From Pratylenchus scribneri (lineage: Eukaryota; Nematoda; Chromadorea; Rhabditida; Pratylenchidae): a stretch of 64,000 bases of DNA. Below are positions 1 through 64,000 of this stretch, piece after piece; the first letter of the stretch is position 1, and every line of letters starts with the position of its first letter. Below the pieces are notes generated by a model. That model was given only the letters and a program-made list of their open reading frames with translations. It did no database searches and was not told where the DNA came from. Where the stretch lies: assembly GCA_030063045.1 (NCBI GenBank), contig JAQSEB010000131.1, positions 744,001 through 808,000 of the forward strand, given 5' to 3'. The translations under genes were made by a program, and so were the position numbers.

Positions 1-1157
1 TTATTTTTTGTTCACAACTATCTTAGATTGCAAATCAATATTTAAATTGAATAATGGCAATCATTGTATATTCCTTATGAGATGAATTGATTAGAGAATG
101 AATAATTAATCTATGATTGGAAATTAATAGAAATATATGACCAAAAACAGCAAAATAACCCAAAAAAGCAGTTTTTGTTTTTTGGTAATATTTTATCCAA
201 TTTTTCAAAAAAGAAGGCCGCAATTCAATATCATTTTTATCAATTTAATTAAATACCGTAAATGCTCTTTTAATTCTCTACTCTCTAATAATTCCCCATC
301 CCTAATAATTCCTCACATTTTGAAAAGATTGAAAAATAATTCCGCATGGGGAATTAAAAGAGAATATACGTTATTTCTTATCCACAAAATATACTTAAAA
401 AATTGCAAGGAATTTTCATAGAGTAAAACATATTGTACCAACATGAATATTATGGAACATTGGAATTAATATAGAATAAAAATGAACACTTTTTTATCGA
501 AAATGTGTCGAAAAATGGGGTAAACATATAGAAATTTTGTCCCAAAGTCCTATTGATAAGTAACATTTTAAAATTTTCAAGATTGTCTAATGAATATTTA
601 GTACCTATGTATTATCCATGAGCAGATCTGCTGAACATTTTTTTTGAAATTGTTACATTTTTATCAATTGTAAAATGATGGAAAAAACATTGTCTTATAA
701 GGTTAGAACGGAATATCAAATATTGGGTGTAACATAGGGCAAATTTAGGGGTAAAAAAGCACCTAGATAATATATAAGTATCAAATATTTTGGGTAGATA
801 AAATCATTCTTTTTAATTTATTTATTGAATACCATTGATTTTTTTGTAAATTTTTGAATTTTGAATAAATGCTTTTTGAAAAGATTTAAAATAGAAAAAA
901 GCTTAAAGAACAATACTTTATTCTTTATTATCATTGATTAAGTTTAATCGAAAATATAATTCATATAGTTAATAGATGTTAAAAAAATATTTTTTCTAAA
1001 CATTTTGTTTTTATTTTTAAAACTTCCAATTTAAAAAATTCTCTTCTTACCCCGTTGAAAAAGAAAATGTCCTCCATCAAATTCATTAAAAAAGGACCGA
1101 TATTTATGCAATTTGAATAAAAATTAACACAAAGAAAATTTTCGATAAAAAGTAAAT
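1..1157. other. AT-rich intergenic segment downstream of the unc-104 gene
   Basis: I see no gene here. The sequence is AT-rich with only short, featureless open frames. It contains one small inverted-repeat element (254-372). TTTATT motifs near 920-940 would read AATAAA on the minus strand, about 220 bases past the unc-104 stop, and could serve as its polyadenylation signal; this is inference only. Confidence 0.6.
254..372. repeat. Short MITE-like inverted repeat, TACCGTAAATGCTC family
   Basis: The left end TACCGTAAATGCTCTTTTAA is mirrored by an imperfect reverse complement at the right end (AATTAAAAGAGAATATACGT). The inner arms also pair (AATTCCCC near 290 against GGGGAATT near 350). The outer motif is shared with the element at 2423-2669, so the two look like members of one non-autonomous family with TA-type ends. 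Confidence 0.6.
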
Positions 1158-1921
1158 CTAAGCATTAATAATGGCTTTTTGTAGTTTCAATCTTTTCGAA
1201 CGGATTTGTCCAGCCAACAATGGATTTAATGCGTTGATCCATTCAAAAACCTGCCAAATAAAATTTGTAAAATATATTTAAAATTAATTTAATTTTAAAA
1301 TAATAATAATAATAAACTGACGTCATCATTTGGGGGCAAAGGCTGCATCAAAAAAGCTTTTTGTTTGGTGAACACTGAAAAAATGCATTGTTGTTGGTCG
1401 TCGGCAAATTCAATTTTGGTAATTGCCAAATTAATGATGCCTCGAATTACCTACAGAGAAAAAAATAATTTTATAAATTTGTACATAAATAAAAATTATT
1501 TAATTAAAATTTTATTTGAAATATGATTTAATTTTAGAAAATTAAAAAAAATTTATATTAATAATAATAAAAATATTTTTGGGTTTTTCAAAAATTTGTA
1601 TCCTTTTTAAATAAAAATTTAATATTAAACTGCCGATTTTAAATAGTAAATATTTTTATTTGAATTTTATAAGTAAAAATTTTTATTATTTTTTTAAAAT
1701 TTTATAATTAAATTAAAAATACCAAATCTTTGTCGTCTCTATAAAGCAATATGTATGGCCTTCGGATAATAACCCATCTTCGAATCCTACAAAAATTTCA
1801 TAAATAAATTTTAAAAATTCACAAAAAATGCTTTTTACCATTCTTTATGCATTCCTTCCAAAAAATTCATATAGCCTTTTTTGGAAACGACCAAGCCAAC
1901 ATGCTCTTCGGTTACCTTTAA
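1158..1921 (-). other. unc-104: unc-104 C-terminal PH-domain exons
   Basis: Four exons, about 1850-1921 ([17 protein letters not shown]), 1725-1790 ([19 protein letters not shown]), 1330-1450 ([18 protein letters not shown]) and 1158-1255 ([18 protein letters not shown]), give a complete PH fold with its closing Trp helix. In UNC-104 this domain binds PI(4,5)P2 on synaptic-vesicle precursors. The protein stops 10 residues after the helix, as in the family. Confidence 0.88.
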
Positions 1922-4900
1922 TTTATTTTATGAAATTGGATTGGCTAAAAATGTTTTATTTTTTTAATTTTATATGGTGCCAGAACAGAATATAAATAAA
2001 ATCAAAATTGCATATTAAATATTCGGGTAATAATACTTAATAATTTTAAAAAATTTAACAAACATTTACAAAATTTTTTGATTGAAAATTTTTGAATTTT
2101 CATATAAGAATCTGATTTTGGACAAAATATCTTAACAAATTCTCAATTTATTTTATTAAAATTTTTTCCATTTGTATTATTTTTTTCTGTAGAATATTTG
2201 AATGTTAAAATGAGTGACAAAAATATAATTATCCATTATGATAAAAAAAATTGTCAGATATTGGCTAATTTTGTCGTTTTATGATCATAAATTTTTTACC
2301 AATTTTCAATCAAATCCAGAAATTGTTTCCTTTAATCAATTTATCTCATCTCACTTAAATTTATAAACTGATGCCGAATATTTACATTGAAAAATTAATT
2401 TAATCCATATATTTTGTTCTACTACCGTAAATGCTCTATTATTAACCCCGGGGTTACTAATTTTCAGAGACCCTCTGAGGTGGGAATTTTTCTGAAATTT
2501 TTGAGACAAAAAAATGCTTATTTCGGCTTAATTTTACCTACTAATTAGTTATTTCTACTAATTGGTTATTTTTGAAAAAAAAAAATTTTTGGGAAGAAGG
2601 GGGGGGGGGGTTACAAATAGAGAGGGGGTTTCTAATAGAGAGGGGGTTACTAATAGAGCATTTACGGTATTTTAATTTTGGCAAAAATTTTTCCGTATTA
2701 TGAAATTTATGATTTTTTAAATTTTTTCACTCACATCCGGAATCAATTTTGCCAACTCATCTTCACCAGCCTTGAACATGCAATTGCCTGATGTTGAACG
2801 CTTTATCCCTGCCGTCGATTCGCACATGCCCGAATCCAATCGGTCACCATATGATTGAGATTTATTACGGCAAAGTTGGTGGCCACCGGCAGTTGGCACT
2901 CCTTTTCCACCATATCTGTTACCATCTCCACTGTCGTTGCTGCTACTTTGGGAGCTCTCATTGCTCATTGGGTCAGTCTTCAAAAATTCGGACAATAATT
3001 TTAGAAATTATTTAGAAAAATGGCATCAAAAATTCTGATCATTCCCTAAAAATGTTACAAATTTTTAAAAAATTTAAATTTAAAGTGAATTAAACTCGAA
3101 ATTAAGCCTAATTTTATTAGAATTTTTTTATAATATATTTAGATTTTCGTAAAAATTATTTTTGACTTTTTCAATTATTGCAATAAAAAAAATTGATAAA
3201 CTCATTTGACATTGGTCATGGAGGAAGATAAGAAATGCTAAAAAATTTGAATTAGCCTCAGGATATATGATTTTTATATTTTATTGGATTCGTATTCGGA
3301 CCCAAAAAGACAAAAAATGATAAATTTTGCTGCTGGCAAATTTGCCTAGTAAAGATTGCATAAAATCTTTTAAGGAAAAATATTTCTTAAGGCAAGTTTT
3401 AAAATAAAATAATATCAGAATTTTTTACAAATTTAATTTTTAAAATTATCGTAAAAATTCAAAAAATTATTTACGTTTTTTCCAGTTGGTGATTCCTTAT
3501 TCATAGGAATTTTCATTTTGATCAAGTGGATCACTTTTTCAGCCAATTGCTTTTCCTTTTCATTTAATGTAATAGAATTCGGGATTGGACATTTTGGAAC
3601 AGTTGGAGTGATCTGAAAAAAATAATTAATTTTTATTAAATAAAATTTTCAAAATTATTTTTAAAATATGGAAATTTAAAATTATAGAAACATTTAAATT
3701 TTAAAAATTTTGAAAAATTACTGGGGTATCGCCTCGGCCAATATTCTTGGATTTCCTCAATTTCAAGAAAAGGCGCATCCTTTCCACTTGTTGAAGCTTG
3801 CTTAGCTTTTCCAATTCATATTGATGCTCCCAAATGATTGAATCGCCACGTGGTCTATTAATAAATATTTAATACAAAATTAAAATTAAAAATTTTGGTA
3901 ACTATCCGAATTTTTTATATAGATATTAGTAAAAAGTGATTAGATATTTTGCTAGAAATTTATGGCCAAAATTTCAATAAAATTTCATCCCAATCCCAAT
4001 TAGGGCTATAAAATTTTTAGCAAATATTCTAAAAATTGATTTGAGTACAAAATTCCTGTAAAAAAAATCTACACAATGTATAAACAATGTGTGTAATAAA
4101 AGAATTCATAAAAAATTTATTTTTTTTCTCAGTAACTAATCATCATATTTTCCTCGATTCTTTCCAATATTATTTTAATAAAACCAACCTCCATGTTCCT
4201 AAATTTTCTTCACCACGCACATCTTAAATTTAAATAAATTATATTTAATAAATATCACTTAAAAATAATAAATTACAAATTAGAGATGTGTCTTGAATTT
4301 GTTTCCTCCGGCGTAGTGCACCTGAAATTAATAAATTTTCGATTATAATATTGTATTTACTTTTGATGAGACCTGGACTGCCAGATTCTTGCATTAGGGT
4401 TAGCAAATAAATGCCGGGCACTCGATTCATTTCCGGACTATATATAATAAAGAAATGCATGATTATCAGAAATATATGAATAAAATTTTTCTAAATATAT
4501 ATCTTGTGATTTAATATTTTGATATCCAACGAGAAAAATTTTGGTCGAATTTTTAGGTGAAATATTTTTGAAGAAAATTTTGCTTCTACTATTAAAAAGA
4601 TTTTGGCTTTAATAATTATTTAAAAAAAATTCTCAAATTCTAAATTTTTTTAAAAATGATTAAAAATATTTAAAAGATTGATAAGAAAATTATTAACCAG
4701 TAGCAGAAATATTTTTTAACTTTATTCTGTAAAAAAATGATCATAAAAATTTCCCTAAAATAAAAGCTTCTCAAAATATTATTTGAATTATAAATGGGAA
4801 GCATTTTAACAGAAATTAAATCCGCAAATAAAAAATTTAAATAAGTAAAATTACCTTTTTGAAATGCCACCAATCAGGGAACGACAAAATCGACTAGCAG

Positions 4901-7900
4901 CACTGATTTTGGAGTCACGGGCATAGATGAGCATTGTTAGATCCTTTGTTATAATTGCCGGTTGACCACAATTCGCCATTTCCATATATGCCTTAATTTC
5001 ATTTTTATAAAATTTAATTTATTAGGTTTTATTAAATTTTTATCATTGTAAATTTTTTATAAATTTTTATTTGTATTTTATAATAATTTGTTTCCCCAAA
5101 AACATATATTTTACAAAAATCTCACCGAAATTGTCATATAAACATGCTCGCCGTAACCCGAAATGCAATTGAGCAGAGGCGAATTGTGTAATGAAGAATC
5201 CCAAGCAGCCTCGAATTGGAAAAATACACTATATAAATAAAATTAATTATAATTTAATTAATATTGATTATTATAGGCTAAAAATTATTTTTAAAATTAT
5301 TTGTAAAAATTGGTTCAATTTTTATTTTATTTATCCTAAAAAATTATTTGAATAAAAAATTATTTAATATTTATTACCGATCGTCCATTGTGAATTCCAA
5401 AAATGTGCCAGGAAAAAGGCCCAAACTCAGCACATCATCATCTTCGCCTCCAGCCCATTCCAATTTATTTCGGATGCGGCCAACCACAAGCTATGAAAGA
5501 GAGATGAATATTTATAATTTTGAGAGGGCACTTGCCTCTTGGCAATCGCGTAATTGGATGTGGTCACCTAAGGAAAAATTGGAAAAAATATTTTTATGAG
5601 GAAAATATTTATTGGATGAAATTAATCCTAATTTAATTATTAATAAATATAATAAAATTTATAAAAAAAATTATTCACCTTTTTCATGGCAAATTGTAAC
5701 TTTAATTCGTCGTTGGATGCCTTGATGAAGAAGAAAAATGCCTTGCGTCGGCAATCCATTGGCATGATCCACGATCTGTGTAAAAATTCCATTTTTAAAT
5801 ATTTAAATATTTTTTTATAAATTAATAAATATGTATAAAAATTACCGCTGGATGATATTCGCCGTTGCTGCCGAATTCGCAAATTTCGAACCAAACAAGT
5901 AAATCATATTTGGCAATCACGGAATTTTGACTAAAAAAATATTTTTTTGCAGTCTCGGCATTAATTAAAAAAATTCACTTGGCATTGAAATGGCCTCCAG
6001 TCCCTCCACTGAATCTACTTTTCAAAGGAGTCGCAGTGAGCAAAGAGGATTTGATGTTGCCTCCAAGGCGATTTGATTTTAAAGATCTTAAAATTTGAGT
6101 AAAATTGCAAAAAAAAAAATTAAAAAATTGAAAAAAAATTCGCACTATTGATAATTTATATAGAAATGATTTTTCGATGTAATTTCTTTTTACGAAAAAA
6201 TGATTTTCAATTGTAAATATATTCGGACATTTTGCTAAATAAATGCACATAAATTTCGTGCTTTTAGTTACCGGCTTAATAGCCTATAAAATTTAAGAAT
6301 GACAAACATCTCCTGTGTCTGTTGTTCAAACATGCTATGTGTGTTCACTTTTGCCAAATGGCCAAAAACTTCGAATATTATTGGGAAATGCTGCAAATAG
6401 TGGATGAATGCCGAATTCACTGTTGTTTGAAGGCCCTGAATTTTTTCTCTTTATAAATTTAAAAAAAAAATGCGGACCTGAACATAATTATAGGGCAATG
6501 TTTTCGTCCCATTCTTGGCCATCATCCCTTTAACAGGTTCCGTTGAAAATGACTCGTCGTGTCGATGCAGGAAACTAAATAAATGATAGAAAATTTAATG
6601 AATAAATAATCTTAAAACATTATTTATGAAAAAATTCTAATTTTTTTGGCCGTTAATAAGTCTCTAATAAGTAGAAAAAAAATTCAACTAAATTGTTGGA
6701 CAAATTAATGAATTACCGATCAAAATTACAAGATTTTAATATTAGTTTATGAATTAAATAAATTTGCTTTTATTTTATAATCAATATTTTTTAGAAATGT
6801 TTTAATACTTGAATTGGCAAAAAATGTCTGTATATTCATCGGGAATGCCGGTGGCTTGCACAATGGTGACATTAAAATGGAATAAAGTAGATTTTGGTAA
6901 ATGAGCAGGAAATTCAATATCTTCGGCCATTTTGCATTCTAAAATTTGAGGAATTTATTATTTAAATATATAAATTATCATTATTTTAAATATTTTCTAA
7001 TAAAATTTATGACAATAATTTGGATGTTTCACTAATTATGCTTATTAGTGTAAAATTTCTCATATCCGGAAATTAGTAACTTTTATATAATATTAGTAGA
7101 TTAAAGTTCTTTTTAAATTTTGGCATCAAAATGATTAATCAAAAATAATTAATCCGAAAATTATGACCAAATAAATGAAGAGCATAATTTTGGCCTGTTT
7201 TGACTATTTTTGATCTTTCGTCAATTTACAATCAAATTTACTAATTTTTTCGAAAATCAATTCATTTTAATCGTTGAAGAAGACATAAATTAAAAAAAAA
7301 TTTGTAAAACATAGAACATGTATTAATATTAATTTTTATGTGCAAAATTCAAGTACACAAATTGCCTATTATTTCTTTGAAAACTATAAGAAAAATACAA
7401 ACCATTTTCATTAGAGGAAGAGTCCTCATCGGCGGCCGGACTTCGTCGATTTCCTTTTGCAATTGCTGCAATGTTCATTGTTGATGCCGATGCCACAATT
7501 TGACCGCCATTCCTTCGCTGAACATTATTCTGGAAATCTTCCCTCCGGAATTGCAATTTTGCTATTTGATTTGTGCTGGTCGATTGGGGCGCTGCATTCT
7601 TCTCGACCAATGTCACATTCACATATAGAAAACCGAGCACTGTTAAAAAAAGGATATTATATTTCCTAACAGTCTAATTTCTAAACAAATTATTTTATAA
7701 AAATTTAAAAAAAAAATAATTGATAAATAAAATTTTCCATAAAAAATAAAAAGAGTAATAATTTCATTTTTTAAATCTTCTAAAAGGAAACTAAAAATTT
7801 AAAAAAACAAAAAATAAAATTTTTGAATTTCTGTTAATAATATAATGTTTCAACCAATATTGGAAATTAGCTAAAATACTAAATTTTAGCTAAGCATTAG

Positions 7901-10900
7901 GGCTAGTATATTTTGGGAATCTCGGCTTCTTGAATTTGTAATGATAATGACTCGAAAGTAGGGCTCATTCGATTCGGCATAGTCGATTTAATATATGAAA
8001 TTTCAGTTATTTTCGCTAGATTCCTATTCCGCTTTCGGACACTGACACCAATTCCTAACTCTAAAACTGATCTGAAAATTGGAAATTTAATCTACTAAAT
8101 CGACCATGCCGAGTCAAAAGAGCCTACTCGCGAATCTATTCGACATCTAAGAAGTCGAGATTTCCAAAATTAGACAGCCCATTGCCTTGCTAATTCCGGT
8201 TAGCTCTTACAATTATATTTAGTCTGTTCCCAAATTAAAAATTTATTAATACCTTCGCCCCTTTCATTAACAATTGCTACTTTATGGTCGAGCGATACAT
8301 TGTCAAGAATATTATTCAAATAGACGAATGCCCTGTGGAAATTTTAATGAAACAAAATTATGTGAAGAAAAATATTGAAACTTGCCTTCCAATCAGACGA
8401 AACCATGGAAAGCGATCATAAAATGGATCTAATAATGGTAAAATAAAAAATATTTTAATTGATAAAAATGTAATACCGGCTCCAAGCCACATGTCATCCA
8501 AATGTTCATTCCCTTCCTCCTTCTCTTCTTCGAGATTTGCCCCGGAGCCTTCTTCTTCCATTTGTGGTATTTTTTGGTCGACTAACAATTTTCTGTAAAT
8601 TTATTGGGTTGGAGGAAAATTTTTAATTATTTTTAATTTTTTTTAAATATAATTATATCGATGAATTTAAATAAAATAAATTTTTTTACAAATGTAAAAA
8701 TTTTTAACATAAAATAAAAAAATTTTAAAAAAAAAATAAATTTTATTTTAAAAAATCAAAAATTTTTTACTATTATATTACTTTTATAATCCAAATATAC
8801 TAAACGACATTTTCTGTTAGTAAACAAAAAATACAATATCTTACATAAAAGGTAATTCTAAAATTCAAATCATGATTAAAATTTTTGTAATATTTATCCT
8901 AAATAACTGAGGAAATACAAATTAAAAAAATGTATTCCTACCTAAAAATTGATCAAATTTTCAATTTCTTTTATAAAAATAATTAAAAATAAATCGCTTG
9001 AAAAATTATTTTAATTTATAATTTATAAAAAATTCAACCATAAAAATCATTAAAATTTACTTTTGTGCCGAAGAAATTTCAGCTGGCGGTGGAGGAAATA
9101 TTCTATTCAGCAAGTCCGAAACAGTGCGCATTTCCTCAACACCAGTAGAACGATCCATTGGGGCAATGTTCACATCAGCATTTGCATTGTACAATCGGCG
9201 CATGTCTTCCAGGCGAGATCTGTGGTTGGAATATTAAATATATTGTAAAATTAAAATAAAAAATACTTTAGTTTTTCCAGACTCCAATGATTGATGGCTC
9301 CATTTTTCAGATCCCTCACTTCAATTGCCACAACTTTAAATGAATTAAAAATTTATAAATCATTTTAAATAATTTATTTTTTGACTTATTAGAAAAAAGT
9401 TATCCTAAAAAAACTATTAAATAACCATTGATTTTTATATTTTATAGCCAATGAATTATATGGAAAATGTCAATTTTTCGATATGAAAGATTTTGGTAAT
9501 ATTTTTGTGATTTTATGGTTAGAGAAATAAATAGTAGTTTTCCAAGAGCTACCTTATCTTCGATCAGAAATTTTTCTAAATTACTAAAATGATTCTAATT
9601 GAAATTGAATTCAATACAAAAATTACAGGTTTGTGGCCAAATTTTTAAAGTAAACCGGGAAATGTTACAATAATCCCAGTGGATCATCCGGTATAGGATT
9701 AGGGTCATCTAGAATAGGTTATCATTGCACATATCCGAAACCTAATCCTAAACAATCATGAAGGGGACCAGCAGAGGAACTTCACTTCAAATCTATCTGC
9801 TGGTCCTGCTGGATAACCTTCAAGTACAAAATTACCTGTCTTTGGATATGGCCTAATGCTGAGATTTTCGCCGGGCGGTAGCAATTCTGGTGGCAATGGA
9901 CTGTACACTGAAATAGAAATTTTAATTTATTAACAATCCCAAAATTTACTTGAATCTGTGAGCAAAACAAATTGGAATTCCACCCTCTTCTTCAATTCAA
10001 TGGAAATTATATTTGTCTCCTCTGCAAAAAAAAGATAATTTTTGTATTATTAATTTTTTGTAATTGTTTTCACTTACTCACTAAATGAGCAAACATCCAA
10101 AGATCGTCCCGAACGGATTTGAACTGATAATAGCGCCATTTGAATGCAGCCTTTTGCACTTTCAATGCTAATTCAGGAGTCCAAGAATCATCATTGTTAA
10201 CTGCCAAAGGAAAAGTAAACTTTTTACATTTTTCATCAGCAAATTAAATCCTCAAAAAATTGGTATGTCAATATGGATTAACCTTTTATTATTCGATTTG
10301 TTTTTCGTATTATGAATATCAGAGACGAAAGGAATTTATTTAATTTGTGAAAAAAAGCTGGTGGATTAATTTGTAAAGCATTTTATTGGGCATAAATTCA
10401 GTTAAAAATGATATCAAAATGCATTGGCCGAATGTTGGTTATTTACAAAATTATACCCAAAAATGACAAAGCAAAATATTTGATACACCGATAATTTTTT
10501 ACAAATTTTTACTCATACATTATAATAATGTATTTTGATATCATTAATAAATTCTCTCTAAATTAATTCAATATTCTATCGATGTTCGATATAATTCATT
10601 TCATGCATGATCTCTATCCCTACTACGATTATTGATAATCTCAATTTTTAATTAATAACCTTCTGCCAGTAGACTTTTACTCAAAATGAATTCGCTGTTA
10701 TTCCAACTGGAGCAACCGGATGAGATCAGCTGACTTTGGGCCAAGTCCACTTGCCGTTGTAGGCTTTCGATGCGACTTTCATATTCCTGTAAATATATTT
10801 TTGAGATCAAACGAAATTCTTTTAGATTACTTTTAAATTACATCCAAATAAATATAGTTTTATTATATCCATTTTGAGGATTCTATCTCTTTTAGTTTTA

Positions 10901-13900
10901 TAAATTGAAACTTTTGACGAAAAAGCCCTTATCGTTGTTATTAGAAATTTTAATCAAATTAATAAAAGTGGACTTTTTAGAGAACATTTTAAGGCTTTTG
11001 AATAACATATCTCCTTCCCAAATTTGTTGCTTTATTTTTGTGATGGTTTAAAAATGGTTAGGCACTAGGTACTCCACTCATCATTTTCCCCTGAAACCAA
11101 TTAGTTGTTTTTAAATTTTAGATTTTTTTAATAAAATTCTAACTCACATTTTTCTTCCTTTTATGCTCTCTTTCCATTAATTCCAATTCCTTGCGGAATT
11201 GTTGTTCCATTTCCAACAATTTTGCGTCCATTTCCTGCTTCAGGTCAATGCCTTGATGCTGGAATAATTCATGTTGCGCAAAACGCCAATCAATTATTGG
11301 TTGTTGTTCGCCAATGTTGGATGAGGCAAGGGCTGCCAAATTATGACGACTTTGTTTCGCCTCTTGAGGATCTTTAAACTCGATCAAAATTAGCTCCATT
11401 AAAAATATTATTTTTTTTTTTCTGATTTTTGTTAATTAACACTTCAATTCGGCCAAACTCTATTTTAAAACTTAACAAGGAATTAATAAATTTGAGATAA
11501 TTCACCATAGTCAATAATTGTCTTCTATAATTTAGTAAAATTTAAATTTTATTAATTTCTAATTAAAAAAGAGTTAATATCCTTTAATATCCTTCAGTTT
11601 ATAAACCGAATTTTTGGAGGAAAATTTGCTAATTTTAGCAATTGTTTAAAACCATTTTTAGAGGACATTTAAGGGTTTCCGAATGGCATATTTCCTTCTC
11701 AAATTGATTAAGTCCTTGTAGACCCAGAAAATATTGAAAAATCCTTTTTCGATTTAAATATGCTTTCTATTTTTTCTTTTGAGTTTACAATAAAAAAGAA
11801 AATGACCCTTTTCTATTTAATTGTTTTTCCTTTCATATTTTCCTAAAAAACGACCACCCACCATTAAAGCGGAACACATGGCTTCGGCCAAGAATTATTC
11901 GACATCCCGATGTCAATTTCTGTGTTTGGCCAGCTGAAATATTACCATTATAAATAATTATGCCCAATCTCCTATCCAAAAAATTCGAAACCTGCAATTG
12001 GCTCGCCATTAAGGAAGCATTCGCCTTGGATAGGACAAATGTTGACCAGTCCATTGGAATTCTCGAATTGGCAATGTCGACTTTTTATATGGTCACCGTT
12101 GAGTAGAATATCCGGCCGTTGGTCCTTTGACATAGTTTTCAACTCACGGTCATCGCGTCCAACTCTTTAAGTGGGAAATAAATAAATTTTTAGCTATAAT
12201 TTTTTAGCAATTATCATTTTATAGCTATCAGATTGAGGGAATTTTTTTTATTGAAAATGGGTAAAAAGTTATGACTTAAAGTCAAACAAATTGGCAAAAA
12301 TTGGAGAGTTTTCGTTTTTTTTGGTAATAACTTTCCGGCCGATTTATCTATGATCAATCTGTTAGTATTAAATTCTCTAAAGAAACAGATTATTCCAATA
12401 GAAATAAAAGCTCTTTATATTTTTTATAAAAGATTGTTGAAAAATTTTCCAATGCAAATGGCCAAAATTTCCAGCAATTCGAATATAACTTACATTGTGA
12501 TGCCCACTTTTAAATAATAGAGCAAGCATTCGCTCATCAATGGATCCTCGTTCAAATTCACCAAATGTGGCAGCTTTTTAGGAGAAAATACACCCAGCGC
12601 TGTTCCATCTGCCGATGTGGCCAAGCCAAGTTCTCGGAGCTCTTCTTCACGGATTTTTCTAAAAAATTATCAGAAATTTTTATTAAAAGAATTTTTGCTT
12701 TTCTAAAAATTATATAATAAATTATTTATAAAAAAATTCTAATAAGGAAAATTCCTTAGTGAAAATGAGGAAAATAAGGCTTTCAAGGAGAAAATGTCCT
12801 AAACAGAAAATTGTACAGCTCTGTGTAGGCAAATGTCCTAAGAGAAAATAGGAGGAAATTAAGCTTTTAGGGCGAAATAATAAATAGAGTATTGTTTTTC
12901 CTATGATTTTTTCGAATTTATCCAACATACATTTGAACATTTTTACATCTATTTTAATTTTTTGCTAAAATTAATAAATAATAAAGTTTCAAAAAATAAC
13001 TTTAATTAGCTTTCTTTAATTAAACTAAAAAATAAAAGGACTACTGAATAGCCCAACAGAAAAATTTTTGACCACTTACTTCAACGCCTCCGTTTTGCGC
13101 AATTTTTCATCCCATGTTTCGTTCAATTCGGCAATCAATTTCTCCGAGGTTTTCAGCTGCTCAATTGTGTCTTCCTCGGCCGAATAAATTCGCATATTCG
13201 ATGAAATTACTTCTCCATTTTCGTTTAACTAAAAAATTGATTGCATTAATTTTTTAAACATTTTCGACTTGCCTCAATTTTTCGTTCTTGCAATATAGAT
13301 CGCAATTTTTGAACTTCTTCTTTGAGTTCTCTGATCAATTTGGCGTTGGGATCCTCGTTGACTTTGGCACGGCACATTATTTGTTTGGCACTGTCCGCAT
13401 ATCTTAAAGAATTTATATTTAATTTTGGATTTCACCTAAAAAATGTTGAAGGAAGCTAAAAATCCCCTTCTATCTATAGACATGTGGCTTTCATATTTTT
13501 TTTAAAATTCGTTTTTTATTTATAAAAAAGCAATTTACTTAAAATTTATTCATAAAATTAAAAAAATTCAAATTATAGAGGACAATTATAGCCTACTAAT
13601 CGTTTATAATTAATTGCCTTCTAGAAAAAATTTGCTCTTTACTGATGTTATAGATTATAAACAAAACAATTTTCCCAGTAAAGAGTAAAATCCTCTTATT
13701 AACTAATTGATAAGCGGCGCACGGTGCTGGGGTTTATAAAATTTTAGGTTGGAGACTAATAAGCAGTAATGTGACTAACATAATATTAGCTTATTTTTCT
13801 CTAATTTTCATTTCTCTAACCTCAAAGTGCTGAGTGTTTCTTCAAAGTTTACATCAGCCGGACTGAGTGCGGCAATCATGGCAGTTTTGGAATTGCCACC

Positions 13901-16900
13901 CAAAGACTCCTTCAAAAGCCAGGTTAACACGGAATCCTGAAAGTTTTTATAATTAGGAACTCAGATGCTGTCCCTGAATTTAGAATATAACATATTTTTG
14001 AAACTATGATATATAATTTGATATTTCTTACTCTGTATGGAATGACAGCAGCCCGAATGTTTGTCTTCTTCTTGGTCGATTGTTCGGCTAACTAAAAATT
14101 AAATTTAATGTAAAAAATATTTATATTTTTAATATTAAAAATAAAAATAAAAGAAAAACCTTTTTGATGACCAAACCCAAAGTGGTCAAACTTTTGTTGA
14201 TATTGGCACCTTCCTTAAATAAATAAATTTAGATTAGGCGATATTATTAAAAATATGCCTTCAATCTTTGCCCTTCAGCACCGGTGGAATCCGCTCTTTC
14301 ACTGCCTTATTAGGGAATAATCAAATTATTTTGTTTAAGCAAGGCAAAAAATTACCGGCTAGATCGACCAATGAAATTTTGCTCACCTTAATTTTTTTAA
14401 TAATTTATTTCTCATTTTTTTTTTAAAATATATTTTTTTTTTATTTTCCATAAATTTTGCCCAATGAACTAAATATTTTTTCCTAAGCATAATTTTATCT
14501 TTTATATTATTAAATTTCGAATTAATTTAATCAAAACAGATTTGATAGTGCCAAATAATCAGCTGCTTAATTAGATTTTTTCATGATAATTGAATGGAAG
14601 GAACAATCAATTTTTGAAAGCAATTTGCAATTGAAAAGCCCTAAATATTCTCAACAATTTGTGAATATAAGCAGATTTTCCTCAAAATTATTTTTTTAAG
14701 CTGAATTTAATTATATTTAAGATAGGCTAAATTATAGGGAAAAAATTGGGTTTCTCATAAGTCATAAGTTAGTTCTTTTGATGAAATATTGGTCAAAAGA
14801 ATGATTGCATTTAATCGGCGTCTCAATTAATTAATTTTAATGTTTGCCTCTAGCCTCATATACAAAAATTTAAAAAAAATTCTAAATAAAAAAATTTTGC
14901 AAATTTAATTTACTTTTTCAGTGTCCAAATCGGTGCCCAAATCATGTTCTCGTTGGGTCAAAATAATTGTGAAAATTGCATGCGAACGGGACGATGTGGA
15001 ATTCATGTTGGTGGCAGCCACCGTTCTGTAGATTAAATTATTTAATTTTTATTTAAATAATAATTATTCACCTGGCTTTATTTCCAGCGTCCATCAGGGC
15101 AAAAATGCTAAAAGAAGAAAATTTTAAATAATATTGTGAAAATACATTACAAAATAATTACCTTGATTGTGTGTATGGGTATTTATATTTAAATTTTACA
15201 TATGGGTAAATAATTTGGAATTTATGTAAAGAATTTTTTAAACCCTTAGTTTAGCTTTTTTCTAGAACTTTTTGAGTAATAAAATAATTAATCAAAATAA
15301 AAATGCCCAAAAATTTTTAATCCAAAAGTAGGAAACAACCCATTTTGGCCTATTTTGGCTATTTTATAATTCATATTTTCTGCCATTTTAAATCAAATTC
15401 ACTAATAATTCTCTCTAATCAATTCATCCCAAATCTCTGCTGGTGTACTAATTTTCATTTACCGAATTTATAAATAAGTAAAATTTAGGGTATGCTTTTT
15501 TTGCACAAAGAAATGCATTCTTTAGCCGAAAGATCAGTTTTTTGATGTGCTGGATCCTAAACACCTAAACCATTAACACATTTGTAGAGCGCATCGAGAC
15601 GCGTCGATTGATATATTGTTTATCGGATTTTGGCCACAATTAAAGGTATTAAACCGTTTAAACCATATTTTGTTTTTGGTTTATAACTTTTTGGTTTTGT
15701 TTTAAATCCCAACAAACTCTATATATCATTCGGCCTGTGATGATGAGCTCTACAAATGTGCCAAATGGTTTAGGTGTTTAGGATCCAGCACAAAAAAGTT
15801 ATAATCAAAAAACTGATCTTTCGGCTAAAGAATGCATTTCTTTCGGCAAAAAAATATTCTCTCTAAAATTCAGCTGCACAAATTCAGCGATAAGCCCATC
15901 AATCCCCCATCAGCAGCAGGGCAAACTCACTCTTCATATGTGCATACGGCCATCTTCTTCAAATTGTCCACATAGGGGCCCAGAATTGGATGCTCACGCA
16001 CTTTCAAATTCTCATCCTTGGGGCATAACAAATCTTTGACCTTTTCACAGTAAATTTCCATATAAGAAATCTTGAATAAAATAATTTGTAAGCTGGCAAT
16101 AATATTTTTAGTAAATTTAACCTCGACTGTATATTTTAAATGCACATTTTTTTGGTTCTCCGTAATCCGGGCAAACAAACTTCGACAAAGCCGCGGAATT
16201 AATCCCATTTCATCTGGACAATTGGGTTGGCCCACTGCAATAATTAGTGAAAATTAATTAATTTTGAATATCAATCTTCCAAATATATATTTAGATTTAG
16301 CAATTTTACAAGTTATTTATAAAAAAATAACGATAATGAACAAAAATTGGCAAAAAATTATGACCAAAAATTGGCAAAATATTTTTAAAAATATAACACT
16401 GAGAGTTTTCTTTGTTTGCCATAATTTTCTGGTCATATTATGTTTTAGATCAATCATTTTTTATATTAAAATGATCAACAATAACCGTTGTCTTGTAATG
16501 TAAAATTTGATCCAACTAAATATATCACAATGTTCCAAGATAGACTTACTCATTGTATATGATTTGCCAGAACCAGTTTGACCATAGGCAAAAATGCAAA
16601 CATTGTAACTATGGGAAAAAATTGAAAAAATTAATTTGTGATTTTTACCCATCGAAAGCATGGTCAAGCATTTCGGTACCTGAATTTTTTTTTAATTCAT
16701 TTTAATGATTCAGAGGAGTTTTTAAATTCCCAATGAATATGTTTATTGTTCAAAATTTTTATTTTATTTTAAATTTTCTCAGTTATGTTTTGCGCCTTAA
16801 ATAGCATAATTCCCAGCAAAATAGCCTAGAGGGCATTCCTTTACCTAGGAGGGCAATTCTTTGGTCATTGCTCATTAAATTATTTTCAGCCTTGAGGAAT

Positions 16901-17407
16901 AGAAAAAAGAATGTCTAAAACACTAATATTTCTCTTTGCTATCCGAATATTTCCAAATAAACCACAAAAAATTTAGTTTAAATTTGCTGAAAAATTAAAC
17001 AAAATAGAAACCGATCTCTTTGTAGACACGTTCTTGACTCGCGTATTTTGGATTGTTGCGATCAAAAGATGAATAGGAGAAATCGAATTCAAAATTGTAG
17101 GTTTGATTGGCATTGTTTGTAATGACTTAAAAATTTTAATTTTATTATTGATTATTTATAATATTTTTTTAATTTACATGTTTTTTTATCCAGCATATCA
17201 ATAACACATTTGGATGACATTTCTGTGGAAAATTAATGAGAATTAAAAAAAAAATTAAAGATATAAAAATTTTTTATTCTAATATTATAAATTATTATTA
17301 TTATTATTAATCAAAAAAAATTATTAACTTCTTAAAAATAGATAATTTTTACCAATTTCACGGGTGTTGAAGGGTCGAACCCGGACGGCCACTTTCACCG
17401 AAGACAT
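1158..17407 (-). CDS. unc-104: Kinesin-3 heavy chain, UNC-104/KIF1A type (complete, about 50 exons)
   Basis: Plus-end-directed microtubule motor that carries synaptic-vesicle precursors along axons. The start ATG (17405-17407) opens with [14 protein letters not shown], the typical kinesin-3 beginning; the stop TAG is 1158-1160. Reading leftward: motor head with P-loop [13 protein letters not shown] (exon 16550-16608), switch [12 protein letters not shown] (14914-15025) and switch [11 protein letters not shown] (14259-14386); neck coil; FHA domain (11866-12164); coiled coil; KIF1 mid-region with [15 protein letters not shown] (8386-8440); and a PH domain ending in [16 protein letters not shown]. 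All landmarks keep the KIF1A order, so the gene appears intact. Most introns are 40-100 bases; the longer ones (7640-8250, 15108-15930, 1921-2734) carry repeats. Three introns use GC donors. UNC-104 fits better than KIF13 or KIF16 because of the [13 protein letters not shown] context, the FHA-flanking motifs and the C-terminal PH domain. Confidence 0.95.
2423..2669. repeat. MITE with TACCGTAAATGCTCTATTA terminal inverted repeats
   Basis: The ends are near-perfect inverted repeats: TACCGTAAATGCTCTATTA at 2423 and TAATAGAGCATTTACGGTA ending at 2669. The inside holds a run of 12 G (2599-2610) and two GAGAGGGGGTTxCTAATA repeats. There is no ORF. It sits in a long intron of unc-104 (between the exons at 1921 and 2735). 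Confidence 0.8.
7896..8182. repeat. Foldback element in an unc-104 intron
   Basis: A long imperfect palindrome. The left arm (GGGCTAGTATATTTTGGGAA, then TCTCGGCTTCTT, then GGCATAGTCGATTTA) is mirrored on the right (TAAATCGACCATGCC, then AAGAAGTCGAGATTTCC, then TTAGACAGCCC). It makes up about half of the intron between the exons ending at 7640 and starting at 8250. No coding capacity. Confidence 0.65.
8333..8385 (-). other. GC-AG intron of unc-104
   Basis: On the minus strand the exon ends in the codons for IG plus AG, followed by GCAAGT. The acceptor CAG is followed by GGCATTCGTC, restoring the family sequence IGRAFVYL. No GT nearby gives the right phase. Confidence 0.75.
11866..13228 (-). 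other. unc-104: unc-104 neck coil and FHA-domain exons
   Basis: Exons 13080-13228 (neck coil, [20 protein letters not shown]), 12494-12658 ([20 protein letters not shown], the segment that leads into the FHA fold), about 11994-12164 ([27 protein letters not shown]) and 11866-11934 ([16 protein letters not shown]). GR, SRH and HVFRFN are the usual FHA landmarks. The FHA domain of KIF1 proteins helps autoinhibition and cargo-adaptor binding. The spacers 12659-13079 and 11372-11865 are introns without visible features. Confidence 0.88.
13229..13272 (-). other. GC-AG intron of unc-104
   Basis: The donor reads GAG/GCAAGT on the minus strand, the classical GC-donor consensus. The next exon starts after TTTTTTAG and continues the neck coil. 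Confidence 0.7.
14214..14258 (-). other. GC-AG intron of unc-104
   Basis: The exon ends at RLK (AAG) and is followed by GCATAT. The next exon begins GAAGGTGCCAATATC (EGANI), completing the invariant kinesin stretch around [11 protein letters not shown] in phase. Confidence 0.75.
15494..15855. repeat. Foldback element with TTAAACCGTTTAAACCA core, copy 1
   Basis: The left arm (AAAGAAATGCATTCTTTAGC, CGAAAGATCAGTTTTTTGAT, GGATCCTAAACACCTAAACC) is repeated as reverse complement on the right. The centre carries a GAGACGCGTCGA motif followed by TTAAACCGTTTAAACCAT and TTTTTGGTTTATAACT. The same centre is found at 35806, 40129, 40479 and 51250 and, in part, at 37739. No ORF. Confidence 0.75.
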
Positions 17408-19363
17408 ATTTATTTTTGGACAGAATTCACAACAATTTTAAAAACTAATCAAATAAACTAAAATATATTTAATTGCAAAATATCGTAAAAATAATATTAT
17501 ATTGCTTGATAAATAATAGAAATTAATTAATATTTTGGGAGGATAAATCCTTGAAAATACAAGGGATTAATTATATTGATTTGTCTATTGGATGTAATAA
17601 GTGAGTTGGGCTCTAATTCCTATACATACAATGGTTAAATTCCCTAACAATCTTTGTGGCCATATATTAAGAAAAATCTTAATAATATAATTTTAGATTA
17701 TTAGCCATATTAATTTAGCTGAAATTTATTCTAAAAATAACTTAAAAGGCAAATAAATATAAATTAAATTAGGTCAACTTTATGGAATGTAAATAAATCA
17801 AAATTAGGCCAAATTTTTGAAAAAATTTAGTCAGAGGTTAATTTTAGATTAAATAAATTAAGCTCAATTCGAATATAATATAAATTTATGCTATAATATT
17901 ATTATCATATATTAGATTGGAATTTGGGTTAAAAGAAAATAATCGAATTTTAAATATACAAACGCATCCGGAATCCTCATTTCCCTCTTCACTAAAAGCA
18001 CCTCTACTATTCGTTGCCCAAAGCCCAATCACAGATAATAAAAATAAAAAGAGGAAATGTCGGAAGGAAAAGCGGATGGGTGCTTTTTGAAAAGAAAAGT
18101 GGGGCGCCGGTCCATGGTCCATAGGGAGAGAGGGAGGATGTGGCATGGCTCATGGTGGTGGCACAATAAAAAAATCGATATATGGAAAATAAGTGTGGGG
18201 GCAAAGCTGGCAGCAACATTGGTGCGGCATAAAATGTGCCATGGCCGTCGCTCTCGGCCTTCCCCTAGAGAATCGATGACGAGAGTTAGGCATCCCCGTA
18301 TTTTCTTTATGCGCTCTTCAAGCAAAATGGAGGGGTAAGGCCGGGGATAGGGGCATTAATGATGAAAGAGAATGGAATGGGATGAGTGGGATGAGCTTGA
18401 GAACTAGGGTTGCTCAAAAACGGTTTTTCGATATATCGGTTTTAAATTTTAAAACCCGGTTTTGGGTTTTTGAAAAAATGTCGATTTTGGGTTCCGGTTT
18501 TTCCTATTTTCGTCTTTTTGAACAAAAATTTTCAATTTCGATTTTAAATCGTATCACCGAAACCGACTTTTAGGGCAACTCTAATAAGAACAAAAACAAG
18601 AACGGCAGCCTGCCCCTTTATATACTCTCTTCAAACAAAGGGAGCGAAGGCCATGGGGATTGGAATTGCGGCATTAATGATGAAAGAGAATGGATGAGTG
18701 GGATGAGACCAAAAACAAGAACGGCAGCAGCAGCAAAATGTTTTATAATAGAATGCTATTCATTTGTCCAAAATTCCGAATTTCATGAATCCATTTCATT
18801 AAACAATTCTCTCTCAGATTAAATAATTTTTGAAATAGGAATTTAGTTGAAATTCAAAATGGATGAGAGTGAATTCTCTTTATTATAATATGCAATAACA
18901 TTTTAAATTTTATGAGAAAATCGACATTAAATGATACGAATGTTAAAAAAAAAGCAAAATAAAATCAAAGAATCACCCTTCTCGTTCGCCTCGAGAAAAC
19001 GCGAGCGATTTTTAATCTGAGAGAGAATGGGTTGAAAATTTGAAAATCATAAACAAGTGAATCCTTCCTATCCTTTGCTAGCCAATAGCCAAAATCATAA
19101 AATATAAAAATTGGAATATTCAATTTAGGCATTCATATTTTTTATAAAGCCATTATCAATATCAATGACCAAAAGTTGTGTATTCCTTCTCCTTCCTTCA
19201 ATGCAATTCACAAAAATTGAAAACTTTATTCATTCGAATTTTTATAATTAGCCCATATTCCCAATTTTCAATATTTAATAATTAATTTTTTTTAAATATT
19301 ATTTTAAACAATTCTAATTTTTCTAAGATTATATAAGCAAAATAATTTTGAACTTTATAAAAA
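17408..19363. promoter_or_regulatory. Divergent intergenic region between unc-104 and the SPRY gene
   Basis: This 2-kb segment must hold the promoters of both divergent genes. Its middle (about 17950-18800) is clearly richer in G and C than its flanks. I cannot assign a TATA box or factor site. The overlapping open frames at 17886-18338 run on several frames at once with no family match, so I do not call a gene. A segment GGCATTAATGATGAAAGAGA plus GATGAGTGGGATGAG occurs twice (18349-18394 and 18671-18707), and ACAAAAACAAGAACGGCAGC recurs nearby, indicating a local duplication. Confidence 0.45.
18404..18581. repeat. Small inverted-repeat element in the intergenic island
   Basis: The left end TAGGGTTGCTCAAAAACGGT is mirrored by ACCGACTTTTAGGGCAACTC on the right. 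Several CGGTTTT/AAAACCGG motifs lie within. It appears to be a MITE-like insertion lying between the two copies of the local duplication. Confidence 0.55.
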
Positions 19364-22300
19364 ATGAGTGAAAATGTTCAAATGACAAGCAAGGAAATGG
19401 GAGAATTATTTTTGAATTTTGAGGTGAATTAAAAATTTGGAATGTTTATAAAAAAATTGAATAATAATATTTTTAGGAAATGAAGAACAACAAATTGGAT
19501 GCAGCGAATTGTGGTTCGAAATTGTTAATTTTCGAGGAAGGACTCGTTGCAGTCTATAAGGCTGGAGAAAATTTCGGTAAAAATTGAACAGCAAAAATTA
19601 AAATACAAATCTTTTTTTTAAAATTATTTTTAGGAAATAATCGTGTTCGAGCTGTTTCGGCAATTCCAGCATTCAATTCGGGAGACCTCACCCAACCAAA
19701 GATTGCCATTTATTATGAAGTGCAAATGACCAGAATTTTGTAAGTAATTTGATTTTAATTTTTATATATATATAATCCGTTTTGACTTTTTCACATTTCA
19801 AAATTCAGCGGCTTTTCTAGGGATTTTTAGGTTTTGGGACTTGCACATTCTAGGGGCAACTTTTCATCGCGCATCTGAGAAAAATACGCGTTTTTTGATA
19901 TGGGTTTGGGTTTGGGCCGAAACCGGTTTAAAAACCGGTTTGTCCTGGTAAAACTTTTTTTAAAAGGCCTAAATCAAAAATCGGCTCGGTGAAGGCACCT
20001 CCCCAGAGTGTGGGCTTTATTTTGATATATGGGTCGGGGGGTCTACCATGGCCAGGGGAGGCTGGAAAAATGGCAACGTGTGGCCAAGTCGGGTGCGCGA
20101 GTCAGAAATTTCCTTATAACTTTTTTGAGAGTTCAGATAAAGCTGCGCGGTAAAAAGCAAAGTTGTAGATCTCGACGAGACGGATCGAATGGTATATTGC
20201 CTGGAGCGTTAGCTTAAACCGGTTTTGAGATATAAGCTTAAACCGGTTTAAAAATTCCGATTGTATAATTAAAACTTCTTTCTTTTTGGATTTTTCTATA
20301 CTAATGTATCATAAATATTGAAGAGAATGGAAAGGCGGTTAAAATAAGTACGCGAGTTCCTATTTAATGTGGGTTTCGAGATATATACTTAAACCGGTTT
20401 CAAAATTAAAAATATTTAATATTTTTGGGATAATATGTCATTTAAAAATAAAATATAAGCTAGCAGAGAAAAAAGTAAAGCAAAATTAATGGCCATCAAT
20501 TAATGCAATTTTCAAGTTTTGCCATCGCAATCAATTCTGCTTTTAATTTAGAAAATGGTCGATATTTTAGATAAATTAATTTGAAATTTAAGGTCGAAAT
20601 GGATTATTTTTGATTGATCAATTAATGGAGGAAATTAATGGGAAATGTGAGGAACAAAAGGCCGGCGACCGATGCCATCCTTTTGAATCGAATATGGATT
20701 TTGAGGTTAAATTAAATAAATTTAAATATTTAATTTAATGTTTTCAAGGTTCGTTTTATGGCCGATTTGGACATTGTTGGTTGCGGTTGGATTGAATGCC
20801 CAGCAAATAAATATGAATATATTCACCCGAATAAGAAATTGAGCACATGCCAAATTGAGGTAATTGGTTTGGTTGGATTAGGATTAATTTAAATTTACTT
20901 TTAGTTATCCATAAATGCTGCCGATTTATTGGTGCATGATTCGAGTTTGCCCGAATGGTCCGTGGTTCCTCCACTTCGAACATTGAGTTTTGACATTGAA
21001 TGTATGGGTCAATTAGGTTTGTTTTATTTTCATTTATTTATTAATAATTAAAAATATGTAGGAACATTCCCGGATGCCAGCCGTGACCCAGTCATCCAAA
21101 TTGCCAATATGGTCAAATTTGAGGGCCAAACGGAACCATTCGTCCGATATTGTTTCACCCTGGAAACGTGTGAACCAATCGTCGGTACGGACATCATTGA
21201 ATGTGCCATGAGCAGGAATTACTCAAAATGGGCGATTTTATACGACAAATTGATTCGGACATCCTCACTGGATATAATATTCAAAATTTCGATTTGCCTT
21301 ATATCATGGATCGGGCGAAACAATTAAAGGTTTTAAATATTTGAAATGCGAAAAGATTATTAACAGTTCAATGGTTTGTCTTCTTAAGGTTTAACCAATT
21401 TTAATTTTGAATTAATTTTGATTTTGAACCAAAAACCTTAAAATGGTTTAAATGGTTTAATACCAAAACGCAAAATCATATGATGGTTTAAGCGGTTTAA
21501 TACTAAAGATGGTTTAAATGGTTTAATACCAAAAACCATCAGATGGTTTAAACGGTTTAATTATATTCTTAATTTTGACCAAACTATGCACTAAACTGCG
21601 CATCTTGATCTTACGAGATCTATCAATTGGGGGCTATATAAACCTTTGAACCGTTAAAACTTTTGTCAATTTTCAATTTTTCACCAAATTAAATACCCAT
21701 AATTAAGATTGAGAACCGTGTCTGCTATTTGAGTAGAATAAAGGGAAATGTTTGTAAGCAAAGGGATGCCAGCCTACAATACAAGCAAATGGGCAACCGG
21801 ATCAACAAAGTTTGCTCAATGGATGGCCCCTTACTATGGAACATGGCGACGGCGGAGTGCGGTGATCACTGGGCGACGACGGCAAGGAAGAAAAGGTTTC
21901 CCTAACTCTTTGATATTTGAATAATATTAAATTTAAAAAAAAGTTTAATTTAGTAATTTATAAATTTGAAACAATAATTTAACCGGTTTAAACACAAATC
22001 TTTCCGGAATGAAACACAATTTAACCGGAACAAAACACAAATCTTTCCGGAATTAAACACAAATCGAACCGAAATGAAAATCAATTATTTCCGCCAACTA
22101 TTAATTTATTACAATTTTAGTTTTTGAGTGATCGATCCGAGGAATGCAGCAAGAATATCCGATCAGGCAGCGCCGCAATGTTCACACAATTTCTGGAGCA
22201 GAATGGATTGCTGCACATTTGATTGCAGAGTGGAGCTGGGCGGACGTAAAATATAATTTTTAAGACATTTTCGGATTTTCCAAAATTAAGTTTTTCTGAT

Positions 22301-25300
22301 TTTTACAAATATGAAAATAAAAAATATATTTTCTATTGAGAAAAATATTGCATTTTTCGGATTATTATATTTTTGGATTTATTTTTCACAAAAAGTTGAG
22401 TGCAAAAAATTTGAATATATAATATATGGCACTCAATATTTTCACATTTTTCTATGTTTGCTCATATCAGACCGGTGCGCTTGCGCCCGTGGTCTATAAT
22501 GCTCGGTGCGCTTGCGCCCGTGAGCTTTTGTGTCGGTGCGCTTGCGCCCGTGACACTGACCGGTGCGCTTGCGCCCGTGGTCAATAATGCTCGGTGCGCT
22601 TGCGCCCGTGAGCTTTTGTGTCGGTGCGCTTGCGCCCGTGACACAGACCGGTGCGCTTGCGCCCGTGGTCAATGCTCGGTGCGCTTGCGCCCGTGAGCTT
22701 TTTTGTCAATGCGCTTGCGCTCGTGACATAAGCCGGTGCACTTTGCGGTGCCCATGGACAAGCTCACCACCAATGACCCTTGAGCAAGGTACGCCTATAA
22801 CTTGGGGCGGGTCTGCCAAAGGTAGGTTGAGGCGGATGACCGCCGATCACGCCATAACACGCGGCAGGCGCAAACCGAGTGGGTGGATAGGCTATTGGTG
22901 GTGGGTTAAGGGAAATAGACCCGAAATTGCAGCGGACGAGGAGATGAAAACCGACGACTCCGTGGGTCTATTTTTCTTAGCAAGGCAGCAATTGGGATCC
23001 TGGAACCCATGTGTCATCCCCACGAGTTAAAAGGTGCAATTCCTTTTAGCGCAAATGGCTATAAACGGGATTCAATTGCTGTCTTAGGTGATTTAAAAAA
23101 ATCACCGACAATATGAGTGCGTTTTCAAATGAAAGTGATGTCAGCTCTCTTGGAAGCTACCTCAGGTTTAAGGCATGCCTTGAGAGTGGGCGCGTATCCA
23201 TCATTTGGAAATGCTTCGTATTGTTTAATCTTCTCAAGTCGCGATTGAGGGATTATTAATTTATAAATTTATGGTTCAATACCAATATATCAATGAAATT
23301 TGGCTTTATGCCGAATTCTATATAATTTTTACCAATATCAATGAAATTTGGCTTTATGCCGAATTCTATATAATTTTTACCAATATCAATGAAATTTGGC
23401 TTTATGCCGAATTCTATAATGGTTTTTTATACCAATCTATCAATGAAATTTGGCTTTGCCGAATTCTATAATGGTTTTTTATACCAATCTATCAATGAAA
23501 TTTGGCTTTTTGCCGAATTCTATAATGGTTTTTTATACCAATCTATCAATGAAATTTGGCTTTTTGCCGAATTCTATAATGGTTTTTTATACCAATCTAT
23601 CAATGAAATTTGGCTTTTTGCCGAATTCTATAATGGTTTTTTATACCAATCTATCAATGAAATTTGGCTTTTTGCCGAATTCTATAATGGTTTTATACCA
23701 ACTGTTATGGCTTTATGCTAAACATTTAATGGTTTTATACCAACTGTTATGGCTTTATGCTATACATTTAATGGTTTTATACCAACTGTTATGGCTTTAT
23801 GCTTTACATTTATGGCTTTATGCTACACATTTAATGGTTTCATACCAACATTTATGGCTTTATGCTATACATTTATGGTTTTAACACCTAACATTTATGG
23901 TTTCATACCAACATTTATGGCTTTATGCTACACATTTAATGGTTTTATACAAACATTTATGGCTTTATGCTACACATTTAATGGTTTCATACCAACATTT
24001 ATGGCTTTATGCTATACATTTAATGGTTTTATACCAATATTTATGGTTTTATGCTATACATTTATGGTTTTAACACCAAACATTTATGGTTTTATACCAA
24101 TATTTATGGTTTATGCTATATCACTTTCGCCTGAAAGGGATTGTTTGTGAGAGTGAACTGAGCAGGCATAACCAGTTGATGCATTGTTCTTCATTTCACA
24201 ATTTTCAATATTGAATAAATATTTGAATTTTATTGTGTACTTATTGGTTATAATGCCTTTTCTTATTGTTGTTCACATATTTTTCATAAACTTAATCCTT
24301 TTTTTCAGATGCCTTCTACAATTCGAAATCAGAAGAAGCGCAAACAAAATGAACGTGAGCGACGACAAGTGGGCTCCTCGTCTGCTTCAGTCAGCTCAAC
24401 ACCAAACCGTCCTCTTCAGGACGAAAGTGATCGCTTGATTGCGCCGAACCAAAGTCCATCTATTGATCTTGAATCATTAGCAATTCATACGCCAAGACCG
24501 CGTATTCTTAGTGCCATCTCTGATGATGCACCACCAAAAAAACGAGGACGACCTAAAAATACAAATAGTGGTCAATTTGGTACAAATAAGGCGCAATCGT
24601 CTAATACTGAAAGGCTTTCAACGCCTTCAAGCGATTCAGAAAATCAAAGTCGCACGGGAACCCCTATTCCAAATAGTCCTCTTCAGGATAAGGCGGAAGA
24701 AAGGGCAACCGCAAAAACATTGCCTTGGAATTTGTGTAAAAAGGGGCGACCGCATTATGCCATTAGTCCCGAAAAGGCAAGCACTTCACAAATTATTTGT
24801 GAAACACCAATTAAAGAGAATTCATTCTCTCCACTTCCATCGATCACATTTGGAAGTGAGAAAAATTCGCGCGATACGTCGCCGATAAGTATTGCTTCTT
24901 CTCAAAGAAGCCGTGGACGACCTAAACAGTTGAGAGGTCGACCCAAAAATGTCACACATGTTGACACACCAATGAAGCCAAGTTCAAGTTCATTGGTTTC
25001 GAAAAAGGTACCTACGGGTCCTCAAATTCAGCAGCAGGCAATTCCTTATGTTTGGAGAATGCCTATTCGATTCGCTACTGAGCGAAATCCGAACGCCATA
25101 ATTTGGCGACGTGCTGATTTGTCTCTTTACGAGCAAGATAGTACAACCGTTAATGGTGTACTTCAACCACCCCAAGGCCGTCGTTATATTGAAACACTCT
25201 GGAATGATCCAGGCCAATGGCTGAATGATTCGTTCATTTATGCATATTTATGTTATTTGGCCAAACTCTCGCCTAAACGAGTAGTTGTAGTGGATCCGCT

Positions 25301-28300
25301 CTATTCAGATCCAAATAATTTCGATCGTACAAGAGATCATATGCAAGCACTTACCGTCCTCACCTCATGTTTCAATTATGATCCAAATGTCCAAACAGAT
25401 ATCGTCCTCATGCCTTTATTTTTCCCAGGCCATTGGACATTGATCATTTACGATCGAAAGAGTGGTACACATTTTTTTGACTCATTGGGTCAAAATCCGG
25501 GATTTAATTCCCGTTTGGATCCTACTTATCCGAATTTCAACGCACAAAGAATTCCACATATTCAGCAATGCATTGCTGAGATAATTCCTGGCTACGAGCC
25601 AGAAGAAGTCTATATTAACGTTATTGATCCAAACACATACACACAACAACATGATGGGATCAATTGTGGATTCTTTGTATGTCTATATGCTGAACATTAT
25701 TTGAATTATGGCACATAAAGAAAATCGATGAATGATTTGTTTGCAAGGTTCGCCTGGATGGTCCGAGTTGGGTGGGAATTGACAATGTTTGATGTTTTTG
25801 CGGCTTTTCCAATTTGCCACAAAATTGATGATGTTGATGTTTCCAAATTCAGTTTTTTCGCCTTCGGCTACTTATTTGACTTTGGCAGATGGATGAGTTG
25901 AAAATTCACAATTTAATTTTCACACTTCTTTATTTATTCATTTGTTTGGTTTTTTGTTTTGTTTGACAAGAATGAAAAAATCATCATCATAGGGATAGGA
26001 AAGAGGATGAAAGAGGCGGATATTTGCTGATAACAATCTTGTGAGAAAAAGCATAAAGAATCAATTGATTGGAAGAAAATGGCAAAAAATGAAATGAAAA
26101 ATTTAATTAGAAAATTAACATATTTTCTTCATTTTAAATTTTTGGGCTTTATTCTTCATTTTCTCCTTTTTTATTTCTCTCAATCAGCATTTCGCTCAAT
26201 TCACCATCCTCGATCATTTCCATTTTTGGCACTGCGCAATCCTTGACCAATCGCACTTTTTGCCATTCCGCAACACTCCCCCTTGAAAAAGTTTTGATGT
26301 TTTCTTCCCTAATCTTTCTTTTCTTCATCAACCTATTATTCCATTGATACATATTCAAAATACATAATCCTATAATTAATGCAGTTTTCATAATCTCACA
26401 AATTTCAGTGTCAGTTAAATTATTCATAATTGATGTATTCCTATTTTTTATTTTCGGATTAGGTTTTGTATGAACAATTCCAGCTTCCAAATTGGCATTA
26501 ATATTCCCTAATTCAAATTCGAATTTTTCTTTCTTTTCATCGATTCCTAATTCTCCGTTTTCAACAATGTTTTTTCCTAAATTTTCCAAATTTTTCTTAT
26601 CCAGTGCCAAATGGCTTTTTTGGCTAATTGATACTCGCCTAATAATTAATTCTTTTTTCACATTACCCACATGATTGAGATTTTTAACTCTTGGCCGTGA
26701 TCTGAATTCCCTACTTAATTTGTTTACATTTTCAAATTTTTTACGTTTCCTAAACTCATTGTGAATTTGCCTAAATTTATTATTTTGGTTTTCCCTATTT
26801 GGTCCAAATTCATGTTTATTCTTGTCAATAAATTGACAATTGTAATAGCGAATAGGCGGCCGATAGTTTGCTTTGTTGCAAGCAAATTTTTGTGGATAAT
26901 TATTATTATTTTGCCTACGCTGCTTATCATAATTTTGTGTTTTTGGTTGGTTAATTTCTATTTTATAATTATTTTTCCCTGATTGTTTTCCTTGCTTTTG
27001 TCTTCCTTTATATGAATGAGTATTTGACATATTTTCTGAAATCATTTTTGTTTCTTTTTGACCTTTATTCGTTTGCTCAAAACCAATATTGTTTTTTAAA
27101 ACAGCTTTATCTTTTGAATTTCCTCCAAGTGGAAATCCACAAATTCGAAACCTATTTTCGATTTTCTTAATAGCGCCTTCTGATAGTATTTTATTCCCTA
27201 AATTAGATATTTCTTCTGCTGGTTCTGGTTCTGGACTAAATTTGACGTGTTGAAACTGTTGATTTTCCTTTTGTACTACCTTATCATTTTTCTTCATGGT
27301 ATTCCCTAAATCCAATAATTGAAAGTTTCCTTGCTCACTCAGAATTAAATCATCGCGTGAATTTTCAATCGCGAAATCTTCATCAAAACCTAAATAATAG
27401 TTACATATTTTCATTCCCGAATCTAGGTTAAAAAGGCACGATTCTAACAAATTCAAATTTTCATTTATTTCAGCATTATTTATATCTCCCAAAGCATCAA
27501 GCACAATCTCGAATTTAAGGATCCTTTCTTCGTAATTTTCAACCAAACTATCCATTTTGAATAAGTCAGGAGACGCCTTCGAATGTCCTTCTATTTTATG
27601 CGAAATTTTGACTGGATTTTCCTCTAGCATTGCTAAGATATTCTGATCAAAAGTAATGGATTCCTTTAATTCGTCTTTTATATTTTTTAGTAATTCTACA
27701 AATTCAATTTCATTCTTCTCCTTTTGACAATTTTCAATTTCTTTTTCAAAAATTTCCCTATTTTCTTCATTTTCATTCTCAAATTCTGATAAATATTCAA
27801 CAGATCCAAAATCATTTTCTCTTTCGATAGAATTTGCCCAAAATGTAATCCTCATATTCCTAGTCATATCCGCGGTATCTGAATAAGATGATCCAATATC
27901 AATGTTTAATCTATCCGCTAAATATAATAGCAACAATTTCCACCTATTTTGTGCTAATTTTGCCATTTGTACCTTCTCTCCCAGATTAAATTCTCTAAAA
28001 AATGTCCTGAAACTATTTTCTATTTGTACTTTATATGCTGCAGTCAAAGTTGGGAAAAATTCATGTGCTTTTCCTATTTCTTTAGCAATTTTTCCTAACA
28101 AACTATCAAATTCCTCAAATTTATTTTTAACCCTATAATATAATCGCTTAAGCGAATTCGTTGTCGCCCTATCTCCTAACATTTCTGGCACATTTTCCTC
28201 TATAATCAATTCCAACAGTTTCCAATATTTCCTAATTTCACATTCATAACTTGATTTTGGTCTGGGGAGTGGAGGTGGGTCATTATCCTCCATTTACCTA

Positions 28301-31300
28301 CTTCTTTATTTTCAATTATTTTACCAAAATTTACCTATTTTCAAATTATTCAACTTCCCACTTTTTTAAATTCAAACCTTCCAGGTTGCAAGGGTCGCCA
28401 CTTAAAGAAATTCAATGAATGTTTCTGTGTGCAAGGTTCTCCTGGATGGTCCGAGTTGGGTGGGAATTGACAATGTTTGTTGTTTTTGCGGCTTTTCCAA
28501 TTTGCCACAAAATTGATGATGTTGATGTTTCCAAATTCAGTTTTTTCGCCTTCGGCTACTTATTTGACTTTGGCAGATGGATGAGTTGAAAATTCACAAT
28601 TTAATTTTCACACTTCTTTATTTATTCATTTGTTTGGTTTTTTGTTTGATTTGATAAGAATGAAAAAATCATCATCATAGGGATAGGAAAGAGGATGAAA
28701 GAGGCGGATATTTGCTGATAACAATCTTGTGAGAAAAAGCATAAAGAATCAATTGATTGGAAGAAAATGACAAAAAATGAAATGAAAAATTTAATTAGAA
28801 AATTAACATATTTTCTTCATTTTAAATTTTTGGGCTTTATTCTTCATTTTCTCCTTTTTTATTTCTCTCAATCAGCATTTCGCTCAATTCAACATCCTCG
28901 ATCATTTCCATTTTTGGCACTGCGCAATCCTTGACCAATCGCACTTTTTGCCATTCCGCAACAGCACATTTCTGAACAGAAATTTAAATATTAACGATGA
29001 ACGCCATCGAATTTTATGGCATATAAATGAGCTCTATGGCCGGGATGATGTTCCATACTATTATCCATACAATGTCCAACCAACCGGACCAGTTCGCACT
29101 CTTACATTTGAACAAGAGTTGGAAAAGGCCGTTGAAATTGTGCCAGAAGTCAATAATATTCCAGAGCCAATGGAAATCGAAAACAATGAAATCCGGGTTG
29201 AAGATCCCGATGCAACTGCCAACTTACGTAAGTCGGCAAGAATTCATCAGAAGCAAGTAAAAAAGGCTGATGAAGCAAAAAAACAGGCTGATGCAGAATC
29301 GAAAAAAGCTGTGCCTTATACAAAGAAAGGTTGTAAAAAGCACGCTGGCATCGGCTGTTTTTCCTGGAAATCAGGCCATTATCCTGAATATTATAATTCA
29401 GGAATTCCCGGAGATAGAATTTGCGAACATTGCGCAAACAAACTCTATAAAAACCAAACATATTGTTGGTCGTGCACTGATGGGCGGGTTGAATTGCCAT
29501 CTTTCAAAGAATATCCCGACCCATATGACAAGTTGGTTATGGGCACACATCCAGACTCAAAGTCTTTCATCGGCCATCAAGCGAAATTCAATAGCCTTTT
29601 CGCTTTTGCCTCACTTTCAGCAGGTGGTGCTGAAGCGCCTGAGGGTGGTCCAATGCCAGTTCTTTTGAACGGCGAATTCCAACGAAAGATTGGTAGCCTC
29701 TATGCAGGCAATGATCAAATACCATCTTTTGATCAACTTTATATTTTGGATTCTCAAACGGCTAATGATTGTCGAAGGAATAATGAAATCCTTGAGAAGA
29801 TGCCAAAAAAATGTCCCAAGTTATTCGAGACACTTGATCAGTTGATCAGAGAGCACCATCCAATGGCGCATATTTTACAAAATGCCCATGAATTCTATCA
29901 GGAAATGGAGCAAAATAATCCTGACGAATTAAAGAATTTTAATATTATTTTGGTTAATACCAGAGATGCACCAGCAAACGTGCAAGACCCGCGTCTTCAT
30001 CCGAGGCAAATTAATTTGCCAACTCGAGATGAATCAACTGTTTTTGCCATTTGGTCATCTTCAGATAATGATCCAATCCCAATAAATGGTATTTGGATTA
30101 CAAAGAAGGGAGGGCTCACTGAACTGTGGCCTAATCATCCCATGACGGATTCCCTTCTTTACCCACTTCTGTTCATTAGTGGAGATTTGGGTTATCGCAA
30201 AGATATTCCATACAAAAAACCAGCCGCAAAGAAAAGGAAAATTCAATTGAAGAAAATAGCATCAGAAGATGATGATGCTGAGTCTGATATTTCTATGTCT
30301 GATGATAAAAGCGAAACATCATCTATCTCAGAAAGCGATACTGATTCAATTGACCTTTATGGTGACGAAGGATCGAAACGTAAATTCCTCTCTATGAGAG
30401 CATTTATACGTTATATACTTGGAATCCGAAGTCCAATAAATGATAAATATCATCATATTTGGAGTGCAGGTGGCGGACTTAGCCAAAGATTCCTGCTTGA
30501 TTATGCCGCAAGAATTGACGATCAAGTTTTCCAATTCTTACGCACTCCAGAAATGGATCTTCGAAAAGAATTGCCAAAGGAAATGTTGGAATTCTTGGCC
30601 AGGCAAGCCGGCCTAGCATCATCTGATGCATTAGGTAAAGTTGTTCTTTTCCGTTCTTACATGCCAGGTTTCAGACCATATTTCAAAGAGAAATACACCG
30701 ATGGTTGCACAATTATCAACCAAATTCGGAAACCGGGCCGAGCAATGTTCTTGCTCACATTCACTTCGAATCCGCGGTGGATTGAAATTAAACCGCAAAT
30801 GTATAAAAATGGTCAGGCCTTGATTGATCGACCAGATGTTCTTGTAAATCTCTATATTGATAAAACACAAGATATCTATCGTAAAATAAATGAGAGCAAC
30901 GCCTTTGGAAAACAACTCGGCTATGTTGAAAGCATGGAATTCCAAAAAAGAGGCGGTCCTCATTTTCATCGCATTATTGTTACTCAAATTGAAGCGATTC
31001 CGGCAATCATTGACGATTATATTTGGGCTTTTATTCCAAAATTGCCACATCCTGATGATAAATCAGATCAGGCCAACTTCCTCAGAAGAGTGCGTGAATT
31101 GGTAATCCAATATCAATTACACGATTGCCGAGATGACTTTTGTGGACCAATTAAAAATGGAAAATGCACTAAAGGATTTCCACATGATTTTAGCAAAGAG
31201 ACTTTCCTTTTTGAGGATCGTCCAGCTAAACATAAACGTCCAGCCCCGGAAGATGGCGGCGAGATTGTAATGGTTCAAAAGGGGGGTGTGAAACAAATTT

Positions 31301-34300
31301 ATGACAATCGTCATGTCGTCCCCTATTCGCCATTCATTCTTTCAAATTATGAGACGCATCATAATTTGGCCTATTGCTACGGCGAAAGCACGAACATGGC
31401 TTATTTGACCAAATATCCATTGAAAAGTGCAGATCAAAGCTGCGTCAAGCTTGAAAATGGTGAGGTGAACATTGATGAACCAGCCAGATTTGCGCGAATG
31501 TACTATCGCTCACCATGCGAAGCATTCTGCCGCATTATTTCTGCGCCATATGTCCGCATGTCACATGTGGTTATTCGTCTCACCATTCATCTGCCAGATA
31601 ATCAGCCAATCTATTTCAAAGGCAGAGAAACAGAAGAGGCACTTGAACGTGTCGAAGCTGGCGAATTGCCAAAGACAATGCTCACAGAATATTGGGCACA
31701 ATGGGCATCGGGAGAATCCGTCCAACGAATTGATGGCAGTTGGACTTGGGCCGATGATCCTGAGATCAAAAACATGCGATATGATTAAATGCCCGAAAAA
31801 TATTCATATGATAAAAACTCAAAAGTTTGGAAAAAGCGCATTGTCGCTAAAAAGGCTAACAAAAACAAGAAGCCTATTATTGGTCGAATTTATCGGCCTC
31901 AGCCTAAAAATCAAGAGCTCTTTGCTCTTTATGTGCTCATGCGTCATTTTCCTGGCGATCCAGATGCCTTGAAAGACGTGGATGGCTACATGTGTGAGTC
32001 GTTTGTTGAAGCAGCACGTCTACACGGTCTCCTTATGGATGATACCGTTTGGGAACGAACTCTTAATGAAGCATCCCAACAAGGCGTAATTGGAGCACAA
32101 TTTCGCGATCTATTCGTCCAAATTTTGGTATTTGGTAATCCAAGCAATGCTTTGGCGCTTTGGGAGAAATTCATTGAATTCATGTTCAGTCATGCGCGAA
32201 TTCTTGGCGTGCCTAAAAATCACCCAGAACGATTACGCCGAATCGATCATGCTTTAGCCGTGATTGAAGCGCAATTGGCAGACTACGGTCTGACCATGGA
32301 GAATTTCCAACTCCCATTGCCAAATGTGTCATTCACAAGAGATGTAGATAAAGCTATCAACCGATATTTCTTCGGTTCTGATCTATTTGACGACGAAGAT
32401 GACGTCGGTCAAAATAAGCCGCAAAGTTCATTCAAATTGAATGCGGATCAAGAAGAAGCTTTTAAACAAGTTCAAAAAGCGATTAAGGCCTCACCATTCG
32501 ATGATAAGATTCCACGAACATACTTCGTATATGGTGACGGTGGCACAGGAAAAACAGTCCTGTTCAATCATTTCGTTAGTAAATTTCGTGAAATGAAAAA
32601 GAAAGTAATCGCTTGCGCCTATACAGGCTGCGCTGCCACTCTTCTCTTCGGAGGAACTACAGTTCATTCTGTGTTCAGATTTTCACTCGATATTGAAGAG
32701 GACTATACGCCATCAATATCAGTCCAAAGCTTTCATGGTCAACGAATTCGAGTGGCAGATATGATCCTCATAGATGAGGTTTCAATGCTTCCAAAACACA
32801 TGTTTGAAGCAATTGATCGTGTCTGCAAGCAATTAGCAATAAAGCAATTGAAGCATTTACCATTTGGTGGGAAGGTTGTAGTCATTTCTGGCGATTTTAA
32901 ACAAAATTTGCCAGTTGTCCCACATTCCATAATGGAGGCGCAAGTTTCAGCTTGCATTCAATATTCCACGTTATGGCCATTATTCCGGAAAAATCTGCTT
33001 CGCCTGACCATAAATATGCGTCAAGGTCCGGGTGAGCGCGAATTCACAAGAAAGCTCAATCAATTTGGTTCTGACCCTAATGCGGAGCTTGTGGAAATTC
33101 CTAAAGAAAATGTGGCTTATACATCAGATCAGCTGTTAAATTTTGTCTCTGACAATGGACAGGCATTACATAATCCACAACAGCTCTTAAAGAGATTGAT
33201 GTTGGCGCCACATAATGTCACTGTTGATGGCATTAATAGCCGAATTCTTGGAATGCTAAAGACCACGGAAAAGATTTATCTTTCAACAGATGAATCATTA
33301 ATCGAACGACCATTCGATATTAATGCAGCCGATGACGAGGAAGAAGCATTGAATAAATTTAATCCTTCCGGCTTGCCATTGCATGAATTGAAACTCAAAG
33401 AAGGAGCAATTATAGTCCTCTTGAAAAATCTTGCTGTTGCTCGAGGACTTGTCAATGGCACACGAATGGTCATTAAGAGCTTGCATGATAATATCATCAT
33501 GGCAGAGGTGATTACCGGTACCAATGCAGGCACCGGAAAGCAAGTTTGTCTTAATAGATGTTGGTGCGATTATGAAGAAAATGGTCGCATAGATGGAATT
33601 AAATTCCGTCGTTTCCAATTCCCAGTGCATCTTGCATTCGCAATGACCATTATGAAAGAACAAGGCCAATCGGTCAATCAAATGGGTCTTGATTTGTCCC
33701 AAGATGTCTTTGCACACGGGAATTTGTACAGTGCTATGTCTCGAGTAACAAGAGAGACAGGTTATCGCATTTATGCACCAAATGCTCCAACTAACCCCAA
33801 AACGGGAAGTATTTATGTAAAAAATATCGTTGCTGAAGGATTGGATTTCTTGAATGAATAGCTGCAATCCTCGCAGTTGAAATCCACAGCAGAACAAATG
33901 CAGTCAAAAAAAAGTTTGATAATACCCTGTCCCGGTTGGATTGGCCACCCATTCCTATGCAAGGATGGTTTACATTACCGGACCATGGTTGAATGGGCTG
34001 AGCCGTTGGGTCGGTCAATTTAACCGTTGACTGCATTCGAAAGAATAAAATAGGATGGGGACAGGTCGGTGAAGGCGAGGTCGATGGTTGGATGTGGGTT
34101 TAGAAAAAGACCCAGAGGATTGTCCACCAGTCCGCCTTGCGATGCATTGGATTTGATTGCCATTGCATCAAACGAAATTATAATGTGATTCCACCGGCCT
34201 GTTGGCGTACAAGGTTTCCACACCTCGCAGGCCTCCTCGCGGCCGTACGCCGGTAACTCTTCGCCTAAAAACAGTGGCTGTTGTGAGCCAGGTTGAAGAG

Positions 34301-35115
34301 GCTAACCCCAAATGAACACAACACTTTTGGGGAGCGAAAGTGGTAAATAAACAAGGCGAGCAAAGCGAGTTTTACTATATAATAAAAATGGGCGAGCGGA
34401 GCGAGCCTTGCGGAAAAGGTTTAAGGGATGAGAAAAGCAGGCCAAAAAATGGGAATTAGATTAAAACTACAAATATTTTAACGTGAAATATCAAAATTTT
34501 TTCCGAATTCTACAAATCAACTAGGGGTCCTTAAAGCGCCCCGCGCTTTCAAAAATAATTTATTACATTTCGCCCAGTCTAACCGCTAAAGCAGTCCCGA
34601 AGGGACTGGTTTTTGAAAATAATAAATTTTGTCTTTCTCTTTATCGACCAATAATTCATAGATTATTTCAGGTTTGGTGGCACTACCATTGGATTTTGTC
34701 CCAAAGATTTTCCAATGGAATCAAATTCGCTAAAAATTGTTCTTGGAAAGCCAAAAACTGATACCATTGGACTTGGGGACAAAAACGAATTGTACATTGA
34801 TGGATCCCCTACTTGTTTTGACGAAATAGGATACGGATTCCACGAAGATGACATTATTGGGCTCGGAATAGTCCATCGCCCAAATGGCAAAATGGAATGC
34901 TTTGCCACTTGGGATGGCATATTGATGGGTAAAATAAATTTAAATTAATGAAATAAATAAATAATATAAATTCAGGGAAGGCCGAAGTACCAGCAAAGAT
35001 TGCCAATCTCCAATTATTCCCAGTCGTCGATTTGTGGGATGAAAGGGATTCAATTCGCGCCAATTTTGGGAAGGAAAAATGGAAATTCAAAAATTTCCAA
35101 AGCGTTCTTCAATAG
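19364..35115 (+). CDS. SPRY/B30.2-domain protein, split by a 14.9-kb intron
   Basis: Five exons: 19364-19423, 19477-19576, 19634-19739, 34671-34928 and 34976-35115. The first three encode [20 protein letters not shown] through [14 protein letters not shown], the front half of a SPRY domain (IYYEV is the usual YFEV strand). The donor GTAAGT at 19740 joins the acceptor TTTCAG at 34670 in phase to give RIL followed by [16 protein letters not shown], the next SPRY strand. The last exons ([39 protein letters not shown]) finish a RanBPM-like SPRY fold, stop TAG 35113-35115. The product is about 220 residues and almost entirely the SPRY domain, a protein-protein interaction module. There is no signal peptide, so it does not look like a secreted SPRYSEC effector. 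The alternative, two unrelated fragments, is unlikely because phase, splice signals and domain order all agree. Confidence 0.82.
20593..22220 (+). pseudogene. POLD1: Broken fragment of DNA polymerase delta catalytic subunit (exonuclease part)
   Basis: Exon-like blocks 20593-20705, 20749-20859, 20905-21007, 21062-21329 and probably 22121-22219. The translation matches POLD1 before and within the 3'-5' exonuclease: [17 protein letters not shown], then Exo [11 protein letters not shown], then [13 protein letters not shown], then Exo [18 protein letters not shown]. Splice signals are kept, so it is a genomic copy and not a retrocopy. A one-base deletion near 21207 breaks the frame between IIECA and the following [10 protein letters not shown] segment. 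The block at 22121 ([16 protein letters not shown]) resembles the FLGR...CSNIRDS segment that follows Exo II, then decays and stops. Nothing of the polymerase palm or fingers follows, nor of the N-terminus before. It is a dead fragment within the SPRY intron, possibly carried in by the Helitron. Confidence 0.82.
21342..22080. repeat. GGTTTAA-rich degenerate repeat block inside the POLD1 fragment
   Basis: Many copies of GGTTTAAA and GGTTTAATACCAAAA in direct and inverted order, followed by AACCGGAACAAAACACAAATCTTTCCGG repeats near 21975-22070 (shown here as linked motifs). It separates two POLD1-like blocks and appears to have inserted into, or expanded within, the former intron. Confidence 0.5.
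22470..22755 (+). repeat. Higher-order array of nine hairpin repeats with three alternating outer stems
   Basis: The core GGTGCGCTTGCGCCCGTG starts at 22474, 22505, 22535, 22562, 22593, 22623, 22650 and 22678, with a changed ninth copy near 22708 and a degenerate tenth near 22734. Each core folds on GCGC-TT-GCGC. The bases flanking each core are complementary and come in three types that rotate: GACC/GGTC, GCTC/GAGC, TGTC/GACA. The three-unit block repeats with a period of exactly 88 bases (22474, 22562, 22650). In some copies pairing extends by a base with matched change on both sides (AGACC/GGTCT in the first, TGACC/GGTCA in the fourth). The array is GC-rich in AT-rich surroundings. Confidence 0.85.
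22756..23260. other. GC-richer non-coding segment with a cluster of perfect stems
   Basis: There is no convincing ORF. Stems visible by eye: AAATAGACCC (22913-22922) with GGGTCTATTT (22964-22973); CAGCAATTG (22986-22994) with CAATTGCTG (23073-23081), enclosing TAAAAGG (23028-23034) with CCTTTTA (23042-23048); and GGTGATTT (23087-23094) with AAATCACC (23099-23106). Base composition resembles the Helitron coding and 3' regions more than the host, so this is the best candidate for the Helitron's 5' non-coding end. Confidence 0.55.
23275..24130 (+). repeat. Compound satellite with 48-, 54- and 42-bp units
   Basis: Three blocks grade into each other. About three 48-bp units start TATCAATGAAATTTGGCTTT and contain ATGCCGAATTCTATATAATT (23283-23400). 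About six 54-bp units share that start but have GCCGAATTCTATAATGGTTT (23400-23690). About ten degenerate units of about 42 bp are built on ATGGCTTTATGCTATACATT and AATGGTTTTATACCAACATT (23700-24120). All periods are multiples of three, so several frames stay open, yet the predicted peptides are simple repeats without family match. I read it as a tandem repeat inside the Helitron rather than a gene. Confidence 0.85.
24309..25718 (+). CDS. AT-hook and Ulp1-like cysteine protease, N-terminal part of the Helitron polyprotein
   Basis: 469 codons. The first 235 residues are basic and Ser/Pro-rich with AT-hook cores: RGRPK at 79-83, KKGRP at 144-148, then a double RGRPK at 202-206 and 209-213. The second half is a C48 (Ulp1/SENP) fold: QWLND at 303-307, catalytic His in GHWTLIIYD (H375), Asp in FFDSLG (D391), oxyanion Gln near 446-447 and catalytic Cys in GINCGFFVC (C453). 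The triad is complete. The stop TAA (25716-25718) is the first three bases of an inserted LTR; before that insertion the frame ran on into the Rep ORF. The start is the first ATG after a TTTTTTTCAG that could be a splice or trans-splice acceptor. AT-hooks suggest binding to AT-rich DNA; the protease may process the polyprotein or deconjugate SUMO-like proteins (inference). Confidence 0.88.
   Translation: MPSTIRNQKKRKQNERERRQVGSSSASVSSTPNRPLQDESDRLIAPNQSPSIDLESLAIHTPRPRILSAISDDAPPKKRGRPKNTNSGQFGTNKAQSSNTERLSTPSSDSENQSRTGTPIPNSPLQDKAEERATAKTLPWNLCKKGRPHYAISPEKASTSQIICETPIKENSFSPLPSITFGSEKNSRDTSPISIASSQRSRGRPKQLRGRPKNVTHVDTPMKPSSSSLVSKKVPTGPQIQQQAIPYVWRMPIRFATERNPNAIIWRRADLSLYEQDSTTVNGVLQPPQGRRYIETLWNDPGQWLNDSFIYAYLCYLAKLSPKRVVVVDPLYSDPNNFDRTRDHMQALTVLTSCFNYDPNVQTDIVLMPLFFPGHWTLIIYDRKSGTHFFDSLGQNPGFNSRLDPTYPNFNAQRIPHIQQCIAEIIPGYEPEEVYINVIDPNTYTQQHDGINCGFFVCLYAEHYLNYGT
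25716..26275 (-). repeat. Downstream (3') LTR of the gag-only element
   Basis: Matches 28403-28963 almost base for base. It also encodes the last roughly 42 codons of the gag ORF (26149-26275), an unusual overlap of coding sequence with the LTR. Confidence 0.88.
26149..28293 (-). CDS. Gag-like protein of the LTR element (714 aa)
   Basis: The only long ORF of the element; start ATG 28291-28293 is the first after the upstream LTR. It is very rich in Glu, Lys and Asn. The N-terminus has a proline stretch (DPPPLPRPK) followed by predicted helices ([27 protein letters not shown]), which is capsid-like. The middle is acidic. A basic, Gln/Asn-rich part (roughly residues 415-560; for example [13 protein letters not shown] and [15 protein letters not shown]) could bind RNA, but I see no CCHC knuckle, aspartic-protease DTG/DSG, or YxDD polymerase motif. 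The C-terminus is encoded inside the LTR. I do not recognise a named family; gag is inferred from position and overall make-up. Confidence 0.65.
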   Translation of the reverse strand: MEDNDPPPLPRPKSSYECEIRKYWKLLELIIEENVPEMLGDRATTNSLKRLYYRVKNKFEEFDSLLGKIAKEIGKAHEFFPTLTAAYKVQIENSFRTFFREFNLGEKVQMAKLAQNRWKLLLLYLADRLNIDIGSSYSDTADMTRNMRITFWANSIERENDFGSVEYLSEFENENEENREIFEKEIENCQKEKNEIEFVELLKNIKDELKESITFDQNILAMLEENPVKISHKIEGHSKASPDLFKMDSLVENYEERILKFEIVLDALGDINNAEINENLNLLESCLFNLDSGMKICNYYLGFDEDFAIENSRDDLILSEQGNFQLLDLGNTMKKNDKVVQKENQQFQHVKFSPEPEPAEEISNLGNKILSEGAIKKIENRFRICGFPLGGNSKDKAVLKNNIGFEQTNKGQKETKMISENMSNTHSYKGRQKQGKQSGKNNYKIEINQPKTQNYDKQRRQNNNNYPQKFACNKANYRPPIRYYNCQFIDKNKHEFGPNRENQNNKFRQIHNEFRKRKKFENVNKLSREFRSRPRVKNLNHVGNVKKELIIRRVSISQKSHLALDKKNLENLGKNIVENGELGIDEKKEKFEFELGNINANLEAGIVHTKPNPKIKNRNTSIMNNLTDTEICEIMKTALIIGLCILNMYQWNNRLMKKRKIREENIKTFSRGSVAEWQKVRLVKDCAVPKMEMIEDGELSEMLIERNKKGENEE
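26276..26290 (-). promoter_or_regulatory. Polypurine tract of the LTR element
   Basis: On the minus strand CAAGGGGGAG is followed at once by the LTR start TGTTGCGG. Position and composition match a plus-strand primer for reverse transcription. Confidence 0.7.
28385..28402 (-). promoter_or_regulatory. Primer-binding-like site of the LTR element
   Basis: On the minus strand the sequence right after the LTR end TTTCTTTA is AGTGGCGACCCTTGCAACC. TGGCGACC at this position is a common LTR-element primer-binding start (complement of a tRNA 3' end). Which tRNA is not determined. Confidence 0.6.
28403..28963 (-). repeat. Upstream (5') LTR of the gag-only element
   Basis: The mate of 25716-26275. Its right edge (minus-strand start TGTTGCGG) abuts the second copy of GCACA. 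Sixteen of its bases on the plus strand supply the apparent ATG and first codons of the downstream Rep ORF. Confidence 0.88.
28948..31788 (+). CDS. Helitron Rep part (HUH endonuclease with two tyrosines)
   Basis: 946 codons as an ORF, but the first five codons and part of the sixth (28948-28963) come from the inserted LTR; true Helitron sequence begins at 28964. A Cys/His-rich segment lies near residues 127-175 ([24 protein letters not shown]), possibly a zinc finger. An acidic linker follows (about 435-475). Then comes the Helitron-like N-terminal domain ([15 protein letters not shown]), the HUH motif in [13 protein letters not shown] (H672, H674) and the catalytic pair Y819 and Y823 in AYLTKYPLK, spaced as in active Helitron Reps. 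[16 protein letters not shown] and [17 protein letters not shown] close the Rep part. The frame ends at TAA 31786-31788 and resumes at the very next codon with the helicase. No key catalytic residue is lost. Confidence 0.9.
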   Translation: MPFRNSTFLNRNLNINDERHRILWHINELYGRDDVPYYYPYNVQPTGPVRTLTFEQELEKAVEIVPEVNNIPEPMEIENNEIRVEDPDATANLRKSARIHQKQVKKADEAKKQADAESKKAVPYTKKGCKKHAGIGCFSWKSGHYPEYYNSGIPGDRICEHCANKLYKNQTYCWSCTDGRVELPSFKEYPDPYDKLVMGTHPDSKSFIGHQAKFNSLFAFASLSAGGAEAPEGGPMPVLLNGEFQRKIGSLYAGNDQIPSFDQLYILDSQTANDCRRNNEILEKMPKKCPKLFETLDQLIREHHPMAHILQNAHEFYQEMEQNNPDELKNFNIILVNTRDAPANVQDPRLHPRQINLPTRDESTVFAIWSSSDNDPIPINGIWITKKGGLTELWPNHPMTDSLLYPLLFISGDLGYRKDIPYKKPAAKKRKIQLKKIASEDDDAESDISMSDDKSETSSISESDTDSIDLYGDEGSKRKFLSMRAFIRYILGIRSPINDKYHHIWSAGGGLSQRFLLDYAARIDDQVFQFLRTPEMDLRKELPKEMLEFLARQAGLASSDALGKVVLFRSYMPGFRPYFKEKYTDGCTIINQIRKPGRAMFLLTFTSNPRWIEIKPQMYKNGQALIDRPDVLVNLYIDKTQDIYRKINESNAFGKQLGYVESMEFQKRGGPHFHRIIVTQIEAIPAIIDDYIWAFIPKLPHPDDKSDQANFLRRVRELVIQYQLHDCRDDFCGPIKNGKCTKGFPHDFSKETFLFEDRPAKHKRPAPEDGGEIVMVQKGGVKQIYDNRHVVPYSPFILSNYETHHNLAYCYGESTNMAYLTKYPLKSADQSCVKLENGEVNIDEPARFARMYYRSPCEAFCRIISAPYVRMSHVVIRLTIHLPDNQPIYFKGRETEEALERVEAGELPKTMLTEYWAQWASGESVQRIDGSWTWADDPEIKNMRYD
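31789..33861 (+). CDS. Helitron PIF1-like helicase part
   Basis: 690 codons in the same frame as Rep, directly after one stop codon. [17 protein letters not shown] is the linker that normally joins Rep to helicase in Helitron proteins, so this is not an independent gene. SF1B motifs: Walker A GDGGTGKT (about residues 248-255), motif Ia ACAYTGCAA, Walker [10 protein letters not shown], motif [20 protein letters not shown], and the C-terminal motifs [14 protein letters not shown] and LYSAMSRVT. The stop is TAG after GLDFLNE. It unwinds DNA during rolling-circle transposition. Start as an independent ATG is possible but probably fortuitous. Confidence 0.9.
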   Translation: MPEKYSYDKNSKVWKKRIVAKKANKNKKPIIGRIYRPQPKNQELFALYVLMRHFPGDPDALKDVDGYMCESFVEAARLHGLLMDDTVWERTLNEASQQGVIGAQFRDLFVQILVFGNPSNALALWEKFIEFMFSHARILGVPKNHPERLRRIDHALAVIEAQLADYGLTMENFQLPLPNVSFTRDVDKAINRYFFGSDLFDDEDDVGQNKPQSSFKLNADQEEAFKQVQKAIKASPFDDKIPRTYFVYGDGGTGKTVLFNHFVSKFREMKKKVIACAYTGCAATLLFGGTTVHSVFRFSLDIEEDYTPSISVQSFHGQRIRVADMILIDEVSMLPKHMFEAIDRVCKQLAIKQLKHLPFGGKVVVISGDFKQNLPVVPHSIMEAQVSACIQYSTLWPLFRKNLLRLTINMRQGPGEREFTRKLNQFGSDPNAELVEIPKENVAYTSDQLLNFVSDNGQALHNPQQLLKRLMLAPHNVTVDGINSRILGMLKTTEKIYLSTDESLIERPFDINAADDEEEALNKFNPSGLPLHELKLKEGAIIVLLKNLAVARGLVNGTRMVIKSLHDNIIMAEVITGTNAGTGKQVCLNRCWCDYEENGRIDGIKFRRFQFPVHLAFAMTIMKEQGQSVNQMGLDLSQDVFAHGNLYSAMSRVTRETGYRIYAPNAPTNPKTGSIYVKNIVAEGLDFLNE
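34533..34549 (+). terminator. Subterminal hairpin 1 of the Helitron
   Basis: AAAGCGC, loop CCC, GCGCTTT: a perfect 7-bp stem. Hairpins close to the 3' end act as transposition terminators in Helitrons (family knowledge); assignment here is by position. Confidence 0.55.
34592..34608 (+). terminator. Subterminal hairpin 2 of the Helitron, followed by a T-run
   Basis: CAGTCCC, loop GAA, GGGACTG: a perfect 7-bp stem followed by GTTTTTG. It is the last GC-rich structure before host sequence and the best candidate for the 3' terminus. Confidence 0.55.
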
Positions 35116-35173
35116 AATTTGGAAGATGATGGTCAGTAATTCTAAAAGTGAGAATTACAATCAAACACATTTC

Positions 35174-35275
35174 GATGATTTTAAATTGAATTTATTCCAT
35201 TTAATTTGATGATTTTAAATTGAATTTATTCCATTTAATTTGATGATTTTAAATTGAATTTATTCCATTTAATTT
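35174..35275 (+). repeat. 34-bp tandem repeat, three copies
   Basis: Units start at 35174, 35208 and 35242 with GATGATTTTAAATTGAATTT and are practically identical. The array lies 60 bases after the SPRY stop codon, probably in its 3' UTR. Confidence 0.9.
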
Positions 35276-35805
35276 TCGACAATTAATTTCACTTAAATTC
35301 AATTCTTCATTTATTCATTTCATTTTATATCAGTATGATTAATTTATTCAATTTGTTTTTCTCATATGTCATATTATCAAACATTTCAACAATCAAATTT
35401 AATTCACATAAATTTTTTTAGTTTCTGAATTTATTCAAAATAATTTTCAAAATGTTTTTATTTAATTTATTTTCTCGATATTGGCGAATTTATTTCTCAT
35501 TCATATAATTAAATTTCAGCTATTTGAATAAATTTTGAAAAATTAAATAGCATTTTTTTCCGAATATAATTATGATTATTAAAAATTTTTTGAAGAGAAT
35601 TTAGACACATTAACAATGTAAATGCTTGGATATTCGTTTTTCTTGCCCAATGATTTTGGCCTTAAAATTGTTGTTTATCGGAGACCACAATTCTTAGCTC
35701 CTCGTGGATTGCTTGTTTTTATTTTTTTGAGATAAAATTTTACGGAAAAAATATATTTTTTTACCCACATCTTCTACTTTTCCGCGTGATGGTTTAGGAA
35801 TGACC

Positions 35806-36216
35806 GGGGTCATCTCCACAAAAGACAAATGGCTCTGCAAATATGGGCATGTCCACAAATTTTGCAAATATAAGTTTTTGACTTCTACTAAATCAGAAAT
35901 AGGTTTTAGACCCTACAAACCTTATACCATTTATAGATCTCATCGAGACCATCGATTGGTATATAAAATATTCCAAAAGATGAAGTGTTAAACCGTTTAA
36001 ACCATTTTTTATGTTTTTGGTTTATAACTCTTTAATTTTGGACCAAAATCAAACAAATTATATATCATTTGATGCGTCTCGATGAGATCTACAAAATGGT
36101 ATAAGGTTTGTTGGTTCTAAAACCGGCTTCTGATTTATTAGAAGTCAAAAACTTATATTTGCAGAATTTTGTGGACATGCCCATATTTGCAGAATTGTGG
36201 AGATGACCTAGCACCC
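35806..36216. repeat. Foldback element, TTAAACCGTTTAAACCA family, copy 2
   Basis: The left arm GGTCATCTCCACAAAAGACA, GCAAATATGGGCATGTCCAC and AGTTTTTGACTTCTACTAAA is mirrored on the right; the two arms span about 170 bases each. The centre has TTAAACCGTTTAAACCAT and GGTTTATAACTCTTTAATTT. Confidence 0.85.
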
Positions 36217-36550
36217 TTTTTTTCAAATTTTTCTGGCAATTTTCAACCATTAATCTATTACTTAAAATCTTTTACAATTAAATTTTTTAAATAAATAATC
36301 AATAAACCATCTTAGCATTTAAATTTTTACCAAATACCAACTAAATTCTATTCAATATTTAACTAGATCATTATTTTATTATTTATTTCCATTTAACCAT
36401 AATGATTCATTTGATTTATTTTCGTAATTCCATTTTTAATTTTTTACCCCTTTCCTGAAAATTTAAAAGTCCAAAAATTTGGAGGTCACATTAGCTTTTA
36501 AATTGTAAAAAATTTGATTTGGCCAGTGTTAATGGGTGAATATGCGCAAT

Positions 36551-36820
36551 TTTTATATGAATTTTACCTTTTATATGAATTTTACCTTTTATATGAATTT
36601 TACCTTTTATATGAATTTTACCTTTTATATGAATTTTACCTTTTATATGAATTTTACCTTTTATATGAATTTTACCTTTTATATGAATTTTACCTTTTAT
36701 ATGAATTTTACCTTTTATATGAATTTTACCTTTTATATGAATTTTACCTTTTATATGAATTTTACCTTTTATATGAATTTTACCTTTTATATGAATTTTA
36801 CCTTTTATATGAATTTTACC
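36551..36820 (+). repeat. Perfect 18-bp tandem repeat, 15 copies
   Basis: TTTTATATGAATTTTACC is repeated exactly fifteen times (270 bases) without a visible mismatch. The unit is a multiple of three, so long repetitive frames stay open (LYEFYL), but nothing marks them as genes. Uniformity implies very recent expansion. Confidence 0.95.
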
Positions 36821-37738
36821 AAACGGTCCAGTAAAGACTAAAGAGCCAATTATTCTGAAAAATTGTCTACAATTTTGTGTACAAAACTTGGCTGAACATT
36901 TTATTTCATAATAATTTTTGTTTTCAATTTCCTTTTATTTTCTCCACCCATCAATGAATGTGATCTTCATTTTCAAACTCATTTAACGTAGGGCATATGC
37001 AGATTTCCCCTTCCTTTTTGCTACTTCTATTTTTTCTCCGTTCCATCCATTGCCATTCCATATTCACCCATCCACCCATTCATTTTTAGCTTCTAATCTA
37101 ATAAACTTAGGTGAAATGAATTGGAATCGATCCAATGAGAATGAATGACTTTCGGTCCTAATTCTATGAATCGAAAGAAATGCTTTGGACAAAATCTTCT
37201 TTCCCTATATACGCAGACAAATTGACCATCCAATCCATTCATTTTTATATTCTGCGATTTTACGAAAAAAGAATGATCAAAAATATAATTAACCTTATCC
37301 TTCCATACTAAAAAGCATATCCATGGATTATTTATTTTTTTTTTATCCATGAATTCCAATCATTCGAATAGTAAGAATTCCTCTCTATTTATTCCTTATT
37401 GATATTATTATTTAATTGTAAATTCATATTTTTAACATTTTTATGATTTGCGATTATCCTTACAGCAAAAGTAAAAGGTTAAAATTTTCAAACTTTGAAA
37501 ATATTATTTTCAATAAAATAATAAACCACTGTAAAAATTTTCAGTTTGAAATAATTTGTTCCTTTCATTTTTTAAGGTTCGCTCTAAAACCTTTTAATTC
37601 ATAATTATGTTTTCTGAATTTATTGAAATCTAAGCAAGACGATGCAAAAAATGAAATAAAATTAACAGCTCAATTTTCTATTTTTACCGCGGCATCCCAA
37701 CGCTCGTAATCATACGAAAAGTCCTGAATAGACAAAAG

Positions 37739-37890
37739 GCAGTGCAAATGTGGTCATGTCCTGAAATAGTGCAAATGTGGGCGTTTTCGACTTCTAATTA
37801 ATCAGGAATCGGTTTTAGACCTTACAAACCTTATAACATTTTCTAAATCCCATCGAGACGCATCGATTGGTATATAATTTGTTAAATTTT
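37739..37890. repeat. Half copy of the TTAAACCG foldback family
   Basis: GTGCAAATGTGGTCATGTCC, GACTTCTAATTAATCAGGAA, GACCTTACAAACCTTATAAC and GAGACGCATCGATTGGTATA match the left arm of the elements at 35806 and 40479. The right arm is missing. Confidence 0.65.
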
Positions 37891-39089
37891 CAATGATTTT
37901 GGACAGAATTCAAATAATTCGAACAAATCAAAATAAAATTCTGCTCTCATCTGAAAAAATTCTATTTTTTATATGATTTTTAGCCAAAAATTTCTCTTCC
38001 GGGCCATTTTTGGCAAAAATTTTTCTATTTTTCCTCAACATTCTCTATTCACATTTTTTATATATTTGTTTTGGCCCCAATTGAAATTGCCAATGATCTA
38101 TTAATCAGCCCCTTTTTTCTAATCCATTTTTGGAATGTAAAACACTGCATTTTCTTTAAGGGTAAAATAAACTCAAATAATGGAAAAAAAGATTCGGAAA
38201 AAATGAATCTATTTGACTTCATTCCCTGCCTTCTTTAAAAAGGGCAATAAATTATTACCTAATTTGGCAACTTTAAATAAGCCGAGGAAAAATCCTTTTG
38301 GCTTTTTCTCAATCTTCATTGGAAAAAGGCAATAAATTATTTGCTCAGTGAAAGGGGAAAATTAACTTTTAATTATCAGCCAGACGCCAACTAATCCAAT
38401 CTTTCTTCCATTTTATGGCCTCCTTCCTCCCCTTTTTGCCAATTGAACATCGACGGCAGGGAAAACAAAAGTTTTAAAGACGGAACAAACAACAAATTTT
38501 GCGAGAAAAACTTGGATGGATTTGGATGCTTTCCCTCCCCAATTCTTGGCCATCCCTCCATATTCTTTGGCCAATTCCGCCCTTCCCATCTTGACCCATT
38601 CCTCCCAGAGGGCCCTCCATCCACTTCCATCCACTTTTCTCCTCCATCCAAAACGATTCTTTTGGGTCTCCTCTATTCGGCCCCCTTTCACTAAGATGGG
38701 CGAAAAAATCGATCATTTTTCTTCTTTTTCTCCTCCTACAAGACTATTCGAAAGCCCCGCCGAAAGCCAATGGCCACAAGTCCTCTCCTCCCAATCTTTC
38801 CCTCAATTCCCATCCATTTGGCCCTTTTCTCACTGCTACTGCCCAATTCCTTCTCCTTCCCCTAAGGCGGCCTTCTCTCCACCAACTTTTCTCGGCTCCC
38901 CTCCATTTGCCCACCACCCAAATCCCAATTCCCGAAGAGATTGATCCCTTTCAATGCTCCCTTCCAAATCCACTTTCATTTCTTCGTCCATTCCCCACTT
39001 CCTTTTCTTCAACCAATTTTCTCGTATTACGCCGATTGCGGACCGCACCATTGCGGACGAAATGGCTTGGTGAAGCTGAACGGTAAAAT

Positions 39090-39322
39090 GTGTGTAGAAT
39101 TGTTTATGGCATTTTATTAGGGCATAAAATTAGCTACAAAATGACATCAAAAGCTTTGATCAATATTGAGTGCTCATCGAGTTATGGCCAAAAAACAGCT
39201 AGAAACAAAATTTGAATTAAACCAACGGTTTTTTGGCCATAACTCGGTGAATACCCAATATTGATCGAAAACTTTGATGTCATTATATTGCTAATTTTCT
39301 AATAAAATGGCACCAAACCGAT
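39090..39322. repeat. Palindromic element, GGCATTTTATTAG family
   Basis: The arm GGCATTTTATTAGGGCATAA...TGATCAATATTGAGTGCTCA...GTTATGGCCAAAAAAC is mirrored by GTTTTTTGGCCATAACTCGG...CCAATATTGATCGAAA...TAATAAAATGGCACC. A diverged relative of one arm may lie near 10376-10440 (GCATTTTATTGGGCATAAAT). Confidence 0.75.
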
Positions 39323-39604
39323 TCATCCGCAAGTGGCGGCGGGTCCACAAAAGGCGGCTAGCCAATTTTCCTTTTCCCTCATCAATCCAATCCATCCGAG
39401 TTAGTTCCCCCCATTTAGCCCCAAACCAATCCCCCTTGTTCCCTACGCATCCCCTCCCTTTTAAGCGTTAAACTACCCCAATATATTCCCCCTAGTTATT
39501 TTCCATCATTTATTATTTTTTCCACAACCTTTTACCATTCCATCGCTTTCTTTCCCCGCCACATTTTCCCATTCCTCCGCCCGAATGACCCTACCCCTCC
39601 CCCT

Positions 39605-39623
39605 CCCCCCCCCCCCCCCCCCC
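39605..39623. repeat. Poly-C run (19 bases)
   Basis: A homopolymer within a pyrimidine-rich stretch; its exact length may be unreliable. Confidence 0.9.
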
Positions 39624-40128
39624 GATATATTTATGTTTTAATCAATAAATATGGGCGGACTTTGAGCTTTTGGATGGGATATTTGGAGGGACAGTGTCAC
39701 AACAAACACTCTCAAACCTTAACCCAATATATATTGGGTGAGATGCCCAGAAGGAATTTAGCGATGCCCTCTTCGTCCCCTCCTCTGCTGGGCGAACGCT
39801 ACTCGCTACTCCAATTTCCCTTCCTTTCTTTCCTTTTCTTTATTTTATTGGAAGCAACTGCTGCACAACCCACATTGTGAAGGACGCTTTTTCCCATTAC
39901 TGCTGACCGGCGGCAAAATGACTCACTCCCTTTCTTTCAAGGCAAATGTGGCTAGTTTTGGGCATTCCGGCCTACCGCCTACCTCTTACAGGTGGACAGT
40001 GGACACCAAGATCGACCTCCTCATTTCAATTTCTTCGTCATTCAAGCCCAATTGATGAGGGCAGTTTTTTGTCAATTAAAATTGTTACTTTTCTCGTTCA
40101 TAAATAAGTTTTTTAGCACAACTTTTTT

Positions 40129-40350
40129 GTGCTTGATCCTAGATCCCCAAACCTTTTACCCATTTTATAGAGCTCATTAGTTTATCGGTGTTTGGCCACA
40201 AAAGGTATTAAACCGTCTAAACCATATTTTGGTTTGTAACGCTTAGTTTTTAACCAAACCCTATAAACTTTAAATCAATAGACGCGTCTCAATGAGCTCT
40301 ATGGAATAGGTATTATAAGGTCTATGTCTATGGGTCTAGGACCAAGCACT
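40129..40350. repeat. Foldback element, TTAAACCG family, copy 3 (short)
   Basis: Arms TGTGCTTGATCCTAGATCCC and TGGGTCTAGGACCAAGCACT, with inner pairing ATAGAGCTCATT/AATGAGCTCTAT. The centre GGTATTAAACCGTCTAAACC aligns with the other family members. Confidence 0.7.
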
Positions 40351-40478
40351 AATAAGTTATTAGTTATGAACAAAAATTACTTATTTTATGGACAAAAAGT
40401 ACTTATTTTATGGACAAGAAATACTTTTCTCCAAAATGATTCTGATTCCGTCCATATTTCTTCACTGTTCATCCACGC

Positions 40479-40887
40479 CCAGGGTCATCTCTACAAAAGA
40501 CGAGTGGCTCTGCAAATATGGGCATGTCCACAAATTCTGCAAAAATATAAGTTTTTGACTTCTAATAAATCAGAAATAGGTTTTAAACTATACAACCTTA
40601 TCTCAATTTATAGATCTCATTGAGACACATCGAATGGTATATAAAATATTCCAAAAGATAAAGTGTTAAACCGTTTAAACCATTTTTATGTTTTTGGTTT
40701 AAAACTCTTTAATTTTGGACCAAAACCAAACAAATTATATATCATTTGATGCGTCTCGAGGAGATCTACAAATTGGTATAATGTTTGTATGGTCCGAAAC
40801 CTATTTCTGATTTATTAGAAGTCAAAAACTTATCAGAATTTGTGGACATGCCCATATTTGCACAATTGTGGAGATGATCTAGCACCG
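40479..40887. repeat. Foldback element, TTAAACCGTTTAAACCA family, copy 4
   Basis: A close relative of 35806-36216: the same arms (GGTCATCTCTACAAAAGACG, GCAAATATGGGCATGTCCAC) and the same centre (TTAAACCGTTTAAACCATTT). It ends less than 70 bases before the laminin TATA box. Confidence 0.85.
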
Positions 40888-40954
40888 TTCATCCATACAA
40901 AAAACTATTGAAGAAAATCATTGTATTTTCTTTACTATCCGACTGACCTATTCC

Positions 40955-40963
40955 TATAAATAG
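40955..40963 (+). promoter_or_regulatory. TATA box of the laminin gamma gene
   Basis: TATAAATAG fits the TATA consensus and lies 165 bases upstream of the start codon in an otherwise repeat-free 230-base gap between a foldback element and the gene. Confidence 0.55.
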
Positions 40964-41080
40964 GTACCACTTCTTATCCATTCATAACACTCAGTGAATC
41001 CAAGGATTGATGTCCGTGAATAAAATTTCGGTTAACTGTATATTAAAACTGTTCACCAGGTTGTTATTGATCAAAGTCAT

Positions 41081-41086
41081 TTTCAG
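41081..41086 (+). promoter_or_regulatory. Possible trans-splice acceptor before laminin
   Basis: TTTCAG, the nematode acceptor consensus, lies 33 bases before the start ATG with no upstream donor-bearing exon evident. It would fit spliced-leader addition; a non-coding first exon is the alternative. Confidence 0.45.
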
Positions 41087-41119
41087 CAGAAGCAAAAATT
41101 GGATTTGGCCATAAACATA

Positions 41120-44100
41120 ATGGCCAACCAACAATTTATTATTATTTCTTTTTTCGTTTTTCCACTTATTTCATTGGTGAATTTAATGGAAACTCCCTCC
41201 CAACGATTTGCTCAATTCGACACAAATCATTACCAAAAATGTGAGAATTATCATTGGATTTCTTTTTTTGATCAAATATATTTAAATATTAATTAATTCC
41301 CAATAGCAACCGATATCGAATGCTATGATTCCAATGGAATGGCCCAGCGTTGTGTGCCCGATTTTGTTAATGCCGCATTCAATTTGCCCATTTCCATTTC
41401 ACGCCCCGAATTCACATGCGGATTCAGAAGGCCCAGCAAGTTCGGCATAAATTCATTCAATCAAATATTATTTTAAATAATCCAGCTATTGCGTTCAAAC
41501 TGGCAATTTGGGCAATTTAAATCGAATTTGTTCAGTTTGTGATAATCGAATTCCGGTTGGTTCATTATTTGCTTGCCCCAATGGGAAAACTAGATACATA
41601 ACATAATATTAATTTGGCAAAAAAAACACTGAATTTGGCAAAAATCATTCGTGTCGAAAAATACTATATTTTTTAGGCCATATTACTTGGCCGCACAAGA
41701 TATTAGGGCTCAGGGCTAGATTCAGGGCCAGGATGGGATTAGGGGCTAGTGGTTAGGGATTATTAAAGAAATCTGATTTGACCATGTTTTATGGCCTCGA
41801 AAAAATAATATCTTTCGACACGAAAGATCTTTGCCAAATTCAGTGTTTTTTTTGCCAAATTAAATGACTGCCATTGGATAACCAACCCTTTCCCAATTCC
41901 AATAAATTATTCATTCATTCTCCTTCCTCCCATCCCCAGCATCTATCTCACCCGCCAACATTCCTCACCGATTTTCACACTTCGTCCAATGAAACATTTT
42001 GGCAATCGGAAACAATGGAGGAAGGCATCCATAAATTCCAAGTGAATTTGACACTTCAATTGCGTAAATATATAAGATGATGGGCTTTCATTCGAATTTG
42101 ACCCCCTCATAGCCAAATCATTCGATATTACCTATGTTCGACTGAGATTTGCGGCACCAAGACCAGAAAGTTTTGTCATTTATAAAAGAACCAATGCAAA
42201 TGACCAATGGCAACCTTGGCAATTTTACAGGTAAATCAGTTGGAGAAATTGATAAAAAAAGTTCTCTAGAGATAGGATCCTAATTTTTTTATTGAATTTT
42301 TTCCAAAATTTTTTTCTTAGGATTTTCGAGGCCATAGAACACGAATCTGGCATCTATTTTGTTAGATCTTTCCATTTTGGTAAGATATTGCTGAATTTTA
42401 CCAGAAAATTCCAAGAGTGGACCAAGAGGAATTTTTCATTTTTTTGTATAATATTAATATAGCTCAATCGACGCGGTTAGACAGCTGAATCTAATGTTAC
42501 CATTTATAAGAATATTTATTCATTTATTGGCAACTTATGGTACGTAGAAATATTTATCTTGGTAAGATATGTCGACTTCTAATTTGCCTCTATTCCAATA
42601 TTATTCATTAAAAATTATACCATATCGATTGAGCTATAATATTGCGGTATAAAAAAAATTTCTCCAAAAATGCCCTTGATACCCTCGGATTTTTCTTGGT
42701 AAAAGTCGGCAATATCTTATCAATATTGTAAGTTATGAAAAATTGATATCAGATTCGTGTTCTATGTCCCCGATAACACCGCAGAAAATCAACCCCCAGA
42801 AAATCAAAAAAAAATTGGAACCAAAATTCTTTTAGACCTTTGCCCCCAATTTAAATATTATTATTTTTAAATTTTTTTAAGTGGCTCCTGTCGTTCCACA
42901 TTCGGTTTGCCGGACAAAGCGCCAATCTTGCCAGCAAATGAGGCAATGGCCCAATGCACCCGGGAATTCTCGGATATTTCCCCATTGACTGGCGGCGATA
43001 TTGCCTTTTCAACGTTGGAAGGCCGTCCTTCGGCTGAGAATTTTGAGGAAAGTGAAGTTTTGCAGAAATGGGTGACCGCCACCGAAATTATGGTAAAATT
43101 TATTGTGGATTTTGCCTTGGGCAAAAAATGAAATTTTTGTAAAGATTTCCCTTGTCCGATTGAATACATATGGAGATGAAATTTGGGGCGATCCTCGTGT
43201 GCTTCGGTCAATTAAAATTAATTAATTCATTTTTTTGAATTTTTTCTGTAGGACTTATTTCTACGCCATTACCGATTTTGCCGTCGGCGGACGATGCAAA
43301 TGCAATGGACACGCAAATAAATGCGTTAAATCAACGGGGCAGGAAGAATTACAAAAATTGGTGGGAAAAGTTTTTTTTTAATTTTTTCAAAAAATTTTTT
43401 TGGGGTTTTCGAAACCGTAGAACACGAATCTGACATTCATTTTGTCATATCTTATCATCTTGGTAAGATATTGCAGACTTTTTCAAGAAAATGCAAGCAG
43501 GAAGGGACAAAGGGTAAATTCCAATTATTTTATGGCCATATTATTATAGACAATGTACGCAGCTCGGCGAGTTGAATCTTTTGATACTATTTTTATTTGC
43601 AAATATTGAATTTCTACCAAGTTAAAGGACGAAATATTTTATCAAAGCAAATAAATTTTAGGCCACCCACAACTTGAGAATATTCTATTATTATCTAATA
43701 AAAATGGGACCAGCTAAATTCAGCTCGACAAGCCGCATCGATTTAGCTATAATATTGCGATATAAAAGAAATTTAAAAATTGCTCTTTGTTCCCTCTTGG
43801 CATTTTCATGGTAAAGGTCGGCATATTTTACCAAGATGGGAAGATATAACAAAATGGATGTCGGATTCGTGTTCTAATCCTAAAACAATTTAAAAAAAAT
43901 CAAAAAAATTGGGTCTACAATTCTAGCTTTGTCGTTGGAAAAATTAAATTCAGTTTAGGGATTCAATATTTACTGAATCAGTCTAGTAAAAATAAAAAAT
44001 CCTCTATCTCAAACACAAATTCACTCCTATTATTCTCTATTTCCGCATACAGGTTTGCGATTGCCAACACAACACAGCTGGGGTCGATTGCCAGGAATGT

Positions 44101-47100
44101 GCTCCATTTTATGTGGATCGCCCTTGGAGACCAGCCACTTCCAATGAAGCCAATGAATGTTTGCCGTGCAATTGCAATGGCCTTTCTCAAAGATGCTTTT
44201 TCGATGCAAAACTTTTTGAAGCCACTGGCCATGGAGGGCATTGCATTGATTGTGTCGGCAATACGGAGGTAAATATTATGTAATTGAGATCAACAATAGC
44301 CTAATAAAGCTAATTGTTAAATTGAAAAAATTGTCATGTCATTGTGAATATTCCTCCCATTTTTTTATTAGGGCGTCCATTGTGAAAACTGTGTGCCCGG
44401 ATATTGGCGCCATTCCAGCGAAAAATATTGTCGACCATGCAATTGTGATTTGACCGGTTCATTGAATAGTCAGTGCTCACCAAAAGATGGCCAATGCTTG
44501 TGTAAACCGGGCGTTGGAGGTCAACGATGCGATCAATGTTTGGCCGGATTTTATGGATTTGGTGAATTTGGATGCAAGTCAGTTTTTGTTGATTTTGATT
44601 TTTGGGGAATTAATGAAATCATTTTAAAGTGTATTATTATTATTGTTATTGGCCAACCTAAATTTGGATAGAAAGCGCATTATTGTAAATTAATTTGTGA
44701 TTAAGAGTTGGAATTTATATTGATATCAATATTTTGTTTGCGAATTTAAAATAGCCTGAAACCATCGTAAAACATGTTTTATCAATGTTTTAGTAGATTT
44801 TAGTGAACTATTTTTGTCAATATTCATTAATATTTTGCCACTTTTGGCCGTCGATATTTATGCCAATATTTCGGGGCATTTTTTTAGCTTTTTTCATCAA
44901 TATTTTGAGTTTTTTGAAGAATTTTATAAAATTATTTTTAAGAAAAAAATTGAAAATTTCTGAAAAATTTTTGACAATTTTTAGAAAATGTTGAGAGTAT
45001 AATGAAAAATTTTCACATTTTTTATAAAAAATTAATGTAAATTGCTTTAGCATTTTTTCTCAAAATTTATCAATTCTATAGATAAATGAATTTTTGGATA
45101 TGAAATTTTTTTAAATTTTTCGAATAAACACCAAAAATTTGAATAATTAGTGATTGCGAATAATAAGAAAAAAAATTTTTTAGAAATTATTAATAAATTT
45201 TAGTATTTTTAAAAAAAATGCATCAATATTTTGGCTATTTTTGGCCATGTCAATATTTTCCGATTTTTCATCAATATTAATCAATATTTCAAAATTTTTC
45301 GTCAATATAAAATCTCAGCATCGATTATATTTAGAGAATGCAACTGTGACCCGGATGGAACATTTGGCGGCCAACAACAATGTTCCCCCTTGGATGGTCG
45401 TTGTTCTTGCAAACCAAATGTTGAAGGAAACAATTGTGAACGATGCAAACCCGGATATTTTCTCCTCTCCGCCGATAATCCATTTGGCTGTTTTCCTTGT
45501 TTTTGTTTTGGCCATTCCTCTATTTGCTCATCAGCTGATGGATTTTATGCAGTCAATGTGACCTCCGAATTTTCTGACGATACAGATGAATGGACGGGTG
45601 CTTCAGAATTACGCCCAGAAGATGTCCAATGGGCCCAGGTAAAATTACATACGAGATGATATATTATTTTGGCGAAAAAAACACTGATTTTAAGCGAAAA
45701 TTTTTCGTGCCGAAAAACATTTTATTTTTGAGGCCGCATAAATTGGCACTAACTAGGGAATTAGGGTTAGGGTTCAGGGCGGGATGGGATGGGATTAGGG
45801 ACTATGGGCTTAGGGTTAGGGAATCTTAAAGAAGTCTGATTTGGCCAAGTTATATGGCCACAAAAATATAATATTTTTCGAAACGAAACATTTTCGCCAA
45901 ATTCAGTGTTTTTTCGCCCTAATAAATGACTTCTATTCACATACAATAAAAATAAACAATATATTAATAATCTTTTTTATTATTTTAGCTAGATAAAGCG
46001 GCAGCAGTTTCTCAAATTGACGATTATCCCGTCTATTTCTATGCACCGGGAAAATTCCTTGGCGATCAACGACAAGCCTTCAACCAATTTGTTCAGTTCA
46101 CGCTCCGTGTTCAACAAACCAATCCTGGACCCAGCAAAAAAGATATTGTTATTGTGGGCGCCAATGGCCAAGAATTAGTGCTGCCCATTTTCGCTCAAGG
46201 CAATCCGCTGCCAACAACGCATGAACAGCATTATCGATTCCGAATACATTCGCGTCCATCACTACAATGGTCTCCAACCCTGCGTGATGTAGATTATATT
46301 GGCGTCCTTTCCAATGTTTCGGCTATTAAAATTCGCGGCACATTTTCTAAGGGCGATATTGGATTTCTTTCAAATTTCACAATTGGATCGGCCACCAGCC
46401 TAACTCCCGCAAATGGAATTTTGGAAACCGCTGATTGGGTAGAGCAATGCAAATGTCCGGATGCGCATGTTGGACAATTCTGTGAATCCTGCTCGCATGG
46501 ATATAAACGAGAACGAAAATTTGGTGGACCACTCACAAAATGCATTCCATGTAATTCCGTTTTTTAAACAATGATTTCTTTAATACCCCACTCCTTTTTG
46601 AAAATAAAATAGAAATTCTTTTTTTGGGGCCTATAAATTTTTATTTAAACGTAATCAGGGTCTTCGAATTCGAATATCTATTTCATCATATTTTTCATCT
46701 TGATAAGGTTATGGGTTATGCCGACCTTTACCAAGAGAAAGCAAAGACGGGACCAGATGCATTTTATAGGGAAAAATAAAATTTTGTATCGCAAATATAG
46801 AGCTCATTCGACGCTGATCGTCGAGCTGCTGGAATCGGATAGTATCATTATTTATATAATACGGCAATTTAAGCGTGCTAAGATCGATGGAAAATTTTTG
46901 ACCAAAAATGCCACTTTTGTCCCCCGTTGAATTTTCTTGGTAAAAGTAAAAGTAGCCATGAATTTATCAATATGGAATATGGATAACACATAGAAATTAG
47001 AAAATGGATGTTAGATTCGGATTCTCTGAACTTGAAAACCCCAAAATAAACATTTTTAGGTCAAAATATTATTTTTTTTCAAAAAAGTGGGGCCTAAACC

Positions 47101-50100
47101 AAAATATTAGCATATTGTAATTTTATTATATTAAAGGCGAATGCCATGGCCATTCCGAAAGTTGTGATGCCGAATCGGGTGTTTGCATTTGTCAAGATAA
47201 TACTGCTGGAGACACATGCGAACGATGCACTCGTGGTTATTATGGTGATGCATTGGCTGGCACTTCCGAAGATTGCAAAAAATGTGACTGTCTTGAAGAT
47301 GGTCCCTGCATTTTGATGGGTGACGGTGACACATTGTGCACGGAATGCCCAGATGGTTATGCGGGAAGAAAATGTGAAATTTGTGCAGAAGAATCGTTCG
47401 GAAATCCAATGGAAAACATTCCCTGTCAAAAATGTAATTGCAACGGAAATACAGATCCAAACGCTATTGGCAAATGCGACACAATTACTGGAGAGTGCAA
47501 AAGGTATCGGGGCACAAGTAGCAGCAGTTCTATTTGAGCATACATAATATTATATTTAGGGCTCGAAAAAATAGGGATCAGAAATCGAAATAATGACTAG
47601 TGTCAAAAATTGCAAAATAGTGACAAAAATAGTGATAAATTCCCAAAATAATGACAAAATTTGCAAAAAAATTACAAAAAATTTATCAAAAAAAAATTTT
47701 TGTATAAAAAAAAGACCTCAAAAATTTTGACCAAAATGATCAAAAGGAGAAAATTTTTGATGAAAAATAGGTTATTGAGAAAAAAAACTTTAAAATAAAT
47801 TGGTTCTATGGAAAAATTTTGGTGAAAAATTCCCCAATAGGGAAAATTTTGATTTTTTGATAGAATTTTAAATTTCAAAAAGGCGGAAATCGTGAGAAAT
47901 AGTGACAGAAAAAGGCCGAAATAGTGTCAATAAAGTGAAATAGTGACAAAAATGCCAAAATAGTGAAAAAAGTTAAAATAAAATTCAATATTTTGGGCTC
48001 AAATTAAGTTCAATATTTAGGGCTCAAATTAATTTTGAAATGTTTTTTATCGCGTTTTTATGCATAAATAATGATAGGAAAAAAATAGAAAATCACTTTT
48101 TTCCGAGCCCTAATTATATTATTTTTAAGGTGTATTTATCATACAACTGGATGGAATTGCGAAAAATGTACTAATGGTTTTTGGGGTGATGCTCTGGCTG
48201 AAAACAAAGGCGATTGCAAACCTTGCAATTGTTACTCACCTGGCACACTTCGCCCAAATCAAGATTATGAATTGTTAGAATGCCGACAAACCGATGGTCA
48301 ATGTGAATGCCAACCGAATGTGATTGGTCAGCGATGCGAGCAATGTTCCCCGGGCTTTTTCAACATTTCCTCTGGCAATGGATGTCAGCCATGCGAATGC
48401 GATCCCTTAGGCAGTTTGGACGGCGGAATATGCGATTTGATAACGGGCCAGGTAAATTGAAAAAGCTATTATAAAAAACAAATGACAATTTGCAGTGCAA
48501 TTGTAAACCGGGTGTCACTGGAAGGAAATGCGATCGATGCGCACCTAAAAATTTTGGCTTTGATCTTGAAGGATGCAAACAATGTAATTGTGATCCGATC
48601 GGGTATAAAGAAAATATGATCAAATTTTTAACATACATATAATATTTTAGTGCTGAAACACCAGAATGCGACACAATTACAGGCCAATGTTTATGTCATC
48701 AAAATGTTGAAGGGCGAAGATGTGATCAATGTTCTGAGGTGAAAAATTAAGTGTTTTTTTTATCCCATCTACCGGGGTTAAGGTTGACTCGAAGCGAGCT
48801 AGCCCTCGCCCAGGGCCTTCCTTCGCAGAGGGCCGAAGTCCCCAGTGTCCCAAGTAAAAGGGATTTGGATTACTAGGAATTTACTTTATTTAATAAATTT
48901 TTCTGTTGTCGTAAAAATAGTGATAACAGAAGGTCGAAAATGTTATGGAGAAAGTGAGCGAAAAAGTGAAGATTTAATGGGGAATTTGGCTGGTTAAAAA
49001 AACCCATTGGGTCTTTGAATTATAGGGTGACGGGGCGATTAGGCAAAAAAAGTGGTACAATAGAATAAAAAGGAAAAGCCCTTAGGCATTTGATATTGAC
49101 GATCTTTTTTAAATATTTTTGTTCAGAATCGTTATAATTTACGCAATGGATGCCCGGCTTGCGATGATTGCTATGCCCTAATTCAATCTAGGAAAAATGA
49201 CATAAATCGAACAATGAGTGGCCTGAGGGAAAATTTAGAAGAAATTCATCAGAATCCGATTACGGTTAATGACAGCGATTTTGATGAAAAAGTCGAAAAA
49301 ATCAAGGCTGATGTGAAAGCATTGCGCAACAAAGCTGAAGAAAAATTTGGTAACAAATGTTAATTTAGTGATGAACCAAATGAATTTAAGTCGGTGATGA
49401 TTCGATGATACGAGAACAAGTTAAAACAATGAATGAACAAATCAAGGAAGCCGGTCAATTGGTGGAAGGCGTCAATGCTAAATTGGGGCAAATTGACAAA
49501 AATTCGATGGAGATGGAAGTTCAGTTGGGAAGATTCAACATGGACAAAGAGGCAACACAAAAAGAGCTCACTGTTGGCATCCACTACGTTCAGACACACG
49601 GCGAACAACATTTGACCAGTGCAGAAGAAGCTGCAAACAGATATGGCGAAAAAAGTGCAAAATTATCGGAATTAGCAGAAGAAGCAAAACAATTGTCTGA
49701 TAAACAGGAACAAAGGCGTCGCCAAATATTTAAAATGGCTGAAAAGGTATCTATATTATATTGGTAACAGGGGACTATTTATTGCGGCCAATTTGTCGTG
49801 GCCAGTTTGTCGCCATCCGATTTGCCGCCGTTAAATAACTCATCAAGGTGTGTGAACCAATTTGGATGATTTTGGCATCAAATTAAAGAGCAGACACCTG
49901 GCAATTCAATGATATTAATTTTATTTTGATTGACTCAGAAATAGTGAAGTTATGCCCAAAAAAACACTGAAAATTTCTCAAATCTCTAGTTTAGGTCATT
50001 TTGAATGGTTTTTGCGGCTATAATTTCATTCTAAACCAATTTAAATAAAATTTATATAATTTAATAGACAAGGGTCTAAACTTTAATTTAATACCAAATC

Positions 50101-52137
50101 ATTCAAATTGGTTCACACATTGCTGAGTTATTTAATGGCGACAAATTGGGCGGCGGCAAAATGGCTCTGCGACAAATTGGCCGGCATCAAACTGGGACCT
50201 ACCCTATTATTTTTAATCAATTCACAAATTCTAATTGGTTATTGTTTATTATTTTGCAGATCAGGAATGATTCCAGGCAAGCACTTAATGATGCGAATGA
50301 AGCAATTTTTGGAGCCACAAGTACCAGCCAACAAATTGGTTCCCTACTTGAAATGATACACGAATTGGAGCAACGTCTAAAAAATACCCAAAAATTGGCC
50401 CAAGAGCAATCAATAGAAACAAGCAAAACTTATGATGACGCCGCAATTATACTTTCCAGTGTTGAAAGCATTCGTTTGCCGAACATTTTGCCCGGGGCAT
50501 TTCACTCGGATTCGGCAAATGTTCGAGCAGAAGGACAAAATGCTCTTAAAAGCGCCATGGAACAAGGAAATGAACAAGTAGATCTGTTGACAGAAGCAGC
50601 AAAAATGCTTAAAGAAGCATCAGAACAATTGGTCGCAATAAAGGAAAAACAGAGTGCAATTGATCGAACATTTAGCGAAGTTGGAAGCTACAACACGCGC
50701 ACACAAGCTGCATTTGATTTGGCCACAAAAACATGGAATGATGCCAAAGATTCATATGATGCCTTATCAGGTAAAAAAAATAAAATATAGAAACTAGAAA
50801 TATCGATATATATTATTACTTTTGGTTCTCTTTTAGATTTTCATGGAAAACTTGATCAAAGTAGAACTGAGGCAATTGAAGAATTGACCAATTTGCCCGA
50901 GATCGAAAAAGAAATTCGATCAGCAGAGGAACAGACTCATGAAGCAGAGAAAGCAGTTGGCGATGCAAAATATGATGCCGAGATGGCAAAATTATTTGCG
51001 GATGAAGGGCAACTGAAGGCATCAAATTTGGCCAAAGAATCGGCAAAATTAGCCGATATGGCGGAACAAACATTGGCCAAATCTAAACAAAATGAGGAAT
51101 TACTGGGCTCAATAAATGCCGATATCGATGACTATGGCATAACAACGAAGGACTTTGTGAATCAGGTAACGCACATATAATTGGTCGATAAAGGGAACAT
51201 TTTTTTCTTAATGGATAATATTTAATTTACCGAATAAATTATTGAAAATGCCGAATAACGAAATAATAGATTTTAACGGTTTAATGGTTGTCATAGACTC
51301 CCAAACCGATACCTTATCGATAGATCTCGTCAAGGCGCATCGAATGGTATATATTTGATTGTGATTTTGCCTAAAATTAAAGGTATTAAACCGTTTTAGT
51401 TTTTGGTTCAAAACTATTTTTAACATTGGTAAAACCCAAGTCATATATATATACCATTCGATGCGCTTTGACGAGATCTATCGATTTTTTATATGGTTTG
51501 AGAGTCTATGAAATCTATTAATACTTATTATTCGGCATTTTAAATATATCCCCTTAATTATATCCAAAATAAATATGAAGAAAATGAAGAGTTAAAGGGT
51601 GATGCAAAAATCCACTTTCTTCTTAAATTTATCAATAATATTTTTATTAAGGCGAATTCCGATACGGATCAATCGAATGAAGTTGCCAAAAAAGCAACCT
51701 TCGCTGAGAGCATTTCAAAGGCTTTACAAGACAAATTATGGGAATCTGAAAAGAAACTTCAATATGCTTTGGATCAACTCAGTCAGTATATAAAGTTCGT
51801 ATATTACTACATAATGGTCAATTTTACAGATTCATTGGAAAATGTTGATGACGCCCAACTCACTGAATTGGAAAATTTATTAGAAGATGTAAAAAGGCGA
51901 TATTTATCCAATGCCAATGAGGAGAAAATGAAGGAAAGAATAAGAAGAGCAGAAGCTGATGCCTTACTTGAAAAAAGACAAATTGACTCATTACAAAAGG
52001 AGCTAGAGAATCTTCGAGGCATTCGAGGTGAATCGGAATTAAAAAATTTATATCATTTTAATTTTTATAATATTTTCACAGATTCTCTTCCAACTCGCTG
52101 CTATAATTTAATAAATCTTGAGCAGGAAGGCCAATGA
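41120..52137 (+). CDS. lam-2: Laminin subunit gamma (complete, 23 exons)
   Basis: Secreted basement-membrane chain that pairs with alpha and beta laminins. Exons: 41120-41240, 41307-41439, 41486-41555, 41940-42063, 42113-42230, 42882-43092, 43145-43206, 43252-43360, 44053-44268, 44372-44578, 45335-45638, 45989-46550, 47137-47503, 48130-48451, 48496-48602, 48651-48738, 49127-49349, 49391-49746, 50260-50770, 50837-51165, 51652-51781, 51830-52027, 52082-52137. A signal peptide ([14 protein letters not shown]) is followed by the laminin N-terminal domain ([31 protein letters not shown]), LE repeats rich in Cys, an L4 domain (45989-46400), further LE repeats and a coiled coil from 49127. The C-terminal segment LPTRCYN holds the Cys that bonds the beta chain, and the protein ends EGQ, keeping Glu third from the end as integrin binding requires in gamma chains. 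The single L4 domain and this tail mark gamma rather than alpha or beta. Confidence 0.95.
41612..41862. repeat. Foldback element, CACTGAATTTGGC family, copy 1 (laminin intron 3)
   Basis: Ends TTTGGCAAAAAAAACACTGA and TCAGTGTTTTTTTTGCCAAA are reverse complements. The next arm segment (TTCGTGTCGAAA/TTTCGACACGAA) also pairs. The loop is G-rich with repeated AGGGCT and TTAGGG-like words. Confidence 0.85.
42318..42775. repeat. Foldback element, AACACGAATCTG family, copy 1 (laminin intron 5)
   Basis: The left arm GCCATAGAACACGAATCTGG, then TTTTGGTAAGATATTGCTGA is mirrored by GGCAATATCTTATCAATATT, then CAGATTCGTGTTCTATG on the right. Non-coding. Confidence 0.8.
43402..43885. repeat. Foldback element, AACACGAATCTG family, copy 2 (laminin intron 8)
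   Basis: GTAGAACACGAATCTGACAT and ATCTTGGTAAGATATTGCAG on the left match, as reverse complement, TTTTACCAAGATGGGAAGAT and CGGATTCGTGTTCTAA on the right. Arms diverge toward the centre. Confidence 0.8.
45663..45925. repeat. Foldback element, CACTGAATTTGGC family, copy 2 (laminin intron 11)
   Basis: Ends TTTTGGCGAAAAAAACACTG and CAGTGTTTTTTCGCC are inverted. The loop (about 45758-45825) has at least eight GGG runs in TTAGGG/ATGGG context, more G-rich than copy 1. Confidence 0.85.
46645..47040. repeat. Foldback element, AACACGAATCTG family, copy 3 (laminin intron 12, diverged)
   Basis: Left arm TTCGAATTCGAATATC...GCCGACCTTTACCAAGAG against right arm TTCTTGGTAAAAGT...TTAGATTCGGATTCTCTGAA. More diverged than the two other copies but same arm order. 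Confidence 0.65.
47560..48120. repeat. GAAATAGTGACA-rich degenerate repeat in laminin intron 13
   Basis: The words AATAGTGACAAAAAT, AAATAGTGACAG and AAATAGTGTCAATAAAGTGA recur on both sides of an A/T-rich centre, together with two copies of TCAATATTTxGGGCTCAAATTAA. No ORF. Confidence 0.45.
48765..48870. repeat. GC-rich element in laminin intron 16, possibly SINE-like
   Basis: A short GC-rich block (CTCGCCCAGGGCC, GCAGAGGGCCGAAGTCCCCA) next to a T-run. On the minus strand it contains GCTTCGAGTC, close to a Pol III B box, and ends in an A-run, so a tRNA-derived SINE is possible. No second copy in the window supports it. Confidence 0.3.
49776..50200. repeat. Palindromic element in laminin intron 18
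   Basis: The left arm (GCGGCCAATTTGTCGTGGCC, then GTTAAATAACTCA, then GTGTGAACCAATTTGG) is mirrored on the right (CAAATTGGTTCACACATTGC, then GAGTTATTTAATGGCGACAA, then GACAAATTGGCCGGC). Confidence 0.75.
51250..51540. repeat. Foldback element, TTAAACCG family, copy 5 (laminin intron 20)
   Basis: Arms GCCGAATAACGAAATAATAG and TACTTATTATTCGGCA; inner pairing ATAGATCTCGTCAAGGCGCA / GCGCTTTGACGAGATCTATC. The centre GGTATTAAACCGTTTTAG and TTTTTGGTTCAAAACT places it with the elements at 15494, 35806, 40129 and 40479. Confidence 0.8.
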
Positions 52138-54800
52138 GTTGCCTCTAATAAGGATGATAGTTGCAGAATTGTTACCACGACATTTTATTAATTCGTTATG
52201 CCTTATAATTTAACTGTTTCATGTCTTCCCAGGATTAATTTGATAATCTTATTAGCATTAATTTTAAAACAAAATTCTCTGGGATTTAGAAAATAAATTC
52301 TCATTGCAAATCTTACATTTTTTCAGTTATTTCGTAAACTTTCTCGAAATTATTCAGAATAAATATTCCTTTTTGTTAAAATTTTTTTATTTGACCAACA
52401 ATAAAATTCATTCATTATTTTCTTAGAGTGTAATATTAAAAATATAAACAAGATGCGAGCATTTTCTATAGGAATAAAAGAAATGGTATGGCTTCAGATT
52501 GGGCAATGTTCAAATAGGTAGAAGTCAATTTGGCGAAAACAATTGAGTAATAAGATGTTCCTAAACGAAAAATTAGGTTTTTAAGCAATAAAATTCATAT
52601 CTATATTTTTTAATATTTTCGATCGATTTTTTCGATTTTTAGTCAAATTTTTTCGAAATCAAAAAATGAAATTTTGATGCCAAAAATGAATAATCAATTT
52701 TTGTATCCAAAATTAAATTGGCATTTTGTTTCTGCTTATTTCACAAAAATTCGCATTTTCCACAGATAAAAACAATTTTACTTAACATCGCTTCAAAAAG
52801 GAAATTTAACCTCCAGATCAATTTATGAAATATTTTTCTAAAAATTTTCTTAAATTTTTATTCAAAAACTAAATTCATTGATAGAAGAAATGAATCAATG
52901 TCATCAAATCTGTGTTGCGGGATCGCGTGTTGGAACATGAGGAAAATCTTTGCCCTTGGAAAAATGAAAAATATGCCGGAGGGAAGGAAAGAAACATTTT
53001 TTGTTGACAAAGATGCGTTCATCCATTTTTGCTTTTTCGTCGGCCTTCTGCCAATTTACGCATTTTCTTTGGATTTTCCGATAGTCACAATGTCAAAACT
53101 CAAAAATGGCCAAAAAAATGATCTTCAAAAGCCATAATTCTCAAAATCCATTTTAATCTTATTTTCAGCATGCATTCTCAAAAGTGGCCAAAAAATTATC
53201 TTCAAAATGCCATAATTCTCAGAATATTCTGAAGATGGGGCAAAAAAATCTGACTTCCCTTGTTCTGACTTTCTGTTCTGATGTGTCCCTTCTTCTGATT
53301 TTTCTCGCGCACGGTTCTGACTTTTTCCTTAGTTCTGATTTTCTGTTTACTGATTTCTCCCTTGTTTTGATTTATCTCGCGCACTAAAACCCAAAGTCAG
53401 CGACATAACATTTAGCTAAGAGGCCATGTATCCTCCTTCATTAAAAGTTAAAACATTTATTTATTCATTTTATTGCCACGCAATTCTCCAATATTCTCAA
53501 AATTTAAATGCATTTACAAAATATTTTGTAAATGGTACTATTTTAATAATATTTTAACTCAAATTTTCAAAACGATTCTGAGAATGAGTAAAAATAAATT
53601 TTGTGAATACATCCATTTTGAGTATATAATAAAAAATGAATTATTTTTAGCATATTTTTAAAATAAAGATATTACAAAAATATTCTGAAATTTATAACAT
53701 TTTGAGAATTTATTTTCATATTATTTTTTGAATCATTTTCAAAATTGGTCTAAAAATAGATTTCAAAATAATGAACATTTTATAATGGTTTTCAGAATTC
53801 TTCTATTCTCAACAGATCTTAAAAATTACATTATTTTTATTATATTTCCAAAATTTAATGAAATTCTCAAAATTATTTGGGTGTAAATTGGCTGATATTT
53901 TTTAGCCTAAAATAACCAGTGTATAATGTTTAATCAACAAACATTCTCTAAATCGTATTTTTTGCTTCAATATAATACATTTTAAAATGCATTAAATTTC
54001 CATTTTGATTTTAAAATCTTATAAAAGCACCCCATCAAAAACTTTCTGACATTCATTCCTCACAACAATTTAAAATTCCGCATTCAATCTTGATGAATTT
54101 TACGAAAAAAAATGGCAAATTTTCCCTATAGCAATTTTCCAATCTATCCATCAAAAATGGAAGGCGAATTGGAGGGGGGACAAAGTTACGTTGACAAATG
54201 GAAATGATGGATACATCTCTGGGAATTTGCTCAGAGCAAAGTTGAATGAATAATGATGGGACAGAAAAGGATTTGCTCTGAGTAATTTTGCACAATCCAC
54301 TGCCCATCTCCATTCGCATTTTGCTTTTCAATTTTTCACTTTTATTTCCCCAATCACCAAGCATACATCCTATTTTTTCTGCTTAATTTATTTTCTCCAA
54401 AGATTTATCACGGCCCAATGCTTTGTGACTTCCCAATATTGATTTGGCCTGCACACGGATTAGGAAATGACGGGCTATATGGGAATTGATAACCCACCGC
54501 TGGGTGGGGGCGCATCTTTCCCAAATCAGAGTATGGGCTAGGGACTATGGGCTTATGGACTTCGGAGCATAGATCTAGCGGAAATAGTACATGCTAGAGA
54601 TTTGGGAAAGATGCCCATTTGGGAAAGGTGCGTACAATCCACCGCTGGTACATGGCACCACGCTCCGGAGATGAAAGACCATTGTGAGGAAAACATAGAG
54701 AGATGTTGCATTTGGCAGTTGAATGGCATGAAAAATGGGAAGTTTAAAACTAAAATATAAACTATTAAAAATGGAAAATAATAATAAAATGATGGAAAAT
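52138..54800. other. Laminin 3' flank and spacer
   Basis: AATAAA words at about 52290 and 52360 could end the laminin transcript. A segment with GGCCAAAAAAxTxATCTTCAAAA occurs twice (53106 and 53186), and a pyrimidine-rich stretch (53255-53390) repeats TTCTGATTTT and CTCGCGCAC. I see no gene. Confidence 0.5.
54485..54652. repeat. Small inverted repeat with G-rich loop
   Basis: CCACCGCTGG and GCATCTTTCCCAAATC on the left are mirrored by GATTTGGGAAAGATGCCCAT and CCACCGCTGG on the right (the latter imperfect). The loop contains GGGCTAGGGACTATGGGCTT, close to the loop of the element at 45663. Confidence 0.5.
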
Positions 54801-57800
54801 GTCAATAAATATGTATATGAAAATTTGAAAAAAAATTAATAAAAATGATGAATACCGTCATTAAATAAAATGAATATAAATTGAAATAAAATAAATTTGA
54901 ATTAAAAATAAAAATAAATTTTTAAAAAATTTGAAAAAATGAAATAAAATTATGAAACAACTCAAAAAACTGGTTTTATATAATTTATTTAATTAAATAT
55001 ATTACTAATAAATATTATCATAAAAATAAATCCATTATCGGATATATAAATATTAATAAAATTCATGATTGGAACTAAAAATATTAATTCTATATATAAA
55101 TCCCAATATCGGATATATAAATATTAATTAAATCCATTATATATTGGATACAAAAATATTAATTGGATTGAATATATAATATAAATCCATTTTGGTATAA
55201 AATATAAATTCCTTATTAGGTATAAAATATTAATTGATTGGAATGAAATATATAAATATAAATTAATATTTGATAAAAAATATTAATTAAATTGAATATA
55301 TAAATATAAATTCATTTTTGGATAGAGAAATATTAATTAATTTGAATATATAAATATAAATTTATTATTGGATATAAAATGTAAATTTATTTTTAAATAT
55401 TATTTTTTTTTGATATGAATAAATATGTGAATATAATAATTGATTGGAATATATAAATATAAATAAACCCATTATTGTATTTATAATATTAATTGATTGA
55501 ATTTATAAATATAAATCCATTACTAGATATATAAATATTATTTGACCTGAATATATAAAAATTAATATATTAATGGATATAAAAATTATAACGAATCATT
55601 ATACATAAATTTTAAATAATTTTGTATTTGAAATATAAATAAAAATTATATCATAATTGGCATAGAGAAATTTTTTGATGGAATATAAAAATATATTATT
55701 TTATTGATGGAATGAAAACCGAGAGTAATCAATTTAATTATGATTATTATGAATAATATATTTATTTATTATAATAAAACATAATGCATCTAAAAAATGT
55801 TAAATTAAATAATAATAAAAAATAAAAAAAAACAATCTCATCATGTTTAAAAAAATGATAATAAAAACTAAACATTAAAAAAATTTTTACCCATGATATA
55901 CAATTTACATATAATAATTAAATTTAAAAAGATAAAAATAATTGATGTCATAAAATTATAAAAAGTGCTCTATTTATTAAAATTTATCATAAATTATATT
56001 AGGATTTTAATAAATATAATAAAAAATGATAAATTCAATTTTAAACTAATTCTTAAAATATATATTGATAATTAATACATTTAATCATTAAGACAAAGAC
56101 ATCGATAAAGGGGACAATGCAGTGGAATGAACATCTGCTGGGATATTATATTTTAATATTATATTATCCTTGATAAGTTGAAATGCAATGAAACATTAAC
56201 AAATTGATATTTTTGCCATTTGTAGAATTGGATTAAAAGTTAAAATATAACAGAAAAAATGTATTTTAATGAAAAATTATTAGGCATAAAAATAATTTTA
56301 TAATAAGCAGAATTCAATTATCTTTCTAGCGTCCTTTTCGTTTCTGTTCCTTATGCGGATGGAATATCAGATTTGAGCTTCAAAAATGATCTGACCACCT
56401 TTTTACATGCTGCTGATATCACCGATATCAACATTTGTTAAGAGAAATAAATTAAATTATTTTATTGAATATTTTATCGATTCTATAGAAAAAATATTAC
56501 AAAATACAAAAAATATGAAAATCAGAATTCAGTAAAATAATTGAAGGAAAAAAAGAATGAACTTTTTTGAAATAATTTTCCCTAAAAATATTTATCTTAT
56601 AATGATGAAATATTAAAAAATATATATATAACTCCAAATTAATTAATCTAATCTTTTGATGAAATAATTCGAAATAATTCCAAAGGATATTAATAATTTG
56701 TAATGTGGCATTAAACGAAGTATATTTAAATTATTATAGGAAGAATGATAAATTGTGATGATCATTAAAAAATTTAATTAAAAAATATTATGGAAAAAAT
56801 TCAAAAAATTAATAATCCATAAAAAATATATGAGAAAAAATAATATATATAATTTATCAAGATCAAAATTTAAATTAAGAAATATCAAAATAATTGAATC
56901 TATGTACAGATTCTAAAACAATCGTTGACAAGAATATAATTTAATTTCAATAGAAATTTTAATAATTTAAATGGAATGTTTATAAATATAAAAGAAAAGA
57001 AATAAAAATTACATATAATAGAAAAATATAATTTGAAAAAAATATAAATAATTAAAAATAAAATTTAATAAATTTTAATAAATATATATAAAAATATATT
57101 ATAAAAATACAATGATCAATTTTTATAATTTGATATAAAATTATTCAAAAGTAAATAAATTAATTAAAATATTATATTCAATGAACTATATTTTAAAAAA
57201 TTTAAAAAGGATAAACAAAAAGATATTATTAATAAATAAATAATTTTAAAATGGATATTGAAATTATATGACGATGTGGAGCCGTAAAAATGCTATATTT
57301 AATTTTGGTTTTGTGATTCTTTCACTTCTGCTATAAATTAGGATTCACAAAATATATTGATTCATCTTCAGTGGATTAGAGCATTATCATCCAAAATAAA
57401 ACTAAATAATTTCTAAAAACTAATTATTGAACAATTAAATTTATGTTTAATCACAAAGATTTACAATAAGCTTTCAGAATTTTATCTATTCATGCAGAAA
57501 TTTTCTTATCTCCAATAAACAGTGAATAGAACTATTGACACAATCAAATGTATTGAATATTTTTAGATTTTAATATAAATCTAATAAAATGAAAAATAAT
57601 CAAATTTTTATTTAAAATAAAATTTTTGATATCTATTATTTTTGATAATTAAAGGCTAATAATAAAAAATTACACTATTTGAACATTATCACATCAATTT
57701 AACATTCTACGTTTTTGAAACTCTTAAAATTCCAAATAAATAAATTAAAATGAAATTTTTTTTAATAGAATAATGATTAGAAAAAAACATCAAGTACATT

Positions 57801-60800
57801 CAAAACAAACGATCATTGTTCAACCTAATGGGGATACGCATTATTTTTTTATAATAAAATAAAATATACAATAAATATAAAATTACCTAAATAAAGCATG
57901 ATTCAAAATATGAAATTAATAGATGACTTGAAAAATTGAAAGAAATAAAGTTAAATGAAAATGGCAAGCGTTGAATACAGAAATTTTCAAAAAAAAATAA
58001 TTAATATTAAAGAAATAAATTATGCAAATTGAATTTTTTTATAAATCAAATCAACAATTCTCAAATTGAGAAAATTACATGTATTTTGTTTGAATGAAAT
58101 AAAATGGATTGAAAATAAAAATTATAATTGAGAATTATTAAATCAAGTAGATTAAATATTGTTGAGAAAAAAATTTTTTTCTTTTATATATAAAATATAA
58201 ATTTAATTAAAGATTTCAGTTAAAATATATTGGAAAAAATAAAATTATTATATAAATAAATTTTTAAAATTTGATTCGAGTATATTCGATAAGATGATGG
58301 TTCTTCCAAATTTGATAATACCCACAATGAATAACGTCATAACTCATAAATATCGTCCAGATTTTACAAGTCCTATATTCAATTAATAAATACTGTGAAT
58401 AATATCAATTTATGGAAATAACAATAATAAAAACAAAAATATTATATAAAATTTAAAAACACTACACACAATAACAAAAATAGGGAGAGGAATTTTAAAA
58501 AAGTTTATTTTATTTATAATATTTAAAAAATCATCATTTAGTTAAAAATAAATTTGAGCATAATATGTAAAAAATATAACATTATATCTAAGTAGAAGGT
58601 TTCGTATTAAAGAGGTACCATCTAACCAACTTTTAAAAGGTTATACAAATAAAAAACAACTAAACAATATCAGTGGATCCAGGAGAAGTAAAATTTATCA
58701 ATAAAAATAAATAATTCATTTTAAAGGTAAGAAATTATGTCTAAACTTTATAATAAAAACCTTAAAATTAAAAATCGAATAAAAATTTATTATTAATGTA
58801 AGGAAGCTAGAGATTGATGGAAACAACCGAGGAATTTATGGAAAAAATTATAAAAATAATTTTATATTATATAATTATTACTTGATAAAAAATGAAAATC
58901 AAAATATTCTTGACTAAAAAGGAGTAGATGGCAAAGTGAAAAGAATTAATATAACTTGACTTTAATTTAAATATAATTATTTTCAATAATAAATGATGGG
59001 AGAATTTTGAAGAAAAATTTAAAAATATAATAATATTTTGTAATAATTTTTTGTTTCTTGTGTTGTTAGCCCTATTATGAAGAGATTGTTGAAATATAAT
59101 TTTTAAATAATATAATATATAAAATCAAAAATAAAAATTCTAAATTTAAAATTGAATTATTATAATTCTTTATATCAAATTTAGAAAAAAATATGAATTT
59201 ATAATATAAAAAACAATAATCCATTTATTCATTTATCGTATTATAGAAAAGTTAATTCAAATTATTAATAAAACTTCATTATTAATATAAACAATCGTGG
59301 CAATATAAAAAATATGCATTCAAACGATCGAATATCACATACAATTGAATATGATCGTTAATACCAGATGTCAATTTATTTAGTTTTTTATTGGTGAATA
59401 TTTCTATAAAATGGCACAATGGAAATCTAAAAATCAAGAATTCATACAATATCGTATAAAAAAATTTAAAAATATCAGAAAAATCTATTAATGGATATCA
59501 AATATTTGAATCATGAAGTCGGAAGTTCACAGATAGATTTCATGGAGTTATTCAAAATTTTTTATTAAGCAATAAAAACGCAATTAATTAAATAGAAATT
59601 TGACAATTAACAATATAATAAACTTCATATAAAAACAGAGTGAGATACCATTAAAAATATCAACAAAAAATTTCAATTATTAAATTAAAATTTTGAATTT
59701 AACAAAAAATTTAAAATCATTGTAAATTAAAAATACTCAAATTTTGGGATTCTATATTATTAGATATCTTTAAAGAACATAAATTAAGGGAATATTGAAG
59801 GATAACTCCTTTAAATGCTTCATGGAAAATTTTACAAAAATCTTTTTACTTTGCACTAACAAAATAGGCAGAATTAAAATTAAAAAAGAACTGAAAAAGC
59901 TAAAAAATTATTATATAAAATTTATTATATGTTCAAATCTTTCTTTAAAAATTACATTTGAAATCATCTTCATCGGAAGATATTAAACAATGTTTGTACA
60001 TTTTTTATATAAATAAAGAAATTGAATTATTAAAAATATTTTCATAAAAATTGACTAGAATTTTATAGAAGGAAATTAAATCTTCTTTTTAGAATATTTC
60101 AATATTATAAATAAGTAAAGTAGCCAATAAATATCACTATTAAAAGATATTTTTTATTATTTAATTATAATTCTTTTCCAGCAATTATAAATCGATAATT
60201 AAAAATATTATGATAAAAATAGATTGTAGAGAGAAAAATAAAAAATTTTCCTTTCAGTAAAATGTAAAGACAAAAAAATATCGATCGATATAATGCAATA
60301 AATGTTCAAAACAAAGTTTTTATATCAATCTTATATATATTTTTTATTTAGAAACGAGTTTATTTAATTTTTTACTTGAATAGATTAAGTTATCAAAAAT
60401 GAAACGTGATATAAAAATTTGTTTTAGAAAAAAATAATCGTAAAATCTTTTTTTTTAGAGTTTAAAACCCTATGAAATAAGATAAAATAATTTTTAAAAA
60501 AATGAAAATATTAAGAGAATAAATTAATTTAAAAAATCAATTTAAAATTCTTTAGTTGGCTTATAAATTTTTAATAAAAACAACATGATGACAATAAATA
60601 ATATATTTCAGTAGAATTACCATACTATATATCGAAAGACTACGACAATATACACAAAAAATAATATATTATAAAATTAAATTATAATCGGGGAAATTTT
60701 GTCAAATGAAAGAGAAAATGGATAGTACAATAAATAAATATTTATGAAATGATGATTTATATATATATTTGATTGGTAAAATTTAATATTAAAATATTTG

Positions 60801-63800
60801 TTTAAATATAATATTAAAATAAAATCAATGATCATATTTTTATAATTAAAATAATATTACATATCTCAAGATAACTTAACAGAAATAAAAGCAAAACAAA
60901 TATTTTAAGCATATGGAATTATAGATAAAAATTATTCATTAAAAAAATAAAAAAGAGAATATCATGCTAGTGAAAAAAGATTTAATTATTTTAGTAATTC
61001 ACTTATAAAATTTCTTTTTTCTGTTCAATTTAATTTATGTTAAAATTAAAAACTTTAAATTTACCATCAAATCTATCTATCAAAATTATAATTATTTTAT
61101 AATTTATTTAAATATTGTTTCGATGAAGGAATTGTTGTTGAAAATAAATAAAATTTTAATTAATAAATGAAAAAGAATAAATTAGCGAAAATATTGCGAT
61201 TCAAGAAAAAAAAGCTGATTTGTTATATATAAATAATATAATAATAATTTTGAATTTAAAAGAATATATATAATCATCTTTAATTGAAAATGAATATTGC
61301 TATTAATATATTTTTCTTTCAAATTTTTCTAATTCAAATGTCCATGACTGGTGAGAGCCTAGGTTTGAATTTATCAATACAGACAAAAAACATATCGAAA
61401 TAATAGCGTGTCTATTGCTAATCCACCTAATTTTTAAAATATTTTCTAGTTATAATATATCAACAATTCTAAATAAATATTTTAAATTTAAATCTAGATA
61501 TAAAAGGAAATAGAATAAAATAATGTAAAAAATTTTTGAGATTAATCAATGAATTACAATATAATTTTAAATATATTTAATTGAAAAGTAAAAAATTTCT
61601 AATTGTAATTTAAAGGAATTAAAAGGATCGTAATAATTCATGATTTCTTTCATTGAAAAGATAATTTATATCCCCCATCCCATTTAATCTCCTAAAAATA
61701 AAAGACCAAATAAAATAAAAATGCCTTGTTTTACAATGTAGCAATATTTTGGAAACATTGTTACGAAAATTTCGATCTTGAATTAGGAATTGAAAAAAAA
61801 TCTTGTACGGTTCCAACTGGCAGTAAATGTATTTTTGATTATAAATTTTATGATAATAAAATTATTATCATTAAATTTTTTAAAAGAAAAAAGTTTTAAT
61901 TTTTTTTTAAAAATATCCAATTAATAAAGACAATAATTCTCTAATTTAATCGTATCATGGAACATGGAAGTCAATTTCATTAAGTTGATTGATACAATTT
62001 AGATTGATGGAAAAATAATAAATTAAATAAAAATTTTCCATAATAATATTTTGTATCTTTCAAAATTAAGGAATTGTTTCTCATTAAATATTTGCCCTTT
62101 TCTAAGTAAATTTCTAAAATAAAATTTACATAATAATTGAATGATTATTAAAATTTATATTGAAATTTAAATAAACATTTTTTATAATAATAAAATTTAA
62201 AATTGAATTAAGTTATAATAGATAATAAAATAACTATAATTTGATTAATTTCTATAAGAAGTTAAAACCAAATACTCATCACCGCGCTGAATATATAAAT
62301 GACATGTATTTCACTAATAAAAAAATTACTTTTTTTGAACAAAAAAAATACAGAACAATAGAAGGGTTGATTTGAAAGAAGAGTAATGTAAAAAATTTTA
62401 ATTAATATTTAAATTTAAAAAATTATTTTGAATTGTATAAAAAATTTATATAGAGAAATTTATAATAAAATTATATTTAATAATAAACACCTTCGAAAAA
62501 ATTTTTTCTTCTAATGATGCTCTATTGATATTCGTCCGAAAAGATTAAAAACTAAATAAAAATTGAAATAATTCATTAAATAATAAAGGTATATAATTAT
62601 TTGAAATTCAATTAAAAATGTATCAAAATATTTTTGTAATAAAAAATTAATTTAAGTATGATCATAATTATACCGTGGATTTTTATCCCAAATTTATAAG
62701 AGATTAATAATTATCTTGATATGAAAAGAACAAATAATATTATATTTTTTTGAAATAATAAAAAATGGATCGAAGTCCATATATGCCTAATTATTTTAAA
62801 AAATTATCTTAAAATTATGATCGAAAAAAATGTGTTTAAAAATTATATAATGTACAGATAAACAGGAAAAATAAATGAAATTTTAAATAAAAATTCTTTT
62901 ATATTTAATTAAATTTTTTTAAATATAAATATTAAATTAATATAAGTGATGTAAAATAATTATCGAATAAAAAATTTAATAGGAATTTAAACATTCACAA
63001 AAATGTTAATTGATAAACCAAACTTTAACTCTTTGACAAGGACATTCCTGGCTCGATTATTAATGAATAAAAAGTTTTAAATACTCAACAATCTATTAAA
63101 TTCAAAGAGAACAAAATGAAATAAGAAGTTAATGATTTTTTAAAATTTGTTTATTATAATAATAATTTATTGTATATTTTTTTGAAGCTTTTTAATTGTT
63201 ATAAAAGATATTTTAAAAAAAATGAAATTAAACGAAGTTGAATTAACAACTATTTCTTTGGATATTATATAATAGTAAATTTTTCAAGAAATATTACAAA
63301 TAAAAAAATTAAAATTTGCCAACAATTTTTAATCCATATGATACCAAAGCAATTGAAATTTTCTCTAATTAATAATCACCATAAATAATTTCAATAAATA
63401 ATGATATAATTTATGATAATTATAAAAAAATTTTAATATATGTAATATATTTTATAAAAATGATTATTATCTTATTTATATAAATATCAATTTTTATTAA
63501 TAAATGATAAAATTAAAATCATGATTAATTGAATAGAGACATAAAAGCGCGTGTAATGCCTTTTTTTGTCAAAACATTAACATATTCCCCTTTTTCAGAT
63601 GCATTCAAGAATTGAGAAATAAAGAGAGGGAATTATGGAATTTAACAGCGTCGAAAATAAAATATTTAAATTTATGAAATAAATAAAAAAAATTTAATAA
63701 TTAAATTTAAAAATACGATAAAAATGAATCTAATATTTTTGAAATTATTTTTCAATTAAAATCTATATATGTATAATAATTAATCCATAAAACATAATTT

Positions 63801-64000
63801 AAAATTTTCAATTAAAAATATATTTTAAATAAGACGTAAAAAAATACATTTATTTTAAAATTGTTTATGACTCAAAATTAAAAGAAAGAAAAAAAAATAA
63901 TTAATTGATATTTTCGATGAAAAAAATTTAGGCAAATTAATTGTTAGAGATTATTATTTTATGATGGAAAAATTATTTAAATATAAATAAAACTAAAAAA
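54800..64000. other. Nine-kb extremely AT-rich non-coding tract
   Basis: Almost wholly A and T, visibly lower in G+C than any other part of the window, with A exceeding T on this strand. Between 55020 and 55620 a degenerate repeat (ATATATAAATATAAATCCAT, GGATATATAAATATTAATT) recurs roughly every 50-60 bases. Open frames are short, Lys/Asn/Ile-rich and without family resemblance. I find no gene, RNA or element that I can support. Confidence 0.7.
55020..55620. repeat. Degenerate AT-rich tandem repeat
   Basis: About ten irregular units combine ATATATAAATATAAATxxAT with ATTATTGGATATAAAATATT and AATTGATTGGAAT. Unit length drifts, consistent with an old array. Confidence 0.5.

Follow-up and report, generated by a model that had tools for sequence, protein, structure and literature searches.

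What kind of mobile element has left an Ulp1-like protease, a HUH-type Rep and a helicase along one strand of this locus, and what would the protease do for it? The window analysed here is the whole 64,000-nucleotide stretch of Pratylenchus scribneri DNA. Helitrons in general move by rolling-circle transposition via Rep and helicase. On balance, we consider it probable that the locus holds a broken copy of a large Helitron whose single-frame product, in intact copies, joins AT-hook-like motifs, an Ulp1/SENP protease, a HUH Rep and a PIF1 helicase, the protease likely acting as a tethered remover of SUMO or another ubiquitin-like modifier (Ubl) that shields the transposase or chromatin.

A broken element and its intact sister copies

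The window copy is a broken Helitron-type element. Alignment to sister copies places the entire element at 19760..34609 on the plus strand, the orientation of all features below unless stated. Its 5′ limit, set by alignment to L017/L018, is approximate, the copy having diverged there; at the 3′ side, sister-copy similarity is lost at about 34609-34611. The span of 24309..33861 in the first-pass annotation was thus far too small. The 5′ non-coding part contains tandem-repeat arrays (22470..24114, with a gap from ~22730 to 23287), through which the sister copy L020 aligns. Three ORFs follow, for the protease (24219-25718), Rep (28807-31788) and helicase (31789-33861).

Three AT-hook-like RGRPK motifs (24543-24557, 24912-24926 and 24933-24947; span 24543..24947) lie in the protease ORF. 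The repeated AT-hooks first proposed stand at the level of these motifs, RGRPK being what we take to be the AT-hook motif, but the AT-hook models of Pfam gave no match up to an E of 1. The main part of a C48/Ulp1-type protease domain (25215..25715) was recognised by Pfam PF02902, a SENP2 match and invariant residues, namely His (25431-25433), Asp (25479-25481), Gln (25647-25649) and Cys (25665-25667). Inside this domain sits a minus-strand LTR element of 3,248 bp (25716..28963), whose ~560-bp LTRs (25716-26275 and 28403-28963) are 97.9% alike and which is flanked on both sides by a GCACA target duplication (25711..25715 and 28964..28968). Its minus-strand ORF (26149-28293) gave no Pfam match at E 0.001. 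The insertion lies 3′ of the catalytic Cys and severs the end of the domain (28969..29031, sequence FLNRNLNINDERHRILWH), which holds the last helix (about 28990-29031; helix 236-249 of the L020 model). The window protease, first described as complete, is therefore not so.

Beyond the insertion, the protease-to-zinc linker carries a basic RKSAR motif (29227..29241) that recurs in relatives, and leads to the Cys/His cluster already reported, which is seen in the window sequence at 29332..29475. The HUH nuclease with two tyrosines that had been read here is likewise present: the Helitron_like_N/HUH Rep domain (30451..30975, Pfam PF14214) contains GPHFHRI (30955-30975), and YLTKY lies at 31402..31416. 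All four residues of HFH and YxxxY are invariant in 14 of 14 copies. The PIF1 helicase (31789..33858; Pfam PF05970 and PF21530) has its Walker A motif, GDGGTGKT, at 32533-32556. Rep and helicase share one frame, as had been claimed, with one in-frame stop codon at their junction in the window copy (31786..31788) that is read through in intact copies. A HUH motif, two catalytic tyrosines and a PIF1-type SF1 helicase fused to Rep identify the element as a Helitron.

The sister copies restore the original arrangement. Seventeen of the 18 examined have a single GCACA site through which the frame continues, upholding the proposal that removal of the LTR element leaves the frame open from protease into Rep; the eighteenth, L024, lacks the insertion-site region. 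An ancestral product of ~2,100 residues also agrees with the genome, where 13 of the 64 listed Helitron_like_N places have stop-to-stop frames of 2,083-2,153 codons. These 13 copies align end to end at no less than 88% identity, and every one carries both protease and Rep. Pfam searches of three of them (L014, L017 and L019) found C48, Helitron_like_N and PIF1 in each, with PF14214, PF05970 and PF21530 within one frame. Intact relatives, which had been put forward as the check on the fusion, bear it out: in same-genome and Heterodera copies the protease is fused in frame to Rep-helicase. Four open-frame copies (L015-L018) are >99.7% alike, which suggests that they were recently mobile.

Family and predicted fold of the protease

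Against a Pfam cut-off of 20.7 bits, PF02902 scored 34.5 bits in the window and 28.4-30.1 bits in L014, L017 and L019, all above it, and 17.4 bits in L026, below it. The sequence also matched SENP2 (E 4e-6). In an alignment that combined four own-genome loci with 10 of the 24 proteins bearing the protease, the His-Asp-Gln-Cys active site is invariant. The position following the active-site His is occupied by Trp in eight of the 14 rows, by Phe in five and by Tyr in one, and the firefly protease lacks the Trp of the WLND motif. For the second family, represented by L026, the protease structure model failed (pLDDT 36.6), and residues 150-430 matched none of 574 protein-collection candidates. No OTU match was found by Pfam at E up to 1 in L014, L017 and L019.

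The fold predicted by the L020 model is SENP-like, and SENP1/2 and Ulp1 rank first by both sequence and fold, above Den1 and OtDUB. This ranking bears on the possibility of a deubiquitinase or deneddylase that stabilises the transposase, a role proposed for the VTD domains of Helitrons, and acts on a substrate other than SUMO. The C48 relatives in the fold comparison include Nedd8 and ubiquitin proteases, so that the fold leaves the substrate undecided; the precedence of SENP1/2 and Ulp1 nevertheless tells against such an enzyme, which we regard as somewhat unlikely. The 50 entries listed in the fold comparison include no VTD structure and no adenain, a gap that says nothing against either. 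The reading we prefer is of a protease that would be catalytically active and have SUMO as its substrate.

Viral C48-like proteases such as adenain and pox I7L process polyproteins, and the present enzyme might similarly cut the ~2,100-residue product into smaller parts. The product is single and long, and CE-clan viral proteases share the fold, though at lower Z (9.8-10.9). Cleavage of Rep, helicase and endonuclease by OTU is suggested for Helentrons in PMC4067079. Of 37 rows, 21 have GG at most 60 residues N-terminal of the protease, some of them within the AT-hook motif KGGRPKK, whereas 13 have no GG anywhere N-terminal of it. Furthermore, RepHel is kept in two gene models (P0016 and P0023) that may lack the protease. 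Forty rows have a definable protease-to-zinc linker, 17 of them being copies of one genome, and in 39 of the 40 this linker contains neither GG nor an adenain-type site; three further rows have no zinc motif by pattern. Of the polyprotein processing first envisaged, a cut between protease and Rep is thus unsupported, while one on the N-terminal side is possible; as the function of the protease, processing seems to us quite unlikely.

Spread, selection and a possible role

The Rep tree kept nine own-genome loci only, and omitted P0081-P0101 and rows with an aligned Rep span of <430 positions. In it the protease group spans nematodes and a firefly. This one tree supports confinement of the protease to a single Helitron branch, with the limit that, of the 52 rows lying outside the group, 31 carry <450 residues ahead of Rep, where protease absence says little. 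Seven non-window relatives with a profile-detected protease were scanned by Pfam: C48 was above the cut-off in P0027, below it in P0001, P0017 and P0029, and not listed in P0008, P0013 and P0030. Inside the group, the Meloidogyne gene models P0016 and P0023 have AT-hook-like motifs, the Cys/His cluster and RepHel and no protease, its absence being checked by profile comparison for P0016 only; unless these models are mis-spliced, the protease may be dispensable.

Two rows call for separate mention. P0080, outside the protease group, gave a profile E of 2.5e-5 (probability 75%) and no Pfam C48 match, and may carry a related domain. P0035 (Leptopilina) was rejected as a protease bearer: despite a DCGVF stretch, its profile E of 0.11 is barely better than the 0.19 of the negative control P0033.

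Among same-genome copies the protease is under purifying selection, and it evolves faster than Rep (0.29 versus 0.11). Ten of the 14 full frames entered this test; L011 and L015-L017 did not, the last three being near-identical to L018. A helitron-protease profile scored 404-441 bits on full Helitron copies and 81 on the firefly protease. On eight other C48 places, a sample of the 136 listed in the genome and not a C48 tree, it scored 8-21 bits only; recent capture of a host gene was therefore judged unlikely. Nor, in keeping with the first-pass annotation, does the protease look like a separate host gene, given its in-frame fusion in intact relatives. Helitrons do frequently capture gene fragments (PMC6431247), and the domain could have been taken up passively, with no function for the element. 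Here, however, the whole domain is in frame, its catalytic residues are invariant, it is under purifying selection, one group covers nematodes and a firefly, and the sampled host places hold no close relative, so that passive capture is highly improbable. The analysis indicates that the protease was gained early in one Helitron branch and then retained under selection.

In the SUMO-remover reading that we favour, Rep and helicase would drive rolling-circle transposition of the element, and the AT-hooks would tether the protein to DNA. The protease would strip SUMO, or another ubiquitin-like tag, either from the machinery of the element itself or from host proteins close by, and so would protect the transposase, or the chromatin of the element, against SUMO-dependent control by the host, to the benefit of transposition. 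The action on SUMO proposed in the first-pass annotation is thus plausible. Points against this reading are the faster evolution of the protease relative to Rep, its variable Trp positions, the two Meloidogyne models that have no protease, and the relatives in which Pfam C48 falls short of its cut-off or is not listed. A more speculative extension, which we think unlikely, is that an old Helitron branch of nematodes and a beetle holds a SUMO eraser in one polypeptide with the tyrosines that become covalently bonded to DNA, such that a trapped Rep-DNA intermediate, once deSUMOylated, would escape SUMO-directed DNA-protein-crosslink repair. If true, an eraser of Rep-DNA SUMO would explain the repeated recruitment by Helitrons of OTU, VTD, USP and Ulp1 beside Rep.

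With this element, a SUMO-protease-type domain joins the short list of tag removers carried by Helitrons. It raises a testable question: does a rolling-circle transposase depend on the removal of SUMO or ubiquitin from itself or from its target chromatin? Because the open-frame copies L015-L018 suggest recent movement, they offer natural material for such a test.

Termini, class and known systems

A canonical Helitron (Helitron1) has 5′ TC, 3′ CTRR, a hairpin ~11 nt from the 3′ end and an A/T target. Canonical Helitron1 ends were rejected for the present element, which is ~13 kb long in L017/L018: these copies begin with TTATATAC, and the 3′ hairpin stops 1 nt before the end. In the window this hairpin, CAGTCCC-GAA-GGGACTG, with the final G occupies 34592..34609. 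The 3′ end is CTGG, fitting CTRR, in 6 of 7 cases, and TT follows it in all seven junctions read. Helitron2 elements have hairpins at both ends; at the 5′ end, visual inspection of L017/L018 gave a 5-bp candidate, GAAAG-ATG-CTTTC, which could be chance. When the end regions were compared for the asymmetric terminal inverted repeat of Helitron2, the exact shared words were all A/T-rich. Nor does the element match Helentrons, Pfam searches of the full L014, L017 and L019 frames at E up to 1 having found no endonuclease family, the C-terminal AP endonuclease included.

PMC9741609 and PMC4067079 describe Helentrons and Helitrons with VTD or OTU, which likewise combine Rep-helicase with an accessory Ub/Ubl cysteine protease. 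The present element differs in protease family, being C48/Ulp1 rather than VTD or OTU, and, unlike Helentrons, has no C-terminal AP endonuclease. The earlier description of accessory Helitron proteases as usually OTU-type agrees with these sources, which have VTD as well. That an N-terminal Ulp1 fused to Rep-Hel is unusual is supported: the literature searched, in its accessible text and with Repbase and most subscription journals outside it, has OTU or VTD and no Ulp1-type protease in Helitrons.

With Fusarium and Chlamydomonas Helitron2 the element shares non-canonical ends, T beside the ends and an endonuclease-free RepHel, and with the Fusarium Helitron2-type a GAA-loop hairpin (PMC5148889 and PMC4067079); the N-terminal AT-hook/C48 module and the length in L017/L018 set it apart from what these texts describe. 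A C48/Ulp1 domain is found among the element proteins of Ginger1, MULE/Kaonashi and Crypton as well (PMC2836005, PMC13317346 and PMC3212892), but those elements use DDE transposases or tyrosine recombinases, not a HUH Rep-helicase. Finally, SENP1, SENP2 and Ulp1 have the predicted fold and the His-Asp-Gln-Cys set in common with the present protease, which differs from them in its ~20% identity and in being fused to a transposase.

Reading frame of protease, Rep and helicase

Three coding frames of the window copy lie on the plus strand. The protease frame (24219-25718) matches the C48, or Ulp1/SENP-type, family (Pfam PF02902; 34.5 bits against a cut-off of 20.7), the Rep frame (28807-31788) matches Helitron_like_N, and the helicase frame (31789-33861) matches the PIF1 and PIF1 2B domains. 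Between protease and Rep lies a probably non-autonomous LTR element of 3,248 bp (25716-28963), flanked on either side by GCACA. Its insertion is fairly young, as its LTRs (~560 bp) are 97.9% identical. The inserted element holds a 714-codon minus-strand frame with no Pfam match (E 0.001), besides which no frame of 90 codons or more was listed within 25716-28963.

A survey of the P. scribneri genome (227 Mb, 276 contigs) placed Helitron_like_N at 64 or more sites, and at 13 of the 64 listed the stop-to-stop frame spans 2,083 to 2,153 codons. We compared 18 copies of the window family, including all 13 long frames, and two of a second family. Protease and Rep are both present in 13/13 long frames, which align over their full length at 88% identity or more. 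C48, Helitron_like_N and PIF1 were each matched in L014, L017 and L019, the three copies scanned with Pfam, and a fourteenth frame of 1,862 codons (L011) also joins protease to Rep. At the insertion site, 17 of the 18 window-family copies carry one GCACA, uninterrupted, with the frame open across it; the remaining copy, L024, lacks this region. BLAST alignments of the window to the sister copies break at the same two insertion points.

The first-pass annotation had deduced the one-frame fusion of protease and Rep from codon phase. That deduction is upheld without any reconstruction, because the intact P. scribneri copies carry the uninterrupted site and an open frame, with the protease in the Rep frame. 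Rep and helicase likewise proved to share a frame, divided by a single stop codon in the window copy. The window protease had also been described as complete, which is not borne out. In the predicted structure of the protease from sister copy L020, the last helix begins 24 residues past the catalytic Cys, and its window counterpart lies at ~28990-29031. Because this part falls downstream of the insertion, the LTR element splits the protease domain, which is not whole in the window copy.

Element ends and history of the copies

At their shared 3′ terminus the copies carry a 7-bp hairpin (CAGTCCC-GAA-GGGACTG) that stops a single base short of the end, and TT follows in 7/7 junctions read; in L017 one G is missing. 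Two copies were read at the 5′ end, which starts TTATATAC and may form a small hairpin; the window copy has diverged there. Canonical Helitron ends are described as 5′-TC and 3′-CTRR, with a hairpin 10-12 nt inside and an A/T target (PMC4067079, PMC5148889), and were rejected here, as the observed termini do not fit that pattern. The ends are instead like those of Helitron2 and Helentrons. A search of the ends for an asymmetric inverted repeat established none, and no AP endonuclease was found in the full frames of L014, L017 and L019.

Copies L017 and L018 are ~13.15 kb long, of which ~6.1 kb, partly tandem repeats, precedes the frame. The tandem arrays at 22470-24114 of the window, with spacings of 21/42, 48-54 and 85-88 bp, lie in this 5′ non-coding part, and L020 aligns across them. 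The 5′ end of L018 directly adjoins sequence matching the element's 3′ end (~60 bases read), so that two Helitrons appear to lie in tail-to-head order; a tandem arrangement of that kind has been described for Helitrons (PMC5148889).

Across ten copies (45 pairs), dN/dS came to 0.45 for the AT-hook part and 0.29 for the protease, against 0.12, 0.11 and 0.12 for linker, Rep and helicase, respectively. Bootstrapping over codons gave 0.22-0.38 for the protease, an interval that serves as a guide since the pairs share history. The protease is under constraint, weaker than that on Rep, with a ratio clearly below 1. The own-genome copies appear to be mosaics, such as recombination or conversion would produce. 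Their helicase has a mean dS of 0.11, versus 0.30-0.35 for protease and Rep; the window copy is nearest L020 in its left part and L014 in its right part.

Distribution and origin of the protease

Searching with the protease part returned seven Heterodera schachtii and H. trifolii proteins, at 41-43% identity over 99% of the query. All seven also contain Helitron_like_N, so that the fusion of a C48-type protease to Rep is found in related nematodes too, and GRP-type AT-hook motifs again lie upstream of the protease. The Rep part returned 96 proteins. A profile built from own-genome and Heterodera proteases exceeded 20 bits in 24 of 101 proteins (seven of them profile seeds), including Meloidogyne proteins, one from the firefly Photinus pyralis (P0029, 81 bits) and a further protein, P0030 (42 bits). 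The second own-genome family scored 29 bits (L026) and 24 bits (L027). Pfam C48 placed one of seven profile-positive relatives above its cut-off, three below it and three unlisted; the L026 protease, at 17.4, is under the cut-off, and P0029, which lacks the Trp of the WLND motif, falls just below. These L026 and P0029 results weigh against the proposed role of the protease.

In a Rep-part tree of 84 rows (quick method, midpoint root), 26/26 protease-bearing rows fall in one group of 32 (SH-aLRT 100), completed by four short gene models and two rows without protease. The profile found no protease in the 52 rows outside the group, 21 of which are long enough to show it; the other 31 have fewer than 450 residues before Rep and could not. 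These sequences are most simply explained by a single early gain of the protease in this branch of Helitrons; horizontal transfer between nematodes and beetle is possible. Also weighing against the proposed role, Meloidogyne models P0016 and P0023 within the group show no protease by profile (P0016 also by profile comparison) and retain RepHel, the Cys/His cluster and AT-hook-like motifs. They represent either a natural loss, which would make the protease dispensable in their sublineage, or mis-spliced gene models. Outside the group, the public Helitron protein P0080 begins with MGRPKK, and His, Asp, Gln and Cys within its residues 257-375 align to the protease profile (E 2.5e-5, probability 75%). 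This stretch may be a related domain, possibly a second recruitment.

C48 matches occur at no fewer than 136 places in the P. scribneri genome (150 of 208 candidates scored). Against the profile of the Helitron protease, eight sampled places reached 8-21 bits, versus 404-441 for full Helitron copies, and no close host donor was found among these eight of at least 136. Many listed C48 places are single frames of ~220-300 codons that group together on a handful of contigs (C164, C239, C125, C98, C151, C262 and C247). They are an expanded stand-alone family, resembling the Helitron protease only remotely in the eight sampled.

Possible roles and comparison with known systems

The protease had been suggested to process the polyprotein. 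Ulp1-type enzymes cleave after diglycine. Among 43 protease-bearing rows, 40 have the zinc motif by pattern and hence a defined linker (17 of the 40 are copies of one genome). The protease-to-zinc linker contains neither GG nor an adenain-type site in 39/40; the sole exception is P0003, whose linker has GG within a divergent stretch. Cleavage between protease and Rep is therefore unsupported. On the N-terminal side, GG lies within 60 residues of the protease in 21/37 rows, sometimes inside an AT-hook motif, and is absent anywhere before it in 13/37. In some members self-processing may therefore remove the N-terminal part, or the enzyme may cut with another specificity.

As in Helitrons generally, Rep would nick and join DNA via its tyrosines, with unwinding left to the helicase. 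The AT-hook-like motifs would anchor the product to AT-rich DNA, and the fused protease would act locally. One possible target is SUMO-dependent silencing factors at the element: in flies SUMO helps to silence transposons, and from yeast to mammals it supports heterochromatin (PMC9406493). Another is the transposase, also when covalently joined to DNA, an intermediate that crosslink repair directed by SUMO would attack. Helitron VTDs have been proposed to perhaps prevent degradation of proteins required for transposition (PMC9741609).

No Ulp1-bearing Helitron was found in the literature searched, partly by title listing and with Repbase outside its scope. Databases already label some of these proteins automatically, for instance as ‘Ubiquitin-like protease family profile domain-containing protein’; the Ulp1 domain is thus visible in database entries, with no description found in that literature. 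Published accounts describe Ulp1 domains from the Ginger1, MULE and Crypton elements; the domains they place in Helitrons or Helentrons are of OTU and VTD type. A public Helitron protein, P0078, carries an N-terminal USP-type ubiquitin hydrolase (residues 48-349; PF00443, 3.5e-20) on RepHel, and represents another family of tag removers fused to RepHel.
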